From positions 1 to 47,779 of the IMG/VR virus record IMGVR_UViG_3300046471_000223: a stretch of DNA of 47,779 bases, one strand, 5' to 3'. A program made the translations under genes and the position numbers. Below are positions 1 through 47,779 of the stretch, piece after piece. The notes beneath the pieces were generated by a model. That model did no database searches and had not been told where the DNA came from. It saw only the letters and a list, made by a program, of their open reading frames with translations. The number at the start of each line of letters is the position of its first letter. Positions within the stretch are counted from its first letter, which is position 1. This DNA is from a virus.

Positions 1-69
1 TTCGTTGGTTGTTACAGGTGCAGACACCTGCCGGGCTTCGGCCTGTTCGGCCAGCGCTAAATTGGTCAT
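1..69 (-). CDS. 5' end of an unidentified early-operon gene (truncated by window edge)
   Basis: Only the first 23 codons are visible, starting with MTNLALAEQAEAR and running off the left edge. A GAGG ribosome-binding site lies five bases before the ATG, and the start is seven bases after the stop of the coiled-coil gene, so the two are co-transcribed leftward. In related phages the neighbour of such a coiled-coil protein is often a recombination or nuclease gene, but nothing in these 23 residues proves that. Confidence 0.6.
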   Translation of the reverse strand, partial: MTNLALAEQAEARQVSAPVTTNE

Positions 70-76
70 GACTACC

Positions 77-1243
77 TCAGTAAGTAATCTGAATGGCTGG
101 GACTTTCTTCTGATGGATCAGGATGATTACGGCCTTGGCGCAGGCTTCGTCGATTCCGGCAGCAACCATTGCTTCCTGAGCCTTGAGGCATACCGACTTG
201 ATGTGCGCCTTGTCGGCTTCACGCGCCGCCGCCTGACGGTTCATTTCATCCGCTGCAGCATTGGCCCGAGCAATCTCTGCCAGTCGTGCACGCTCAACCG
301 CTTCGGCCTGGCGTTGCTCGGCGGCGACACGTTCTTGCTCGGCGCGCTGGGCGGCGGCAACACGGTCGGACTCAGCTTGGAGGCGTTGGCGCTCTGCCTG
401 CTCTTCGGCCAAACGCAATTGCAGGGCCTGATTAGCGGCGGCCGCCTCGGCGTCGCGGGCTTTCTGATCGGCATCACGTTGAGCCTGGGCGGCTTGATCA
501 ATCAGCGCTTGCTCACGTCGGGCTGCGGCGTCCCGCTCGGCCTGTGCAGCGGCTGCGGCTTCACGCTGTGCCTGCTCTACGGCAGCGCGGGCAATCGCCG
601 CTTCGTGATCTGCCTTGGCGCGGGCTTCAGCCTCGGCGCGGAGACGCTCCAGTTCAGCCTTCTCTGCTTCCCGCTTCTGACTCTCATCGAAGGCGGTTTT
701 GAGTTTTGCCAAAGCCACGACCTTGGCGCGATGCGCTTCCGCCTCAAACTCTTCGAACTTCTCATCGACGATGATCTTCTCTTCCAGTTCGCGGAAGAGA
801 ACGGCGAATGACTGCGGCTCGCCGCCGATGATGCCGAGGCCGCAATCCTCAATGTGTCGAATCATTCGCTGGTGGTAGTCGACCCGCTGATCTTCCTTGG
901 CCTGCCAGTCATCCAGAGGCTTGCGAACCTCCTTCTGCCACAGCTCCAGGGTGTCCCAAACGCGTTTGCGTTCAGCGTCGATCTTTTTGGGAATCTCTTT
1001 CTGCTCGGCCGAAAGCTGTTTGCCGACCGCTTCGAGAGCCGTTTTTGACTTGGCGACCTTGTGCGCCATCGAGATATACGCCTGACGACCGTTGTTACTG
1101 GTCAACTCCGGCAGCACCTTTTGGAAGTTATCAATTTCGGTGCGTACGATTTGCAGCCAAGGCTCCAAACCTTTTTCAGCACTGAACAAAGTCAGCGCTT
1201 TGTCTTTCGGCGGAATGGTTACAAGCTCTTTTTCAGCAGACAT
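77..1243 (-). CDS. large alanine/glutamate-rich coiled-coil early phage protein
   Basis: The 388-residue product has an N-terminal helical region with a conserved look (about residues 1-150), then a very long charged stretch rich in A, E, R and Q (about 170-340), which must form a continuous coiled coil, and a short globular C terminus ending KKVPAIQITY. I chose the ATG at 1243 because GGAG lies six bases before it; an upstream GTG at 1255 has no such site. Proteins of this shape are common in early leftward operons of Pseudomonas phages, beside recombination genes, and are usually unnamed. A scaffold or recombination-accessory role is inference only. Confidence 0.8.
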   Translation of the reverse strand: MSAEKELVTIPPKDKALTLFSAEKGLEPWLQIVRTEIDNFQKVLPELTSNNGRQAYISMAHKVAKSKTALEAVGKQLSAEQKEIPKKIDAERKRVWDTLELWQKEVRKPLDDWQAKEDQRVDYHQRMIRHIEDCGLGIIGGEPQSFAVLFRELEEKIIVDEKFEEFEAEAHRAKVVALAKLKTAFDESQKREAEKAELERLRAEAEARAKADHEAAIARAAVEQAQREAAAAAQAERDAAARREQALIDQAAQAQRDADQKARDAEAAAANQALQLRLAEEQAERQRLQAESDRVAAAQRAEQERVAAEQRQAEAVERARLAEIARANAAADEMNRQAAAREADKAHIKSVCLKAQEAMVAAGIDEACAKAVIILIHQKKVPAIQITY

Positions 1244-1298
1244 GACTATCTCCACGCGCCATGCCGTTGCCGGGGCGCTGCGATTGAATGGGGGAGGA

Positions 1299-1415
1299 TT
1301 AAGAGGTGATGCGAGTGGCGTAAGCGCTGGCCAACATCCAGAACGTGAACAGCAGAAGGGCGATTGCCGAGCCTCGCCATGTGTAGATTCGGCGGGCGCG
1401 CTGAAGGCGGGTCAC
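1299..1415 (-). CDS. 38-residue single-pass membrane peptide
   Basis: The gene starts with GTG, whose GTGA overlaps the TGA stop of the gene before it, the usual sign of translational coupling. The product has a basic N terminus (VTRLQRARRIYTWR) followed by one hydrophobic segment (SAIALLLFTFWMLASAYA), so it is probably inserted in the inner membrane. Function unknown. A longer reading of this frame is open but would overlap two upstream genes fully and is unlikely. Confidence 0.5.
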   Translation of the reverse strand: MTRLQRARRIYTWRGSAIALLLFTFWMLASAYATRITS

Positions 1416-1579
1416 GACCTCGGCCTCACCGCGATCCGCCCAGCCTTGATAGCCGCAGCCAGCTTGGGAGGTAGGGCGGTCACTGGGATTTCGCGTGGCA
1501 GGCCGGCGCCGATGATCGCAAGGCTGCGTTCGATATCGGCTATTTGTTCGTCGATCAGGGAGGGGTAGAGAGGGGTCAT
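1412..1579 (-). CDS. 55-residue hypothetical protein
   Basis: The ATG overlaps the stop of the upstream gene (ATGA) and its own stop overlaps the GTG of the next gene, so it sits in a chain of coupled genes. The product begins MTPLYPSLIDEQIADIERS and is mostly helical with no motif I recognise. Its support is the gene order and clean overlaps rather than homology. Confidence 0.5.
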   Translation of the reverse strand: MTPLYPSLIDEQIADIERSLAIIGAGLPREIPVTALPPKLAAAIKAGRIAVRPRS

Positions 1580-1794
1580 GCTGCTTTCTCCAGCAATTCA
1601 AGGTAGCGGGGGATCTCAGCAGCTCGGATGCGCGCCACCAAATCGTCACGCTCTTGGGCGGTGATGGCTCCCAGGTCGCAAGACAGGTATGCGGCCGCGC
1701 AGGCGCATTCGGCTACGTTGGTTGGCATGATCGATGTCGGAATCTTGCGAATCTCACGCTCGATCCAATGAAGTGCGATGTCATGCGGCGTCAT
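1576..1794 (-). CDS. 72-residue hypothetical protein
   Basis: A small acidic helical protein starting MTPHDIALHWIEREIRKIP, with the cysteine pair AECACAAAYL near residue 30. It overlaps its neighbours by four bases on both sides within the leftward early operon. No family recognised. The coupled starts and protein-like composition support it. Confidence 0.6.
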   Translation of the reverse strand: MTPHDIALHWIEREIRKIPTSIMPTNVAECACAAAYLSCDLGAITAQERDDLVARIRAAEIPRYLELLEKAA

Positions 1795-2075
1795 GCTGCT
1801 CTCCGGTCTTTTTTGGCCTCATCAATCTGGCGCCAGAGTTCGGTTTCGATTTCCTCGGCGTACTGTTCTGCAACCGCTGCGCAGGCGTTCTTGCCGATAT
1901 CCATCGGTATCCGGTCATCGTCGTACGTAAAGCCCGACCAGACCTCGAATTCAAGCTCGCGATACCCGTGATGGTCCCAGTCGCTCGCCCAGCTCGAAGG
2001 CGAAGGCTTAACGTCCACGATGGTGGTGATGAAAACCTCGAGGACGTAATCCTCAATAATCACTTCGTAAGTCAT
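1791..2075 (-). CDS. 94-residue acidic hypothetical protein
   Basis: The start at 2075 is preceded by a strong GGAGG site five bases upstream, which decides against the longer open frame to 2222. The product begins MTYEVIIEDYVLEVF, is rich in acidic and aromatic residues (WASDWDHHGYRELEFEVW) and ends in a helix (AEEIETELWRQIDEAKKD). It belongs to the leftward early operon. No function can be assigned. Confidence 0.65.
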   Translation of the reverse strand: MTYEVIIEDYVLEVFITTIVDVKPSPSSWASDWDHHGYRELEFEVWSGFTYDDDRIPMDIGKNACAAVAEQYAEEIETELWRQIDEAKKDRRAA

Positions 2076-2202
2076 GGTCGCCTCCGTGGCGAGCTGATTA
2101 ACCAAACACACGGAACTGCCCACACAAGAACGCGGTCGGCCAGATAGGCAGCGGTGGATGGGCAGTGCGGTATGTTCGGTGGGGGTGGGTGTAGGCGGGG
2201 TG

Positions 2203-2484
2203 TTACGCGACGTCAGGCTCAACCTTGTCGTAAGCTTCTCCGCAAAACATGCAGAACTTCGCGAGCATGTTGACGGAATCTTTTTTCGGCTTGAGCGCGC
2301 CAGCTTTGGTGGGCTTCTGGTAGCTGACCTCGGCGCGCATGAATTGCTGAGACTTGGCCGTGCCGTTTCCGAACATCAGCGCGTAACCATCCAGGCTCAC
2401 ACGCAGATCCGTACAGCCCTCAGTCAGCCCAGCCTGAACACTTTCCTTTATCGACGCCTCAAGCGTCTTGCGGCAATCGCACAT
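2203..2484 (-). CDS. 93-residue small protein with a C-terminal CxxC pair
   Basis: A GGAG site lies six bases before the ATG at 2484. The N terminus carries MCDC and the C terminus CMFCGEAY, so the four cysteines could bind one zinc. The middle (residues 25-60) looks like a small beta domain. It is an early leftward gene separated by about 130 bases from its downstream neighbour, so it could head a small sub-operon. No family recognised. Confidence 0.65.
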   Translation of the reverse strand: MCDCRKTLEASIKESVQAGLTEGCTDLRVSLDGYALMFGNGTAKSQQFMRAEVSYQKPTKAGALKPKKDSVNMLAKFCMFCGEAYDKVEPDVA

Positions 2485-2579
2485 CGCAATCTCCTATTGC
2501 TCGCTCACTGGGAAGGCAGTGGCTACCTATTGAATGGGGTGATCGTCTTTCCGATCTGTCACACCGGCTACTCAAGGTG

Positions 2580-2681
2580 TTAGGAGGCAGTTTCCAGGCG
2601 TAAAGCACGCTCCCAAACTACAAAAGGACCCGCTTTCGTTTTGGCTTTCGCCGAATAGGTGCCGTCTATTCCTGCTGTCAC
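2580..2681 (-). CDS. 33-residue possible small gene
   Basis: A short frame with GTG start whose GTGA overlaps the stop of the preceding open frame. The sequence (VTAGIDGTYSAKAKTKAGPF and on to RALRLETAS) looks protein-like and resembles the end of a small beta-rich domain. The same frame is open further upstream but is cut by two stop codons near 2690-2705, so it may instead be the tail of a decayed gene. Confidence 0.35.
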   Translation of the reverse strand: MTAGIDGTYSAKAKTKAGPFVVWERALRLETAS

Positions 2682-2866
2682 GCTGCCTGTGCTTTAGCGT
2701 CGAACTTACGCAGCGATTCCCGACGTGATGCAGATGTCCGGCGCTCCCCGGATGCTGGCTTGGCGTGGACCCATCCAGCGGCGCAATTCGTGTGCTTCCA
2801 GATCGAAAGTAGTGACGTCCACAGGTGCTTCGTTAACCCCTCCGTGATATGGAGGATCATCTGCAT
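2678..2866 (-). CDS. 62-residue doubtful open frame
   Basis: An ATG-started frame (MQMILHITEGLTKHLW) whose stop overlaps the GTG of the next small frame, which fits operon structure. A competing frame over the same bases, without a usable start, reads more like a real acidic protein (DADDPPYHGGVNEAPVDVTT). The region may therefore hold a decayed gene, and I give this frame low weight. Confidence 0.22.
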   Translation of the reverse strand: MQMILHITEGLTKHLWTSLLSIWKHTNCAAGWVHAKPASGERRTSASRRESLRKFDAKAQAA

Positions 2867-2949
2867 CGGGGTGTGAACTGGATGCTATTACCCGTGCTCA
2901 CGGTTAGGCTGCACGGGGATCAACCCAGATCACACTCCGATGAAGACGA

Positions 2950-2975
2950 GAAAGCCCGAGAACACCCGGGCTTTC
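2950..2975. terminator. nine-base-pair hairpin, possible early-operon terminator
   Basis: GAAAGCCCG and CGGGCTTTC pair perfectly around an eight-base loop. Neither side has a long T run, so it may be a weak or Rho-assisted terminator, or an RNA stability element, inside the leftward early transcript. Confidence 0.4.
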
Positions 2976-3034
2976 ATATTCATGTGCTTCTCAGAGGCAG
3001 TGGCGATCGCTGAGGCCTCGCCGGGCATCCTGAT

Positions 3035-3145
3035 TCATGGCTGCAAATCCTCTGTTGCGTGTCGACTGCGGGAACGTCCCTTGGCAGTCGGAGCAGGTGG
3101 GCGGTTATAGGCCGCAGTTTCGTCCGCATCCTTCAGCCAACTCAT
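3035..3145 (-). CDS. 36-residue small phage protein
   Basis: The product (MSWLKDADETAAYNRPPAPT and on) is polar, proline- and arginine-rich and looks like real coding sequence. Its start codon lies in the loop of a seven-base-pair hairpin (CAGCCAA / TTGGCTG) and no good ribosome-binding site is seen, so translation may be controlled by RNA folding. A 15-codon frame starting on its stop codon (ATGA, ending at 2991) follows. Confidence 0.4.
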   Translation of the reverse strand: MSWLKDADETAAYNRPPAPTAKGRSRSRHATEDLQP

Positions 3146-3166
3146 CGAATTGGCTGAGGTGATGCT

Positions 3167-3361
3167 TCATGCCAGATGGATGGCAAGCATCCCGCGATTC
3201 ATGATTAGCAACTCGCCAGTGCTATTCATGATCTCCCGCAGCGCTTTCTCGCCACCGGCTATCCCGGCGACCGCAGCAACTACGCCGAGACGGCCTTTTT
3301 TGTCAGCGCTGCGCAGCGCCTCGCGGATTCGATCGTCTTGCTTGGGGTCGGTCAGGTTCAT
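3167..3361 (-). CDS. 64-residue hypothetical protein
   Basis: A helical product starting MNLTDPKQDDRIREALRS, with a small-residue centre (VVAAVAGIAGGEKALREI). It fits between neighbouring early genes on the same strand. The ribosome-binding site is weak (GGGGATCG, well upstream). Function unknown. Confidence 0.5.
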   Translation of the reverse strand: MNLTDPKQDDRIREALRSADKKGRLGVVAAVAGIAGGEKALREIMNSTGELLIMNRGMLAIHLA

Positions 3362-3425
3362 ATTGGCATTCGTTAATATCGATCCCCGTCAGCGTTAATC
3401 CGCTTAAGGGGCGTAGGGGTAAGGG

Positions 3426-3785
3426 TTAAGTCAGGCTTTCCAGCTTTTGCTCGACACGCTGATCGACCAGATCGGCGATACGGAATGTCTCTTCGCTGGA
3501 GTAGTGCGGGTTGCATTCAGAGCAGTGACCGGCGACTTCAATCTCTGCCGCAAGCTGCATTAGCATCTGATCTCGCAAGCACGACGGGCACTGAACGGCC
3601 TCTTCCGATCTCGCCTTGACCACGCCAATGCAGCATTTCGTCGCGTCTTCTTTTTCGCTGTGGAAGTCGGCGCATATGTCGCAGGACCAGCCCTGATCAA
3701 TGTCACGCTGGCAGCAACGCTCAGCGTCGTGGTGAAACTCGTGAACCTCGTAGCAAGCACCGCACTGATAGGCTCTTGTCGGCAT
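3426..3785 (-). CDS. 119-residue multi-CxxC zinc-ribbon protein
   Basis: The start at 3785 has GGAGG seven bases upstream. The product carries four cysteine pairs in order: CGAC (residue 8 on), a CC pair at about 24, CDIC, CPSC and a final CSEC, plus histidines, so it is probably two or more treble-clef or ribbon zinc sites. It is the first leftward gene met by a transcript from pL, about 900 bases downstream, which is where lambda has N and other regulators. A regulatory role is inference. Confidence 0.7.
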   Translation of the reverse strand: MPTRAYQCGACYEVHEFHHDAERCCQRDIDQGWSCDICADFHSEKEDATKCCIGVVKARSEEAVQCPSCLRDQMLMQLAAEIEVAGHCSECNPHYSSEETFRIADLVDQRVEQKLESLT

Positions 3786-3861
3786 ACGTCGCCCTCCGTT
3801 CAATATGGCGCCAGGCGTGCGCCGCTGATAATCTCGACCACCTCAACAAGAGGCGAATGCC

Positions 3862-4362
3862 ATGGATTTGAAGAACCTTGCCGTCCTGCAGCAACTACGT
3901 GACAGCATGAAAGACAAGGCTGCGATAGACCCATCAGGTACGCCGCGGGCCATTGCGTGGTTAAAGGTTCTTGCCCAGTCTTTATCGGGGCCAGAGCCCC
4001 GTAAATCGTCAAAGCCAAAGAAGCGCAAGCCCGCCGCGTCAAAAACTGCAGCACCGAAGCCGGTCATGACGGCGACCACAGTTATCAGCCACAAGAAGAA
4101 ACGAAAACAGGATGCCGACGCGCAGAAACTCAGATCCAGACTGCTTTTGGATAAGTCCTTAGCCGCCAAGTACCGTGATTGCCGTGAGTGCGGCAGGCTT
4201 GTCCATATCGGAGAGGACATCCCGCTATACCCAGTTCGATGTGAACGCTGTCGGAAAAGAGATGGCCAGATCGACCTAGGAATAAAGGCCAATAAAAGCA
4301 ATCAATTTTCTGAAATAACAGTCCTACCTGGTGGTGCTCCCGGACTCGGTAAGCGCAAATAA
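3862..4362 (+). CDS. 166-residue lysine-rich protein with zinc ribbon, opposite strand
   Basis: An AGAGG site precedes the ATG. Residues 1-40 are helical; 45-95 are a disordered, strongly basic linker (KSSKPKKRKPAASKTAAPKP, later KKKRKQ); residues 105-130 hold CREC and CERC, one likely zinc ribbon. The gene runs against the early leftward operon, so a transcript from pL would be antisense to all of it. That suggests expression in the lysogen rather than in lytic growth, or control by antisense. A nucleic-acid-binding role is inferred from charge and zinc ribbon. Confidence 0.65.
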   Translation: MDLKNLAVLQQLRDSMKDKAAIDPSGTPRAIAWLKVLAQSLSGPEPRKSSKPKKRKPAASKTAAPKPVMTATTVISHKKKRKQDADAQKLRSRLLLDKSLAAKYRDCRECGRLVHIGEDIPLYPVRCERCRKRDGQIDLGIKANKSNQFSEITVLPGGAPGLGKRK

Positions 4363-4405
4363 CCTGCTTTCCGCAAAGCTCTTGATGGAGCTTTCTGGAG
4401 AGCAT

Positions 4406-4435
4406 CCGGCCCACACTCGGCGGGCCGGTATTCTC
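4406..4435 (+). terminator. hairpin after the lysine-rich gene
   Basis: CCGGCCC pairs with GGGCCGG around a nine-base loop and is followed by TATTCTCATTCT, which is only moderately T-rich. It lies 44 bases after the stop of the rightward gene and probably ends its transcript. The stretch 4436-4600 to its right shows no convincing gene on either strand; a boxA-like CACTCTTTAATCA on the plus strand lies at 4507. Confidence 0.45.
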
Positions 4436-4602
4436 ATTCTCGGGGGATCTCAGATCCCAACAGCCAACCGCGGTGTGTCCATGTAATGGCATTGCACCCG
4501 TCAGCACTCTTTAATCAAGGACCATCTACGCTGCTGGTCACGGGGTGAGGCCCCCCTGTACCGAACTTAAAGGTGTTCGGCTCGCTACCTTCCTGCATTC
4601 CG

Positions 4603-4647
4603 GCCGGTGTTGATCCGGCAAGGGTGTCGCTGTGCATCTAAAGAGCG
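4603..4647 (-). promoter_or_regulatory. candidate nutL: boxA plus hairpin in the pL leader
   Basis: On the minus strand the leader of the pL transcript contains CGCTCTTTA (complement of 4639-4647), an exact match to the consensus boxA bound by NusB/NusE. Nineteen bases downstream comes a hairpin GCCGG-ATCAACA-CCGGC (complement of 4603-4619) in the place of boxB. The start of transcription should be near 4691, so boxA is about 45 bases into the message. This points to N-type or RNA-mediated antitermination of the leftward operon. Confidence 0.55.
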
Positions 4648-4697
4648 ACGGGTCTGTTGAGGCCCTGCCGAGTCGCTGTGGCGTCTCGATGGATTCA

Positions 4698-4726
4698 AAT
4701 ATAGGCACTCCCATATTCGCTGTCAA
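4698..4726 (-). promoter_or_regulatory. pL promoter (early leftward)
   Basis: Read on the minus strand: a perfect TTGACA (complement of 4721-4726), a 17-base spacer and TATATT (complement of 4698-4703). This is the strongest sigma-70 promoter seen in the window. Two CI-type operators overlap it, one on the -35 box and one on the -10 and spacer, so it should be silent in the lysogen. Confidence 0.85.
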
Positions 4727-4758
4727 TGGGTATTCCCATAATTATGGGCGAGTTTTCC
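4700..4758. promoter_or_regulatory. OL: CI/Cro operator cluster at pL
   Basis: Two 16-base operators match the palindrome seen at OR: TATAGGCACTCCCATA at 4700-4715 and AATGGGTATTCCCATA at 4725-4740, with centres 25 bases apart. A third half-site, TATGGG, begins at 4743. The same arms (TATGGG / CCCATA around a four-base core) occur three times at 7057-7120, so one repressor should bind both clusters. Confidence 0.8.
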
Positions 4759-4766
4759 TAGACCCA

Positions 4767-4791
4767 CAAAAAAACCCGCACGATGGCGGGT
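4767..4791 (-). terminator. terminator of the lysogenic (cI) operon
   Basis: On the minus strand ACCCGC-CATCGT-GCGGGT is followed by seven T residues. It lies 20 bases beyond the last gene of the repressor operon and just before OL, so it insulates pL from the lysogenic transcript. Confidence 0.85.
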
Positions 4792-4810
4792 CTATGAGGC
4801 GATTAAGAAG

Positions 4811-5176
4811 CTAGGGGGCGTGGCCGAATCTGGTGCGGAAGTCAGTTTCCATCTTCGCGCATGCGCCGCTGATAATGGCTTGGGCGCCATATGGGCCCTT
4901 GTAGGACGCTTCATTATCCCGGCAGATGCCTATCGCTCGTCGAGCCTGGGCTTTCGCCTGAGCCTCAGGGGATGATCCTAGCATTGCGCCGATAGCCAGG
5001 AATCCAGCTCCCAACACAACGACAACAATGAGAGCTTTCGCGAAGAATCCCATTGGCTTCTTCGCTTGCGGGGAGGGGACCTTAAAGGCCGTTGTCAGAT
5101 CAGCATGACAATGCCTGCACCTGATGGCTTCCACCTTGATCCTTTCCGCACAATAAGGGCAATCCTTTTCACGCAC
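4811..5176 (-). CDS. zinc-ribbon membrane protein, last gene of the cI operon
   Basis: I start the gene at the GTG at 5176, which has GGAG eight bases upstream; an earlier TTG at 5203 has no site. The 121-residue product opens with a CPYC...CRHC zinc ribbon (about residues 5-25), a short linker, one membrane segment (ALIVVVVLGAGFLAIGAML, about 45-63) and an outer or periplasmic helical tail with cysteines. Ribbon-plus-membrane proteins of this kind are widespread and unnamed. Its place in the lysogenic transcript suggests a membrane-acting superinfection function, which is inference. Confidence 0.65.
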   Translation of the reverse strand: MREKDCPYCAERIKVEAIRCRHCHADLTTAFKVPSPQAKKPMGFFAKALIVVVVLGAGFLAIGAMLGSSPEAQAKAQARRAIGICRDNEASYKGPYGAQAIISGACAKMETDFRTRFGHAP

Positions 5177-5220
5177 TACGCCATCTCCATCAAATTTTGG
5201 CAAAAAATCGATAAGAAGAG

Positions 5221-5244
5221 AGGCCCTAAATAGGGCCTTTTTTT
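5221..5244. terminator. bidirectional hairpin between the last two lysogenic genes
   Basis: AGGCCCTA and TAGGGCCT pair around two bases, with a T run on the plus strand and a moderately T-rich stretch (CTCTTCTT) on the minus strand. It follows directly the stop of the 311-residue gene and may partly uncouple the last gene of the operon. Confidence 0.6.
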
Positions 5245-6178
5245 AATCAGTTATCAGCTTGTATGTGGAAGATTCTTTTTCTGTAATTTCGTCTCTAGAT
5301 GTATATTTCAGAGCTTTCAAAGATACGTGCATACCAAGCGAGTACTGCTGAGCATAATTGTATTGTTGTTTGTTGTATTCAATCTTGATCTTATAGCCAT
5401 CGTCGACCCTTAATATGATCGAGCCTGAATCATTCAGTACAGCTACCTTCCCAGCTAGCGAAACCGCCTCGGGCTTTATTTTGCTAACAATTGACAGTCG
5501 CTGCCTAGCGAGCCGAACGCTGTCTAATGTGCCGCCCCATTTGTGTACCGAGGAATCAGGAGATGGCCAAGTCAATTCGGCGCCTATGTCTCGCTTCTCA
5601 AGCTCCTTCAATAGATCACAGAGCTCTCTCGTAGCACGTATACCTATCGTGGATACAAGCTCCTTCACCTGTTCGGGAGATTGCTCCATTAATAGGCTAA
5701 ATATTTTCTCTAGGGCGCTTTCAAGAACGATGTCCCCAGTTGCATCAGGCGATAAACTCCCAGCAAAGAGTAGCCGGGTTGAACCGGGCGCTAGGCTAGA
5801 TAATCGAATATCAAGTTCATCAGATAACTCATCTGGTATCCCTCGCTCAGGATCAATGCCGTACCGTAAATGGAACGCGGCAAATCCGATAGCGCTGTGG
5901 AACTTGTTGGAAACCATAGTCAGTAACCGAAGCGGTATACTTCCGTCCAATCTCCATCCAGTAAGACGAAGTTCTATAACTTCCTTCTTTAGCGATTCCT
6001 TCGCAACTCTCAGGTCTTGAAGTAATTCATCTCGCTGACTTTCCCAAGACGACAAAGCAATCCTGATAGAGAAATCTCCAGGTGCTTTCTCTAGGCTGGC
6101 CTTATCACGAGCGACAAATGCCTTCACCTGAGCAAGCTGGCGCTCCAGCCAGTCAATTCTTTTCTCTTGCTCTGTCAT
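5243..6178 (-). CDS. 311-residue partner of the nucleotidyltransferase; candidate lysogenic exclusion protein
   Basis: The ATG overlaps the stop of the nucleotidyltransferase gene (ATGA), so the two are translated together. Residues 1-75 form a charged coiled coil (EQEKRIDWLERQLAQVK). Residues 80-240 are a mixed alpha/beta domain with GSIPLRLL, LDIRLSSLAPGSTRLLFAG and a helical part (VKELVSTIGIRATRELCDLL). Residues 240-311 are a beta-rich C-terminal domain (LAGKVAVLNDSG, ILRVDDGYKIKIEY). There are no membrane segments. I know of no function for this family. GC content looks lower than in the phage backbone. Position after cI suggests constitutive expression in the lysogen, as for lambda rexA/rexB. 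Confidence 0.7.
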   Translation of the reverse strand: MTEQEKRIDWLERQLAQVKAFVARDKASLEKAPGDFSIRIALSSWESQRDELLQDLRVAKESLKKEVIELRLTGWRLDGSIPLRLLTMVSNKFHSAIGFAAFHLRYGIDPERGIPDELSDELDIRLSSLAPGSTRLLFAGSLSPDATGDIVLESALEKIFSLLMEQSPEQVKELVSTIGIRATRELCDLLKELEKRDIGAELTWPSPDSSVHKWGGTLDSVRLARQRLSIVSKIKPEAVSLAGKVAVLNDSGSIILRVDDGYKIKIEYNKQQYNYAQQYSLGMHVSLKALKYTSRDEITEKESSTYKLITD

Positions 6179-6636
6179 GGTTTCAGCCTCAGTAGTGCTA
6201 GGCCCTTGGGAGTAATCTCGTCTCGCTGAGTTCCAAACTTTTGAAACCAGAAGGCCTTGCCCTCTGCGTCGTCGCTCGGCACTGCATGCACGTCGAGCTT
6301 GAAGCGAGCTTTTGCGTAGGCGGTGGTGAGGAGGTTGTTCACGGCATTCCAGGTAGATTCGGTTAGATCCCGAACGCACGAAGGATCGTAAATTACCAGC
6401 AGGTCTATATCGTCGGGATCGTGCTTCTGGCACATAAATGAGCCATCAATCCACATCTCCGCCTGTAGACCGTGCTGCTCCAAAAGCCCGACATAAATGT
6501 CGAAAAGCTCGAAAAGCATGGCCCTGCGCTTTGAATCAGGAAACCCATCTACAGCTAGACTTCTCAAGCTGCTGAGTGAGTGTTCGTGAATGCCCTCGCC
6601 CAGCAGCGGCGGAAAATCAGCTTTGATTAGGTTCAT
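6175..6636 (-). CDS. nucleotidyltransferase-fold protein (DUF6932-like)
   Basis: This 153-residue protein carries the nucleotidyltransferase signature: GSF at residues 65-67, a DDID pair at 75-78 and a third acidic strand (KLDVHAV, Asp about 115). That matches the G[GS]...[DE]h[DE]h pattern of MNT/DNA polymerase beta-fold enzymes, and the catalytic residues look intact. It overlaps the end of cI by 20 bases and the start of its 311-residue partner by four. Enzymes of this fold act as antitoxins, toxins or second-messenger makers in defence systems; which applies here is unknown. Confidence 0.75.
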
Positions 6637-7045
6637 CAGTCTGCAGCAGCAGCTCCATGGCCCGTTTCAGTCTCAGCGCCTGAGCTTCGGAGATGCCAAG
6701 CATCTTGTCGGCAATCTCGTCCACCGCCTGGCGGTGAGCTGGCGCTGCTTCTTCGTACTTTTGCTGCTGATATGTGCGTGAAGAATCGCCACCTAAAGGA
6801 GGGCGCGATGATCCATCGCCGGCTGCATTGCGGGATGGGGCGAGCATCTCGCCGACACCTTCCGCGAGCCAAATAGCTGAGACACCGCAGGCAGCAGCAA
6901 GCTGCGCGGTGTAGGCGGTTGCTTTGGATTTGCCTCTCTCAAGGTCTGAAATCGACGTTTGATTGATTCCGACCTTTTCGGCGAGAGCGATCTGTCCAAG
7001 CTTCGAATGACGTCTTGCGGCCTTTAGCCGGTCTTTGAATTCCAT
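6617..7045 (-). CDS. cI: CI-type prophage repressor without a peptidase domain
   Basis: Residues 1-70 are an XRE-family helix-turn-helix ([20 protein letters not shown], then [16 protein letters not shown], then [16 protein letters not shown]). The remaining 70 residues are a linker and one amphipathic helix region ([20 protein letters not shown]). At 142 residues it is about 90 short of LexA/CI repressors, and there is no S24 cleavage site or Ser/Lys dyad. It probably dimerises through the C-terminal helices and cannot be cleaved through RecA. The start at 7045 coincides with the predicted pRM transcription start, so the message may be leaderless as in lambda. Confidence 0.85.
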
Positions 7046-7052
7046 GCTCCGA

Positions 7053-7081
7053 GTATTACGGGTACGCCCATACCCTTGCAA
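7053..7081 (-). promoter_or_regulatory. pRM promoter (repressor maintenance)
   Basis: On the minus strand: TTGCAA (7081-7076), 17 bases, TAATAC (7058-7053). Transcription would start at 7045 or 7046, exactly at the cI start codon, and no leader or ribosome-binding site at proper spacing is present. The -35 hexamer TTGCAA is its own reverse complement and is also the -35 of pR. Confidence 0.7.
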
Positions 7082-7120
7082 ATCGGTATTCCCATAATCT
7101 AGTATATGGGTATTCCCGTA
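7057..7120. promoter_or_regulatory. OR: three CI/Cro operators
   Basis: Three 16-base sites: TACGGGTACGCCCATA (7057-7072), AATCGGTATTCCCATA (7081-7096) and TATGGGTATTCCCGTA (7105-7120). Their centres (7064.5, 7088.5, 7112.5) are exactly 24 bases apart. The first lies inside pRM, the second fills the pR spacer, and the third covers the pR -10 edge and start. This is the lambda OR logic with a different repressor. Confidence 0.85.
7076..7105 (+). promoter_or_regulatory. pR promoter (early rightward)
   Basis: TTGCAA (7076-7081), an 18-base spacer and TAGTAT (7100-7105). It is divergent from pRM and overlapped by two operators. Transcription would start near 7112, about 20 bases before the cro start codon. 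Confidence 0.7.
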
Positions 7121-7132
7121 TGGAGGGGCAGC

Positions 7133-7348
7133 ATGAACACTATTTTCAAGGACCTCGTTGCCTTCTTCGGCACACAGGAGGCCACCGCTGAAAAGCTCAA
7201 AGTTGACCAAAGTACCGTTTCCGGCTGGGTGCGTGAGAAGCACGGTATGTCTCCAGTTATTGCCAAGCGGGCTGAGGCACTGACTGAAGGCGTCTTCAAA
7301 AAAGAATCCCTATGTCCGTCGTTCCCTTGGGCCGAGATGGCCGCTTAG
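7133..7348 (+). CDS. cro: Cro-like repressor (YdaS-type helix-turn-helix)
   Basis: GGAGGGG lies six bases before the ATG at 7133. The 71-residue product is one helix-turn-helix domain: [20 protein letters not shown] forms the two helices and turn, followed by the recognition part ([10 protein letters not shown]) and [15 protein letters not shown]. It fits the YdaS/Cro family in length. As the first gene from pR, divergent from cI, it should shut off pRM and later pR and pL by binding the same operators. Confidence 0.85.
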
Positions 7349-7473
7349 CGCCAGACGTCCCTGTCTGCGTATCCATTGAGCGAATGATCGCTCCGCAGAT
7401 GGCGGAACGCCACGTAACAAATCTGGAGACATTACATGCAAGCCTTGATGAGAGCGATTTACGACGTAGTTGA
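7312..7473 (+). CDS. 53-residue overlapping small frame between cro and cII
   Basis: An ATG-started frame ([20 protein letters not shown]) that overlaps the end of cro by 37 bases and the start of the CII-like gene by 38. It has no clear ribosome-binding site. It could be a coupling peptide, or simply an open frame over the candidate nutR site. Confidence 0.28.
   Translation: MSVVPLGRDGRLAPDVPVCVSIERMIAPQMAERHVTNLETLHASLDESDLRRS
7341..7367 (+). promoter_or_regulatory. candidate nutR between cro and the CII-like gene
   Basis: CGCTTAGCG (a partial boxA) is followed at 7352-7367 by a five-base-pair hairpin CAGAC-GTCCCT-GTCTG, the size of a boxB. The place just after cro is where lambda nutR lies. 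The boxA match is imperfect, so this is weaker than the site in the pL leader. Confidence 0.3.
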
Positions 7474-7861
7474 CGAGGTTGGCACCAAGACCTTGGCGGA
7501 GGGGGCGAGCTTCACGTCTCGGACGCTTCTTTCCCAGAAGGCCAACCCGGACTACGAAAGCCACAACATGAACGTGCCAGAGCTGCACCGGATCATGAAG
7601 TTCACCCAAGACTTTCGTCCGCTGATTGCCTGGGCTGATTCATTCGGCTTCGACCTGGTGGCCCGCCAACGCCCGGCACCAAAACCACTCATGACCGCGC
7701 TTTGCCACCTGACCGCTGAATGCGGTGATGTCGGCCGCCTGATCTTCGATGCCACTGCTGACAACCACATCAGCCAGCACGAAAAGGCGCAGGGCGACAA
7801 AGCAATTCAAGAAGCCATCGACGCTCTGCACGTTCTGCGTGAATCGCTGAAGGCTGCCTGA
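7436..7861 (+). CDS. CII-family phage regulatory protein (Phage_CP76-like)
   Basis: The 141-residue protein begins MQALMRAIYDVVDEVGTKTL, then SFTSRTLLSQKANPDYESHN (the turn and recognition helix of this family), MNVPELHRIMKFTQDFRPLI and a helical C terminus (KAIQEAIDALHVLRESLKAA). This matches the Phage_CP76/CII-like regulators in length and layout. GGAG is nine bases upstream of the ATG. As the second gene from pR it should activate lysogenic promoters, by analogy with lambda CII. Confidence 0.7.
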   Translation: MQALMRAIYDVVDEVGTKTLAEGASFTSRTLLSQKANPDYESHNMNVPELHRIMKFTQDFRPLIAWADSFGFDLVARQRPAPKPLMTALCHLTAECGDVGRLIFDATADNHISQHEKAQGDKAIQEAIDALHVLRESLKAA

Positions 7862-7956
7862 TGAAAACCCCAACCACCAAATCGCAGGCACAAAAAAGCC
7901 GGGGCGCAATCCCGGCTTTTTGTGCAGCACTTGCAACTAAGTTCTGGAGCAAATAA
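7861..7956 (+). CDS. 31-codon frame read through the terminator
   Basis: The ATG starts on the stop codon of the CII-like gene (TGATG) and the TAA overlaps the ATG of the KilA-N gene (TAATG). The whole intrinsic terminator at 7893-7921 lies inside it. The peptide (MKTPTTKSQAQKSRGAIPAF) is basic. Ribosomes moving through would open the hairpin, so it may work as a leader that couples CII translation to expression of the next genes. Confidence 0.4.
   Translation: MKTPTTKSQAQKSRGAIPAFCAALATKFWSK
7893..7921 (+). terminator. strong intrinsic terminator after the CII-like gene
   Basis: AAAAAGCCGGG pairs perfectly with CCCGGCTTTTT around GCGCAAT. It corresponds to a tR1-type terminator that pR transcripts must pass to reach the replication genes. 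Confidence 0.85.
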
Positions 7957-8759
7957 TGCGCACTGACCAACAGAATGTCAATCCCGTATCAATTCACGCC
8001 GCGCCACGTTTCGTCATCTCTGAAAACGTGGCGCGCGCAAACGTCGTCGATATCGGCGGCGTGACTATTCGCCGTGACGAAGATGGTCGCTACTCACTCA
8101 ACGACCTGCATCGTTCTGCGGTTGAAAACGGAAAGGCCACTGACAGTCAGCGGCCCGGCAACTTTCTAAAAGCAGACTCTGTTTCTGCGTTTATCAAGGC
8201 TTTGGAAACTGCTACGAAAATAGCAGTTTGCGTAAAGCTCCCTGGACGGTCCGGCGGCACCTTTGCTGACGAGCTGATCGCGATCCGCTATGCCGCCTGG
8301 ATTGAGCCGGCTTTCGAAGTGGACGTCTATCGCACCTTCCAGTCGGCCAAGCGCTCGGCGGCGGCAAGCGTTCGCGAAGGTGTTGACCGCGCAATGTCGC
8401 GTGAACGTGCTCGCCTTGAAGCTCCCGCGTTGACTGCGGCCATTACGCATGGTCGTACCGCTGCCGGGAAAGAAGTGAAGCACTACCACTTCAGCAACGA
8501 ATTCGACCTCATCAACCGCATTGCGCTGGGCATGCCTTCCAAGGCTTACCGGGTTGTGCACTGCATCGGCGCGACCGAATCCATCCGCGATCACCTGACA
8601 CCATGCGAGATCCGCTGCATCGAGCACCTTCAGCGCTTGAATGCATCCCTGATCGATATCGGCATGGACTTCGAATCTCGCAAGCAGAAGCTCAGCCAGA
8701 TTTACATCCAGCGTCACAGCCGGGCCCTTCTTTCCGAAATCAAGCGCCTGGAATTCTGA
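7956..8759 (+). CDS. KilA-N domain protein (antirepressor-like)
   Basis: Residues 30-125 form a KilA-N domain: VVDIGGVTIRRDEDGRYSLN, RPGNFLKADS, then a KLPGRSGGTF turn and the end motif LIAIRYAAWIEPAFEVDVYR. A C-terminal helical domain (about 130-267) with arginine-rich helices follows. KilA-N proteins bind DNA, and several phage antirepressors carry this domain. Because this phage's CI has no self-cleavage domain, an antirepressor role in induction would make sense, but it is inferred. The codons for residues 16-27 contain a repeated hairpin. Confidence 0.75.
   Translation: MRTDQQNVNPVSIHAAPRFVISENVARANVVDIGGVTIRRDEDGRYSLNDLHRSAVENGKATDSQRPGNFLKADSVSAFIKALETATKIAVCVKLPGRSGGTFADELIAIRYAAWIEPAFEVDVYRTFQSAKRSAAASVREGVDRAMSRERARLEAPALTAAITHGRTAAGKEVKHYHFSNEFDLINRIALGMPSKAYRVVHCIGATESIRDHLTPCEIRCIEHLQRLNASLIDIGMDFESRKQKLSQIYIQRHSRALLSEIKRLEF
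7999..8034 (+). repeat. repeated hairpin element, copy 1
   Basis: CCGCGCCACGTTTCGTCA at 7999-8016 is repeated base for base at 15054-15071. Here GCGCCACGTTT (8001-8011) pairs with AAACGTGGCGC (8024-8034), an 11-base-pair stem inside the KilA-N coding sequence. Confidence 0.7.
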
Positions 8760-8761
8760 CC

Positions 8762-9544
8762 ATGGCCGGAGACTGGATAAAAATGCGCATCGAACTGCAA
8801 ACCCATCCGAAAGTTTTCCGCATGGTGTCCGCATTGAATGCGGACAGACTTCGCATCATTGGTGGACTTCACATCGCCTGGAGCATCTTTGATGTGCATT
8901 GCGATGATGGTGTTTTGGTCGGATACACCGTTGATGCGATGGATGCGGTGGTGGGCTGGCCTGGCTTCACTCAGGCGATGATCGACGTCGAATGGGCGTC
9001 TGTCGATCCCTCTGGAAGCCTTGTAATGCCTCGCTTTGACGAGCACAACGGTAAGTCTGCCAAGCGTCGTGCGAACGACTCTGAGCGTAAGCGAAATGCG
9101 CGTGATGCAGTGATGTCCGCCAGTGATGCGGACAAAAACCGGACCAGAGAAGAGAAGAGAAGAGAAGAGAAGAAAGATCAAGATCAAAAGCCCTCTGCGC
9201 AAGCGCCGAGCGTTGATGCGTTTTCGAAGTTCTGGGCGCTCTACCCGAAGAAGGTCTGCAAGGCCGCTGCCGAGAAGGCATGGGCGAAACTGAAGGTCAC
9301 TGACGACATGCTCGCCCTGATCATCCAGGGGCTCGCCAAGCAATGCGTTTCCGCTGGCTGGACCAAGGATGCAGGCCAATTCATCCCGCACCCGGCAACC
9401 TGGCTCAACGGCAAGCGTTGGGAGGACGAAATAGCCCCTCCGAGCAACGTCCATCACTTGCCATCCAGCCGCCATACCGGTTTCGACCAGCGCGACTATA
9501 CGGCCGGGCTGACTGCTCGCGGGGATGGCACCTATGACTTCTGA
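8762..9544 (+). CDS. replication initiation protein (lambda O-like)
   Basis: The start MAGDWIKMRIELQTHPKVFR is typical of phage replication proteins with a winged-helix N terminus (about 1-110: LRIIGGLHIAWSIFDVHCDD, VGWPGFTQAMIDVEW). A charged linker (about 110-150) follows, then a C-terminal domain (FSKFWALYPKKVCKAAAEKA and FIPHPATWLNGKRWEDE) that probably contacts the helicase loader next door. Length is 260 residues. The linker is encoded by a run of AGAGA repeats. As in lambda, the origin may lie inside this gene. Confidence 0.75.
   Translation: MAGDWIKMRIELQTHPKVFRMVSALNADRLRIIGGLHIAWSIFDVHCDDGVLVGYTVDAMDAVVGWPGFTQAMIDVEWASVDPSGSLVMPRFDEHNGKSAKRRANDSERKRNARDAVMSASDADKNRTREEKRREEKKDQDQKPSAQAPSVDAFSKFWALYPKKVCKAAAEKAWAKLKVTDDMLALIIQGLAKQCVSAGWTKDAGQFIPHPATWLNGKRWEDEIAPPSNVHHLPSSRHTGFDQRDYTAGLTARGDGTYDF
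9146..9170 (+). repeat. five tandem copies of AGAGA
   Basis: Five perfect pentanucleotide copies inside the O-like gene, flanked by more purines, encode the REEKRREEKK linker. Gain or loss of one copy would shift the frame. The all-purine run could also be an unwinding or helicase-loading element. Confidence 0.85.
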
Positions 9545-10352
9545 AGCCAAGAGCATCGATCTCGAGATCTGCGACATCGAGCGCCGGTTTGGTGTTATCT
9601 CCAAACAGCCAGCGGAATGTCCGCAGCATGGCGCCTATGCCTCAGTGATCCGCAAGTACAGCGATACCGCATCGGGCTGCCCTGCTTGCGCCGCAGAAGC
9701 TCAGGCACTTCGCGACAAGGCCGAACAGGAAGCGACATGGACCCGGATCGCCGAACAGCGCCTGGAACGCAAGTTGGGGGCTTCCCTGATCCCGAAACGG
9801 TTCATCGGCAAGAACTTCGAAGATTTCGTTGCTAGCACGCCTGAGCAGAAGGCCAATCTGGCGAAATGCGTCGAGTACGCCAATGACTTTCCGAAGAATC
9901 TCGACGACGGTCGCTGCATCGTGATGACCGGCACACCGGGTACTGGCAAGACGCATCTGGCAGCCGCCATCGCCGGGCATGTCATCGTCAACCACAACGC
10001 CACCGCCGTGTATCGCACTGTCGGCGGGCTGCTCCAGTACATCAAGGGCAGCTACGGCGACCGGGCCGAATACAGCGAGGCCGAGGCATTCGCCAGTCTC
10101 GTCGAGCCATCACTGCTGATTATCGACGAAGTGGGCGCTACCAAGCCGACCGAGTTCGAACTGGCGACCTTGTTCGCCGTGATCAACGGGCGCTACGAGG
10201 AGCAGCTGCCGACCATCGTGATTTCCAACATCGACGCCAAAGAGTTGGGCGCCGTGCTGGGTGATCGCAGTGTCGATCGCCTGCGTGAAGGTCGCGGCAT
10301 TGGTTTGGTGTTCGAGGGTGCGTCTGAGCGTAGCAAGCGGAGGGCTTCGTGA
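9534..10352 (+). CDS. DnaC-like helicase loader ATPase
   Basis: The 272-residue protein has an N-terminal zinc module (CPQHG at 29, CPAC at 49-52), as in DnaC-type loaders of Pseudomonas phages. A P-loop (GTPGTGKT, residues 133-140), Walker B (LLIIDEVG, about 194-201), a sensor-1 Asn (IVISNIDA) and an arginine-finger region (DRSVDRLREG) follow. It should load the host DnaB helicase at the origin marked by the O-like protein. It overlaps that gene by 11 bases; the ATG at 9534 suits the GGGG site better than the ATG at 9525. Confidence 0.85.
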   Translation: MTSEAKSIDLEICDIERRFGVISKQPAECPQHGAYASVIRKYSDTASGCPACAAEAQALRDKAEQEATWTRIAEQRLERKLGASLIPKRFIGKNFEDFVASTPEQKANLAKCVEYANDFPKNLDDGRCIVMTGTPGTGKTHLAAAIAGHVIVNHNATAVYRTVGGLLQYIKGSYGDRAEYSEAEAFASLVEPSLLIIDEVGATKPTEFELATLFAVINGRYEEQLPTIVISNIDAKELGAVLGDRSVDRLREGRGIGLVFEGASERSKRRAS

Positions 10353-10600
10353 TGACCAAACAGAAAATGTATTGCTCGTTCTGCGACAAGAGCAGCGCCG
10401 AGGTTTCGCTAATGATCGCAGGCCATACCGCCCACATATGCGACCAGTGCGTTCGTGCCGCTGTTGAAACCCTTCAGGGTGAGGGTCATTGGCCGGTCGC
10501 AACCACCGACAGCATTCGTCGCGGCCTGATGGCACTGGCTGCGTACATCGGCCCGAAATGTACTGACGCCGTGACTGCTGCAATGGGGGATTCACAATGA
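10352..10600 (+). CDS. orphan ClpX-type zinc-binding domain protein
   Basis: Residues 6-36 (YCSFCDKSSAEVSLMIAGHT, then ICDQCV) match the zinc-binding domain of the ClpX unfoldase almost position by position: four cysteines in two CxxC pairs and the conserved EV...LIAG core. The AAA+ motor is absent; instead there are about 45 helical residues. GGAGG precedes the ATG. The domain dimerises and binds adaptors in ClpX, so this protein could act as a decoy or modifier of host ClpXP. That role is inference. Confidence 0.75.
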   Translation: MTKQKMYCSFCDKSSAEVSLMIAGHTAHICDQCVRAAVETLQGEGHWPVATTDSIRRGLMALAAYIGPKCTDAVTAAMGDSQ

Positions 10601-10749
10601 AGATCCCACACCTGTTACTCGCCCTGTCCTCATTCGCATCGGCCATTGTCATTTTGGCTTTTGCGGAAGATGCGGTTGGCTATGCGCTTGTTGTTTGGAA
10701 CCTGGCCGGAACGGGCGTCGCAATCTGGTTTGGGAGACTTTGGAAATGA
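10597..10749 (+). CDS. 50-residue two-segment membrane protein
   Basis: The start overlaps the stop of the ClpX-like gene (ATGA). Two hydrophobic stretches are seen: HLLLALSSFASAIVILAFA and YALVVWNLAGTGVAIWF, ending in basic GRLWK. It is probably an inner-membrane hairpin. Function unknown. Confidence 0.55.
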   Translation: MKIPHLLLALSSFASAIVILAFAEDAVGYALVVWNLAGTGVAIWFGRLWK

Positions 10750-10925
10750 ATCCCACCCAAAAACAAGCCGTAGACCAGCTCAAGTCCGAAGGCTTTGAAA
10801 TCCATCCCAGCGCCTCCGACATGGTGCTGATGAGCAAGGGCGCCGATGTCCGCTTTGTGCGTCAGGACGGCAGTCAGAAGCGGGCAGACGCAAGCAATGT
10901 GAAGGTTATTCGGGGGTGCGTGTGA
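10746..10925 (+). CDS. 59-residue hypothetical protein
   Basis: It overlaps its upstream neighbour by four bases. The product (MNPTQKQAVDQLKSEGFEIH, then DMVLMSKGADVRFVRQDGS) reads as a helix followed by a small beta sheet, a compact single domain. No function recognised. Confidence 0.65.
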   Translation: MNPTQKQAVDQLKSEGFEIHPSASDMVLMSKGADVRFVRQDGSQKRADASNVKVIRGCV

Positions 10926-11155
10926 TGGATAAGTCGAAGCAGCAGTTTGAAGAATTTGCCCTGAGTGCAGCAGGTGGCTTGGGTCCTGGACATCTGACCA
11001 AGGATGTGGACGGCGATTACACCAACTACGCCGCACAGGCTTACTTCGATTTCTGGAACGGGTCACGCGCCGCGCTGGTGATTGAGCTGCCGCGCGTTTA
11101 CACCGAAGCCACGCGCAAAGTCATCGAAGCCGCTGGCGTGAAGGTGGCCCCATGA
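10925..11155 (+). CDS. 76-residue hypothetical protein
   Basis: The ATG at 10925 shares its A with the previous stop (TGATG). The product (MDKSKQQFEEFALSAAGGLG, then GDYTNYAAQAYFDFWNGSRA) is aromatic-rich and soluble. It resembles small accessory proteins found in many phages between the replication and nin-like genes. Function unknown. Confidence 0.65.
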   Translation: MDKSKQQFEEFALSAAGGLGPGHLTKDVDGDYTNYAAQAYFDFWNGSRAALVIELPRVYTEATRKVIEAAGVKVAP

Positions 11156-11268
11156 AACTCCCCCTCCTAATCCTATCCCTCACAGTGTTCATCACAGCCG
11201 TACAGATGAATCAGCCGGTTGTTGCTGAGAAGCGCGTCGTGGCTTTGTCGGAGGTGTTGTTCAGATGA
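11152..11268 (+). CDS. 38-residue peptide with signal or membrane segment
   Basis: ATGA overlaps lie at both ends. The N terminus (MKLPLLILSLTVFITAVQ) is a hydrophobic signal or anchor, followed by a short polar tail (AEKRVVALSEVLFR). It is likely membrane-bound or exported. Function unknown. Confidence 0.5.
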   Translation: MKLPLLILSLTVFITAVQMNQPVVAEKRVVALSEVLFR

Positions 11269-11609
11269 GTGACTACAGCGAATTGAAGCGGTTGGCGCTC
11301 GATGTTATCGAAATCCAGAAGACCGAAGACCGGCCCATCGGCGATGCGTGGAGTGCGTTTGAGGCTGCGGCTGAGCCTGCCGTGGTGCTGGGATTGATTG
11401 CGGAGGTTGAGCGTCTACGCGAGGTGATGTCCTGTGTTGTTAACGAGATACCTCGTTACACACATCGCGCTGGGAACGCACCGGGCCATTGCCACGCGAT
11501 CCCCGGAGTATGGGATCGCGACAATGGGGACAAGGCTGGAACCGAGTGCGGTTGGTGCAAGGTCTGGAATGCTGCAGTTGCCATGAGCAAGGAGGCTTCC
11601 AATGGGTGA
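11265..11609 (+). CDS. 114-residue Ead/Ea22-like accessory protein
   Basis: The N-terminal half is helical (YSELKRLALDVIEIQ, EPAVVLGLIAEVERLREV). The C-terminal half has CHAIPGVWDRDN and CGWCKVWNAA, a probable zinc-binding cysteine/histidine cluster. The layout resembles the Ead/Ea22 group of non-essential early phage proteins. It overlaps the gene before it by four bases and NinB by eight. Confidence 0.55.
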   Translation: MSDYSELKRLALDVIEIQKTEDRPIGDAWSAFEAAAEPAVVLGLIAEVERLREVMSCVVNEIPRYTHRAGNAPGHCHAIPGVWDRDNGDKAGTECGWCKVWNAAVAMSKEASNG

Positions 11610-12069
11610 AGTCATCCACAAGCCTCGCCACTTCTGGGCGGCCGGATCTGCGCGAATCCGCGACGTCTTCAAGCTGGCCTACCTCTTCGCATTCGAGCTG
11701 TCGGCCGCCACCGCCGTGGAAATCATTGTCCGCCCGGTCAAGAGCCGCCGCACCCTGGAACAGAACGCCAAGCTCTGGGCCATGTTGGGCGATATCTCCC
11801 GCCAAGTTGAATGGCCGGTCAACGGTGTCATGCAGCGCCTCGATGCCGAGGACTGGAAATCGCTGATGACCGCTGCTGCGCGACAGGAAGTGCGCATGGC
11901 TGCCGGTATCGATGGCGGGGTGGTAATGCTCGGCGTCAGCACCAAGCGCATGACCGTCCGCGAACTGGGCGATGTGATCGAGTGCATGTATGCGTTCGGC
12001 GTTGACAAAAATATCGTCTGGAGCGAGCCGAAAGGGCAGATGCCAGAGTCATGGGAGGCGGCAGCATGA
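11602..12069 (+). CDS. ninB: NinB-family recombination protein
   Basis: The 155-residue protein carries the NinB signature RTLEQNAKLWAMLGDISRQV, then LDAEDWKSLMTAA and GVVMLGVSTKRMTVRELGD, with family-typical length. NinB (lambda Orf) is a single-strand DNA-binding recombination mediator that helps load recombinase on SSB-coated DNA. Its place after the replication genes matches the lambda nin region. Confidence 0.85.
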   Translation: MGEVIHKPRHFWAAGSARIRDVFKLAYLFAFELSAATAVEIIVRPVKSRRTLEQNAKLWAMLGDISRQVEWPVNGVMQRLDAEDWKSLMTAAARQEVRMAAGIDGGVVMLGVSTKRMTVRELGDVIECMYAFGVDKNIVWSEPKGQMPESWEAAA

Positions 12070-12329
12070 GTCATCAATTCAAGGCTGGTGATTTGGCTCT
12101 GACGCTAATCGATGATCCGGACATGCCTATCGGGTCGTGTGTCGAGTTGGTGAAACCAATTGCCCAGGGAGAGATGCTTGAATTTGCGGCGTTTGTCGCT
12201 CCGTCTCCGGGATGGTACGTCACCAATGCCAGCTGTTACCGAAACGTCGCTTATGGCGATCATGAGTTGATGCCCCGGCGCGGCGACTTCACCCCCGAGC
12301 AAACCAACTCACGCGAGGTGACCGCATGA
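12066..12329 (+). CDS. 87-residue hypothetical protein (KOW-like beta barrel)
   Basis: The product begins MSHQFKAGDLALTLIDDPDM and continues with short strands (SCVELVKPIAQGEML, GWYVTNAS), which reads as a small SH3-like beta barrel. The gene overlaps ninB by four bases. Similar small barrel proteins occur in nin-like regions; no exact function can be given. Confidence 0.55.
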   Translation: MSHQFKAGDLALTLIDDPDMPIGSCVELVKPIAQGEMLEFAAFVAPSPGWYVTNASCYRNVAYGDHELMPRRGDFTPEQTNSREVTA

Positions 12330-12436
12330 AGACCATCAAGGCCCTCATCCGGGTCGCCTCATGCTTCGCCTCAATGATGGAGTGCGCAGCTCTTGAGCCT
12401 TCGACAGTGAGCTTCCAGTGTGGAGGTGGGGTGTGA
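12326..12436 (+). CDS. 36-residue hypothetical peptide
   Basis: It overlaps both neighbours by four bases. The sequence MKTIKALIRVASCFASMMEC has a basic start and moderately hydrophobic helix with cysteines, perhaps a weak signal or lipoprotein-like segment. No ribosome-binding site is needed if it is translationally coupled. Support is context only. Confidence 0.4.
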   Translation: MKTIKALIRVASCFASMMECAALEPSTVSFQCGGGV

Positions 12437-12735
12437 AGCAAACCAAACTCACCAAAGCAGCGCGCGGCCGGGATTGCCAAATCCGAATCCCGGGTGTGTG
12501 TAACGGCAATTCTGAAACCACCATCCTCGCGCATTACCGCATGGCTGGCACTCGCAGCGGCATGGGTATCAAGCCCAACGACCTGCAGGGTGCGTGGTCG
12601 TGCTCTGCCTGTCACGACGCCGTCGACGCTCGGATCAAGACCGAATTCACCCACTACGAACTCCGCATGATGCACCTAGAAGGCATGGTGCGGACCATCG
12701 ACATTCTCGTCAGCGAAGGGAAGGTAGCAGCGTGA
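12433..12735 (+). CDS. YbcO-like nuclease (DUF1364)
   Basis: A GTG start with GGAGGT five bases upstream. The 100-residue product has the family motifs CQIRIPGVCNGN, TTILAHYRMAG, MGIKPND and SCSACHDAVDAR: cysteines and histidines that form an HNH-like zinc and metal site. DUF1364 proteins such as YbcO of lambdoid prophages are nin-region nucleases, probably acting on recombination intermediates. Confidence 0.8.
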   Translation: MKQTKLTKAARGRDCQIRIPGVCNGNSETTILAHYRMAGTRSGMGIKPNDLQGAWSCSACHDAVDARIKTEFTHYELRMMHLEGMVRTIDILVSEGKVAA

Positions 12736-13106
12736 GCAAGCCGGAGGAGTTACTGGCCCTGCACCTGCGCGCGCACAGGCTGGAAGCCGAGCCTGAGTAT
12801 CGGTTCGGCGCCATTGCCGCTGGCGGGGCGGGTAAGGGGCTTCGCGAACGGCTCAAGGCATCCGGTCTGCGTGACTGGCGTTTCGACTTCGCAATCCCGG
12901 CACACAAGCTCGCCGTAGAGGTCGAGGGCGGCGGTTGGACGGGCGGCCGTCACACGCGAGGCACAGGTTTCGCCGAAGACATGAAGAAATATGACGCGGC
13001 AATGCGCCTAGGCTGGACGATTTATCGCTGCGACCCCGCGATGGTCAAGTCGGGCAGGGCGATTGAAACCATCAAATTGATTATCGAAATGAGGGCGGCA
13101 GCATGA
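12732..13106 (+). CDS. PD-(D/E)XK-type nuclease, possible junction resolvase
   Basis: A GTG start overlaps the previous stop (GTGA). The 124-residue protein shows WRFDFAIPAHKLAVEVEGGG, the D...ExE pair of a PD-(D/E)XK core, then GFAEDMKKYDAAMRLGWTIY, the helix and strand typical of Vsr/DUF559-like enzymes. In lambdoid phages this position often holds a RusA- or NinG-type Holliday junction resolvase, and this gene may replace it. Confidence 0.7.
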   Translation: MSKPEELLALHLRAHRLEAEPEYRFGAIAAGGAGKGLRERLKASGLRDWRFDFAIPAHKLAVEVEGGGWTGGRHTRGTGFAEDMKKYDAAMRLGWTIYRCDPAMVKSGRAIETIKLIIEMRAAA

Positions 13107-13648
13107 CTTATCGCAACGTGGTTTCTGCAGTAGTCCGGGCCCTGGCCGCCGAGACGATCAATAGCGCAGGCGGGTGTGACTTCGAGCCAAAGGTGCAGGC
13201 TGCCAAACAGAAGGGTGAGATCGTCGGCAAGGAAGCTGCGTTCCTACAAGACTGCTGGGTGTTTGGTCGCCTCCACAAATCGTTGTCGACCGCACACTGG
13301 CGCGCGCTGGTGGCCAAGTTCTCGACGCACACTGACCGCAAGCACTCGGCAATAGCCGATCTGACCATAGTTTTGCGCTCGCCAGCGCCGGAGCGGTTCC
13401 GTCACTGCGCGATCGTTACTTGGGCGCTGCCAAAGCTGCCAGGTGTCGAGGGAAAGCGGTCCACTAGTGTGCTGCCAGCCGGGTGGTATGAGATGGATAA
13501 CTGGTCGAACGAACCGCACCCGATCAAGACTCAAGAGCGGTGGCGTCGTGAGATTCGCAAGACCTTAGAGCGCGAAGTTGATCAGGCCTTAGTGGAGGTC
13601 CAGCACGTTCTAGAGCATGAAGGCCTTCTGATGGCGGAATGTGCTTGA
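13103..13648 (+). CDS. 181-residue protein in the position of late antiterminator Q
   Basis: The last gene of the rightward early operon, overlapping the nuclease gene by four bases. The product (MTYRNVVSAVVRALAAETIN, later FLQDCWVFGRLHKSLSTAHW) is mixed helical with few cysteines and a basic middle (STHTDRKHS). I do not recognise it as any Q family. However, a promoter begins at its stop codon and a terminator lies 70 bases further on, which is the Q-pR'-tR' arrangement, so a late regulator is likely by position. Confidence 0.5.
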   Translation: MTYRNVVSAVVRALAAETINSAGGCDFEPKVQAAKQKGEIVGKEAAFLQDCWVFGRLHKSLSTAHWRALVAKFSTHTDRKHSAIADLTIVLRSPAPERFRHCAIVTWALPKLPGVEGKRSTSVLPAGWYEMDNWSNEPHPIKTQERWRREIRKTLEREVDQALVEVQHVLEHEGLLMAECA

Positions 13649-13674
13649 CCTTCAGTGATCCAATGAGCCAATAT
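13645..13674 (+). promoter_or_regulatory. candidate late promoter pR'
   Basis: TTGACC (13645-13650), an 18-base spacer and CAATAT (13669-13674). The -35 box overlaps the stop of the Q-position gene. Transcription would start near 13682 and meet a terminator within about 70 bases, as in lambda. The -10 box is weak. Confidence 0.45.
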
Positions 13675-13717
13675 CGCCCCATCATGTCAATCCTGCGCGC
13701 ATAAAGGATTGATCCAG

Positions 13718-13747
13718 AAAGCCCAGCATCTACTGTTGGGCTTTTTT
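13718..13747 (+). terminator. tR'-like intrinsic terminator
   Basis: AAAGCCCA pairs with TGGGCTTT around an 11-base loop and is followed by a run of T. Late transcription must read through it. Confidence 0.85.
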
Positions 13748-13846
13748 GTGCGTGTTTTCCGCCCGTCGGCCTGTAGGCACTTCACGATTTCGACGCATTC
13801 CGATCTGTATGTGCAGATATCCTGTACTCAGGTTAGGAGAGTCAGA

Positions 13847-14059
13847 ATGGCGATCGAGAACAACGGACCGGAATCAGCGTATCCAGGTCCAGACGAGAAA
13901 AGCATCGACACCGGCGCAGATCATGATTCTGGCCTGGATCAAACTTCCTCTGAGCCTAAGCAGGGAACAGGTGAGAAGCCGGAAGACTGGACCCCGCCAC
14001 AAGGGAATCCAGGCTCGGATCAGGATGCTCTGACCAACCGTGACAGAGGCGGCGCATAG
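13847..14059 (+). CDS. 70-residue disordered acidic protein
   Basis: GGAGAG lies upstream of the ATG. The product (MAIENNGPESAYPGPDEKSI, then KQGTGEKPEDWTPPQGNPGS) is rich in P, G, D, E and N and almost surely disordered. It sits alone between two terminators at the start of the late region. Function unknown. Confidence 0.6.
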   Translation: MAIENNGPESAYPGPDEKSIDTGADHDSGLDQTSSEPKQGTGEKPEDWTPPQGNPGSDQDALTNRDRGGA

Positions 14060-14090
14060 CTCCCGCTGCTTAAAGATAAGAAGCAAATAG

Positions 14091-14117
14091 AAGCCCAGGC
14101 ACTAGCTTGGGCTTTTT
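14091..14117 (+). terminator. intrinsic terminator before the lysis genes
   Basis: AAGCCCA and TGGGCTT pair around a ten-base loop, then five T. It is the second terminator between the putative late promoter and the first lysis gene. Confidence 0.75.
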
Positions 14118-14149
14118 CATTTCCGCTCCCCGCAAGGGAGGATAGTCGG

Positions 14150-14476
14150 ATGTCCAAAATGCCCGAGAAAAATCCTGATTTCTGGGCGCAAGTCTGGATC
14201 GTCGTCACGACGCCGCTTTGGCAGGGCGCAATCATGTCGGCAACCATCTCGATGCTGCGCGTCCTCTATGAAGGGAAAGAAGCAAACAAGCGCCGCGTCT
14301 TGCTCGAAGCGCTCATGTGCGGCGGCTTGAGCTTGTCGGCCAGTAGCGTCATCGAGTGGATGGCCTGGCCTTCCAGTCTGTCGGTGGGAGCGGGCGGCGC
14401 CATCGGCTTTATTGGCGTGACCGCCATTCGTGAATTAATCATCAGGTTTCTCGGGCGCAAGGCGGACTCAGCATGA
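14150..14476 (+). CDS. holin (lambda-family, holin_3-like)
   Basis: GGGAGG precedes the ATG. The 108-residue protein has three likely membrane segments: PLWQGAIMSATISMLRVLYE, LLEALMCGGLSLSASSVIEW and LSVGAGGAIGFIGVTAIREL, with a charged C terminus (RFLGRKADSA). This fits pinholin/holin families of lambda-like phages. It would time lysis by forming holes for the endolysin. Spanin genes follow directly, but the endolysin lies 30 kb downstream. Confidence 0.8.
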   Translation: MSKMPEKNPDFWAQVWIVVTTPLWQGAIMSATISMLRVLYEGKEANKRRVLLEALMCGGLSLSASSVIEWMAWPSSLSVGAGGAIGFIGVTAIRELIIRFLGRKADSA

Positions 14477-14904
14477 ACCTCGAACCTGTTGTCGCTGTTA
14501 CCAAGTCTGTCTCCACCCTGCGTGCCATTGCGGCTGCCATCGTGATTGCCATCGTCATGGGTCTGCTCATCGCTATCCAGCAGATCCGTGTTGTGTCCTT
14601 GCAGGGCAACCTCACGTTGGAACGTGGCGCCACCGCGACCGCCCTGAGCGCCAACGCCGAGAGCCTGGCCACCATAACCACGCTGCGAGCCGAGGCCGCA
14701 CGCAATGAGACTTACCGTCTCGATCTCGATAAGCGGCTGAAAGCCAGCGAGCAAAAAGCCGTACAGGCGAGGAAAGACTTTGAAGACCTCAAACGCAAAA
14801 GCCCGGCTGTTCGTAAGTGGGCTGATCAGCCTTTGCCTGACGGCCTGCGCGGGAAGCCAGCCAGCTCCGGGAAAGACAACAACGTTAAGGCTCGAGCCCC
14901 CTGA
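14473..14904 (+). CDS. inner-membrane spanin (Rz/LysB-like), first copy
   Basis: It overlaps the holin by four bases. One N-terminal membrane segment (IAAAIVIAIVMGLLIAIQQI, about residues 18-38) is followed by a periplasmic coiled coil (TTLRAEAARNETYRLDLDKR...SEQKAVQARK) and the LysB-like motif SPAVRKWADQPLPDGLRG near the end. It should pair with the outer-membrane lipoprotein encoded in the +1 frame to fuse the membranes in the last step of lysis. Confidence 0.8.
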   Translation: MNLEPVVAVTKSVSTLRAIAAAIVIAIVMGLLIAIQQIRVVSLQGNLTLERGATATALSANAESLATITTLRAEAARNETYRLDLDKRLKASEQKAVQARKDFEDLKRKSPAVRKWADQPLPDGLRGKPASSGKDNNVKARAP

Positions 14905-15052
14905 GCTGGTCTCATGTGAGCGCATCAGCACCACTGATGACGACCTCGCGCTGAACGGCGACCTCTGGGCGCTGAAGGATCGGGCGGTGAACCTGCTCGA
15001 TACTTGCGCCGATCAGGTGGACGCCCAGATCCTCCGAAGCAAAACCAAGTAA
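14780..15052 (+). CDS. outer-membrane spanin lipoprotein (Rz1/LysC-like), first copy
   Basis: A TTG start with GAGGAAAG upstream. The 90-residue product begins MKTSNAKARLFVSGLISLCL and has a lipobox LTAC near residue 22, then a proline-containing periplasmic part and a helical tail (GDLWALKDRAVNLLDTCADQ). It overlaps the last 125 bases of the inner spanin in another frame and extends 148 bases beyond it. Longer than lambda Rz1, it resembles LysC-type proteins. Confidence 0.75.
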   Translation: MKTSNAKARLFVSGLISLCLTACAGSQPAPGKTTTLRLEPPELVSCERISTTDDDLALNGDLWALKDRAVNLLDTCADQVDAQILRSKTK

Positions 15053-15053
15053 T

Positions 15054-15090
15054 CCGCGCCACGTTTCGTCAAGCGCGGTTTCGTGGCGCG
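15054..15090 (+). repeat. repeated hairpin element, copy 2
   Basis: CCGCGCCACGTTTCGTCA (15054-15071) is identical to 7999-8016. Here CGCGCCACG (15055-15063) pairs with CGTGGCGCG (15082-15090), a nine-base-pair stem in the gap after the spanin genes. The plus-strand frame over it reads APRFVKRGFVARSH and stops before the next gene. Confidence 0.7.
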
Positions 15091-15141
15091 CTCACATATT
15101 CCTAGTTCTTGCCGAACCCCGGCAATTCTCCGAGGTATGAC

Positions 15142-15414
15142 ATGACCAAGCAGCTCGTTAAGCCGCCTGCCAAGAAGCGCGCGCGTGTGAAACCTGAAAT
15201 TTTGGAACTCCCGGCCGAGACGTCGTCGCCAGACATGTCGATCTCGCCCGCTGTGGCTTCGGAAGTTGATGGCCTGAATCAACGCATCATCGACGCTGTG
15301 AATTACGCGAAGACCACCGGCGTAGCGCAAGGATTCATCGTTGCGGTGCTTCATGGCGCAGCATTGCGCGAGACCGAGATGATGAACCGGCCTGTTCCGA
15401 CCGCTCAAGGCTGA
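15142..15414 (+). CDS. 90-residue hypothetical protein
   Basis: GAGGT lies six bases before the ATG at 15142. A basic disordered N terminus (KPPAKKRARVKPEIL) leads to a helical C-terminal part (VDGLNQRIIDAVNYAKTTGV, then FIVAVLHGAALRETEMM). This is the pattern of small phage proteins of unknown role between lysis and packaging genes. Confidence 0.55.
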   Translation: MTKQLVKPPAKKRARVKPEILELPAETSSPDMSISPAVASEVDGLNQRIIDAVNYAKTTGVAQGFIVAVLHGAALRETEMMNRPVPTAQG

Positions 15415-15419
15415 CAGGC

Positions 15420-15629
15420 ATGAAGATCATCGTCAGCAAGCTCCTTGGCTCTGCCGAGGTCGAGTTCTTGCGTGAGGGCACAGTCGTGCACGTCGAGCGG
15501 TTCAAGGGCAAGCAGTCAGGCCCGTTCGAGCGCCCGATCCGCACCGCTGAAGCATTCGATGATCACCGTTGCCGCTTCGTGACCGTGATGCCGGATGACT
15601 GGAAGTTCGAGTATGAGGTGGTGGCGTGA
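15420..15629 (+). CDS. 69-residue hypothetical protein
   Basis: A compact beta-rich product: MKIIVSKLLGSAEVEFLREG, then VVHVERFKGK and CRFVTVMPDDWKFEYEVVA. It follows the previous gene after five bases and overlaps the next (broken) frame by three. No family recognised. Confidence 0.55.
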   Translation: MKIIVSKLLGSAEVEFLREGTVVHVERFKGKQSGPFERPIRTAEAFDDHRCRFVTVMPDDWKFEYEVVA

Positions 15630-15671
15630 CGACGATTGCCATCCAAGACGGCGCCATCGATGGATTGTGAA
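15627..15671 (+). pseudogene. truncated start of a proteasome-like (Ntn-hydrolase) phage gene
   Basis: The frame reads MTTIAIQDGAIDGL and stops. MTTIA.(K/Q)DG.I is the usual opening of phage Ntn-hydrolase-like proteins, where the threonine after Met is the nucleophile, found at this place in related phages. The rest of the gene is missing. From about 15672 to 15970 I see no confident gene; a 75-codon frame at 15636-15863 is open but not protein-like enough to call. Confidence 0.35.
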
Positions 15672-15902
15672 TTGCCGATGGACACGCAAGGGAAAGAAAA
15701 CTGTTGTTCTATTTTTCATCCACAGCCAGGGTTTATCTTGGCGGTTACGGACGTTTCGGATAGTCTTGGATCTTCAGAAATCATAGGAGTGAGCGAGCCT
15801 GGCATCAAGCGTCCTGCACAACGGCACCTGTTACAACGGTTATCGGGAGCAACGCCCATGTAACCATCAACCAGACCAATGTCAGTAAATGCAAATACCA
15901 GG

Positions 15903-15923
15903 TAGGGAGTTCGATTCTCCCTA
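15903..15923 (+). other. tRNA T-arm-like hairpin
   Basis: TAGGGAG and CTCCCTA form a seven-base-pair stem around TTCGATT, a perfect match to the T-loop consensus (TTCRANY). No matching acceptor strand, anticodon arm or D-arm is found within 100 bases upstream, so it is not a complete tRNA. It may be a tRNA fragment carried by recombination or a chance mimic. Confidence 0.4.
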
Positions 15924-15970
15924 GCGAAAACGGAATAACATCACCTACTAAAAAACGAGGAGTTTTGAAG

Positions 15971-16087
15971 ATGAAAAAACGTACCCAAGGAATCAAATCG
16001 ATAGCTCGAAATGTAACCGCAGGCGTTGTGATGCTGGGATCGCTACTGGATGGTGGCGTACATTCCGCTCAATCCTATGATTTTTGA
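15971..16087 (+). CDS. 38-residue small peptide with signal-like N terminus
   Basis: GAGGAG lies eight bases before the ATG. The product starts MKKRTQGIKSIARNVTAGVV and continues MLGSLLDGGVHSAQSYDF: a basic start, a hydrophobic stretch and a possible signal peptidase site (VHSA). Base composition is clearly more AT-rich than in the neighbouring late genes, which suggests acquired DNA. Function unknown. Confidence 0.45.
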   Translation: MKKRTQGIKSIARNVTAGVVMLGSLLDGGVHSAQSYDF

Positions 16088-16149
16088 TAGCTGATTTATT
16101 TAATGGTATTTAGCGACTGACATTCGTCGGTTGCTGCATAGGGGTGACT

Positions 16150-16770
16150 ATGAACAGGCCACTCCCCCCAAGCTCCCTCTTGTCCGTTTCAGACTTCCAA
16201 TTAAGTGGTCGCCTAGTTCCTGCCCCTGAGGTGTGGGACTGGCTTTGCGTCGAAATCCTCGCCCAAACCGGAAGCATCCACAACGATGATCACGCCCATC
16301 TGATCGACGCTGACATCTGTGTGATGTGGGCATCATCTGCTTTCACCAAAAAGGGTCGGACAGTCGTTGGCCAGGCCGAGCAGGTCGCCCTCCGTGCAGG
16401 GGGGTGGCAGAAAGCTCGGATGGAACAACCGATGATGGATTGGTTCGGCCGTGTGCCGGCTTACATCATCACCCTCGCTGCCGATTACTGTTCCCAGTGC
16501 AGCGATGCCGACTTCTGCGCGCTGGTTGAGCATGAGCTTTATCACATCGCCCAAGCACAGGATCAGTACGGCGCCCCCAAGCTCACGCAAGAAGGTCTTC
16601 CCAAGCTTGAGATGCGCGGCCACGACGTCGAAGAATTCGTCGGTGTCGTCCGCCGCTATGGTGCGAGCCCTGACGTACAAGCTCTGGTCGACGCTGCAAA
16701 CAAACCTGCCGAGGTAGGCAAATTGAACATTTCGAGGGCCTGCGGAACCTGTCTGCTCAAGTCGGCTTGA
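16150..16770 (+). CDS. putative phage metallopeptidase
   Basis: The 206-residue protein has the zincin motif HELYH at residues 128-132, followed by acidic residues and GHDVEEF, which could supply the third ligand, and a C-terminal CGTC. This matches the phage putative metallopeptidase domain (PhageMetallopep type). Such genes are regularly found just upstream of DUF2280 small terminases; the substrate is unknown. I take the ATG at 16150, five bases after GGGG. Confidence 0.75.
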   Translation: MNRPLPPSSLLSVSDFQLSGRLVPAPEVWDWLCVEILAQTGSIHNDDHAHLIDADICVMWASSAFTKKGRTVVGQAEQVALRAGGWQKARMEQPMMDWFGRVPAYIITLAADYCSQCSDADFCALVEHELYHIAQAQDQYGAPKLTQEGLPKLEMRGHDVEEFVGVVRRYGASPDVQALVDAANKPAEVGKLNISRACGTCLLKSA

Positions 16771-16801
16771 TCCTTGACGCCCCTTGACGGATACCAAATC
16801 T

Positions 16802-17278
16802 ATGGCAGCTCTGAAAGACGAGGTGAAGGCCTTCATTGTTCAGGCGCTTGCCTGCTTTGATTCGCCGAGCCAGGTAGCGCAGGCCGTAAAGGAACAATAC
16901 GGCGTCGAGGTCTCCCGCCAACTGTGTGAGCGATACGACCCCACAAAGTACTCCGGCCGAGACCTTAGCCACAAGTGGAAGACCTACTTCGGTGAGTGCC
17001 GCGCGCGGTTCCGCGAAGAGACTTCGGAAATTTCGATAGCCAATAGAGCGTTCCGGCTGCGCGGTCTAGCTCGCATGGCCGAGAAGGCCGAAAGCATGAA
17101 GAACATGGTGCTGGCTGCTCATCTGTTCGAGCAGGCAGCCAAAGAGGTGGGCGACATTTACGTGAATCGCCGCCTCGAGCCCGAAAAGCCTCTTGGCTCC
17201 CAAGCTGATCAGCAACATGCGGTCGCTGAATACAGGCTGGAGCCAGACGAGAATGTACCTACTACCCCGCACCTTTGA
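16802..17278 (+). CDS. terS: terminase small subunit (DUF2280)
   Basis: The start MAALKDEVKAFIVQALACFD and the following VAQAVKEQYGVEVSRQLCER are hallmarks of DUF2280: an N-terminal helix-turn-helix that recognises the packaging site. A helical middle (ANRAFRLRGLARMAEKAESM) for oligomerisation follows. The 158-residue length fits. It overlaps the large subunit by 26 bases. The packaging site (cos or pac) is usually in or just before this gene. Confidence 0.85.
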   Translation: MAALKDEVKAFIVQALACFDSPSQVAQAVKEQYGVEVSRQLCERYDPTKYSGRDLSHKWKTYFGECRARFREETSEISIANRAFRLRGLARMAEKAESMKNMVLAAHLFEQAAKEVGDIYVNRRLEPEKPLGSQADQQHAVAEYRLEPDENVPTTPHL

Positions 17279-18578
17279 TCAGCCGGTAAAGCTGACGCCG
17301 AAGCAGGCCAACATTTACGTTTGGGGCTTCCAGCCCGAAGCGCGCTTCCGCGATGCGGTATGTGGCCGTCGGTTCGGCAAGACATTTCTCGGTAAAGCGG
17401 AAATGCGCCGCGCTGCCAGGCTGGCCGCTGAGTGGGGTGTCAGCGTCGAGGATGAAATCTGGTACGGCGCTCCGACATTCAAGCAGGCCAAGCGCGTGTT
17501 CTGGCGTCGGCTCAAGCAGGCGATCCCGGAGGCATGGCGCGCTCACCGGCCGAACGAGACTGAATGCTCGATCACACTGAAGTCTGGTCACGTCATGCGC
17601 GTGGTCGGGCTCGACAACTACGACAACCTGCGCGGCTCTGGCCTCTTCTTCGTCCTGGTGGATGAATGGGCGGACTGCCCGTGGGCTGCCTGGGAAGAAG
17701 TGCTCCGGCCGATGCTGTCGACCTGTCAGTACACGTTGCCGGGCGGCGAGACGCGAAAGGGCGGACATGCTCTGCGCATTGGCACGCCGAAAGGCTTTAA
17801 CCACTGCTATGACACGTATCTTGATGGCCAGCCAGGCGCCGAACCTGATCACAAGAGCTGGCAGTACACCTCCTTGCAAGGCGGCAACGTTCCTGCCGAA
17901 GAGCTAGAAGCGGCTCGTCGCAAGATGGACCCGCGAACGTTCCGGCAAGAGTACGAGGCTGGCTTCGAGAGCTATTCCGGGATTGTCTACTACACGTTCA
18001 GCAGGACTGAAAGCGCGACCACGGAGCGTATAAAGCCCGGCGAAGCGCTGCATATCGGCATGGACTTCAACGTCATGAAGATGGCTGCGGTCGTCTACGT
18101 GGTTCGAGACGGGCTGCCACTTGCCCTTGATGAATTCCATGGGGTCCGCGACACGCCGGATATGATCGAGAAGATTCAGGCGAGATTCCAAGGGCACAGT
18201 ATCGCGGTCTATCCGGATGCCAGCGGGCAGAACACTAGCAGCAAGAACGCCAGCGAATCCGACCTGTCCCTCTTGAGGAAAGCAGGATTCACCGTGGTCG
18301 TGGATTCAACAAATCCGGGGGTCAAGGATCGCGTGAACGCATTGAACGCCGTGCTCCTAAACACCTACGGCGAGCGGCGCTTGAAGGTCAATACTGACCA
18401 GTGCCCTCAACTCACACTGTGCCTGGAGCGTCAGACCTACACCAAAAAAGGTGAGCCGGACAAAGATCCGAAGAAGGGTCACGACCACATGAACGACGCG
18501 GCTGGCTACTTCATCGCCAAGCGCTACCCGATCAAAACTCAAACCGCCGGCGTCCGCCGTATTGGAGGATTGGCCTGA
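17253..18578 (+). CDS. terL: terminase large subunit
   Basis: The 441-residue packaging ATPase has Walker A CGRRFGKT at residues 37-44, Walker B FFVLVDEW at about 132-139, a coupling motif in RIGTPKG, and an RNase H-like nuclease domain with first Asp in GMDFNVMK (about 271), YPDASGQN in the middle and a final Asp in DHMNDAAGY (about 415). It cuts concatemers and drives DNA into the prohead. The start at 17253 is chosen because family alignment in mind begins with LPRTFDQPVKLTPKQ. Confidence 0.9.
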   Translation: MYLLPRTFDQPVKLTPKQANIYVWGFQPEARFRDAVCGRRFGKTFLGKAEMRRAARLAAEWGVSVEDEIWYGAPTFKQAKRVFWRRLKQAIPEAWRAHRPNETECSITLKSGHVMRVVGLDNYDNLRGSGLFFVLVDEWADCPWAAWEEVLRPMLSTCQYTLPGGETRKGGHALRIGTPKGFNHCYDTYLDGQPGAEPDHKSWQYTSLQGGNVPAEELEAARRKMDPRTFRQEYEAGFESYSGIVYYTFSRTESATTERIKPGEALHIGMDFNVMKMAAVVYVVRDGLPLALDEFHGVRDTPDMIEKIQARFQGHSIAVYPDASGQNTSSKNASESDLSLLRKAGFTVVVDSTNPGVKDRVNALNAVLLNTYGERRLKVNTDQCPQLTLCLERQTYTKKGEPDKDPKKGHDHMNDAAGYFIAKRYPIKTQTAGVRRIGGLA

Positions 18579-20026
18579 TGCCAGTGCAATCAACAAACCC
18601 CGAGTACGACGATCACCTTGCCGAATGGCAGATGATGGACGACGCGCTCGAAGGCGAGTGCGCAATCACCCGCAACGACAAGTACCTTCCTAAGCCATCC
18701 GGCATGGTCGAAGCTGAAAAGCTGGACGCGACCGGTAACGCTTACCTCTACACGAACTACCGTGACCGCGCCCAGTACGAACATTGGGTACGCGACTCGC
18801 TGCGCTCGATGATGGGTCTTGTGTCGCGGCTTATCCCCGAGATCACGCTACCGGGGGGGCTGAAGGGGATTGAAGAAAACGCCACCGCTGACGGCTTCAG
18901 CCTCAAGCAGTTGTTCATGCGCATGGTTCGTCAGACGATTTCGCACGGCCGTGTGCCGCTGGTTGTGAACGTCGACGATCGTAGCGAGCCGTATTTCTCC
19001 ACGTACGCCGCGCGCAACGCGATCAACTGGGACGCCGCTGATCAGGGCGGTCGTCAAGACCTGGTGCTCGCAGTGTTCCGGGAGTTCAGGAAGAAGGGCG
19101 GGGATCGGTACAGCCACGAATGCGATGTAGTGTTCCGCGAGTTCTTCATGCGGGACGATGTTTGCTATACCTCGGTCCGCAATGAGGGTGGCGACGTAGT
19201 CGAAGACGAACGCCCGCTGGGCACCACCGGCAACGACAATCGATTGATTCGCGGGCTGCCTTACATCCCGGTCATTTACTGCGGCTCCACCGACAACTCT
19301 CCGGAAGTGGATGAGGTTCCGCTGCTTACCATGGCTCGTGCTGCGGTGAAATCTTACCAGCTCAGTGCCGACTACTTCACCGCGCTGCACCAGACCAGTC
19401 ACCCGCAACCCTGGGTGTCCGGGCTGGACGAGAATATCGAGCTGAGCGTGACCGGGCCATCAGCGGCTTGGGATCTTGGCCCGAATGGCAAGTGCGGCTA
19501 CCTAGAGTTTCAGGGGGCTGGCATCGAGGCTGCGCGCCTGGCGATGGCCGACCAGAAAGGCGCAGCTCTTGAGGCCGGCGCCAAGGTCATGGACGTTTCG
19601 GGTGATGCCGAGTCAGGCGAAGCCCGCAAGACGCGCCAGAACGATCAGCACGCCACCTTGCACAGCATCGTCATGTCGGTAGCGGAAGCCATCGAGCAGG
19701 GCCTGCGCTATGCGGCTGAGTGGAAGGGCTACAAGCCGGAAGACGTCGTCTTCATGGTCAAGCCTGAGTTCATCACGCCAGTCGTGGACGCGCAGGTGCT
19801 TGCCGAGCTGCAGAAGGCCGTGATGGCCGGCACAGTCAGTGCCGACACCTACTGGCTCTACCTCACCACCGGCAAGCTGCCAGAACGCGCCTACGACGAA
19901 GAGTCCGACCTGATTAGCGAAGAACGCGAATCGGCCGGCATCAATCTGGATAAAGACGATGGCGACGGCACCAGCAACAAACCGGACGGCGGACAGCCTG
20001 CTGCTGGAGCAATCGACGCGGCATAG
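18578..20026 (+). CDS. portal protein (DUF4055)
   Basis: The ATG overlaps the stop of the large terminase (TGATG), with GGAGGA upstream. The 482-residue product has the DUF4055 portal layout: an N-terminal helical part with YLYTNYRDRAQYEHW, a central domain (RGLPYIPVIYCGSTDNSPEV) and the wing/stem helices (AIEQGLRYAAEWKGYKPEDV). The disordered C terminus carries DDGDGTSNKPDGGQPAAG. Twelve copies should form the channel for DNA entry and tail joining. Confidence 0.85.
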   Translation: MPVQSTNPEYDDHLAEWQMMDDALEGECAITRNDKYLPKPSGMVEAEKLDATGNAYLYTNYRDRAQYEHWVRDSLRSMMGLVSRLIPEITLPGGLKGIEENATADGFSLKQLFMRMVRQTISHGRVPLVVNVDDRSEPYFSTYAARNAINWDAADQGGRQDLVLAVFREFRKKGGDRYSHECDVVFREFFMRDDVCYTSVRNEGGDVVEDERPLGTTGNDNRLIRGLPYIPVIYCGSTDNSPEVDEVPLLTMARAAVKSYQLSADYFTALHQTSHPQPWVSGLDENIELSVTGPSAAWDLGPNGKCGYLEFQGAGIEAARLAMADQKGAALEAGAKVMDVSGDAESGEARKTRQNDQHATLHSIVMSVAEAIEQGLRYAAEWKGYKPEDVVFMVKPEFITPVVDAQVLAELQKAVMAGTVSADTYWLYLTTGKLPERAYDEESDLISEERESAGINLDKDDGDGTSNKPDGGQPAAGAIDAA

Positions 20027-21059
20027 CGTCATGCTCGAGCGGCTGAAAGCAGGCGAGGTCAAGAAGTTCGAGAAATACCTGCGCCAGATCGACACGGTTG
20101 TGCGTGATCAGCTAACCCGCAAGGAGCTGACCACCTACGGCCGTGACCGTCTGGAACAGTTCCTCGCCCGCGTCGATGGAAAGCTGCTCGACATCTACAC
20201 GGCGTACGGCGACGTGGTGCAGGCCGATCTGGTCGACATCGCGATCTACGAATCAACCTTCGAAGCCAGCAGCCTCAATCATGCATTCACGATCGATGCC
20301 GTGGTTCCGACCAATGCGGTGATCCGCGCTGCTGTCTTCTCGTATCCGCTACAAGTGACCGGGATCGACGGCGGCAAGCTACTCAAGCCATTCCTGAGCG
20401 GCTGGACCCGCACCGAGACAATGCGGGTGACGAACACAATCAGGCTCGGCTTCGGCCAGGGCCAGACGAATGCTCAGATCATCCAGGCCATTCGCGGCAC
20501 CGCGGCGCAGAATTTCACGGACGGCGTGCTCGCGATCAGTAATCGCAACGCCGCGTCGATAGTGCAGACGGCAGTCCAGCATGTGGCAACGACAGCGCGC
20601 ATGGAAACGCTGAAGGCCAACCCTGACGTGGTGAAGGCTTACCGCTGGATCTCGACGCTGGACCGCAAGACCTCGCTGCAATGCAAGGGGCTTGATGGCC
20701 GCGTGTTCGAGGTAGGTAAAGGGCCGCTTCCTCCCGCGCACATCAACTGTCGGTCGTCTACCACTCCAGTGACGGCACTCGAGGAGTTCTTCTCGAAGGG
20801 CGCCACGCGCGCTTCAGTCGGCGATAACGGTGGAGGGCAGGTCGATGCCAGCCTCACGTATTACAAATGGCTCGCCACGCAGCCAGCGAGCTTTCAGGAT
20901 GCAGCGCTCGGGCCGGTTCGCGGCAGGCTGTTCCGCAAAGGCGGGTTAACCCCGGAGAAGTTCGCCACGCTGCAGCTTAACTCCAAGTTCAAGCCGTTGA
21001 CTCTGGCCGAGCTCAAAGCGATCGAGCCGGAAATGTTTGTGAGAGCCGGTGTAAACTGA
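19959..21059 (+). CDS. minor head protein (Mu F-like)
   Basis: The 366-residue protein has the Mu F head-morphogenesis domain with YRWISTLDRKTSLQCKGLDG, then PPAHINCRSSTTPV, including the conserved Cys, His and Asn/Cys residues. Helical N-terminal and C-terminal extensions flank it. It overlaps the portal gene by 68 bases, unusual but common in this family; an alternative start is the ATG at 20031. Proteins of this family enter the capsid and help assembly, and may be ejected with DNA. Confidence 0.8.
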   Translation: MATAPATNRTADSLLLEQSTRHSVMLERLKAGEVKKFEKYLRQIDTVVRDQLTRKELTTYGRDRLEQFLARVDGKLLDIYTAYGDVVQADLVDIAIYESTFEASSLNHAFTIDAVVPTNAVIRAAVFSYPLQVTGIDGGKLLKPFLSGWTRTETMRVTNTIRLGFGQGQTNAQIIQAIRGTAAQNFTDGVLAISNRNAASIVQTAVQHVATTARMETLKANPDVVKAYRWISTLDRKTSLQCKGLDGRVFEVGKGPLPPAHINCRSSTTPVTALEEFFSKGATRASVGDNGGGQVDASLTYYKWLATQPASFQDAALGPVRGRLFRKGGLTPEKFATLQLNSKFKPLTLAELKAIEPEMFVRAGVN

Positions 21060-21082
21060 GCGCCCATCACCCAGGGCCGACC

Positions 21083-21565
21083 ATGATCATCGTTGAGCAC
21101 GGCGAAGGTAACGACAGCTCCGCGAACAGCTACGCCGATCTTGAGTCGCTGCTGTTCCATGGGAGCTATTACCGGTATCCGATACCTGGCAGCACGTCAG
21201 AGCAGGTCGAGTATCTATTGCGAGCGTGCGCCGCCATGGATCGCATGCAGTGGAAAGGGCGACCGGCTTCGCAACATCAGCCGCTGACCTGGCCCCGAGC
21301 CGATATCATCATGCTCGGCGAATTCCTCAGCAAAACGATGGTTCCATACGGCATTCGACATGGGCAGGTAATGCTCGCCATCGAGATGTACGCCGCGGAT
21401 CAAGGCATAACGCTTGTGCTGCCGACTCACGGCTACGAAGGTGACAAGATCGTGCCGCTGATGCGCAGCACGGCCAAGGTCAGGCTGGATCCTCCGCTAT
21501 GGACGCCGAGCCGGACGCAGTTTGCCGACTACTTGGTGATGCGCGGACTCAAAGTGATTTCGTGA
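21083..21565 (+). CDS. DnaT-like head completion protein
   Basis: Residues 10-60 read GNDSSANSYADLESLLFHGS, then EQVEYLLRACAAMDRMQWKG and RPASQHQPLTWPR. That is the DnaT-like domain found in many phage head clusters, where adjacent helices resemble head-tail connector proteins. The remaining C-terminal part (VRLDPPLWTPSR) is also typical. It lies in the head cluster, so a connector role fits better than replication. Confidence 0.65.
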   Translation: MIIVEHGEGNDSSANSYADLESLLFHGSYYRYPIPGSTSEQVEYLLRACAAMDRMQWKGRPASQHQPLTWPRADIIMLGEFLSKTMVPYGIRHGQVMLAIEMYAADQGITLVLPTHGYEGDKIVPLMRSTAKVRLDPPLWTPSRTQFADYLVMRGLKVIS

Positions 21566-21624
21566 TCGCTTGCCTTTTCCTGGCGCCAATGGAAGCATCT
21601 TTGTTTTCGGAAGAGTGGCTACGT

Positions 21625-22089
21625 ATGGACATGGCGGTAGAAGAAAAGATCAAGCACGCATTGGAGGGGTTATTTTCCGCGGTCGGCATGTTGCAGGAGG
21701 CGTATCCGGGCAAGCCTTTTACGCTAGACGGGCGTCTCGTGGGAGACATAGGCGAAGTGGTTGCGAGTCTCGCGTACAGGATCACGCTAAATGAAGGTCT
21801 GACCAGACATCACGATGCGATAGACGACAATGACCGCAACGTTCAGATCAAAGCAACCTTCGGCACAACTCTGACGTTCCCAGCGCATCACGTTCCCGAT
21901 TATTACCTGGGCATCAAGTTGAACCGAGACGGTACTTTTGAAGAAATTTACAATGGGCCTGGCTTGCTTATTAGTCAGCAACTCGCGGGGCGGAAGATTG
22001 GAAAATCCCCGCTGCATGGCGGTCTCATGCCCATGCTGAAAAGAATTAACCAATCCGTCCCTGACGCGGAGCGTATCGCTCGCAGATAG
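21625..22089 (+). CDS. PD-(D/E)XK-like cargo protein in the head cluster (DUF6998-like)
   Basis: The 154-residue protein shows LVGDIGEVVASLAYRITLNE, then HDAIDDNDRNVQIKATFGTT and PDYYLGIKLNRDGTF: a helix with conserved Glu, an Asp, and a strand with Q-x-K, the order of a PD-(D/E)XK nuclease core. It is more AT-rich than its neighbours and has no place in head assembly. The start is uncertain; GGAAGAG supports 21625, but ATG at 21589 and GTG at 21562 are possible. A terminator follows. Probably a moron that acts on foreign DNA, which is inference. Confidence 0.6.
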   Translation: MDMAVEEKIKHALEGLFSAVGMLQEAYPGKPFTLDGRLVGDIGEVVASLAYRITLNEGLTRHHDAIDDNDRNVQIKATFGTTLTFPAHHVPDYYLGIKLNRDGTFEEIYNGPGLLISQQLAGRKIGKSPLHGGLMPMLKRINQSVPDAERIARR

Positions 22090-22109
22090 CAGTAGCTCAC
22101 CAGACTCTC

Positions 22110-22136
22110 AAACCTCGGCCATGCCGGGGTTTTTTT
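22110..22136 (+). terminator. intrinsic terminator after the nuclease-like cargo gene
   Basis: AAACCTCGGC and GCCGGGGTTT pair around CAT, followed by a run of T. It separates the cargo gene from the scaffold gene; a second small hairpin (CCCGC / GCGGG) follows at 22139. Confidence 0.8.
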
Positions 22137-22177
22137 ATGCCCGCAAAGCGGGATACCAAACCCAAGGGGTGCGCCAA

Positions 22178-22915
22178 GTGGCAGAAGAAAACCAGATCGA
22201 CCTTGAAAACCCGGCCGTCAAAGACGCCATCGCAGCGGCTGTCGAGGCTGCTACCACCGGGCTCAAGAACAAGAACACCGAGCTGCTTGGCTCGCTGAAA
22301 AATACCAAAACTGAACTGGACGGCTTCAAAACCCAGTTCGAAGGCTTGGACATCGCTGCGGTGAAGGGTCTGCTGACCAAGGTCGGCCAGGACGAAGAAA
22401 CCAAGCTCATCGCTGAAGGCAAGCTCGACGAGGTAATCACCCGCCGCACTGAGCGCCTGCGTGGCGATTACGACAAGCAGCTGACCGCCGAGAAGACCCG
22501 AGCCGACAAGGCCGAGGCTTTCGCGGCCAAGTACAGCGACAAAGTGCTGGCCGATTCCATCCGCGCTGCCGCCATCAAGGCCGGCGCTCTGCCCGAAGCT
22601 GCCGAGGACATCATTCTCCGCGCCCGAGGCACTTTCAAACTCAGCGAAGAAGGGGAGGCAATCGCCACCGACCGTGATGGCGAGGTCATCTACGGCAAGG
22701 ACGGCAAGACCCCGCTGTCACCGCTCGAATGGGCGGAATCACTGCGTGAATCAGCAACACACCTCTGGCCAAGGGCTCAGGGTGCCGGACAGACCGGCGA
22801 CAACGGTGGCAAGGCTACCAAAAAGTGGGGGGAGCACACCGAACAAGAGCGCGCCGCGCTCGCACGGGACAACCCCGAAGCATACAAGCGACTCAAAGCC
22901 ACTCAAGGAACCTAA
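22178..22915 (+). CDS. capsid scaffolding-like protein (DUF6651-like)
   Basis: A GTG start with AAGGGG upstream. The 245-residue protein is almost all helix: NTELLGSLKNTKTELDGFKT, KLIAEGKLDEVITRRTERLR and TAEKTRADKAEAFAAKYSDK, with a polar glycine-rich C terminus. This is the form of scaffolding proteins placed just before the major capsid gene. It should shape the prohead and leave before packaging. Confidence 0.8.
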   Translation: MAEENQIDLENPAVKDAIAAAVEAATTGLKNKNTELLGSLKNTKTELDGFKTQFEGLDIAAVKGLLTKVGQDEETKLIAEGKLDEVITRRTERLRGDYDKQLTAEKTRADKAEAFAAKYSDKVLADSIRAAAIKAGALPEAAEDIILRARGTFKLSEEGEAIATDRDGEVIYGKDGKTPLSPLEWAESLRESATHLWPRAQGAGQTGDNGGKATKKWGEHTEQERAALARDNPEAYKRLKATQGT

Positions 22916-22918
22916 TCC

Positions 22919-23896
22919 ATGGCCACCACGCAACTCGCGGACATCTTCGTCAGCGACTACTACGCCGATCTGGCGCCGGTTAACTCGCCGGAAAAGACCG
23001 CTGTTTTCGACTCCGGCATCATCGTCAGATCCCCCGAACTGGATGCCATCGCATCCAACGGGCAGGGGACCGCAGAGATTGCCTACTGGCAGGATCTGGA
23101 TGCAGACGAAGAGCCGAATATCTCCAACGACGACCCGGATGACCTGGGCCTGGTTGGCAAGGCCGAGATGGGCAGTATGCGTGCGCGCACGCTGTACCTC
23201 AACAAAGGCTATGGCGTAGCCGACTTGACCACCGAGCTGGCCCGCACCGAGCCAATGCAGCACATCCGAAACCGTTTCGGCACCTACTGGACTCGCCGCT
23301 GGCAGCGTTACCTGCTGGGCGCTGCTCGCGGCATCATTGCCTCGAACATCGCCAACGATGCGGGTGACATGGTTGTCGATGCTGGTGCGGCCATCAGCGC
23401 TGGCGCATTCCAGGATGCCGCTTTCACTTCCGGCGATGCTGCCGACGTGTTCTCCGCAATCGGCGTTCACTCGGTCGTGATGAACCAGATGGTCAAGCAG
23501 GATCTCATCGAGTATCTGCGCGACTCCGACGGCCGCATCATCCTGTCCACCTACCTGGGCAAGCCAGTGTTCATGGACGACAGCCTGGTCTACGGTGCCG
23601 GTCGTTACCTGTCTGTGTTCTTCGGCCAGGGCGCATTCGGTTACGGCGAAGGCAGCCCGGCGAATCCGGTCGAACTGGAGCGCAAGCCATCCGGTGGTAA
23701 CGGCGGTGGTGCCGAAGTCCTCTGGGAACGGAAGACCATGATCCTGCAACCGGCTGGTTTCAGCTGGAAAGGCGGGGAGAACCGCAACCTGAGCCCGACC
23801 GCAACGCAGTACGCGGCCGCTGCCAACTGGGAGCGCGTGTTCGACCGCAAGCAGGTTCCTTTCGCTGCCGTGATCAGCGGCACCACCACCCCGTAA
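22919..23896 (+). CDS. major capsid protein
   Basis: The 325-residue product has an N-terminal arm (MATTQLADIFVSDYYADLAP), an acidic loop (DADEEPNISNDDPDD), the helical spine (NRFGTYWTRRWQRYLLGAAR) and an A-domain with VHSVVMNQMVKQDLIEYLRD and GKPVFMDDSLVY. This matches HK97-fold coat proteins of the Gp13-like group. AAGGA precedes the ATG. A GC-rich hairpin at about 23905-23928 follows and may stabilise the message. Confidence 0.85.
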   Translation: MATTQLADIFVSDYYADLAPVNSPEKTAVFDSGIIVRSPELDAIASNGQGTAEIAYWQDLDADEEPNISNDDPDDLGLVGKAEMGSMRARTLYLNKGYGVADLTTELARTEPMQHIRNRFGTYWTRRWQRYLLGAARGIIASNIANDAGDMVVDAGAAISAGAFQDAAFTSGDAADVFSAIGVHSVVMNQMVKQDLIEYLRDSDGRIILSTYLGKPVFMDDSLVYGAGRYLSVFFGQGAFGYGEGSPANPVELERKPSGGNGGGAEVLWERKTMILQPAGFSWKGGENRNLSPTATQYAAAANWERVFDRKQVPFAAVISGTTTP

Positions 23897-23946
23897 TCCA
23901 GCTGTGACGGGGCGTCTTCGGGCGCCCTGTCGCAAAGGAGCGAATC

Positions 23947-24396
23947 ATGAAAGTGATTTACACCGACAAGCCGGGCAGCGAGCCTGGTGTTTGCTATCGC
24001 CTGCTCAGTGAATTCTTCGGGGTGATCAGTTCGGCGACGGACGTCTTCGTCCAGGGCGACAACCCCAACATCATCGAGGCCTACAAGCGAGCAGGCATCA
24101 AGGTCAGCGGCGCGGATGAAAACGGGCTGCGTACCGATGGCCCCACGGTCGCCGAGTTCGTAGCGGCTGGCTACCAGGCGAGCGACTACCCTCCAGCCGG
24201 TTATGCGTCTCGCAGCACGGACGAGGAAATCGCTGAAGAGCTAAAAGCGCAGAAGCTGAAGGCTGATGAAAGCTCAGAAACTGACCCTCTCAAAATGAAG
24301 GTCGACGAGCTGAAGGCCTGGCTGACGTCGAAGAACATTGCGTTCCCGGCCGACGCCAAGAAAGACGACCTGCAGGCGCTGTTACCGAAGGAATAA
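23947..24396 (+). CDS. HeH/LEM-domain head protein
   Basis: The C-terminal 35 residues (MKVDELKAWLTSKNIAFPAD and KKDDLQALLPKE) are a HeH/LEM helix-extended-helix motif, as in Rho N-terminal-like domains of phage head-tail proteins. The N-terminal part is a small alpha/beta domain (VIYTDKPGSEPGVCYRLLSE). AGGAG precedes the ATG. It probably sits at the head or connector; its exact role is not known. Confidence 0.65.
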   Translation: MKVIYTDKPGSEPGVCYRLLSEFFGVISSATDVFVQGDNPNIIEAYKRAGIKVSGADENGLRTDGPTVAEFVAAGYQASDYPPAGYASRSTDEEIAEELKAQKLKADESSETDPLKMKVDELKAWLTSKNIAFPADAKKDDLQALLPKE

Positions 24397-24406
24397 GGAC
24401 TCACAC

Positions 24407-24784
24407 ATGACCGACTTCATCACCGTTGCCGATGTTACTGCCCATCTCGGTCCTGACTGGGCAGGCACTGGTGATCCGGTCCTTGCTGTGACCATGGCAA
24501 ACGCCTGGCTCACGGCCAAGATTCTGCGAGCTGTCCCTGATCCGGTCCCGGCCGCGATCAAGACGGCCGGCGCCTACATCGCAAAAGAGGCGGTGGCGGG
24601 CAATCTGTACAAGGCCACCAAGAAAGAGGTGGTCAGCAGCACCGTGTCGGCCCAGTCCGGCACATCGGTGAGCAAGACCTTTGCCGCCGGCTCTACTGAG
24701 CTTACCCAGGGCGAAAACTTTGCCTTGGCGTTGCTTTCGCCGTGGATCAAGCGACCCGGCACCATCATGCTCAAGAGGATTTGA
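24407..24784 (+). CDS. head-tail connector protein
   Basis: A 125-residue helical protein starting MTDFITVADVTAHLGPDWAG, with MANAWLTAKILRAVPDPVPA and AIKTAGAYIAKEAVAGNLYK. This resembles gp6-like adaptor proteins that ring the portal. AAGGA seven bases upstream decides this start over a longer frame. It lies in the usual place between the capsid and tail completion genes. Confidence 0.65.
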   Translation: MTDFITVADVTAHLGPDWAGTGDPVLAVTMANAWLTAKILRAVPDPVPAAIKTAGAYIAKEAVAGNLYKATKKEVVSSTVSAQSGTSVSKTFAAGSTELTQGENFALALLSPWIKRPGTIMLKRI

Positions 24785-24786
24785 CG

Positions 24787-25176
24787 ATGGGCATGCGAGA
24801 GGAACTGCAGGCTGATCTCGCCGAGGCATTTGACGACGAAGACGGCCTTGCAGATGCGGTGAAGCCAGTCGCAGGCAGCCGGAAAGAGGCTGGCGTCTAC
24901 GATCCCAGCACCGGTAAGACCACCAGCACGACGACCACCTACGTGGGGCGCGGAGTATTCGGCAGCTATTTGTCGAAAGAGGTCGATGGATCGATGATCC
25001 AGACCACAGACGAAAAGCTGTTGATCCTGCAGAACGAGTTGTTCGTGTCGGTTGCGGGCGTGGCCACCTCGGCGCGCACCGAGCCGAAGATCGGCGACCT
25101 GATAGGCGGCAAGCGCGCGCTCAACGTCAGCCAGGACCCAGCAGGCGCGACGTGGACCGTCCAACTGAGGAAATGA
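24787..25176 (+). CDS. head completion/stopper-like protein
   Basis: A 129-residue beta-rich product: an N-terminal helix (MGMREELQADLAEAFDDE), then GVYDPSTGKTTSTTTTYVGR, DEKLLILQNELFVSVAGVAT and IGDLIGGKRALNVSQDPAGA. It resembles the beta-barrel stopper or head-closure proteins (gp7/FII-like). AGAGGA precedes the ATG. It follows the connector gene after two bases. Confidence 0.6.
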   Translation: MGMREELQADLAEAFDDEDGLADAVKPVAGSRKEAGVYDPSTGKTTSTTTTYVGRGVFGSYLSKEVDGSMIQTTDEKLLILQNELFVSVAGVATSARTEPKIGDLIGGKRALNVSQDPAGATWTVQLRK

Positions 25177-25177
25177 C

Positions 25178-25834
25178 ATGGCGTCGAAGTACTCAGGACA
25201 GAAGGGCGGCTTTGCTGCGCAGATACGCGAGTTCGCCGAGCAGTCGAATGCGGCCATCGAAACCACCATGCGCGAGATCATCATCGAGCTAGGCTCCAGC
25301 GTCATCCGCATGTCGCCGGTGGGCAATCCCGAGATATGGGCTGAGAACGTCGCGCACCGTGCAGCGAATACACGCTCCGCTGACGATTACGACTTCAAGG
25401 TCGCCGCCCGCAACACCGTCATCAATCTGACCGAATCCAATTTCACCAAGTCCGGCAATCTGAAGAAGGGTGTGAAGTATGCCAAGCCGCTGACGAAGGC
25501 CGAGCGGGTGCAGAACTTCAACGTGAACGGATTGGTGTCCGGAAAGGATTACGTCGGCGGCCGATTCCGTGGCAACTGGATGTTCAGCATCGGCAGTCCT
25601 GACAACACGACAACTGACACAGTCGACCCGAACGGCATCAAGTCCGCTGCGCGCATCGTCGCAGGTGCGCTGGAGTTCAAGGCCGGCGACACGGCCTACA
25701 TCACCAACTCCTTGCCCTATTCGATTCCTTTGGAGTTCGGACACTCGACCCAGGCGCCCGGCGGGATGGTCCGTATCACTGTCGCGCGCTTCCAGCAGAT
25801 CGTGCTTGAGGCCATCAGGAACAACAAACTATGA
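25178..25834 (+). CDS. tail completion protein (HK97 gp10-like)
   Basis: The 218-residue protein has the gp10-like N-terminal helix (AAIETTMREIIIELGSSVIR), MSPVGNPEIW, the conserved VGGRFRGNWMFSIGSP and ITNSLPYSIPLEFGHSTQAP. An extra segment of about 80 residues (around 55-130, with lysine-rich KSGNLKKGVKYAKPLTKAER) interrupts the usual short link between MSPVG and VGGRFR. The protein joins head and tail or completes the tail end. Confidence 0.75.
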   Translation: MASKYSGQKGGFAAQIREFAEQSNAAIETTMREIIIELGSSVIRMSPVGNPEIWAENVAHRAANTRSADDYDFKVAARNTVINLTESNFTKSGNLKKGVKYAKPLTKAERVQNFNVNGLVSGKDYVGGRFRGNWMFSIGSPDNTTTDTVDPNGIKSAARIVAGALEFKAGDTAYITNSLPYSIPLEFGHSTQAPGGMVRITVARFQQIVLEAIRNNKL

Positions 25835-26241
25835 GCCACCTCACCATCCGCCTGCTATATCAGCAGCGTGTTGCCGCGTGGGCGGCTGACAAAGGCCTGC
25901 GCGTCTCGTACGAAGGCGCCGAGTTCATCCCGGAAGCTGACGAGACCTACCTGAGCTGCTTTGCGCTGCCGGCAGGCACGGACGCGAACACCTTGGCCGG
26001 GGACCACCGCGTATACACCGGCGTGTTCCAGATCAACGTCGTGACACCAGTCGGCAACGGCACCGGTGACGCCGAGGCTATGGTCGACGAACTTGCCGAA
26101 TTGTTCCCCGCGTATCTTCGGCTGAAGCAGGGCGAGCTCGAGGTGATGGTGCTGACGCCGGTCGAGCCAAGCCCGCCTATCCTGGGTGACACCACACTTT
26201 CCGTCTCGGCATCGTTTCAGTACCGCGCTGACACCGAATAA
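25831..26241 (+). CDS. tail terminator protein (gpU-like, DUF4128)
   Basis: It overlaps the gp10-like gene by four bases. The 136-residue product (LYQQRVAAWAADKGLRVSYE, then GDHRVYTGVFQINVVTPVGN, EAMVDELAELFPAYLRLKQG, LSVSASFQYRADTE) has the alternating strands of the tail terminator fold. It should cap the tail tube at the length set by the tape measure. Confidence 0.75.
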   Translation: MSHLTIRLLYQQRVAAWAADKGLRVSYEGAEFIPEADETYLSCFALPAGTDANTLAGDHRVYTGVFQINVVTPVGNGTGDAEAMVDELAELFPAYLRLKQGELEVMVLTPVEPSPPILGDTTLSVSASFQYRADTE

Positions 26242-26263
26242 TTCGCCCATTGGGCAAACCCTG

Positions 26264-26285
26264 AACCCGCCTTCAAGCGGGTTTT
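26264..26285 (+). terminator. intrinsic terminator between head and tail genes
   Basis: AACCCGC and GCGGGTT pair around a six-base loop, followed by TTG. It is moderate in strength and lies between the tail terminator and tail tube genes. Confidence 0.65.
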
Positions 26286-26311
26286 GTCATTTCTGCAAAG
26301 AGGAAAGTCCA

Positions 26312-26959
26312 ATGGGCTACAAAATTCCGAACGGTGGCACGTTTCAGCATGCCGCGACCTACGCTACCGCACTTTCTGTGTCCGCAATCAGCAACGCGAC
26401 CGAAGCTGTCGCCACTGTCACTGGGGCCACTCTGGCCGTAGGCGATATCGTATTGGTCAGTTCTGGCTGGACTCAGTTGAACGGCCGTGTCGCTCGGGTG
26501 AAAGCAGCTACCGCGACAGCGATCACCCTGGAAGGTATCGATACCACCAACACCCAGATCTTTCCTGCGCTGGGCGGCGCTGGCTCGCTGAAGAAGGTGC
26601 TGACGTGGGTGCTGATCCCGCAGATTACGGACGTCGCATTTTCCGGTGGCGATCAGAACTACCTGGCAGTCGTATTCCTGGAGGATGCTCAGGGCCGCGA
26701 AATGCCAACGGACAAGGCTGCTGCTCGAATGACGCTGACAGTGGCCGATGACCCGGCCCAGGCGTACGTCCCCATTGTTGTCGCGGCTGACGCCAGCGGC
26801 GCACCGCAAGCGTCCCGTCTCAATCTTCCAGGCAACGACACGATCTACTACGGCGCTTGCACATCTTGGTCAGCCCAGCCTGTTGTCGCGCGGGGCGCTC
26901 TCCTGACCCGGACCATCACCCTCGCGTTGCAAGCTCCAATCACCCGTTATCTGTCGTAA
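26312..26959 (+). CDS. major tail tube protein (gpV-like)
   Basis: AAGAGGAAAG precedes the ATG. The 215-residue protein begins MGYKIPNGGTFQHAATYATA and is a beta-rich domain: DIVLVSSGWTQLNGRVARVK, VTGATLAVG, DVAFSGGDQNYLAVVFLEDA and RTITLALQAPITRYLS. It lies directly before the tail assembly chaperones, as lambda V does. It should stack as rings to form the flexible tail tube. Confidence 0.8.
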   Translation: MGYKIPNGGTFQHAATYATALSVSAISNATEAVATVTGATLAVGDIVLVSSGWTQLNGRVARVKAATATAITLEGIDTTNTQIFPALGGAGSLKKVLTWVLIPQITDVAFSGGDQNYLAVVFLEDAQGREMPTDKAAARMTLTVADDPAQAYVPIVVAADASGAPQASRLNLPGNDTIYYGACTSWSAQPVVARGALLTRTITLALQAPITRYLS

Positions 26960-26968
26960 GGGGCAACC

Positions 26969-27358
26969 ATGGCCAAGTTCAAGATTGCGCAGGACCCCAC
27001 GTTCAAAAAAGACGTGGATATCCCTCGCGTGAACGGCACCGTGAACAAGGTGCCATTTGAGTTCAAGTACCGAGACCGCAAGGAGCTGGCGAAGCTCTTC
27101 GCCTCATGGAACGAGGCAATCAAGGATGACCAGGAGCGTTTCGCTGAGAAGGGTGATGACATCACCCTGATCGACATCACTGATGCTCACATTGATCGAC
27201 AGATTGAGCAGGTCACTGAGTTGGTAGTGGGCTGGGGGTTTGACGACAAGCTGAGCCCCGAATCAATCCGCGCTCTGGTGGAAACCTCCGCTGGTGCCGG
27301 TGATGCAATCGTGAAGGCCTACCAGGAAGCGTTCGCTGCAGTCCGCCTGGGAAACTGA
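26969..27358 (+). CDS. G: tail assembly chaperone (gpG-like)
   Basis: A 129-residue protein (MAKFKIAQDPTFKKDVDIPR, KVPFEFKYRDRKELAKLFAS, TELVVGWGFDDKLSPESIRA) of the phage tail assembly chaperone group. Its last codons are CTG GGA AAC TGA, holding a perfect slippery heptamer GGGAAAC. A -1 slip joins it to the next frame and gives a 232-residue G-T fusion. As in lambda, both forms would coat the tape measure during tail assembly and be absent from the virion. Confidence 0.85.
   Translation: MAKFKIAQDPTFKKDVDIPRVNGTVNKVPFEFKYRDRKELAKLFASWNEAIKDDQERFAEKGDDITLIDITDAHIDRQIEQVTELVVGWGFDDKLSPESIRALVETSAGAGDAIVKAYQEAFAAVRLGN
27349..27355 (+). promoter_or_regulatory. programmed -1 frameshift site GGGAAAC
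   Basis: In the G frame the bases read G GGA AAC, directly before the stop TGA at 27356-27358. A slip by -1 gives GGG AAA CTG AAA GAG GTG and continues into the downstream gene. Lambda uses GGGAAAG at the same place. Confidence 0.85.
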
Positions 27359-27363
27359 AAGAG

Positions 27364-27666
27364 GTGTCGCAGGCGTTGTATACGTCGGCGACACCAGCTG
27401 ATCAGCTCGCGATGTTTGGCATCACATCGACCGATCTCGACGAGACCATCGACGTGCTGCCGGACAACTGGGGAGCGTTTGTTCTTTTCGATGCGATGTC
27501 CACGCAATGGCGCACAGGATATGGCGGTCGGACAGGCCTCGATTACTCCGCACTCCCCATGGTGATGAACTTGCTGGGCTTCCCCAAAAAGAACAGAAAC
27601 AGCCTTTTTCAAGACGTCATTGTCATGGAAACCGAGGCGCTGCTCGTCATGAGCGAAGAAAAATAG
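27364..27666 (+). CDS. T: tail assembly chaperone T part (DUF1799-like), mostly made as a G-T fusion
   Basis: The 100-residue frame can start at a GTG at 27364 but is open upstream through the slippery site. The product (LYTSATPADQLAMFGITSTD, DVLPDNWGAFVLFDAMSTQW, PMVMNLLGFP) matches the DUF1799/T-like domain. In lambda the T part contacts the tail tube protein while G contacts the tape measure. Translation mainly by frameshift is inferred from the heptamer. Confidence 0.75.
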   Translation: MSQALYTSATPADQLAMFGITSTDLDETIDVLPDNWGAFVLFDAMSTQWRTGYGGRTGLDYSALPMVMNLLGFPKKNRNSLFQDVIVMETEALLVMSEEK

Positions 27667-27676
27667 CGGAGCGACC

Positions 27677-30600
27677 ATGTCGGGCACAATTGCGCAGTTA
27701 GGCCTTGAGGTCGACTCGGGTGATGCCGTTCAGGCCGCCACGGATTTGGACAAGCTCACGGCGGCGGGCGTTAAAGCTGAGAAGGCTGCCGATGATGTTG
27801 CAGCAGGCTTCAAGAAGACGGCAGCATCTGCGAACGAATTGGCTGCCGCCGAGGAGAAGGCTGCACAGGCCACGGATGATGCTAAAGCACGACTGTTGGC
27901 ATTGGCCAAAGCGTCACTTGAGGCAAGCCAATATCACCAGTCTCTGACCACTAGCGTAAGCAGCACCTCGGGGGCGATGAATGCTAGCGGCTCTTCCGCC
28001 GCCAGTCTTGCGGCTCTGGAGAAGAAGCTCAAGGCCGAGTCGGATGCCCTAGTCGGCAGTATCGACAGCGCGACCACAGCGACAGCAAAGGCAGCCGCCG
28101 CAACAGGCGTCCAGGCTGAGAGCCTGGACAAGCTGCTGAACAAGCTGCATCCCGCCCGGGGGGCGATCGCGAATCACAACAAGGACCTCGAAACACTCTC
28201 TAAGGCCTACAAGGCGGGCGAGATCGATGTCGACAAGTACACAGCAGCCGTTGGCACCATCAACGGCAAGCTCCGGGCACTCAGCGGCGAAGGTAGTGCT
28301 TTCGACAAGCTAAACCTCGGCACCCGCCAGGCCCAGGAGAACGTCAGCCAGCTGGCCAACGCAATATCCGCTGGCGATCTGAACAGCGGTGCCCGCGCGA
28401 TCGCGCAGCTTGGTGTAGGAGCGGGCGCTTCAGCTGCACAACTTGGGAAGCTGCTATTACCGGGCGCCGCATTGGTGGCCGTGCTTGGATCTGTCGCTTA
28501 CGGCTTCGTGGACGCAGAGCGTGAAGCATCAGCTTTCAACAAGTCGATCTTCGCCGGCGGCAATACCGTTGGCGTTTCGGCGCAACAGTTGCAGGAGATC
28601 GCCAAGCAGGCAGGCGTCGTAACACACAACTTCGCAGGCGCCCGGGACGCCGCAATCGCCTTGGCCGCGAGCGGCAAGGTAACTGGTAGCGAGCTGGCTA
28701 ACCAGACGGAAGCAGCCTCTGCCATTGCCTCGTACACCGGTGATGGTGCTACGGAGGTCGCTAAGGCTCTTTCGGGCATGGGCACGTCCGCCACCGACGC
28801 GGCAGTCAAGATCAGCGAGCAATACGGTCTGATCACCTCAGCGCAATATCTGGCAATCAAGGCGATCGAAGATAACGGCGATGCCCAGAAAGCGCTCGAC
28901 CTGCTCAGCGAAGATCTGAACAAGTCGGCACAGGAACGGCTGGCTCAGTATCGCGCCTCGCTGTCGGACATTGAGCTCGGTTGGGATGACATTAAGAACA
29001 GCATTGCTGGTGCCTATAGCGCAATCCGCTCAGAGCTGTTCCCGGACCTCACCAAGCAAATTGAAATCGTCCAGCGTGTCCTCGACACCCGAAAGGGAGG
29101 TGGCGTTGCCGGGGCCCTGTCTAATGGCTTGAGCCGTCTGAACAGTGCGCTCGGGCTGGATGATGGAGAGAACGACGACTCAACCGCAGCGCTGGAAAAG
29201 AAACTCGCTGCGTTGAAGGCACGGCAGGCCGCCAGCCAGGCACTGGCCGCCACGACAGGGGAAGTCAACGCTGCCAACAAGGAACTGATTGCCGTACAGC
29301 GTGATCTCGACCGGCAGCTAGACAATGTGACACCCCTCGCCAAACGCGATGCCGCCACTAAAAAGCTGAAGGATCAGTTCACCCAGCTTTATCAGGATGC
29401 TGCCAAAACAGGACAGGCATCGCCGCTTCTAACCGGCGTGGATTTTGATGGCAAAAATTTCTCCGGCGGCGCATACGACAAGCTGCTCGCCGGCATCAAC
29501 AGTAAGAACAAAGACGCAAAGGGCCCAGCGAATCAGGTCGATCTGAGCGGTTTCAATGACGCCCAGAACGCGCTGAAAGAGCTGCAGGCGACTTATTCGA
29601 ACACCGAAAAGCAGCTTGAAGCATCCCAAAAAGCCGGGCTGATTTCGCAGGAAGCGTATGTCGCTCAGCGTTCGGTGCTGATCAGTGCGGAAAAGGAAGA
29701 AGTCACAGCAGCCTACAACGCTGAAATTGCTGCCTTGGAGGTAGTGCGTGACAAATCCAGCACCACCGCCCAACAGCGTATTGCCATCGATCAGAAGATC
29801 GCCGACGCCCGCACCGCCATGCTCAAGGCGCAGAAGGATGCCGACAGTGAACACGAGGTGCTGGCAACGGCCGAGAAGGGACGCCTTGATAAGCAGACCT
29901 ACTCGATCAACCAGTATGTCCAGGCACTAGGCCAACAACAGAAGGCGCTGGAACTGGCGGGGCAGCGCGCCGTCATTGGCGTTGGTCGTGGTGATCGTGA
30001 AGGCGCTCTTGATGCGCAGCTCAATAGCCAGCAGGATCGTTTCGCGCAGCAGTCGCTGGACTTGGAGAATCAACGCGCCGACCCGTCGCGCAATATGTCG
30101 GAAGAAGAGTTCGCGAAGAAGTCGCAGGCGCTGGCCGACGCCAACAGAAAGGCAACCGACCAGATACGGCAGAATTACGCGGATGTCGAAGCAGCCCAGG
30201 GCAATTGGACCAGCGGCGCGAGCGCGGCATGGGAAAACTACCTCGACAGCGCCAAGAACATTGCCGGGCAGACCAAGAGTCTTTTCGGCAATGCGTTCAG
30301 CTCCATGGAAGATGCTGTCGTCAACTTCGCACTGACGGGCAAGCTGTCGTTCTCCAGTTTCGCGAAATCGATACTTGCAGACATGGCGCGTATCGCTACA
30401 CGGCAAGCGTCGTCTTCTTTGCTCAGCTCTCTGTTTGGGGCGGGGTTGAGTTACTTCAGTGGTAGCGGCACTGGGTCCGAATCGTTGGGGGCGAGCCAGG
30501 CAGGCTATTCGCAAACGTACTTCCCGCAGGCCAAAGGCGGTGCATGGTCGAACGGCGTGCAGATGTTTGCCGACGGCGCGGCGTTCACCAACAGTGTCGT

Positions 30601-30922
30601 CAGCAAGCCCACCGCGTTCGGTATGGCTGATGGCAAGACTGGCGTCATGGGTGAGGCTGGCGATGAGGCAATTATGCCGCTGACCCGGACCTCAAGCGGC
30701 GCCTTGGGCGTGCGTTCGGTGGGTGGCGGCAGTTCGAGCATCTCGATTAGCGCGCCAGTGAGCGTCGTGACACAGGATCGAAGCGGCGAAGGCATGCAGC
30801 TTGATCAAACAGCTCTTCAGCAGAATCTGCAAAAGCAGATGAAAAGTGCTGCGGAGAAAGCCGTGGCTGATTCTTGGCGCGCCGGCGGCGTCAGTTACCG
30901 CAACAGCACTGGGAGAGGGTGA
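27677..30922 (+). CDS. H: tail tape measure protein (gpH-like)
   Basis: At 1081 residues this is the second-largest protein. Residues 1-250 are alanine-rich coiled coil. Residues 260-430 form the lambda-type tape measure N domain (GVGAGASAAQLGKLLLPGAA, AFNKSIFAGGNTVGVSAQQL). Residues 480-830 are long helices with many lysines. Residues 860-1080 hold the lambda-like C-terminal domain (WENYLDSAKNIAGQTKSLFG, GAWSNGVQMFADGAAFTNSV, GVMGEAGDEAIMPLTRTSSG). It sets tail length and is ejected ahead of DNA. Tail length should be close to lambda (gpH 853) but longer in proportion. Confidence 0.9.
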   Translation: MSGTIAQLGLEVDSGDAVQAATDLDKLTAAGVKAEKAADDVAAGFKKTAASANELAAAEEKAAQATDDAKARLLALAKASLEASQYHQSLTTSVSSTSGAMNASGSSAASLAALEKKLKAESDALVGSIDSATTATAKAAAATGVQAESLDKLLNKLHPARGAIANHNKDLETLSKAYKAGEIDVDKYTAAVGTINGKLRALSGEGSAFDKLNLGTRQAQENVSQLANAISAGDLNSGARAIAQLGVGAGASAAQLGKLLLPGAALVAVLGSVAYGFVDAEREASAFNKSIFAGGNTVGVSAQQLQEIAKQAGVVTHNFAGARDAAIALAASGKVTGSELANQTEAASAIASYTGDGATEVAKALSGMGTSATDAAVKISEQYGLITSAQYLAIKAIEDNGDAQKALDLLSEDLNKSAQERLAQYRASLSDIELGWDDIKNSIAGAYSAIRSELFPDLTKQIEIVQRVLDTRKGGGVAGALSNGLSRLNSALGLDDGENDDSTAALEKKLAALKARQAASQALAATTGEVNAANKELIAVQRDLDRQLDNVTPLAKRDAATKKLKDQFTQLYQDAAKTGQASPLLTGVDFDGKNFSGGAYDKLLAGINSKNKDAKGPANQVDLSGFNDAQNALKELQATYSNTEKQLEASQKAGLISQEAYVAQRSVLISAEKEEVTAAYNAEIAALEVVRDKSSTTAQQRIAIDQKIADARTAMLKAQKDADSEHEVLATAEKGRLDKQTYSINQYVQALGQQQKALELAGQRAVIGVGRGDREGALDAQLNSQQDRFAQQSLDLENQRADPSRNMSEEEFAKKSQALADANRKATDQIRQNYADVEAAQGNWTSGASAAWENYLDSAKNIAGQTKSLFGNAFSSMEDAVVNFALTGKLSFSSFAKSILADMARIATRQASSSLLSSLFGAGLSYFSGSGTGSESLGASQAGYSQTYFPQAKGGAWSNGVQMFADGAAFTNSVVSKPTAFGMADGKTGVMGEAGDEAIMPLTRTSSGALGVRSVGGGSSSISISAPVSVVTQDRSGEGMQLDQTALQQNLQKQMKSAAEKAVADSWRAGGVSYRNSTGRG

Positions 30923-30924
30923 GC

Positions 30925-31263
30925 ATGGCGACTGAAATATTCACTTGGCCAACACAGCCGGGTGACGCCCCTGATATTGATTACCGAACGCGGACCTCTC
31001 AGTTCGGTAATGGGTACAAGCAGGTCGTTGGTGACGGGCCGAACAACAAGGAGTGTTCATATCCCATCACCTACACAGGCTCAAAGTCTGAGGTGATCAA
31101 AATAATGGCTTTCTTTGACCGCCACGCAGGCTCCAAAGCATTCCTCTGGACCCCTCCACTCGGCGGGCTTGGCCTGTTCTTGTGCGGCAAGCCCATCCCG
31201 ACGCCCATGGGCGGCAACGTGTACCGCATCACAGCGACCTTCGAACAAGCCTTCCGCCCATGA
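30925..31263 (+). CDS. M: minor tail protein M
   Basis: A 112-residue protein with the phage_min_tail signature: MATEIFTWPTQPGDAPDIDY, RTSQFGNGYKQVVGDGPNNK, FLWTPP and a terminal YRITATFEQAFRP. It lies directly after the tape measure, as M does in lambda, and is part of the tail tip. Confidence 0.85.
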   Translation: MATEIFTWPTQPGDAPDIDYRTRTSQFGNGYKQVVGDGPNNKECSYPITYTGSKSEVIKIMAFFDRHAGSKAFLWTPPLGGLGLFLCGKPIPTPMGGNVYRITATFEQAFRP

Positions 31264-31272
31264 GGAACACCC

Positions 31273-32022
31273 ATGCCGTTAATCAGCGATCTCCAGGTTC
31301 TTGAGCCTGGGAGCGAAGTGTTGCTGTTCGAGCTGGACGGCTCGGATTACGGCGCGGATATCCTGCGCTTTCACGGGCATTCGATCCCATACACGTCTGC
31401 TGAATTGCTGGTGGCTGGCGTGAACGCTGATCAGCTGCCCGCAAAGGCTATCTGGTGGCAGGGCGAGGAATATGGCGCGTGGCCGGTCCAGATTGAGGGC
31501 GTTGAGGCGAACGGCGACGGCACGGCGGTGCGGCCGACGCTTTCCGTGGGGAACGTTGGCGGCCGCATTACGGCGCTATGCCTGGCGTTCGAAGACCTCC
31601 TGGAATTCAAGATGACCATGCGGCACACACTTGGTCGATATCTTGACGCGGTGAACTTCGAAGGCGGCAATACCGAGGCCGATCCCACCCAGGAATCGAT
31701 TGAAGTCTGGTATCTCGACCAGAAGACGAACGAGGACGGTGAAAACGTTTCCTGGGAACTGGCCAGCCCCGGCGACGTCGGCGGCGAGTCTATTGGTCGC
31801 CAGATGACCACGCTGTGTCACTGGTGCCTCACCGGTGGGTACCGCGGGCCGAACTGTGGCTACACCGGCGGATACGTCGACAAGGACGGTCTGCCCACGG
31901 ACAACCCTGAACTCGACGAATGCGACGCGACCCTTGGCCGTGGTTGCGAGCCGCGCTTTGGCGCAAACAACGAACTGCCCTTTGGCGGATTCCCCGCCGT
32001 CTCTCTCATCGCTCGGAGCTGA
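31273..32022 (+). CDS. L: minor tail protein L (cysteine-rich, Fe-S type)
   Basis: A 249-residue protein with the L-family start (ISDLQVLEPGSEVLLFELDG), a middle with LEFKMTMRHTLGRYLDAVNF, and a C-terminal cluster CHWCLTGGYRGPNCGYTG followed by two more cysteines (DECDATLGRGCEPRFG). Lambda gpL binds a 4Fe-4S cluster through such cysteines. It joins M, K and J at the tail tip. Confidence 0.85.
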   Translation: MPLISDLQVLEPGSEVLLFELDGSDYGADILRFHGHSIPYTSAELLVAGVNADQLPAKAIWWQGEEYGAWPVQIEGVEANGDGTAVRPTLSVGNVGGRITALCLAFEDLLEFKMTMRHTLGRYLDAVNFEGGNTEADPTQESIEVWYLDQKTNEDGENVSWELASPGDVGGESIGRQMTTLCHWCLTGGYRGPNCGYTGGYVDKDGLPTDNPELDECDATLGRGCEPRFGANNELPFGGFPAVSLIARS

Positions 32023-32024
32023 TC

Positions 32025-32783
32025 ATGCTCAAGTACATCCTGGAAGCGGTGCACAAGCACGCGGCGGCGGAATACCCGCGTGAGTGCTGCGGGCTTCTGC
32101 TGGCTGTCGGCCGGAAGCAGCAGTATCACCCCTGCACCAATATTGCCACCGACCCCACCGAAGAGTTTCGGATCGACCCCGAGGATTACGGGCGTGCCGA
32201 AGATGTCGGCGAGGTGATCGGCATCGTTCACTCGCACCCTGACGCCACAAGCAGGCCGTCACCACGCGATCTGGCAATGTGCGAAGCGACCGAGCTGCCT
32301 TGGCACATTCTTAGCTGGCCGGAAGGCGACCTCAGAACCATCACTCCCACCGGCAACACCCCGCTACTCAAGCGTCCGTTCGTACACGGAGCATGGGATT
32401 GCTGGCAGGTCTGCGCCGATTGGTACAAGGGCGAGTGGGGGCTGGAGTTCGAGGCCTTCCAGCGCGAGGATGGCTGGTGGGAGCAAGCCGATGGCCCGAG
32501 CCTCTACGAGCAGGCTTACGAAGCGGCTGGGTTCGAGTGCGTGGGCACTCCACAGCGCGGCGACATGATTGTCATGGACGTCGGCCGAACAAGGCATCCG
32601 AACCATGCAGGAATTTACCTGGGCACCGATGCGGCGCTGCCGGGCGAGGAGGGCGGCGTGCGCGGGCCAGGTCCATTCATGCTGCACCACATGTACGGGC
32701 GGCCTTCAGAGATCATTGTCTTCGGTGGGCCTTGGCTGAACCGAACACGCCTGATCCTCAGGCACAAAGACGCAAAGCAGTGA
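32025..32783 (+). CDS. K: tail tip assembly protein K (JAMM peptidase + NlpC/P60)
   Basis: Two enzymatic domains. Residues 1-95 form a JAB1/MPN domain with Glu20 (PRECCG), HSHP at 69-72 and a Ser/Asp in SPRD (79-82), so the JAMM zinc site is complete. Residues 115-225 are an NlpC/P60 domain with Cys126 (AWDCWQVC), His194 (HPNHAGIYLG) and a following polar residue. Like lambda K, it probably processes J or cuts peptidoglycan during assembly or entry. Length 252 residues is as expected. Confidence 0.85.
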   Translation: MLKYILEAVHKHAAAEYPRECCGLLLAVGRKQQYHPCTNIATDPTEEFRIDPEDYGRAEDVGEVIGIVHSHPDATSRPSPRDLAMCEATELPWHILSWPEGDLRTITPTGNTPLLKRPFVHGAWDCWQVCADWYKGEWGLEFEAFQREDGWWEQADGPSLYEQAYEAAGFECVGTPQRGDMIVMDVGRTRHPNHAGIYLGTDAALPGEEGGVRGPGPFMLHHMYGRPSEIIVFGGPWLNRTRLILRHKDAKQ

Positions 32784-32808
32784 GCGGCGATGCCGCGGGG
32801 GAAGTCGT

Positions 32809-33033
32809 ATGGACCGGCAGCAAGTCGAGAATCTTGAGATGCGGCTGACATGTATCGAAAACCAGCTTACGCACATTCTCTGCCTCCTACGGGGCGGAAA
32901 ATCAGATGGCCTTGCAGCTCACGCGTCTACTAGAAAATCAACCGATGATGCCGCTCCGTTAGGGGCGGCAATAACGCGCATAACCACTAGACGGACGCTC
33001 AACCCAAGTAGAGGCGATAAATATCTTTCTTAA
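32809..33033 (+). CDS. 74-residue small protein with N-terminal coiled coil
   Basis: GGGGGAAG precedes the ATG. The N terminus (MDRQQVENLEMRLTCIENQL) is a perfect heptad-like helix, then a disordered tail (STRKSTDDAAPLG). Its end overlaps the start region of the minus-strand protease gene by 35 bases. It may be a remnant at the edge of the inserted minus-strand block. Confidence 0.45.
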   Translation: MDRQQVENLEMRLTCIENQLTHILCLLRGGKSDGLAAHASTRKSTDDAAPLGAAITRITTRRTLNPSRGDKYLS

Positions 33034-33475
33034 AATCCATGATCAGGACGCCGCACTCGATTAAATGCATTCCTATGAGTAAGTGCTCAGTAGCGGGGCT
33101 ATTGCGCAGAGGTGCTGAAAATATCTGAGTTTCAAGCTGTGCAGCCGCTTCAGGGAAGAATAGGTGACCTAGATATCGCGCGCTTTCTGTTGCCTCCGCA
33201 GTTGCCCCATGAGTCACGCCGGTGCCCGTATGGGGACATCCTGCAGCCACTATCGCATCAGGCGTCGCGTAGTTTTGATCTGCGCCCGTGTCTAGCAGGG
33301 CGTAGATAGGCCGGTAACTCAGAGGCTCTCGGGGGCCATTTGAATGTTCTGGGTCGTATCTCAATACCACTCGCACAACCGGTCGGCCTGGTGGATGATC
33401 TGAGACGCTGCCATCTTCCCCCATGAATCTTATAGGCGAGTATTTGAATCCATCCGGCGCTGAGCATCCACTCAC
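32999..33475 (-). CDS. retropepsin-like aspartic protease
   Basis: A GTG start with a perfect GGAGGT five bases upstream. The 158-residue protein contains YRPIYALLDTGADQNYATPD: the hydrophobic-hydrophobic-D-T-G-A active site (Asp62) of retroviral-type aspartyl proteases. A matching flap and the second conserved strand at about 131-138 (HLLIGMHLI, in place of IIG.D.L) follow. Like retropepsins it has only one DTG and should work as a dimer. It is encoded against the tail operon and in AT-richer DNA, so it is cargo. Its substrate is unknown. Confidence 0.75.
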   Translation of the reverse strand: MSGCSAPDGFKYSPIRFMGEDGSVSDHPPGRPVVRVVLRYDPEHSNGPREPLSYRPIYALLDTGADQNYATPDAIVAAGCPHTGTGVTHGATAEATESARYLGHLFFPEAAAQLETQIFSAPLRNSPATEHLLIGMHLIECGVLIMDFKKDIYRLYLG

Positions 33476-33550
33476 TTTGACCTCCTAGTCGTGTTACCCC
33501 GGTCCATTGGCTGTTAGGCAACGGACGTTAGGTTTGTCTTCACAATTTTG

Positions 33551-34138
33551 TTAATTATTCGGCTCAGTCGCTTTGAGAAGATCAGATGCCCGCCTAGTGA
33601 AGTGGAATATGCGTTCGCCTTTTTGATTGTGGTCAATATTAAGCAGACCTAAGCTTACGAGCTGACGAAGGTCGTCTTCAATAAACCTAGGTTCATCAGC
33701 GGCCCATCCTCCAGACGCGTCCAATGAGTGAAACTCTGTCCTCCGCATGAGTTTCAGCTCGAGTAACTTCCCGGATCCGCTTGATTCGTAAAAGCGCAAC
33801 AAATCCAAAGCTTGTTTGGACAACAAAGAATTAGGGCTAGTGCTAGCAGCGAGAGATTCAAACCCCTCCACTGAGCTTGCGAATCCCGCGAGGGCAGATT
33901 CAATTCTGGCTAGCCTTTCGACAAAGTCAGAGCGTTGAGTATTTAGGAGAGCTTTGATACTCACTGTTGTGCCAAGGTTGGCTTCGATCGCGGCTTTGAG
34001 TTCGTCCTGCCCCGATTGTATTAGCCATATGAGAAACCGGTCAAAATCCTTCCCCGACGCTGCATCTCGGCTCGATTTGTATTGACCAATCAGGCCAACC
34101 AAAGTCGCTAAAGTACCTGCACCGGTTAACGGGTCCAT
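33551..34138 (-). CDS. 195-residue cargo protein of unknown function
   Basis: GGAG lies six bases before the ATG at 34138. Residues 1-25 are mildly hydrophobic (GAGTLATLVGLIGQYKSSRD), 30-100 are helices (FLIWLIQSGQDELKAAIEAN, FVERLARIESALAGFASSVE), and 115-195 look like a winged-helix domain (LSKQALDLLRFYESSGSGKL, DDLRQLVSLGLLNIDHNQKG, IFHFTRRASDLLKA). I do not recognise the family. It lies upstream of the protease gene on the same strand, 75 bases apart, and the two may form one operon. A dyad ACGGT...ACCGT at 34164-34185 lies in front. Confidence 0.65.
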   Translation of the reverse strand: MDPLTGAGTLATLVGLIGQYKSSRDAASGKDFDRFLIWLIQSGQDELKAAIEANLGTTVSIKALLNTQRSDFVERLARIESALAGFASSVEGFESLAASTSPNSLLSKQALDLLRFYESSGSGKLLELKLMRRTEFHSLDASGGWAADEPRFIEDDLRQLVSLGLLNIDHNQKGERIFHFTRRASDLLKATEPNN

Positions 34139-34271
34139 TCGTTGCTCCAATTAATGTCCATAAACGGTACGCTACTACGCACCGTCTCATTCCCGTTACT
34201 GGCCTTTTGTCCACACTGGATGCCCAGCCAGTGGCCTGCTACATTGCCGGCTTCATCAATGAGGGATCAGC

Positions 34272-34694
34272 ATGCGAGTTTTGTTAGGAACGCTGGCAGT
34301 TGCTCTGCTGGCTGGGTGTGCTTCAACTGCGATACCTGTAAACCAAGCGGATCCGGTTCCTGCTGATGAGTTGTATGCTTATCAGACGAAGCCCAAGGGC
34401 GATAGCGGGAAACTAACGGTAGTCCGAGACGCTGGCATGGTGGGTTCGGGTTGCGACATCGTTGTCTATATCGATGGTCGTAGGGCTGCGAAGATTGGCA
34501 CGTCGCAAAGAGCTTCGTTTTTTCTACCGGCCGGCACCGCCAATATTGGCGCGGGTCTCGCTGGGTCGGGCCTGTGCGCAGGAGCTGCAATCCGAACGAT
34601 TTCAGCAAATGTTTCAAATGGAAAGGAAAGTCTTTATCGGATTAGCGGCGACATGAGCGGATTTTTTATAGGCCCTTACGTCGACTATCAGTAG
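34272..34694 (+). CDS. prophage lipoprotein
   Basis: The 140-residue product has a lipoprotein signal (MRVLLGTLAVALLAGCAS, lipobox LLAGC with Cys16) and a beta-rich mature part: GKLTVVRDAGMVGSGCDIVV, YIDGRRAAKIGTSQRASFFL and PAGTANIGAG. This is the layout of DUF2846-like envelope lipoproteins. A terminator directly follows, so it can be an independent transcript diverging from the minus-strand pair. Lambda-like phages carry lipoproteins such as Bor or Cor here; surface change or exclusion is a plausible role. Confidence 0.7.
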   Translation: MRVLLGTLAVALLAGCASTAIPVNQADPVPADELYAYQTKPKGDSGKLTVVRDAGMVGSGCDIVVYIDGRRAAKIGTSQRASFFLPAGTANIGAGLAGSGLCAGAAIRTISANVSNGKESLYRISGDMSGFFIGPYVDYQ

Positions 34695-34704
34695 CCTCTC
34701 AGAC

Positions 34705-34729
34705 AAAGCCGCCTCCGGGCGGCTTTTTA
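34705..34729 (+). terminator. intrinsic terminator before tail gene I
   Basis: AAAGCCGCC pairs with GGCGGCTTT around TCCG and is followed by T residues. Just downstream comes CCGGAGAAAAG and the start of gene I. Confidence 0.85.
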
Positions 34730-34745
34730 CGGGCCGGAGAAAAGT

Positions 34746-35327
34746 ATGCAACCCATGACTGTGATCAAGCTATCAGGATCGTTGGCATCAAAGTTCGGGC
34801 GGACCCACTACCGGCTGCTTGATTCTGGGCAGGCTTGGGAAGCCTTCAAGGCACTAAAGGCGACACTGGCTGGCTTTGCCGAAGAAATCAAAAGGCTTGA
34901 TGGGTTGGGCATGCGCTTTGCCATTTTCCGCAATAGGAAGAACGTGGGTGAGAAGGAGTTCGAGCTGGGAGGGACCTCTGAGCTGCGCATTGTTCCCGTC
35001 ATCGAAGGAAGCAAGCGAGGCGGTGTGCTTCAAACGATTGTTGGCGTAGTGCTTATAGTCGCCGGTGTCATTCTATCGGCAACGCCTTTTGGCGCTCCTT
35101 TGGTTGCGGCTGGTATTGGTCTGGTCGCTGGCGGCGTCATCCAAATGTTAAGCCCGCAATCGTCAGGCCTGAAACAGAGCGCCTCGCCCGAAAACCTACC
35201 GTCATACGCCTTCGGCAGTGCCCGAAATACCACGGCTAGCGGTAACCCGGTGCCGATTTGCATCGGAAAGCGGCGTTGGGGCGGCGCAATTATCTCGGCA
35301 TCGATCTTGGCCGAAGACAAAACCTGA
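34746..35327 (+). CDS. I: tail assembly protein I
   Basis: A 193-residue protein of the lambda I family: MTVIKLSGSLASKFGRTHYR at the start, a glycine-rich hydrophobic segment (LQTIVGVVLIVAGVILSATP and LVAAGIGLVAGGVIQMLSPQ, about 98-138), and the family end YAFGSARNTTASGNPVPICI followed by GKRRWGG. In lambda it is needed for tail tip assembly with J, K and L but is not in the virion. Confidence 0.85.
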   Translation: MQPMTVIKLSGSLASKFGRTHYRLLDSGQAWEAFKALKATLAGFAEEIKRLDGLGMRFAIFRNRKNVGEKEFELGGTSELRIVPVIEGSKRGGVLQTIVGVVLIVAGVILSATPFGAPLVAAGIGLVAGGVIQMLSPQSSGLKQSASPENLPSYAFGSARNTTASGNPVPICIGKRRWGGAIISASILAEDKT

Positions 35328-35345
35328 TCTGACTCGCGTCATCCG

Positions 35346-35367
35346 ACCGCCTCCGGGCGGTTTTTTT
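35346..35367 (+). terminator. intrinsic terminator before tail gene J
   Basis: ACCGCC pairs with GGCGGT around TCCG, followed by seven T. CCTGGAGAAAAG and the J start codon come next, the same arrangement as before gene I. Confidence 0.85.
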
Positions 35368-35383
35368 ATGCCTGGAGAAAAGC

Positions 35384-38300
35384 ATGGGCGCAGCACAGCA
35401 GTTAGATATCCATGGCGCCAAGGGCGGCAGCACCACACCAAAGTCGCCAACTGAAGCCACCGACAGCCTGCGCTCCACGAACCTTGCAAAGATCCTGATT
35501 GCGGTCGGTGAGGGCGAGTTTGACGGCGTTCCTACGGCGAAGGACATCCACCTCGACAACACCCCGATCGAGGACGTGAACGGAAACGTCAACTTCCCAA
35601 ATGTGAAATGGGAATGGCGTTCTGGCTCCGTCGAGCAGTCCTACATTCCCGGCATCCCGTCCGTTGAAAACGAAACGACCGTCAACGTTGAGCTGCGCAA
35701 CGACGCGCCTTGGGTTCGCTCGATCACCAATGTTCAGCTTTCGGCAGTGCGCGTGCGCCTGGCGTGGCCGGCACTTCAGCAGCAGGACGATGAAGGCAAC
35801 GTCGGCGGGTACCGGATCGAATATGCAATCGACATCGCGACAGATGGCGGCGCTTATCAGCAGGCGCTGAGCGAAGCCGTCGACGGAAAAACCACCACCC
35901 GTTACGAGCGTTCGCGCCGCGTCGACTTGCCGGTTGCGACCACTGGCTGGCAGATCCGCGTCCGCCGCATCACCGCAAACCAGAAAACCAATAAGGTCGC
36001 TGACACCATGCTGGTGGCTGGTCTGACTGAAGTCATCGACAAAAAGCTGCGCTACCCGAACACCGCTTTGCTCTACATCGAGTTCGATGCCGAGCAGTTC
36101 ACCAACATTCCCGCCGTTACCGTCGACTGTAAGGCCAAGAAGTGGCAGGTGCCGAGCAACTACGATCCTGTCGCACGAACCTACACCGGAGTGTGGGACG
36201 GCACATTCAAGGAGGATTGGACCAACAACGCAGCCTGGATAACTTTCGGCATCTGCACTGAAGACCGGTTCGGTTTGGGCAAGCGCATCAAGCCATTCAT
36301 GGTCGACAAGTGGGAGCTTTACCGGATCGCGCAGTACTGCGATGTAATGGTATCCAATGGGGTAGGTGGCCAAGAGCCGCGATTCCTTTGCGACATGAAC
36401 ATCCAGGGCAAGTCCGACGCCTGGGGCCTGCTGCGTGATATCTCTGCGATCTATCGCGGGATGACCTACTGGGCGCAAGGTCAGTTGGTGATGCAGGCCG
36501 ACATGCCGCGTGCGCAGGATTTCGACTACGTTTTCACTCGCGCAAATGTCATCGACGGCAAGTTCTCGTATGGCAGCGCCTCCTCCAAAACTCGTTATAC
36601 CCGCGCGATTGTCAGCTACGACAATCCGGCGAATAACTATGACACCGACGTCATCCCATACGCAGATCCAGATCTGCAGCGTCGTTTCGGCGACAAGCCG
36701 GTCGAGATCAGTGCCATCGGCTGCACCCGCGCTTCCGAAGCGCAACGTCGTGGTAAATGGGCGGTGCTGACCAACAACTTCGACCGCACCGTCAGCTTCA
36801 AGACCGGCATGGAGGGCGCAATCCCTCTGCCTGGCTACATCATCCCGATTGCCGACTCACTGTTGGCAGGCCGGGAGATCGGCGGGCGGATCTCGGCCGT
36901 TGCCGGGCGCGTCGTGACGCTGGACCGTGACACCCAGGCCAAGGCGGGCGACCGTCTGATCATCAATCTGCCAAGCGGCAAAGCCGAGGCTCGCACCGTT
37001 CAATCGGTCGCAGGGCGCGCCGTGACTGTCACGACCGCCTACAGCGAAACCCCTGTCGCCCAGCTGCAATGGGCGATCGATGCTGATGATCTGGCAATCC
37101 CGCTGTATCGCGTGATGAGCACCAAGCGCACCACCGAGGGCGATTACGAAATCACGGCCTTGCAGTATGAGCCGAGCAAGTTCGCGGCGATCGACACCGG
37201 CGCTCGCCTGGAAGAACGCCCGATCAGTGTGATCCCGATCACCGTCGTTCCGGCGCCGGCGAGTGTGACGCTGACGTCGACCTCGGCCGTGTCGCAGGGC
37301 ATCGCTGTCACGACCATGACGATCGCCTGGCCCGCGGTGAGCGGCGCAGTGGCGTACGACGTGGAGTGGCGCAAAGACAACGGCAACTGGATCTCCGTCC
37401 AGCGCACCGGCATGACCAACGTCGACATCACCGGCATCTACTCGGGCGGCTACCTCGCTCGCGTGCGGGCGGTGAGCGCCTACGACATTACCTCGGTCTG
37501 GAAAAGCTCGAACCTCACTCAGCTGAACGGCAAAGAAGGCCTGCCGCCGGCGGTGACCTCGCTGACCACCACCAGTCTGCTGTTTGGTATCGGCCTGAAA
37601 TGGACCTTCCCCGCCGGCGCGGAAGACACCCAGCGCACCGAGATCTGGTACAGCCAGTCGCCGACGCTGGAAACCGCGACCAAACTGGCGGACCTGTCGT
37701 ACCCGCAATCCGACTATTCGCTGCAGCAGCTGAAAGCCGCGATCACGTTGTTTTTCTGGGCGCGCCTGGTGGACCGTTCCGGCAACGTCGGTCCGTGGTA
37801 TCCAGCCGGTAACGGTGTGGCCGGGCAAACGAGCTCCGATGCTGACGCCGTCCTCGATCTGCTTGTTGGCCAGATCACCGAGAGCCAGCTTGGCCAAGAG
37901 CTGCTTTCCGACATCCAGACTGGCGGCTCAGGTCCTGGCTCTATCAGCGAGCGCTTGAACGAGATCACAGGAGAAGTCGACGACCTCGGCGATCAGTCGA
38001 TCGCGATCCGCGATAATCTGCAAAGCCAGATCACCTCGGTGAACGGCACGCTGACGTCCGTAAAAAATGACCTGCAAGGTCAGATCACCGCGGCGAACAC
38101 CAACCTCACTTCTGTTAAAAACAACCTGCAAGGCCAGATCGACGCGGTCAAGCTAACGGCTGATGCACTGACCTACGTCCCGACAAAAACTTATGCAGTC
38201 GGCGACACCACGCGTGTAGGCCAGCGCCTGTACCAGGCTCTGCAAGCCGTGCCGGTCAACACATCTCCGCCGAACGCCACTTACTGGCTGGACGTGGGGT

Positions 38301-41300
38301 CTGTCGTTGTTTCGGCGAACGGATTGGCGGCGCGCGTTACTACCGCAGAAACAAAGATCACCAACATCGAAGGCGTGAACACCGCGCAAGCGACCTCGAT
38401 CACTGGCCTGACGACGTCGTTGGCGACCACAAACGGCAACGTGACAACTGCCCAGAACGCGGCCAACGCTGCTAACACATTGGCGGGCGGTAAGGGCAAG
38501 GTTCTGTATCAGACCGCCACGCCTGCGGCTGCAGACCAGCTATCACAAAACCTGTGGATCGATATAACCAACGGCGCGAACACCCCCAAGCGCTGGAACG
38601 GATCGGTCTGGGCCGCTGTGACTGACAAGGCAGCAACTGACGCCGCTGCGGCTGCTGCAAGCGCGCTGGCGCAGGTGGCAACAAAGGCCGAGGCGTCCGC
38701 AGTTAACAGCCTGACAACTCGCGTCACGCAAGCAGAGGGCACGATCACAGCTCAGGGTGATTCGATCACTGGCCTGACAACCGCCATCGCGGGCAAGGCC
38801 GATTCGACCACTGTCACGAACCTGACCAACACCGTGACGCAGCAAGGGACGGCGATCACAGCGCAGGGAACGGCGATCACTGGCATCACTGCCAGCCTGG
38901 GCGACCTGGGCGGGCAAAACCTGTTCTACAACCCGTCGTTCGACTATCTGCTGGCTGGCGGATCGACAACCATTGCTGACGGCTTCGCCGTGGGCGTGTC
39001 CTCGGGCTCTACCGGCGTCGCAAGCGTTGTTCCTTCAACCCTGGATACCAAAGGCAAGGCGCAGCGCCTCGACATCACTACCACTGCTTCGTCCTATGTC
39101 GACCTGACCACCAGCGGCGCTCGGCGACCGGTAGCAATCCCTGGGCAAAGCATCATGCTTTCCATCTACTTCCGTGCAACGGCTGGCCTTGCCGTGCGGA
39201 TGTATATGCAGACTGTCAACTCGGCAGGCGCGACCTTTGCCACGCGCACAGGCGCAACCGTTGTCGCAACGGGCGAATGGCAACGTATCACCCTAGACTA
39301 TGCGAACCTGCCTGCAAACACCGTGTCGATCAACACGATTTTTCGCGCGGGCGGTGCTCTCGGCGGATCGGTTCTGTCGGGCTTCGTCGAATGGGATCGC
39401 GCACAGCTACAGATCGGAACAGTCGTCACAGGCTGGCAGGACAACACTGGGACGCTAAGCACGGACGTGGCCGCCACTGCGACCTCGGTCACGACTCTGA
39501 CTGGCCGCGTCTCGACGGTCGAGGGCACCGTAACAAGCCAAGGTTCGGCGATCACGAACCTGCAAAACGCTCTGCCAGGCAAAGCCGACGCCTCCGCCGT
39601 GACCGCGCTGACCACCCGCGTGACCACTGCCGAGGGCACGATCTCGAGCCAGGGTTCGGCGATCACAAGCCTGACCAATACCGTTAACGGAAAAGCCGAC
39701 GCCTCGACCGTATCCACGCTGTCGAACACTGTCACGGCGCAGGGCAACACCATTACCGCGCAAGGGACCGCGATCACTGGCATCACGGCAAGCCTGGGGG
39801 ACATCGGCTGCCAAAACCTGCTGTTCAACCCATCGTTTGACGTGCTCGGCACGGTCGCAGGATCTGCAAGCGGCTGGAGCCACGGCACTACAGGCGGCGC
39901 ACTGCGCACGCCGTCGCTGGTCACTTCGACGCTTGACACTGCGGGCAAGGCGCAGCGCCTGGACGTTACAGGCATGAACGCTACCAACGCCTACGCACAG
40001 ATGTACATCGCGACCGGCAAGCTGCCAGCCTGCGTCGAGGCTCAATCAATCGCTGGCTCGACCTACGTGCGAGGCACTGTCGGTTTCACTTTGCGGTTCT
40101 TTCTCGAGTTTTGGGATACCGGCGTCGTCAACTTGCTGCAACGCACCACCGAATCAGCCCTCGTAATGACGGGCGATTGGCAGCGCGTGAGCAAGATCGC
40201 CGTAGCTCCTGCCGGGACCGCCGCTGTTCAGTTCCTATTCCGCATGTTCGGCACCGCGTCGGTATCGGCTGGGTTCTTCGAGTTCGACCGCGCACAGGCT
40301 CAGCTCAGCACGGTCGTGAGCGGCTGGCAGGACAACACCGGCACCATCGTTGCCGACGTCGCAGCGCAGGCAACCGCGACCACCGCCCTGACTGGCCGCG
40401 TCACAACCGTAGAGGGAACCGTCAGCACTCAGTCGAGCCAGATCACGGCGCTGACAAACAATTTGACGAACAGCGGCGGCGACAACCTGCTACCGAACAG
40501 CTCGTTCGAGGATATGGCGACCACTCTCCGCCCTAAATACTGGCAAGTGGGCGGGAGCGTCTCGTGGACCGATTCCGTTCCTGCTTCGCCGCTGACCTTG
40601 AGCACGCAGTCGTATCGCGCTACGTCTGCGGCGGCGGTTCCGGTTGCGGGAACGCTTGAAATTCGATTCAACACCGCAGAGGGTCCACGTCCGAAAGTCA
40701 CTGGCGGCAACACTTACACGCTCAGCTCTTTCATCCGCGGATCGGCTGGCGGATTCCGTATCTCGATGTACATTCAGTTCATGAACGCGGCAGGGACAGT
40801 GCTCAGTACGCCGTCGCTGGCCGAAACCCTCGTGACTGACACGTTCACGCGTTACACACTGACTGGCGTCGCTCCTGCGCTTGCTGTGAGCGCGAACGTG
40901 TACGCCGTGCGGATCTTTAACCGCACTGCCGCCGCCGCCGATATGTTCGTCGAAGTCGACAACGTCCAGTTTCAAGAAGGCCCGGTCGCGACCGCGTATA
41001 GCCCTGCCATCAAGGTCGCAATCGACGCGCAGTCCGCCGCAACTGCCGCGCTGACGTCCATCGTCACGCAGCACGGGACTGACATCACCAGCGCATCGAC
41101 GCGCGTCACCAACCTGGAAAACAGCGTAAACAACGCTACGACCGGCCTGGCGACCAGAGCGAGCAGCGCTGCGCTTGATTCCCTGACGTCAACTGTGACC
41201 ACTCAGGGCGGCAACATCACCAGCGCGACAAACCGTGTGACGACCCTCGAGAACAGCGTGAACAACGCCTCGACCGGTCTCGCCACAAAGGCAAGCAGCA

Positions 41301-42610
41301 CCGCCCTTAACACGCTGTCGGGCACCGTGACCACTCAGGGCAACACGATCACGTCGCAAGGGACCGCGATCACGAACCTGACCAACACGGTCAATAGCAG
41401 CACTGACGGACTGGCAACGAAGGCAAGCGCCGCAGCGCTGACCGCCGTGACCAGTCGAGTGACTGCCGTCGAGGGCGTCAACACGAGCCAGTCGACCAGC
41501 ATCACGAACCTGACGAACTCGATCAATTCGATTCAGGGCGATCTGAATGGCGCGGAACTGGATGCCGCGCCGGGAGCAAACTGGAACTTCGACGGCTCTG
41601 CGGAGAGCTGGAGCGCTGTGAACGCCTCGGTTGCCTACCTGGCTCCAACTAGCGTTCGAGTTACTGCAAGTACCGCAAACCCTGTCGTCCAGCGCGGCAG
41701 CTTGTCGATTGATGGCCGCTTGTTCAATGTGATCAGGATGAAAGTCACCCGTCGCACCGCGAACGCTGCGGACTGGACAGGAAACTGCTATTACGCGACC
41801 GCAGGGCATGGAATCAGTGCAAGTTATTACAAAGCAGCGGCAAACCCGAACCTCGCCGTAGACCAAAGCGGCATAGTTGAATGGGATATGTCGACGCTGA
41901 CTGCGGGCGGGGCTGATTGGGTGAATAGCACCGCAACCAACATCCGTTTCGATCTCGGCTCGCGAACTGACAGCGTGTTCGATATCGACTGGATTGTGGT
42001 CGGACGCAAGGGGCCTGGGGCATCGAGCCAAGCGCTCGCGTCGCTGTCTTCGACGGTAACGCAGCAGGGCGCCACGCTGACATCCCAGGCGTCGCAGATC
42101 ACGAACCTGAATGCCACTGTCGGAAATCAAGGCGTGGCCATTCAGACTCAGGCTACCGCCATCGCCGACACCGCAGGTAAGGTTTCGGGCTCCTACGTTG
42201 TGAAAATGCAGGCCATGAACGATGGTCGCCTGTTCGCGGCTGGCTTTGCCCTCGGCCTGGATAACAGCGCCGGGCCGACTCAGTCGCAGTTCATCGTCAG
42301 CGCGGACAGATTTGGCGTGCTCAATGCCGACCTGAACGGCACGGTCACCTCGCCCTTCATCATTGAGGGGGGGCAAGTGTTTATATCCGACGCTGTGATC
42401 AAGAAGGCGACGATCACCAATGCTTTGGTCGGGCAGGCGGTTAACTCGCTTGCGATGACGAACTTTGGAGAGCCAGTAATGACTTCGAACTACTCTGACG
42501 GCAGCCAAGTTATGCGCAGCCGAACCAAAGCGAATACTTATACGCTGAGCAATTCGACCGGTTTTTATTTGGTCGACTCGAACGTGGTCGTCGTAGAACT
42601 AAGCATGTGA
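35384..42610 (+). CDS. J: giant tail tip / host specificity protein J
   Basis: At 2408 residues this is more than twice lambda J (1132). Residues 1-600 are the conserved J core (HGAKGGSTTPKSPTEATDSL, GEFDGVPTAKDIHLDNTPIE, ITFGICTEDRFGLGKRIKPF, GMTYWAQGQLVMQADMPR). Residues 605-820 hold two fibronectin III domains. From about 860 to 2270 coiled-coil segments with repeats of T..G..IT alternate with at least three beta-sandwich modules starting QNLFYNPSF (about 1177), QNLLFNPSF (1476) and DNLLPNSSF (1700), plus a fourth at about 2060 (ANWNFDGSAESWS). The last 140 residues form the C-terminal tip domain. The modules look like carbohydrate-binding domains, so the receptor may be surface sugar. Confidence 0.9.
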   Translation: MGAAQQLDIHGAKGGSTTPKSPTEATDSLRSTNLAKILIAVGEGEFDGVPTAKDIHLDNTPIEDVNGNVNFPNVKWEWRSGSVEQSYIPGIPSVENETTVNVELRNDAPWVRSITNVQLSAVRVRLAWPALQQQDDEGNVGGYRIEYAIDIATDGGAYQQALSEAVDGKTTTRYERSRRVDLPVATTGWQIRVRRITANQKTNKVADTMLVAGLTEVIDKKLRYPNTALLYIEFDAEQFTNIPAVTVDCKAKKWQVPSNYDPVARTYTGVWDGTFKEDWTNNAAWITFGICTEDRFGLGKRIKPFMVDKWELYRIAQYCDVMVSNGVGGQEPRFLCDMNIQGKSDAWGLLRDISAIYRGMTYWAQGQLVMQADMPRAQDFDYVFTRANVIDGKFSYGSASSKTRYTRAIVSYDNPANNYDTDVIPYADPDLQRRFGDKPVEISAIGCTRASEAQRRGKWAVLTNNFDRTVSFKTGMEGAIPLPGYIIPIADSLLAGREIGGRISAVAGRVVTLDRDTQAKAGDRLIINLPSGKAEARTVQSVAGRAVTVTTAYSETPVAQLQWAIDADDLAIPLYRVMSTKRTTEGDYEITALQYEPSKFAAIDTGARLEERPISVIPITVVPAPASVTLTSTSAVSQGIAVTTMTIAWPAVSGAVAYDVEWRKDNGNWISVQRTGMTNVDITGIYSGGYLARVRAVSAYDITSVWKSSNLTQLNGKEGLPPAVTSLTTTSLLFGIGLKWTFPAGAEDTQRTEIWYSQSPTLETATKLADLSYPQSDYSLQQLKAAITLFFWARLVDRSGNVGPWYPAGNGVAGQTSSDADAVLDLLVGQITESQLGQELLSDIQTGGSGPGSISERLNEITGEVDDLGDQSIAIRDNLQSQITSVNGTLTSVKNDLQGQITAANTNLTSVKNNLQGQIDAVKLTADALTYVPTKTYAVGDTTRVGQRLYQALQAVPVNTSPPNATYWLDVGSVVVSANGLAARVTTAETKITNIEGVNTAQATSITGLTTSLATTNGNVTTAQNAANAANTLAGGKGKVLYQTATPAAADQLSQNLWIDITNGANTPKRWNGSVWAAVTDKAATDAAAAAASALAQVATKAEASAVNSLTTRVTQAEGTITAQGDSITGLTTAIAGKADSTTVTNLTNTVTQQGTAITAQGTAITGITASLGDLGGQNLFYNPSFDYLLAGGSTTIADGFAVGVSSGSTGVASVVPSTLDTKGKAQRLDITTTASSYVDLTTSGARRPVAIPGQSIMLSIYFRATAGLAVRMYMQTVNSAGATFATRTGATVVATGEWQRITLDYANLPANTVSINTIFRAGGALGGSVLSGFVEWDRAQLQIGTVVTGWQDNTGTLSTDVAATATSVTTLTGRVSTVEGTVTSQGSAITNLQNALPGKADASAVTALTTRVTTAEGTISSQGSAITSLTNTVNGKADASTVSTLSNTVTAQGNTITAQGTAITGITASLGDIGCQNLLFNPSFDVLGTVAGSASGWSHGTTGGALRTPSLVTSTLDTAGKAQRLDVTGMNATNAYAQMYIATGKLPACVEAQSIAGSTYVRGTVGFTLRFFLEFWDTGVVNLLQRTTESALVMTGDWQRVSKIAVAPAGTAAVQFLFRMFGTASVSAGFFEFDRAQAQLSTVVSGWQDNTGTIVADVAAQATATTALTGRVTTVEGTVSTQSSQITALTNNLTNSGGDNLLPNSSFEDMATTLRPKYWQVGGSVSWTDSVPASPLTLSTQSYRATSAAAVPVAGTLEIRFNTAEGPRPKVTGGNTYTLSSFIRGSAGGFRISMYIQFMNAAGTVLSTPSLAETLVTDTFTRYTLTGVAPALAVSANVYAVRIFNRTAAAADMFVEVDNVQFQEGPVATAYSPAIKVAIDAQSAATAALTSIVTQHGTDITSASTRVTNLENSVNNATTGLATRASSAALDSLTSTVTTQGGNITSATNRVTTLENSVNNASTGLATKASSTALNTLSGTVTTQGNTITSQGTAITNLTNTVNSSTDGLATKASAAALTAVTSRVTAVEGVNTSQSTSITNLTNSINSIQGDLNGAELDAAPGANWNFDGSAESWSAVNASVAYLAPTSVRVTASTANPVVQRGSLSIDGRLFNVIRMKVTRRTANAADWTGNCYYATAGHGISASYYKAAANPNLAVDQSGIVEWDMSTLTAGGADWVNSTATNIRFDLGSRTDSVFDIDWIVVGRKGPGASSQALASLSSTVTQQGATLTSQASQITNLNATVGNQGVAIQTQATAIADTAGKVSGSYVVKMQAMNDGRLFAAGFALGLDNSAGPTQSQFIVSADRFGVLNADLNGTVTSPFIIEGGQVFISDAVIKKATITNALVGQAVNSLAMTNFGEPVMTSNYSDGSQVMRSRTKANTYTLSNSTGFYLVDSNVVVVELSM
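38820..40440 (+). repeat. duplicated coiled-coil plus beta-sandwich unit inside J
   Basis: The DNA from about 38820 (CTGACCAACACCGTGACGCA) and from about 39720 share long stretches of near identity across ITGITASLGD..G.QNL..NPSFD, and again near GWQDNTGT at 39436 and 40327. The unit is about 900 bases. This is a tandem duplication with later divergence. Confidence 0.65.
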
Positions 42611-42619
42611 GGTTTATCG

Positions 42620-42892
42620 ATGGCGCTGAGAATTCGAAGAAAGGACACCGGTGCGGTTATCCTCGAGATAACCGATCGTCTAACTCGGCTGATTGGCACT
42701 TTGTCAATCAGCGGAAGCAACAGCTATACGTTTCCAGCAGCGGAGGGGGCACCGTTCTTTTATGTGCGGTATCCCTCGAACGTGGATCAAAACAATACAG
42801 CAGCATCAATCACTCTTGGGGGCGCTGGTAACAGAGTTCTCAGCTGGGTGGACGCGACACCTGGAACGCAGATCGTTGTGGGGCTCTACTGA
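42620..42892 (+). CDS. small tail tip accessory protein (DUF6453-like)
   Basis: The 90-residue product (MALRIRRKDTGAVILEITDR, LIGTLSISGSNSYTFPAAEG, GGAGNRVLSWVDATPGTQIV) is an all-beta domain. It follows J after nine bases and overlaps the next gene by one base. Such short proteins after J in Pseudomonas phages probably decorate the tip and affect host range. Confidence 0.65.
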   Translation: MALRIRRKDTGAVILEITDRLTRLIGTLSISGSNSYTFPAAEGAPFFYVRYPSNVDQNNTAASITLGGAGNRVLSWVDATPGTQIVVGLY

Positions 42893-43590
42893 TGGCCGTC
42901 GCAAGGTTCAGGAACGCTAATAACGTCCTCACGATTGATCAGGATTATTTCAATCTGGCGTTACGCTCTCGCGGAGTGGTGACGACTGGCGCGGTCCAGC
43001 CGGCGAGCGGCTGCTCTTTCGTAATGCTCACGCTCCCGCACGATCAGAGCGTGCTGGCGTTAAGCAGCGCTGGCCCTGTCTGCGTGCTATACACGGCCTA
43101 TGGATCTGGCTCGGTGACGTACACCCTGTACGCGCAGGGCGCGAACGTGGCTATCGAGTATTTCAACTTCGACTTGCCAGAGTACACAGCTGTGAACGCT
43201 GCGGATGGGAAAATGATTATCCGCAGGCCCGGTGATGGCCGCGTGGCATTCGACTCGCGAATCCCATATATCCGCGTGATCGACTTTATTGCACAGAGCC
43301 TCCACGACAGCACGCCGAATCCTTACACCACCTCATACCCTGGAAAGAAGGTTGCGATCATTCAGGCAAAAAGAGGTTATGAACTGCGGAGTGAAGTTGC
43401 AGGTGTTGGCCCACCGCCCCTGCCGGTGGTAGTTGCGGCCGTCTCTTCGTTCTTCAAGGCTACTGGCTCAACATCAACCATATATAAAGGTATAAACTAC
43501 TCATCGTTCAATACGACGACGGACTTTGTCACTTATAATACTCAAAGCCTTGAAGTGTTTTCGATAGTTATCGATGTTACAAACTTTTAA
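42892..43590 (+). CDS. tail tip/fibre accessory protein
   Basis: The 232-residue product (MAVARFRNANNVLTIDQDYF, LALRSRGVVTTG, YGSGSVTYTLYAQGANVAIE, DGKMIIRRPGDGRVAFDSRI) is a beta-rich phage tail protein of the kind that follows J. The C-terminal third (residues 170-232) is more AT-rich and polar, and may be a variable receptor-contact end. It starts on the last base of the previous gene. Confidence 0.65.
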   Translation: MAVARFRNANNVLTIDQDYFNLALRSRGVVTTGAVQPASGCSFVMLTLPHDQSVLALSSAGPVCVLYTAYGSGSVTYTLYAQGANVAIEYFNFDLPEYTAVNAADGKMIIRRPGDGRVAFDSRIPYIRVIDFIAQSLHDSTPNPYTTSYPGKKVAIIQAKRGYELRSEVAGVGPPPLPVVVAAVSSFFKATGSTSTIYKGINYSSFNTTTDFVTYNTQSLEVFSIVIDVTNF

Positions 43591-43606
43591 CCACCGGAGA
43601 AACACC

Positions 43607-43831
43607 ATGCCTTTCATTGTCATCAACTCCAGCAACGCCTTTGATCCATCCAACCAAGTCGAATACGCGACTGCTGACGATGCCGACACCAAAGCTCGCG
43701 AACTGCTGCAGGCCAACCCTCAGGCAAGCGTACGGACCGCCCAGTTGCTGAACACCTACTCCGCGAAGGTGACCATCACCTCGAAAGCGGTACCCGAGGC
43801 GCCGGCCGCGCAAGAGCCCGCCACGGCATAA
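43607..43831 (+). CDS. 74-residue tail-end hypothetical protein
   Basis: GGAGAAA precedes the ATG. The product (MPFIVINSSNAFDPSNQVEY, ATADDADTKARELLQANPQA, YSAKVTITSKAVPEAPAAQE) is a compact alpha/beta domain with a disordered alanine/proline tail. It is the last gene of the main tail block and is followed by a terminator. Confidence 0.6.
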   Translation: MPFIVINSSNAFDPSNQVEYATADDADTKARELLQANPQASVRTAQLLNTYSAKVTITSKAVPEAPAAQEPATA

Positions 43832-43849
43832 CCGCTGCCGATCACCGAT

Positions 43850-43873
43850 GCCCGCCATGTGCGGGCTTTTTTT
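43850..43873 (+). terminator. intrinsic terminator at end of tail block
   Basis: GCCCGC and GCGGGC pair around CATGT and are followed by seven T. Confidence 0.85.
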
Positions 43874-43912
43874 ATGCGGCTTCAGTTGTCTGCTATTCCT
43901 CAAAGATCCCAC

Positions 43913-44413
43913 CTACCGCTCACGAAGATTGCCTACGGCCTTTAAAAAAGCCGCATCAAGGAGTTTTATCGAGGCTGCTATCAAGTTCTCCAACTCGTTT
44001 TGCAACGCCGAGTCGCTCCCTTTATCTGGGGCGGGATTCAATATATGCGCCGCGTTGGAGATAGCTTGGGCAGAAGCTTGAAGACTTACTCTTAGTGGGT
44101 CGAACAGATCATGCATAGACTTGCGATCAGGGTGGCCGTCAATGTAGCTATCGGGTTCGATTAGCAGCAATGTACGTTTTGCCACCACTGATTGATGATA
44201 AGGGCCTGGAGCTGGCTTGGTGAGCAGGAACAATAGGTCAACGCCCGCGACGCCGACCCTTTGCAGATAGTCAGCTTTAGGGTTACGCCACCCGCTTTCG
44301 TAATGGCCCTGCGCGTTAGGTTCAACGCCACCAATTCTTGCGAAATTAGCTTGAGTGAGGCCTAGCCTGGTTCGTTCTTTCCGTAACCGTAATCCGAAAT
44401 CTTTCACGAGCAT
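43913..44413 (-). CDS. second XRE-family repressor, cargo gene
   Basis: The start at 44413 gives a 166-residue protein: residues 3-70 are a helix-turn-helix (VKDFGLRLRKERTRLGLTQA, FARIGGVEPNAQGHYESGWR, YLQRVGVAGVDLLFLLT), and residues 80-166 are a helical domain with no peptidase motif. It is encoded against the late operon, between two terminators. A 28-base palindrome lies 15 bases before the start codon, probably its own operator. It may control the endolysin block or another prophage, or act as an immunity factor. Confidence 0.75.
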   Translation of the reverse strand: MLVKDFGLRLRKERTRLGLTQANFARIGGVEPNAQGHYESGWRNPKADYLQRVGVAGVDLLFLLTKPAPGPYHQSVVAKRTLLLIEPDSYIDGHPDRKSMHDLFDPLRVSLQASAQAISNAAHILNPAPDKGSDSALQNELENLIAASIKLLDAAFLKAVGNLRER

Positions 44414-44427
44414 ACTCCTGCGAAATC

Positions 44428-44455
44428 CACTCAATTTCGTTCTCGAAAGAAAGTG
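44428..44455. promoter_or_regulatory. palindromic operator of the orphan XRE gene
   Basis: CACT...TTTCG-TTCT-CGAAA...AGTG: nine of twelve possible pairs match around one centre (44441.5). It lies just upstream of the XRE start. The sequence is unrelated to the CI operators, so this regulator has its own target. Confidence 0.65.
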
Positions 44456-44546
44456 TGATGGGGGCTGGAGCACGAGGTTCTCAGAGATAAGCCACTGCCT
44501 CGCACGAGGTTGACCAGTAACCATAGTCTGTATTCAGAAATTTGTT

Positions 44547-44570
44547 GCCCGCCCAGTGCGGGCTTTTTTT
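44547..44570 (+). terminator. intrinsic terminator before the endolysin gene
   Basis: GCCCGC and GCGGGC pair around CCAGT, with seven T following. CGCCTGGAGAAAACTGAAC and the endolysin start come next, the same layout as before genes I and J. Confidence 0.85.
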
Positions 44571-44589
44571 CGCCTGGAGAAAACTGAAC

Positions 44590-45030
44590 ATGGCCGCTCG
44601 CGGAATCCGCAATAACAACCCTGGGAACATTGATTACAACGCGCGCAATGACTGGGTGGGTCAGCTCAAGCCAGATCCGGCGATCGAGAAACGCTTCGCG
44701 CGCTTCGACACGCCCGAAAACGGGGTTCGCGCCTTGGGCAAACTGTTACTGGCCTATCGCGGCAAGGACGGCATGCCGAGTGTGGGTGGGCCTGGTATCG
44801 ACACCATTCACGAAACGATCAACCGCTGGGCCCCCTCGGTGGAGAACAACACCTGCGCCTATGTGAAGGCAGTGGCCAAGGCCGCCGGCGTTGATCCGGA
44901 TCAGCGCATTGATATTCGCGATCGGCGGATTCTGACCGCTGTTGTCACCGGGATCATCGAGCACGAGAACGGCGGCAACCCGTATGCGCCGGCGGTGATC
45001 GCCGAGGGTGTGCGGCGGGCATTGGTATGA
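44590..45030 (+). CDS. endolysin (PRD1 P5/Pseudomonas phage lytic enzyme family)
   Basis: The 146-residue product starts MAARGIRNNNPGNIDYNARN, then GQLKPDPAIEKRFARFDTPE and NGVRALGKLLLAYRGKDGMP, GIDTIHETINRWAPSVENNT, DIRDRRILTAVVTGIIEHEN. RGIRNNNPGNI is the hallmark of this peptidoglycan hydrolase group in Pseudomonas phages and pyocins. No signal peptide, so it needs the holin. It is overlapped by the second spanin gene, forming a lysis cassette at the far end of the late operon. Confidence 0.8.
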   Translation: MAARGIRNNNPGNIDYNARNDWVGQLKPDPAIEKRFARFDTPENGVRALGKLLLAYRGKDGMPSVGGPGIDTIHETINRWAPSVENNTCAYVKAVAKAAGVDPDQRIDIRDRRILTAVVTGIIEHENGGNPYAPAVIAEGVRRALV

Positions 45031-45545
45031 CTCAGGATCAATTGAAGGTCATTGGGGTAATTCTGGTTGCGCTGGCGCTTGTTGCCGTCGGCGCGGCCGG
45101 GGCTTGGCTATGGCAGGCCAATGCTTACGGCAAAGTCATCGCCTCTAACGAGGCCGCTCGCCAGGCAGATATTGCGCTGCTCGCCACCGCTGGCGCCAAG
45201 CAGGCGAGGGAAGCGCTCGACAAACAACGGGACGCCGAGCGTGCGCTGGCTGACCTCGACACGAAACATCTTCAGGAAACGGACGCGCTCAATGCTAAAA
45301 ATGAAGATTTGCGCCGCGCTGTTGCTGACGGCACTCGCCGGCTGCGCATCGCGGGAAGTTGTCGTGCCTCTGGTGGCAACGTGTCCGGTACCGCCACCGC
45401 CTCTAGCCTAGGTGATGAGGGCGCCGTCGAGCTCTCTGCAGCAGCTGGACAAACGGTTTTCGATATCCGCGCCGGGATCATTGCTGATCAAACAGCCTTG
45501 AAGGCAGCGCAGGATTACATCAGAGAGGTTTGTCACCGACCCTAA
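45027..45545 (+). CDS. inner-membrane spanin (Rz-like), second copy
   Basis: It overlaps the endolysin by four bases. The 172-residue protein has one N-terminal membrane segment (VIGVILVALALVAVGAAGAW, about 8-28), a long periplasmic coiled coil (EALDKQRDAERALADLDTKH, ETDALNAKNEDLRRAVADGT) and a C-terminal domain ending YIREVCHRP. It matches the Phage_lysis (Rz) family. A complete Rz1-like gene is nested in the +1 frame. It is unlike the spanin at 14473 in sequence. Confidence 0.85.
   Translation: MTQDQLKVIGVILVALALVAVGAAGAWLWQANAYGKVIASNEAARQADIALLATAGAKQAREALDKQRDAERALADLDTKHLQETDALNAKNEDLRRAVADGTRRLRIAGSCRASGGNVSGTATASSLGDEGAVELSAAAGQTVFDIRAGIIADQTALKAAQDYIREVCHRP
45292..45411 (+). CDS. 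outer-membrane spanin lipoprotein (Rz1-like), nested, second copy
   Basis: The 39-residue product (MLKMKICAALLLTALAGCAS, then VVVPLVATCPVPPPPLA) has a signal with lipobox LAGC (Cys18) and a proline-rich mature part, the classic Rz1 form. It lies wholly inside the Rz-like gene in another frame. The start may also be the ATG at 45301. Confidence 0.8.
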   Translation: MLKMKICAALLLTALAGCASREVVVPLVATCPVPPPPLA

Positions 45546-45727
45546 ACTCGGAGCTCATGGATAGCGTCTCGCCGTTTGATTCGAATTGAAACCCTGCGCC
45601 CTTCGAGAAGCTTTTTCGCCTTGGCGATCGTTTCCTCAACGGTGCTCTCGAGAAGGATTGGCCGTCGTGACTTCGCGCGAAACAAAGCCCAATTACTTCC
45701 TACCTCTTCAATTCTGTAGCTTTCCAT
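45542..45727 (-). CDS. 61-residue hypothetical protein (DUF2188-like)
   Basis: The product (MESYRIEEVGSNWALFRAKS, ESTVEETIAKAKKLLEGRRV, SIRIKRRDAIHELRV) has the strand-helix-strand layout of DUF2188 proteins. It converges on the second spanin gene with a four-base overlap. It is probably cargo expressed from its own promoter; none is clear in the 200 bases upstream. Confidence 0.55.
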   Translation of the reverse strand: MESYRIEEVGSNWALFRAKSRRPILLESTVEETIAKAKKLLEGRRVSIRIKRRDAIHELRV

Positions 45728-45935
45728 GCCACGACCACCCCCAAATGTGCGCACCAAGCCGCGGCTGATACTCAGATAAAACGCCCCTTAAGCAAGTTCA
45801 CCAAGAATGATGAGTGAGCGTCGTGTTCGTCGCTAGGGATAATAAGGCTAGCCGTAAACTGGCGTGATGGACTTCCCAGGCTCGCAACGTCTTTTCGGTA
45901 ATCATGTGTTCTTCAGGGATGTTCCCTAGGGACGA

Positions 45936-46169
45936 TTAATCATGTGAGGGTTTTGCGAGGTTTTTCGAGGACGGGGCGGCTAGGCTGATTCTGTCCAATT
46001 CATGCCAAGGGTTGAATCGCTCAGCGGAATAGAGGCAGCCTGTCAGATGCTCAAAAGGGCGGCTCATATCTGCTTCGATCTGCGAGGCATGGCAGCTACG
46101 ACAACTGACTACGTTATTCTTTATACGCCAAGAAAAGTGCCAACGTAAGAGACGCTCCTGTGCATTCAT
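45936..46169 (-). CDS. small zinc-finger protein, paralogue A
   Basis: CGGAG lies before the ATG at 46169. The 77-residue product starts MNAQERLLRWHFSWRIKNNV and holds CRSCHASQIEAD followed by FEHLTGC: a CxxC-H...HxxxC arrangement for one zinc. It shares about half its residues with the gene at 46554-46769 in the same order and orientation. Function unknown. Confidence 0.65.
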   Translation of the reverse strand: MNAQERLLRWHFSWRIKNNVVSCRSCHASQIEADMSRPFEHLTGCLYSAERFNPWHELDRISLAAPSSKNLAKPSHD

Positions 46170-46398
46170 AGCAATCTCCGGCTCAACCTCGAAGCGGGAT
46201 TGATAAGTGATAGTAGAGATTCTCAATCCGAATGGATAGCGTGCATGCACGCGAGATGATCAGTGGGTGATCTTTCGGGGATGGGCCGGCAGTGCCTGAA
46301 AGGTTCAGAGCGCACGTTGATCACGGACTGACGGTTACCTAAGCGCCCGATAGGGAACAGTGAGGCACGTCATGGCCATCGACTCGTCTTGTAGCCAC

Positions 46399-46488
46399 CT
46401 AAGAGAGGTAAAACAGAACGATAGCTACTGATCCCGCGAACATGATGCATACAACAGCGTACAGCAGACCAAATCGCAGATTGCACAT
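46399..46488 (-). CDS. 29-residue hydrophobic peptide
   Basis: The frame (MCNLRFGLLYAVVCIMFAGS, ending VAIVLFYLS) would be a single membrane helix. It lies in the gap between the two zinc-finger paralogues (46170-46553), where nothing else is seen. The ribosome-binding site is weak. It resembles small membrane peptides or type I toxin-like products in form only. Confidence 0.3.
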   Translation of the reverse strand: MCNLRFGLLYAVVCIMFAGSVAIVLFYLS

Positions 46489-46553
46489 AGGGTGAACCCT
46501 AGCTGGCTATCGATGTGTTTTGCCAATTCCAATGGCGATCACCTAAGAATCAG

Positions 46554-46769
46554 CTACCGATGATGCGTCGTCTGGAAGCCTCGACAGATACGATCCAATT
46601 CGGACCACGGATCAGGTGCTGCAGAGCTTTCCTTACATCCAGGCAGGTGCTCGAATGGAGTGGCTCTTTCCGCTTCCAGCTGCGTGGCATGGCACGATCT
46701 GCACGTCACGACATCCTTGCTAATTTGCCAAGTGAAATGCCACCTGAGCAGTTTTTCCTGAGCGTACAT
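46554..46769 (-). CDS. small zinc-finger protein, paralogue B
   Basis: CGGAG lies upstream of the ATG at 46769. The 71-residue product (MYAQEKLLRWHFTWQISKDV, CRSCHATQLEAE, FEHLPGC, PDPWSELDRICRG) aligns throughout with the gene at 45936-46169, including all cysteines and histidines. The two are a duplicated pair near the right prophage end. From 46770 to 47020 I see no gene. Confidence 0.65.
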   Translation of the reverse strand: MYAQEKLLRWHFTWQISKDVVTCRSCHATQLEAERATPFEHLPGCKESSAAPDPWSELDRICRGFQTTHHR

Positions 46770-47022
46770 TTGCTGTCTCCGGCATCCAGCCTCAAGCGTC
46801 TGAACGAACCATGGGCAATGCACACTCAAAAAGATAGAAGTAATTTGAAATAAATTCAAACGGGTGTATTTAGCAATGACTGCGTATGCAAGTTTTCTAT
46901 AAAGCTCATTTAAAAGTTTCGACGGCGACATCGCCAAGCCGCATGAGCGCTCAGGCGCTACATCTCACTACAAAAGCTGTCATTAAGCTGGCATAACTGA
47001 GCCAAAACAGCCCATTCAGGCA

Positions 47023-47056
47023 CAAAAAAGGCACTTGCGAGATTCGCTAAGTGCCT
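47023..47056 (-). terminator. strong terminator behind the ssrA-like 3' end
   Basis: On the minus strand AGGCACTT...AAGTGCCT, with an inner TCGC/GCGA extension, is followed by six T. It lies 18 bases beyond the CCA end of the ssrA-like fragment, the usual place for the tmRNA terminator. Confidence 0.8.
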
Positions 47057-47073
47057 GATTTGTAACGCTTGTT

Positions 47074-47093
47074 TGGTGGAGCCGGGGGGATTT
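47074..47093 (-). other. attachment site: 3' end of the tmRNA gene ssrA
   Basis: On the minus strand the bases read AAATCCCCCCGGCTCCACCA, the acceptor stem and CCA of Pseudomonas tmRNA. Upstream of this the tmRNA sequence breaks off (the T-loop reads TAAAAT instead of TTCRANY), and foreign coding DNA begins. This is the pattern of a duplicated att core left by an element integrated at ssrA. No intact ssrA is in the window. Confidence 0.65.
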
Positions 47094-47458
47094 TACCCCC
47101 CGTCCGGCTTCGGGTTATGGAATCCCAGATATTGCTCCGGGACTGTGAAATGCCGTAGCAGCTCGTCCCGTTGGGCAATTACCCGCTTCATGCCGTCGAT
47201 TGTTTTCCAGTCCTCACAGCTGCTCAGCCTCACTCGCGATAGTTCGGAGATGTGTTCGTCTAGCCGGCGCCGGAGCTTGTCTCGCTCAGTGGTAACCACC
47301 GCGTTCAGGTCGATCATCTTGGCCAGATGCTGCCGGTAGCGCGTCAAATCCTCCTGCAGCATCCGGCACTCCTCAATAAGGAGTAGGTTTTGCTGCTCGA
47401 GCATTTCTTCCCTGGTGAACTCGTCGGGCCATTCGCTGGCTTCTGGTGTGGTGTCCAT
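47093..47458 (-). CDS. 121-residue coiled-coil protein beside the att site
   Basis: The product begins MDTTPEASEWPDEFTREEML, then a long helix (LLLIEECRMLQEDLTRYRQH, TTERDKLRRRLDEHISELSR) and ends FHNPKPDGG; the stop codon lies inside the att core. The frame extends upstream to 47566, but the ATG at 47458 is more likely. It should belong to the element on the right, not to the lambda-like prophage. Function unknown. Confidence 0.6.
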   Translation of the reverse strand: MDTTPEASEWPDEFTREEMLEQQNLLLIEECRMLQEDLTRYRQHLAKMIDLNAVVTTERDKLRRRLDEHISELSRVRLSSCEDWKTIDGMKRVIAQRDELLRHFTVPEQYLGFHNPKPDGG

Positions 47459-47599
47459 GGTCAGTCTCACTACTGTTTGGATATACAGTAATCGAGATAG
47501 GGGAGGATGATGAAGCTCATTTGACGGACTGCGGATGCGAATTGCTGAAGACGCGCTCAGTGTCACAGGTCAGAGTTTCAGCCAGCAGGAACCGGGCCC

Positions 47600-47779
47600 C
47601 TGAGCACCGAGGAACAGACGAGAGCCGCCGAACTCAAAATCTGGCACGAGGTACTCGACGACAAGAGCTTGAGCCTCAGCGCACCTGAATACTACGTGGC
47701 CACTCTCAAGACCCACGCTGAGGTACTGGAGCGTCTGGGGCTGATAAAAGAGCATGAGTTTCGCGAGCTGATTGAGCAT
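47600..47779 (+). CDS. partial gene at right edge, possible CTG start
   Basis: The open frame reads STEEQTRAAELKIWHEVLDD, KSLSLSAPEYYVATLKTHAE, VLERLGLIKEHEFRELIE and runs off the window. It is clearly coding. No ATG or GTG is found before the upstream stop at about 47545; the best start is a CTG at 47600 with AGGA upstream. It looks like small helical proteins of Pseudomonas prophages and islands. Confidence 0.5.
   Translation, partial: MSTEEQTRAAELKIWHEVLDDKSLSLSAPEYYVATLKTHAEVLERLGLIKEHEFRELIEH

What the first reader, a model, noticed from the sequence alone, without database searches (positions are those of the whole stretch)
5243..6636. Two-gene nucleotidyltransferase + coiled-coil partner unit in the lysogenic operon: candidate exclusion or toxin-antitoxin system
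Seen: a 153-residue protein with an intact nucleotidyltransferase signature (GSF, DDID, third Asp) is coupled by ATGA overlap to a 311-residue protein with coiled coil and two unknown domains. The pair is fused to the 3' end of cI and ends at a terminator, with lower GC than the backbone. Known: genes behind cI are expressed in lysogens and often give superinfection exclusion (rexAB); nucleotidyltransferase-fold proteins are frequent in toxin-antitoxin and defence loci. Inference: the unit protects the lysogen, with the enzyme modifying the partner, tRNA or nucleotides.
Basis: partly seen in the sequence, partly recalled or inferred. Interest (0 to 1): 0.72.

Follow-up and report, generated by a model that had tools for sequence, protein, structure and literature searches.

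The report
Prophage nucleotidyltransferase defence-candidate gene pair
A Pseudomonas phage carries, directly behind its repressor gene, a tightly coupled pair of genes (a small nucleotide-transferring enzyme and a partner protein) that recurs in many phages and beside known bacterial immune genes, so it probably protects the infected cell from other viruses, although nobody has yet shown that it does.

Summary
A (6175-6636, -) is a 153-aa DUF6932 protein with a predicted minimal nucleotidyltransferase (MNT) fold and invariant GS/DxD residues. B (5243-6178, -) is a 311-aa helical hairpin + alpha/beta + OB-fold protein. They share an ATGA overlap; A overlaps the repressor's 3' end by 20 nt. Both match PADLOC's untested candidate system PDC-M63 (A 5e-46, B 4e-171), so the locus is a new member of a catalogued candidate. 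In 105 DUF6932 genes, 97 are followed directly by a B-family gene; no B was found without A. The pair sits in the lambda rexAB position in coliphages mEpX1 and PhiR30_1 and an Erwinia phage. Outside phages it lies beside Type III R-M, inside a Type I R-M operon, and beside a Cas9 locus. A also pairs with Xre-ImmA proteins, and in several replicons fills the A slot of PD-Lambda-2, a proven anti-phage system. Defence is therefore the best reading; mechanism and toxin polarity are inferred. The one published test (E. coli NILS69 deletion, ten virulent phages) found no effect.

The parts
6175..6636 (-). Gene A: 153-aa DUF6932 / PDC-M63A protein, minimal-nucleotidyltransferase-like (W62-D64-G65-S66, D76-x-D78, D115)
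   Evidence: ORF; PF22014 E 4.5e-24; PDC-M63A 5.3e-46; phrog_9194 2e-39; AlphaFold pLDDT 94.3, best PDB matches MNT proteins
5243..6178 (-). Gene B: 311-aa PDC-M63B protein; N-terminal helical hairpin (3-61), alpha/beta middle (66-231), C-terminal OB-fold-like domain (237-308)
   Evidence: ORF; PDC-M63B 4.1e-171; phrog_6603 3.6e-84; AlphaFold pLDDT 86.8; OB-fold matches
6175..6178 (-). ATGA overlap: stop of A and start of B
   Evidence: sequence AAACCATGACAG; the same -4 overlap in most of 97 relatives
6617..7054 (-). Phage repressor (cI-like, HTH_3, no S24 domain found) whose 3' end overlaps A by 20 nt
   Evidence: HTH_3 3.3e-8, phrog_2328 transcriptional repressor 2e-16; overlap; the same 20-nt overlap in about 20 related contigs
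5221..5238 (-). Hairpin directly downstream of B; T-run on the + strand, weak tail on the - strand (possible terminator of either strand)
   Evidence: sequence; no more such sites in the region than in shuffles (3 found, 2.6 expected)

Best explanation
The locus is a lysogeny-expressed anti-phage module of the PDC-M63 kind, carried as an accessory operon behind the repressor in the same place as lambda rexAB. Shown: an invariant MNT-like active site in A, obligate coupling to B, recurrence in the rex position and in defence islands, and use of DUF6932 in the A slot of PD-Lambda-2-type operons. Inferred mechanism: A is the enzyme that acts. It transfers nucleoside monophosphates from NTP to a nucleic acid (tRNA or its CCA end is my first guess) or to a protein. 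B is its non-enzymatic partner: the hairpin and middle domain hold A in an inactive complex, and the OB domain binds nucleic acid. On superinfection a phage product or RNA is sensed through B, A is released or directed, and modification stops translation or replication before the second phage can multiply.
For: PADLOC PDC-M63A/B matches. Pair conservation: 97 of 105 DUF6932 genes directly followed by a B-family gene, mostly -4 overlap; in genome samples and named phages 11 of 11 B genes next to A. Rex-position copies in mEpX1, PhiR30_1 and Erwinia vB_EhrS_59 between cI and the early-left genes; upstream neighbours of phage copies are mostly HTH/S24 repressors (HTH_3 in 30 and Peptidase_S24 in 23 of 57 non-redundant). 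Defence islands: beside Type III R-M (L042), between hsdS and hsdR of a Type I R-M operon (L044), beside Cas9/Cas1 and a CRISPR array (L050). DUF6932 + PD-Lambda-2_B (1e-75) + PD-Lambda-2_C (2e-38) in L046, same annotated order in L143 and L151; PD-Lambda-2 is a proven abortive-infection system (PMC9519451). Invariant catalytic residues in A against no invariant catalytic-type residue but R71 in B.
Against: Deletion of PDC-M63AB in E. coli NILS69 changed nothing against ten virulent phages (PMC12409345). In PD-Lambda-2 the second gene alone was toxic and the first rescued it, and the closest solved structures to A are MNT antitoxins: both argue that A could be the neutraliser instead. A's third carboxylate is His in 12 of 43 relatives. 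OB and MNT structural matches have modest scores (E 0.003-0.04).
Confidence: 0.6

Rival explanations
1. Toxin-antitoxin pair with reversed polarity: A is an MNT-type antitoxin that nucleotidylates (AMPylates) B, and unmodified B is a nucleic-acid-binding toxin released on infection, as HEPN toxins are by MntA.
For: A's best structural matches are MntA-type antitoxins (7ae9, 1no5, 7bxo). In PD-Lambda-2, whose A slot DUF6932 can occupy, the second protein alone is toxic and the first rescues it; PD-T4-10A, also a first gene, is the antitoxin of its toxic second gene (PMC9519451).
Against: B is no HEPN protein: no Rx4-6H motif in the window protein, hairpin-alpha/beta-OB architecture instead of a four-helix bundle, no HEPN among its listed PDB matches. 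B has no conserved catalytic-type residues apart from R71, and no Tyr target site among its invariant columns.
Confidence: 0.25
2. A lysogeny- or replication-control accessory of the phage (for example acting on repressor, antitermination or induction) with no defence role.
For: Constant position behind the repressor and before N-type genes in lambdoid phages; translational coupling to the repressor; no defence seen in the one published test.
Against: B-family pairs occur without any phage repressor beside R-M and CRISPR genes; lower GC than the phage backbone, as expected for a swappable accessory module.
Confidence: 0.1
3. A signalling system of CBASS type: A makes a nucleotide messenger and B is its receptor.
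For: NTase-fold enzyme next to a second protein in defence islands; EfCdnE appears weakly among fold matches (rank 26, E 0.29).
Against: A is a 153-aa minimal domain without the C-terminal helical part of CD-NTases; PADLOC CD-NTase models are not hit; B shows no effector domain (nuclease, TM, phospholipase) or SAVED/CARF-type sensor match.
Confidence: 0.05

Closest known systems
PDC-M63 (PADLOC-DB phage defence candidate, genes M63A + M63B)
   Same: Both proteins match with full-length profiles, in the same order and adjacent; the E. coli NILS69 pair tested in PMC12409345 is also prophage-encoded.
   Different: PDC-M63 is only a candidate without known function; this copy is in a Pseudomonas-type phage and overlaps the repressor gene.
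PD-Lambda-2 (Vassallo et al. 2022, PMC9519451)
   Same: DUF6932 proteins can take the first-gene slot of PD-Lambda-2-like operons (L046, and by annotated gene order L143, L151).
   Different: The window partner is not an Xre-ImmA peptidase, there is no beta-family third gene, and B's N-terminal hairpin is not detectably homologous to that of the Xre-ImmA proteins (HHalign probability 6.9).
HEPN/MNT (HepT/MntA) toxin-antitoxin systems
   Same: A has the MNT-like fold and a GSx9DxD signature.
   Different: The partner is not a HEPN protein; A belongs to DUF6932, and the Pfam Polbeta model matches only at E 0.28.
Lambda rexAB superinfection exclusion
   Same: Same operon position directly behind cI in lambdoid phages.
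   Different: No rex family matched in PHROGs; B is predicted as a soluble multidomain protein, unlike the membrane protein RexB (established knowledge).
Phage proteins annotated DUF6575 (BFVD A0A8S5QA00) and Leptospira phage LE1 Q6NE06
   Same: Long structural matches to B (E 3e-12 and 5e-9); DUF6575 is named among domains of an experimentally selected defence system (PMC9519451).
   Different: The Pfam DUF6575 model does not match B, and two DUF6575-containing proteins that I tested showed no similarity to B; a lead only.

Membership tests
PDC-M63 (PADLOC) | M63A homologue | tested here: met
   PDLC04744, E 5.3e-46, residues 4-151 of 153
PDC-M63 (PADLOC) | M63B homologue adjacent in the same operon | tested here: met
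   PDLC04750, E 4.1e-171, residues 1-310; ATGA overlap
PDC-M63 (PADLOC) | Anti-phage activity | not testable with these tools
   Only published deletion test was negative (PMC12409345)
DUF6932 (PF22014) | Match above the Pfam gathering score | tested here: met
   85.9 bits against 27
NTase superfamily, active enzyme | GS motif and DxD carboxylates | tested here: met
   invariant in 43 non-redundant relatives
NTase superfamily, active enzyme | Third carboxylate | tested here: inconclusive
   D115 present here; Asp in 30 and His in 12 of 43 relatives
HEPN/MNT toxin-antitoxin | MNT-fold protein | tested here: met
   best PDB matches are MNT proteins, E 0.008-0.04, TM 0.25-0.46; similarity modest
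HEPN/MNT toxin-antitoxin | HEPN partner with Rx4-6H | tested here: not met
   no motif in B, other fold
PD-Lambda-2 | Xre-ImmA second gene and beta-family third gene | tested here: not met
   B matches only PDC-M63B in PADLOC; the following gene is a zinc-ribbon protein
AbiE/MenT NTase toxin systems | AbiEii-type NTase with winged-helix AbiEi antitoxin | tested here: not met
   no such Pfam or PADLOC match for either protein
CBASS | CD-NTase of about 300 aa plus effector | tested here: not met
   size; no PADLOC CD-NTase or effector match
RexAB | RexA/RexB homology | tested here: not met
   only phrog_9194 and phrog_6603, both of unknown function; only the position is shared

The most novel reading that the evidence does not exclude
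DUF6932 is an interchangeable nucleotidyltransferase effector of a new class of prophage and defence-island immune systems. One enzyme is combined with at least two unrelated partners (hairpin-alpha/beta-OB 'M63B' proteins, or Xre-ImmA proteins of the PD-Lambda-2 kind) and works by a route different from HEPN/MNT, MenT and CBASS.
Probability: 0.35. Interest if true: 0.65.

Novelty: new member of a known kind. Interest (0 to 1): 0.45.

Why it matters
PDC-M63 is a database candidate without known function. The evidence here (rex-position copies in well-known coliphages such as mEpX1, copies beside R-M and CRISPR genes, an invariant active site, and DUF6932 in the slot of a PD-Lambda-2 component) makes it a good system to test and gives concrete tests. 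E. coli carries it too: the PhiR30-type pair in 97 and the mEpX1-type in 18 of 5,426 complete genomes. If it works it would add an NTase-based mechanism to prophage-encoded immunity.

Tried and rejected
NCBIfam gave nothing usable. PDB sequence searches: nothing for B above noise; A's profile finds only weak DNA polymerase beta matches (E 0.2-1.3, aligned over the GS/DxD stretch). Idea that B's N-terminal hairpin is a shared A-binding element also present in Xre-ImmA partners: HHalign not significant (probability 6.9), dropped. Idea that B is a DUF6575 protein: Pfam no match, no similarity to two DUF6575 proteins, kept only as a structural lead. Literature: no paper for DUF6932, one for PDC-M63. 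Three 'B without A' rows (L131, L133, window) are ORF-calling artefacts: the A match lies directly upstream in each. Zinc-ribbon gene 4811-5203 as third component: seen also behind the P. crudilactis copy, but absent from the annotated lambdoid copies, so not included.

Full report
Observation. A is 6175-6636 (-), 153 aa; B starts at the ATG at 6178 and ends at 5243 (-), 311 aa. A's stop and B's start share ATGA, and A's ATG lies within the last 20 nt of the repressor ORF, so repressor, A and B form one translationally linked run. B has GC 0.459 and A 0.522 against 0.579 for the rest of the phage; B is in the lowest 0.3% of windows of its size. The hairpin behind B at 5221-5238 is better placed as a terminator for the + strand; on the operon's strand its tail is CTCTTCTTAT. 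The genes are under purifying selection against the Pseudomonas crudilactis copy.

What the proteins are. A matches Pfam DUF6932 (4.5e-24), PADLOC PDC-M63A (5.3e-46) and phrog_9194. B matches PDC-M63B (4.1e-171) and phrog_6603 but no Pfam family. So the pair was already catalogued, as a phage-defence candidate without a known function. Among 43 non-redundant A proteins W62, D64, G65, S66, K71, P74, D76, D78, W130, K144 and G145 never vary; D115 is Asp in 30 and His in 12. The AlphaFold model of A (pLDDT 94.3) best matches minimal nucleotidyltransferases of HEPN/MNT systems (7ae9, 1no5, 7bxo; E 0.008-0.04, TM 0.25-0.46), and its profile weakly finds DNA polymerase beta over the GS/DxD stretch. 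B's model (pLDDT 86.8) has an N-terminal helical hairpin, an alpha/beta middle and a C-terminal domain matching OB folds (IF1, SSB, S1, aminoacyl-tRNA synthetase). In the viral structure library it matches over most of its length a protein annotated DUF6575 and Leptospira phage LE1 Q6NE06 (E 3e-12 and 5e-9); sequence tests did not confirm a DUF6575 relation.

Conservation of the pair. In genome samples of the family and phylum of P. crudilactis, B was found in 5 of 299 and 4 of 399 genomes, and every B there and in the named phages has A directly upstream (11 of 11, mostly -4 overlap). A viral-contig scan gave 80 loci. In the pooled set 97 of 105 DUF6932 genes are followed directly by a B-family gene. 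A distant chromosomal partner family (L042-L054) and a Streptococcus satellite-phage partner (L007) join the same family by iterated HMM; profile comparison of the window family with the distant set gives probability 99.4, E 2e-20 over 287 columns.

Position. In coliphages mEpX1 and PhiR30_1 and Erwinia phage vB_EhrS_59 the order is cro, cI, A, B, then the early-left region: the slot of lambda rexAB. Of 57 non-redundant upstream neighbours (56 from the viral set plus the window's own), 30 match HTH_3 and 23 the S24 domain of cI-type repressors. About 20 contigs of the window's closest group share the exact 20-nt overlap with the upstream gene. Expression with the repressor in the lysogen is inferred from this arrangement.

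Outside phages. Copies lie beside a Type III R-M operon (L042), between hsdS and hsdR of a Type I R-M operon (L044), and beside Cas9, Cas1 and a CRISPR array (L050). No background rate was computed, but three of 19 sampled loci lie next to complete defence operons. Eight DUF6932 genes have no B behind them: some by contig ends or ORF calling, but three (L041, L045, L046) have an Xre-HTH + ImmA-type protein instead. In L046 that protein is PD-Lambda-2_B (1e-75) and the third gene PD-Lambda-2_C (2e-38). The same three-gene order stands on Sinorhizobium and Agrobacterium plasmids by annotation. In the published PD-Lambda-2 the first gene is HigB-like, the second alone is toxic and is rescued by the first, and the third is needed for defence (PMC9519451). 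DUF6932 therefore stands in for one component of a proven anti-phage system.

Function. I read the locus as an accessory anti-phage module with A as the enzyme and B as its partner. The direct evidence stops at an intact active site, obligate pairing and context. Polarity is open: the PD-Lambda-2 result and the MntA-like fold favour A as neutraliser, whereas the lack of conserved catalytic residues in B, and A being the part shared between two partner types, favour A as effector. The one published test, deletion of PDC-M63AB from E. coli NILS69, showed no effect on ten virulent phages; its authors note the limited diversity of that phage set (PMC12409345), and temperate phages, the likely targets of rex-position genes, were not in it.

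Verdict. Ordinary in kind (a prophage-borne candidate defence pair already in PADLOC), but well supported as a real, mobile, defence-associated two-gene unit with a probably active enzyme and an unknown, testable mechanism.

Noticed in passing
window 4811-5203 (-): Zinc-ribbon plus probable transmembrane protein of 130 aa directly behind the pair, also behind the pair in P. crudilactis (L002 7010-7378); phrog_23817, unknown function.
   Followed up: partly
window 32999-34150 (-): Two minus-strand genes in a low-GC stretch inside the tail module; the 158-aa product has an LLDTGAD motif like retropepsin-type aspartic proteases: a second likely accessory insertion.
   Followed up: no
window 45936-46250 and 46554-46937 (-): Two similar small Cys-containing proteins in tandem near the right end (LLRWHF..CRSCHA.Q.EA...PFEHL.GC), probably a duplication in low-GC DNA.
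   Followed up: no
L145, L146, L150: Rhizobium, Nostoc and Roseovarius plasmids carry a DUF6932-like gene, an Xre-HTH gene and a DUF4186 gene in a row, followed by a gene annotated radical SAM in L150: a possible third system type around DUF6932.
   Followed up: partly
L144 3501-5221: A DUF6932-like + ImmA/IrrE pair sits between Tn7 tnsE and an IS30 next to blaNDM-1 on an Acinetobacter pittii plasmid; equal matches in two other Acinetobacter plasmids.
   Followed up: no
L044 3886-5475 and L050 7679-8017: A stretch matching the N terminus of one Type I specificity model, which looks like a small NTase domain, is fused to the specificity subunit in L044 and stands alone next to the DUF6932 pair in L050.
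   Followed up: partly

Follow-up and report, generated by a model that had tools for sequence, protein, structure and literature searches.

A retropepsin-like protein encoded against the tail operon of a temperate phage: a probable accessory gene behind a shared leader

The 47,779 bp IMG/VR virus record analysed here (the window) carries a lambda-like structural operon on its plus strand. Between the tail K and tail I genes of this operon the minus strand codes a protein that is, by its motifs and predicted fold, a single-domain retropepsin-like protein (clan AA, A2-type). It is probably an accessory retropepsin whose gene lies in an antisense moron cassette, behind a leader that other phages place in front of unrelated genes. 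Judged from the comparison of many loci, this leader and its unrelated cargo form a modular accessory-gene (moron) cassette system, and the modular leader is a more unexpected part of the finding than the protease itself.

The window has a temperate control region with genes for an HTH_3 repressor (6617-7243, minus strand) and for CII (7436-7861, plus strand). The annotated phages closest to its tail region are Pseudomonas phages, for example phiAH14a, from which we infer a Pseudomonas-type host. The E. coli genomes searched gave no DNA match, and no Rfam match was obtained anywhere in the window. A 396-aa ORF in low-GC DNA adjoins the repressor gene (5243-6433, minus strand); its residues 86-395 match the PADLOC candidate-defence family PDC-M63B (9e-171), and a Pfam search with it gave no match. 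Two minus-strand genes separate tail K, which ends at 32783, from the lipoprotein gene starting at 34272, which is followed by tail I at 34746. The features of this region are:

31920-32783, plus strand: tail K-like gene (JAB and NlpC/P60), the left border of the cargo gap
32950-32969, no strand assigned: GC-rich inverted repeat that folds, between the converging ends of the tail K and protease genes
32999-33475, minus strand: retropepsin-like aspartic protease gene, 158 aa with a GTG start, identified by profile, predicted structure, dN/dS and relatives
33290-33292, minus strand: GAC codon of the predicted catalytic Asp62 (LLDTGAD), within a DTGA found in 28 of 28 distinct relatives
33476-33526, minus strand: second half of the leader, a hairpin (about 33497-33526) and ribosome site directly before the protease gene
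33480-33485, minus strand: ribosome-binding site GGAGGT, 4 nt before the GTG
33551-34138, minus strand: first gene of the antisense unit, coding a 195-aa protein with relatives that occur without the protease
34165-34223, minus strand: first half of the leader, with the promoter-like boxes CCAGTA and TAGTAGC (pattern at 34173-34202)
34272-34694, plus strand: lipoprotein gene (phrog_890), the right border of the cargo gap
34746-35327, plus strand: tail assembly I gene (phrog_32)

The inverted repeat at 32950-32969 is a possible transcript end; it has no T-run and the terminator scan gave no match there. A plus-strand ORF (32809-33033, 74 aa) overlaps the end of the protease gene and has relatives in the same place in two other loci (L003 and L004).

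A sequence-only reading of this DNA had proposed a retropepsin-like protease on the minus strand, and the elements it named were all found. The ORF at 32999-33475 is on the minus strand, the ALLDTGADQNYATPD motif is present with Asp62, and the matching late-strand motif is LLIG at residues 132-135. The ribosome site reads AGGAGGT in full, and the DNA is AT-richer, with a GC content of 53.0% in the protease gene and 48.8% in its neighbour, compared to 62.7% in tail K and 57.6% in the window. LLDTGA fits the retropepsin active-site pattern hydrophobic-hydrophobic-D-[TS]-G-[AST] and LLIG the hydrophobic-hydrophobic-Gly motif, whose G135 is invariant in a 16-sequence alignment. A GAT is found in the flap region at residues 90-92.

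The window protein alone scores 13.5 bits with Asp_protease_2, under the Pfam cut-off of 24.3, and a sequence search of the PDB gave no match for it. Its relative L278 just passes the PF13650 cut-off (25.0 versus 24.3). Asp_protease_2 is matched by 11 of 16 relatives (best 6e-7) and gag-asp_proteas by 10 of 16 family members. A profile built from the 16 relatives matches yeast Ddi1 over the whole retropepsin domain (E 0.003), and the 23 PDB matches that this family profile gave up to E 5 are without exception Ddi1-type or retroviral proteases. AlphaFold2 predicted the single chain with a pLDDT of 85 and a pTM of 0.81. The best Foldseek match of this model was 5c9f, the Rickettsia APRc (E 2.8e-4); VIA-align superposed the two with Z 10.6 over 117 residues at 2.8 Å and gave Z 9.5-10.6 against the EIAV, FIV and HIV-1 proteases. 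The profile search and the predicted structure thus support the retropepsin fold that had been claimed, with a single lobe in the AlphaFold2, Foldseek and VIA-align results. APRc (RC1339) of Rickettsia conorii likewise combines a single-domain retropepsin fold with the motifs [MLI][VIL]DTGA and hydrophobic-hydrophobic-Gly, but its gene is chromosomal and its predicted location is within the membrane (PMC4140852), whereas the window protease is soluble and phage-borne and shares 18% identity with it over the aligned part. The 40 N-terminal residues of the window protein reach a maximal 15-residue hydropathy of 0.2; since there is no hydrophobic N-terminus, the protease is probably cytoplasmic. 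It is also a putative homodimer, probably with one Asp62 contributed by each subunit, an arrangement that, like its activity, is predicted from the fold. That this ORF is a functioning gene and not a chance ORF is indicated by the 28 distinct relatives found, all of which keep [LIV]DTGA, by a dN/dS of 0.07-0.18 (twelve usable pairs) and by the confidently predicted fold. These ratios point to strong purifying selection on the protein.

An alignment of upstream DNA revealed that phages with distant proteases have a common sequence before the start codon. This leader is made of CCAGTA, a spacer, TAGTAGC, a hairpin (CCcgGTCC...GGACtGGG) and sometimes a second hairpin; after these there is often GACCTaGGAGGTC and then the start codon. 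In the window the leader is split in two by the gene for the 195-aa protein, and the segment directly before the protease gene (33476-33526), which folds as a hairpin, was aligned with 39 leaders of other phages. A scan with the hairpin pattern found at least 120 stretches of IMG/VR DNA, and the loci fetched hold 142 leader instances in 115 distinct contexts; because the pattern was fixed in the scan, the apparent invariance of the leader is partly by construction. At the two hairpin pairs that the search pattern did not prescribe, most variants, though not all, can still pair; the rest of the stem was set by the pattern and is uninformative. The first genes behind the hairpin belong to at least 26 unrelated families; with 9 instances, the retropepsins are among the larger of these. 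Most instances of the leader lie between the lipoprotein or tail I gene and tail K. All 126 instances that have a recognisable tail gene close by are antisense to it, and 139 of 142 carry a ribosome site.

Boxes and a codirectional upstream gene hardly ever occur together: 58 instances have only the boxes, 60 only the upstream gene, 3 have both and 21 neither. Put otherwise, 58 of 61 instances with boxes lack an upstream same-direction gene and 60 of 81 instances without boxes follow one. This distribution indicates an operon layout of boxes followed by successive hairpin-gene modules, each gene with its own ribosome site. The spacer between the boxes is unconserved and of nearly fixed length, with two classes that are one base apart. 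Fixed spacing around a free middle makes the boxes look like a promoter; no fit to the sigma-70 promoter consensus was found at them. We also considered that the leader might code a conserved small peptide on the plus strand (YY...RYW), and rejected this because the middle is unconserved and the one-base shift of the box distance between phages breaks the frame. A comparable case is the SAS/ESAS repeat of cluster K mycobacteriophages, which stands immediately ahead of the starts of many unrelated genes and in part has inverted repeats (PMC3203893). Copies of the SAS are spread across a single genome next to non-structural genes, whereas the leader described here occurs mainly in the tail K-I gap, is antisense and combines promoter-like boxes with a hairpin.

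The K-I gap of Pseudomonas-type lambda-like phages (L083-L162; 32784-34271 in the window) is hypervariable, ranging from 21 to 4162 bp among 94 loci. Its cargo includes many small helical proteins without known function behind the one shared leader, and most cargo families found behind the leader have no known function assigned. The product of one cargo gene, in L204 (hairpin at about 12309-12340, plus strand), is a nuclease of the NucS_C/PDDEXK type that includes a DUF7669 domain and has strong matches to PADLOC candidate-defence models. PADLOC gave no match for the window protease; its model PDC-M08B is weakly matched by 3 of the 16 relatives (best E 0.0036). With so few matches, and with most cargo families of no known function, the connection to defence is weak. 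The antisense K-I cargo of L277 and L126 carries R-x(4)-H stretches (RNEVAHW and RHKIVHW) that are suggestive of HEPN-type ribonucleases, a candidate assignment that Pfam does not recognise in the L277 protein.

Lysogens often express antisense accessory (moron) loci that have promoters of their own (PMC7067206). The window resembles known prophage morons in carrying accessory genes against the late operon, for which expression during lysogeny is expected; it differs from them in that many unrelated morons share one leader and in that the expression is predicted. Position and leader are the grounds for the moron reading. The protease gene and its neighbour at 33551 would form a moron unit inserted antisense between tail K and tail I and read from the shared leader, that is, from its boxes, with a hairpin and a strong ribosome site preceding the protease gene. 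As the unit stands against the late operon and has its own leader, the protease is most likely made in the lysogen and not for virion building. Its target there would be a specific protein of the cytoplasm. This context makes the lysogenic conversion or anti-phage role that had been proposed plausible. The likeliest purpose, which we put forward tentatively, is anti-phage: the protease may cut a phage or host protein when another phage superinfects the cell, and so impede that phage. This purpose is favoured by the company of the other cargo and by the lack of a fixed host-pathway neighbour.

A serious rival, second in likelihood and doubtful on the evidence at hand, is lysogenic conversion without any anti-phage role, in which the protease would cut or regulate a host protein and so change a host trait. 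The characterised retropepsin-like dimeric aspartic proteases of Pseudomonas, RimB and Rlo, do act on host physiology (PMC11957791, PMC12239564), and moron loci affect diverse host traits (PMC7067206). However, the window protease has no profile link to RimB and Rlo, which are not known from phages; the profile search gave no RimB-like family among its Pfam or NCBIfam matches. Its N-terminal hydropathy gives no signal peptide, unlike the secreted Rlo enzymes, and its gene is linked to phage cargo, not to host pathway genes.

The start of the first gene is more likely the ATG at 34138 than the TTG at 34150, as GGAG lies upstream and the MDPLT... start is shared with relatives. Its 195-aa product belongs to no Pfam, NCBIfam or PADLOC family, and its structure prediction (pLDDT 50) is too poor for use. 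That the two genes form one operon, as had been suggested, fits the window, where the boxes lie upstream of the gene at 33551 and a hairpin and ribosome site directly precede the protease gene, the second of this two-gene antisense unit. The two genes do not, however, recur as a fixed pair. In L134 similar boxes precede a relative of the first gene (71%), and the gene that comes after the same hairpin is a different one, while L066 has the first gene alone and no retropepsin in its record. Other retropepsins have other neighbours, or none. A two-component system, for example a sensor and a protease, would agree with the window, where two adjoining genes of one strand follow a single leader, but is improbable given this lack of a fixed pairing. 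Since the first gene is separable, the two genes are co-carried in the window and are not a system; an obligate pair was rejected on the same grounds.

In bacteria the gene is rare, as the sequence-only reading stated, but in phages, for which this does not hold, it recurs. INPHARED phages gave no protein relative of the protease or of the gene at 33551, and genome contigs gave one clear relative (a Pluralibacter prophage) and one weak one, while weak matches were obtained in 6 other gammaproteobacterial genomes (E 2e-8 to 5e-4). The protease gene is antisense to the structural genes in every relative with identifiable flanking structural genes, which extends the claim of an accessory gene carried against the tail operon to many phages. 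The insertion sites are:

tail K-I gap: the window and many other loci
between tail chaperone and tape measure: L002
beside the major tail protein: L009 and L012, where orientation was ambiguous by simple ORF count and was settled from the annotated tail genes
between M and L: Enterobacter, L006 and L020
between I and J: L019 and Pluralibacter L074
away from the tail: Enterobacter plasmid L005

The proteases of L002 and L003 are 99% identical and their leaders 88% identical over 142 bp, and the two lie in different gaps; this makes the unit a mobile one and not a structural gene. Adjoining the L002 retropepsin, a gene on the tail-gene strand (3775-4107, minus strand) has a partial match to phrog_1039, 'immunity to superinfection' (3e-20). 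A scan made with tail I, and thus blind to cargo, gave 73 loci with a readable K-I gap, of which 4 (L099, L107, L122 and L152) hold a retropepsin. As expected of a moron, the gene is thus lacking in most phages with the same structural genes, in a gap of variable content. Relatives on the Enterobacter phage-plasmids NZ_CP091500 and NZ_CP083846, annotated 'retropepsin-like aspartic protease', have 31% identity and are also antisense to structural genes; they differ from the window in insertion site and upstream leader. A different inverted repeat, ATTCAGCC...GGCTGAAT, precedes the enteric-phage retropepsins of L021, L029, L030, L042, L049 and L065. It is conserved with a varying inner sequence and may be an analogous leader.

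This distribution bears on two readings that we consider very improbable. Retroviral proteases mature virions, and the place of the gene within the tail operon would agree with a morphogenesis protease that matures a head or tail protein; this was rejected on strand, distribution and mobility, as the gene is antisense to all structural genes, occurs in just those 4 of the 73 loci that share these tail genes, and has its near-identical copies in different gaps of different phages. The antisense transcript, and not the protein, might instead matter by tuning tail gene expression, in line with the position antisense to the late genes and with prophage BTP1, whose antisense RNA excludes superinfection (PMC7067206), but the strong purifying selection on the protein, the active site intact in all relatives and the near-invariable ribosome sites behind the leader argue against it.

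The accessory protease in an antisense moron cassette thus stays the preferred reading. A wider proposal, which we regard as unlikely as a whole, is that the K-I gap of Pseudomonas-type lambda-like phages is an exchangeable site for antisense cassettes, that the standard leader expresses a varying set of genes protecting the lysogen, and that single-domain retropepsins, proteases of the retroviral type, are one recurrent anti-phage weapon among them.

To our knowledge few bacterial retropepsins have a known job. The literature searched, which covered few subscription papers and no preprints, contained nothing relevant on retropepsins of phages or prophages or on aspartyl proteases with an anti-phage role, no retropepsin with an assigned job in a phage, and no earlier account of a leader common to Pseudomonas morons. 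What retropepsins do outside retroviruses can be tested on this family, which is compact and phage-borne, keeps its active site intact, is under strong purifying selection and has a repeatable genomic setting. The shared leader, for its part, provides a sequence handle by which dozens of uncharacterised moron genes of Pseudomonas phages can be collected and tested at once, superinfection-exclusion and defence candidates among them.
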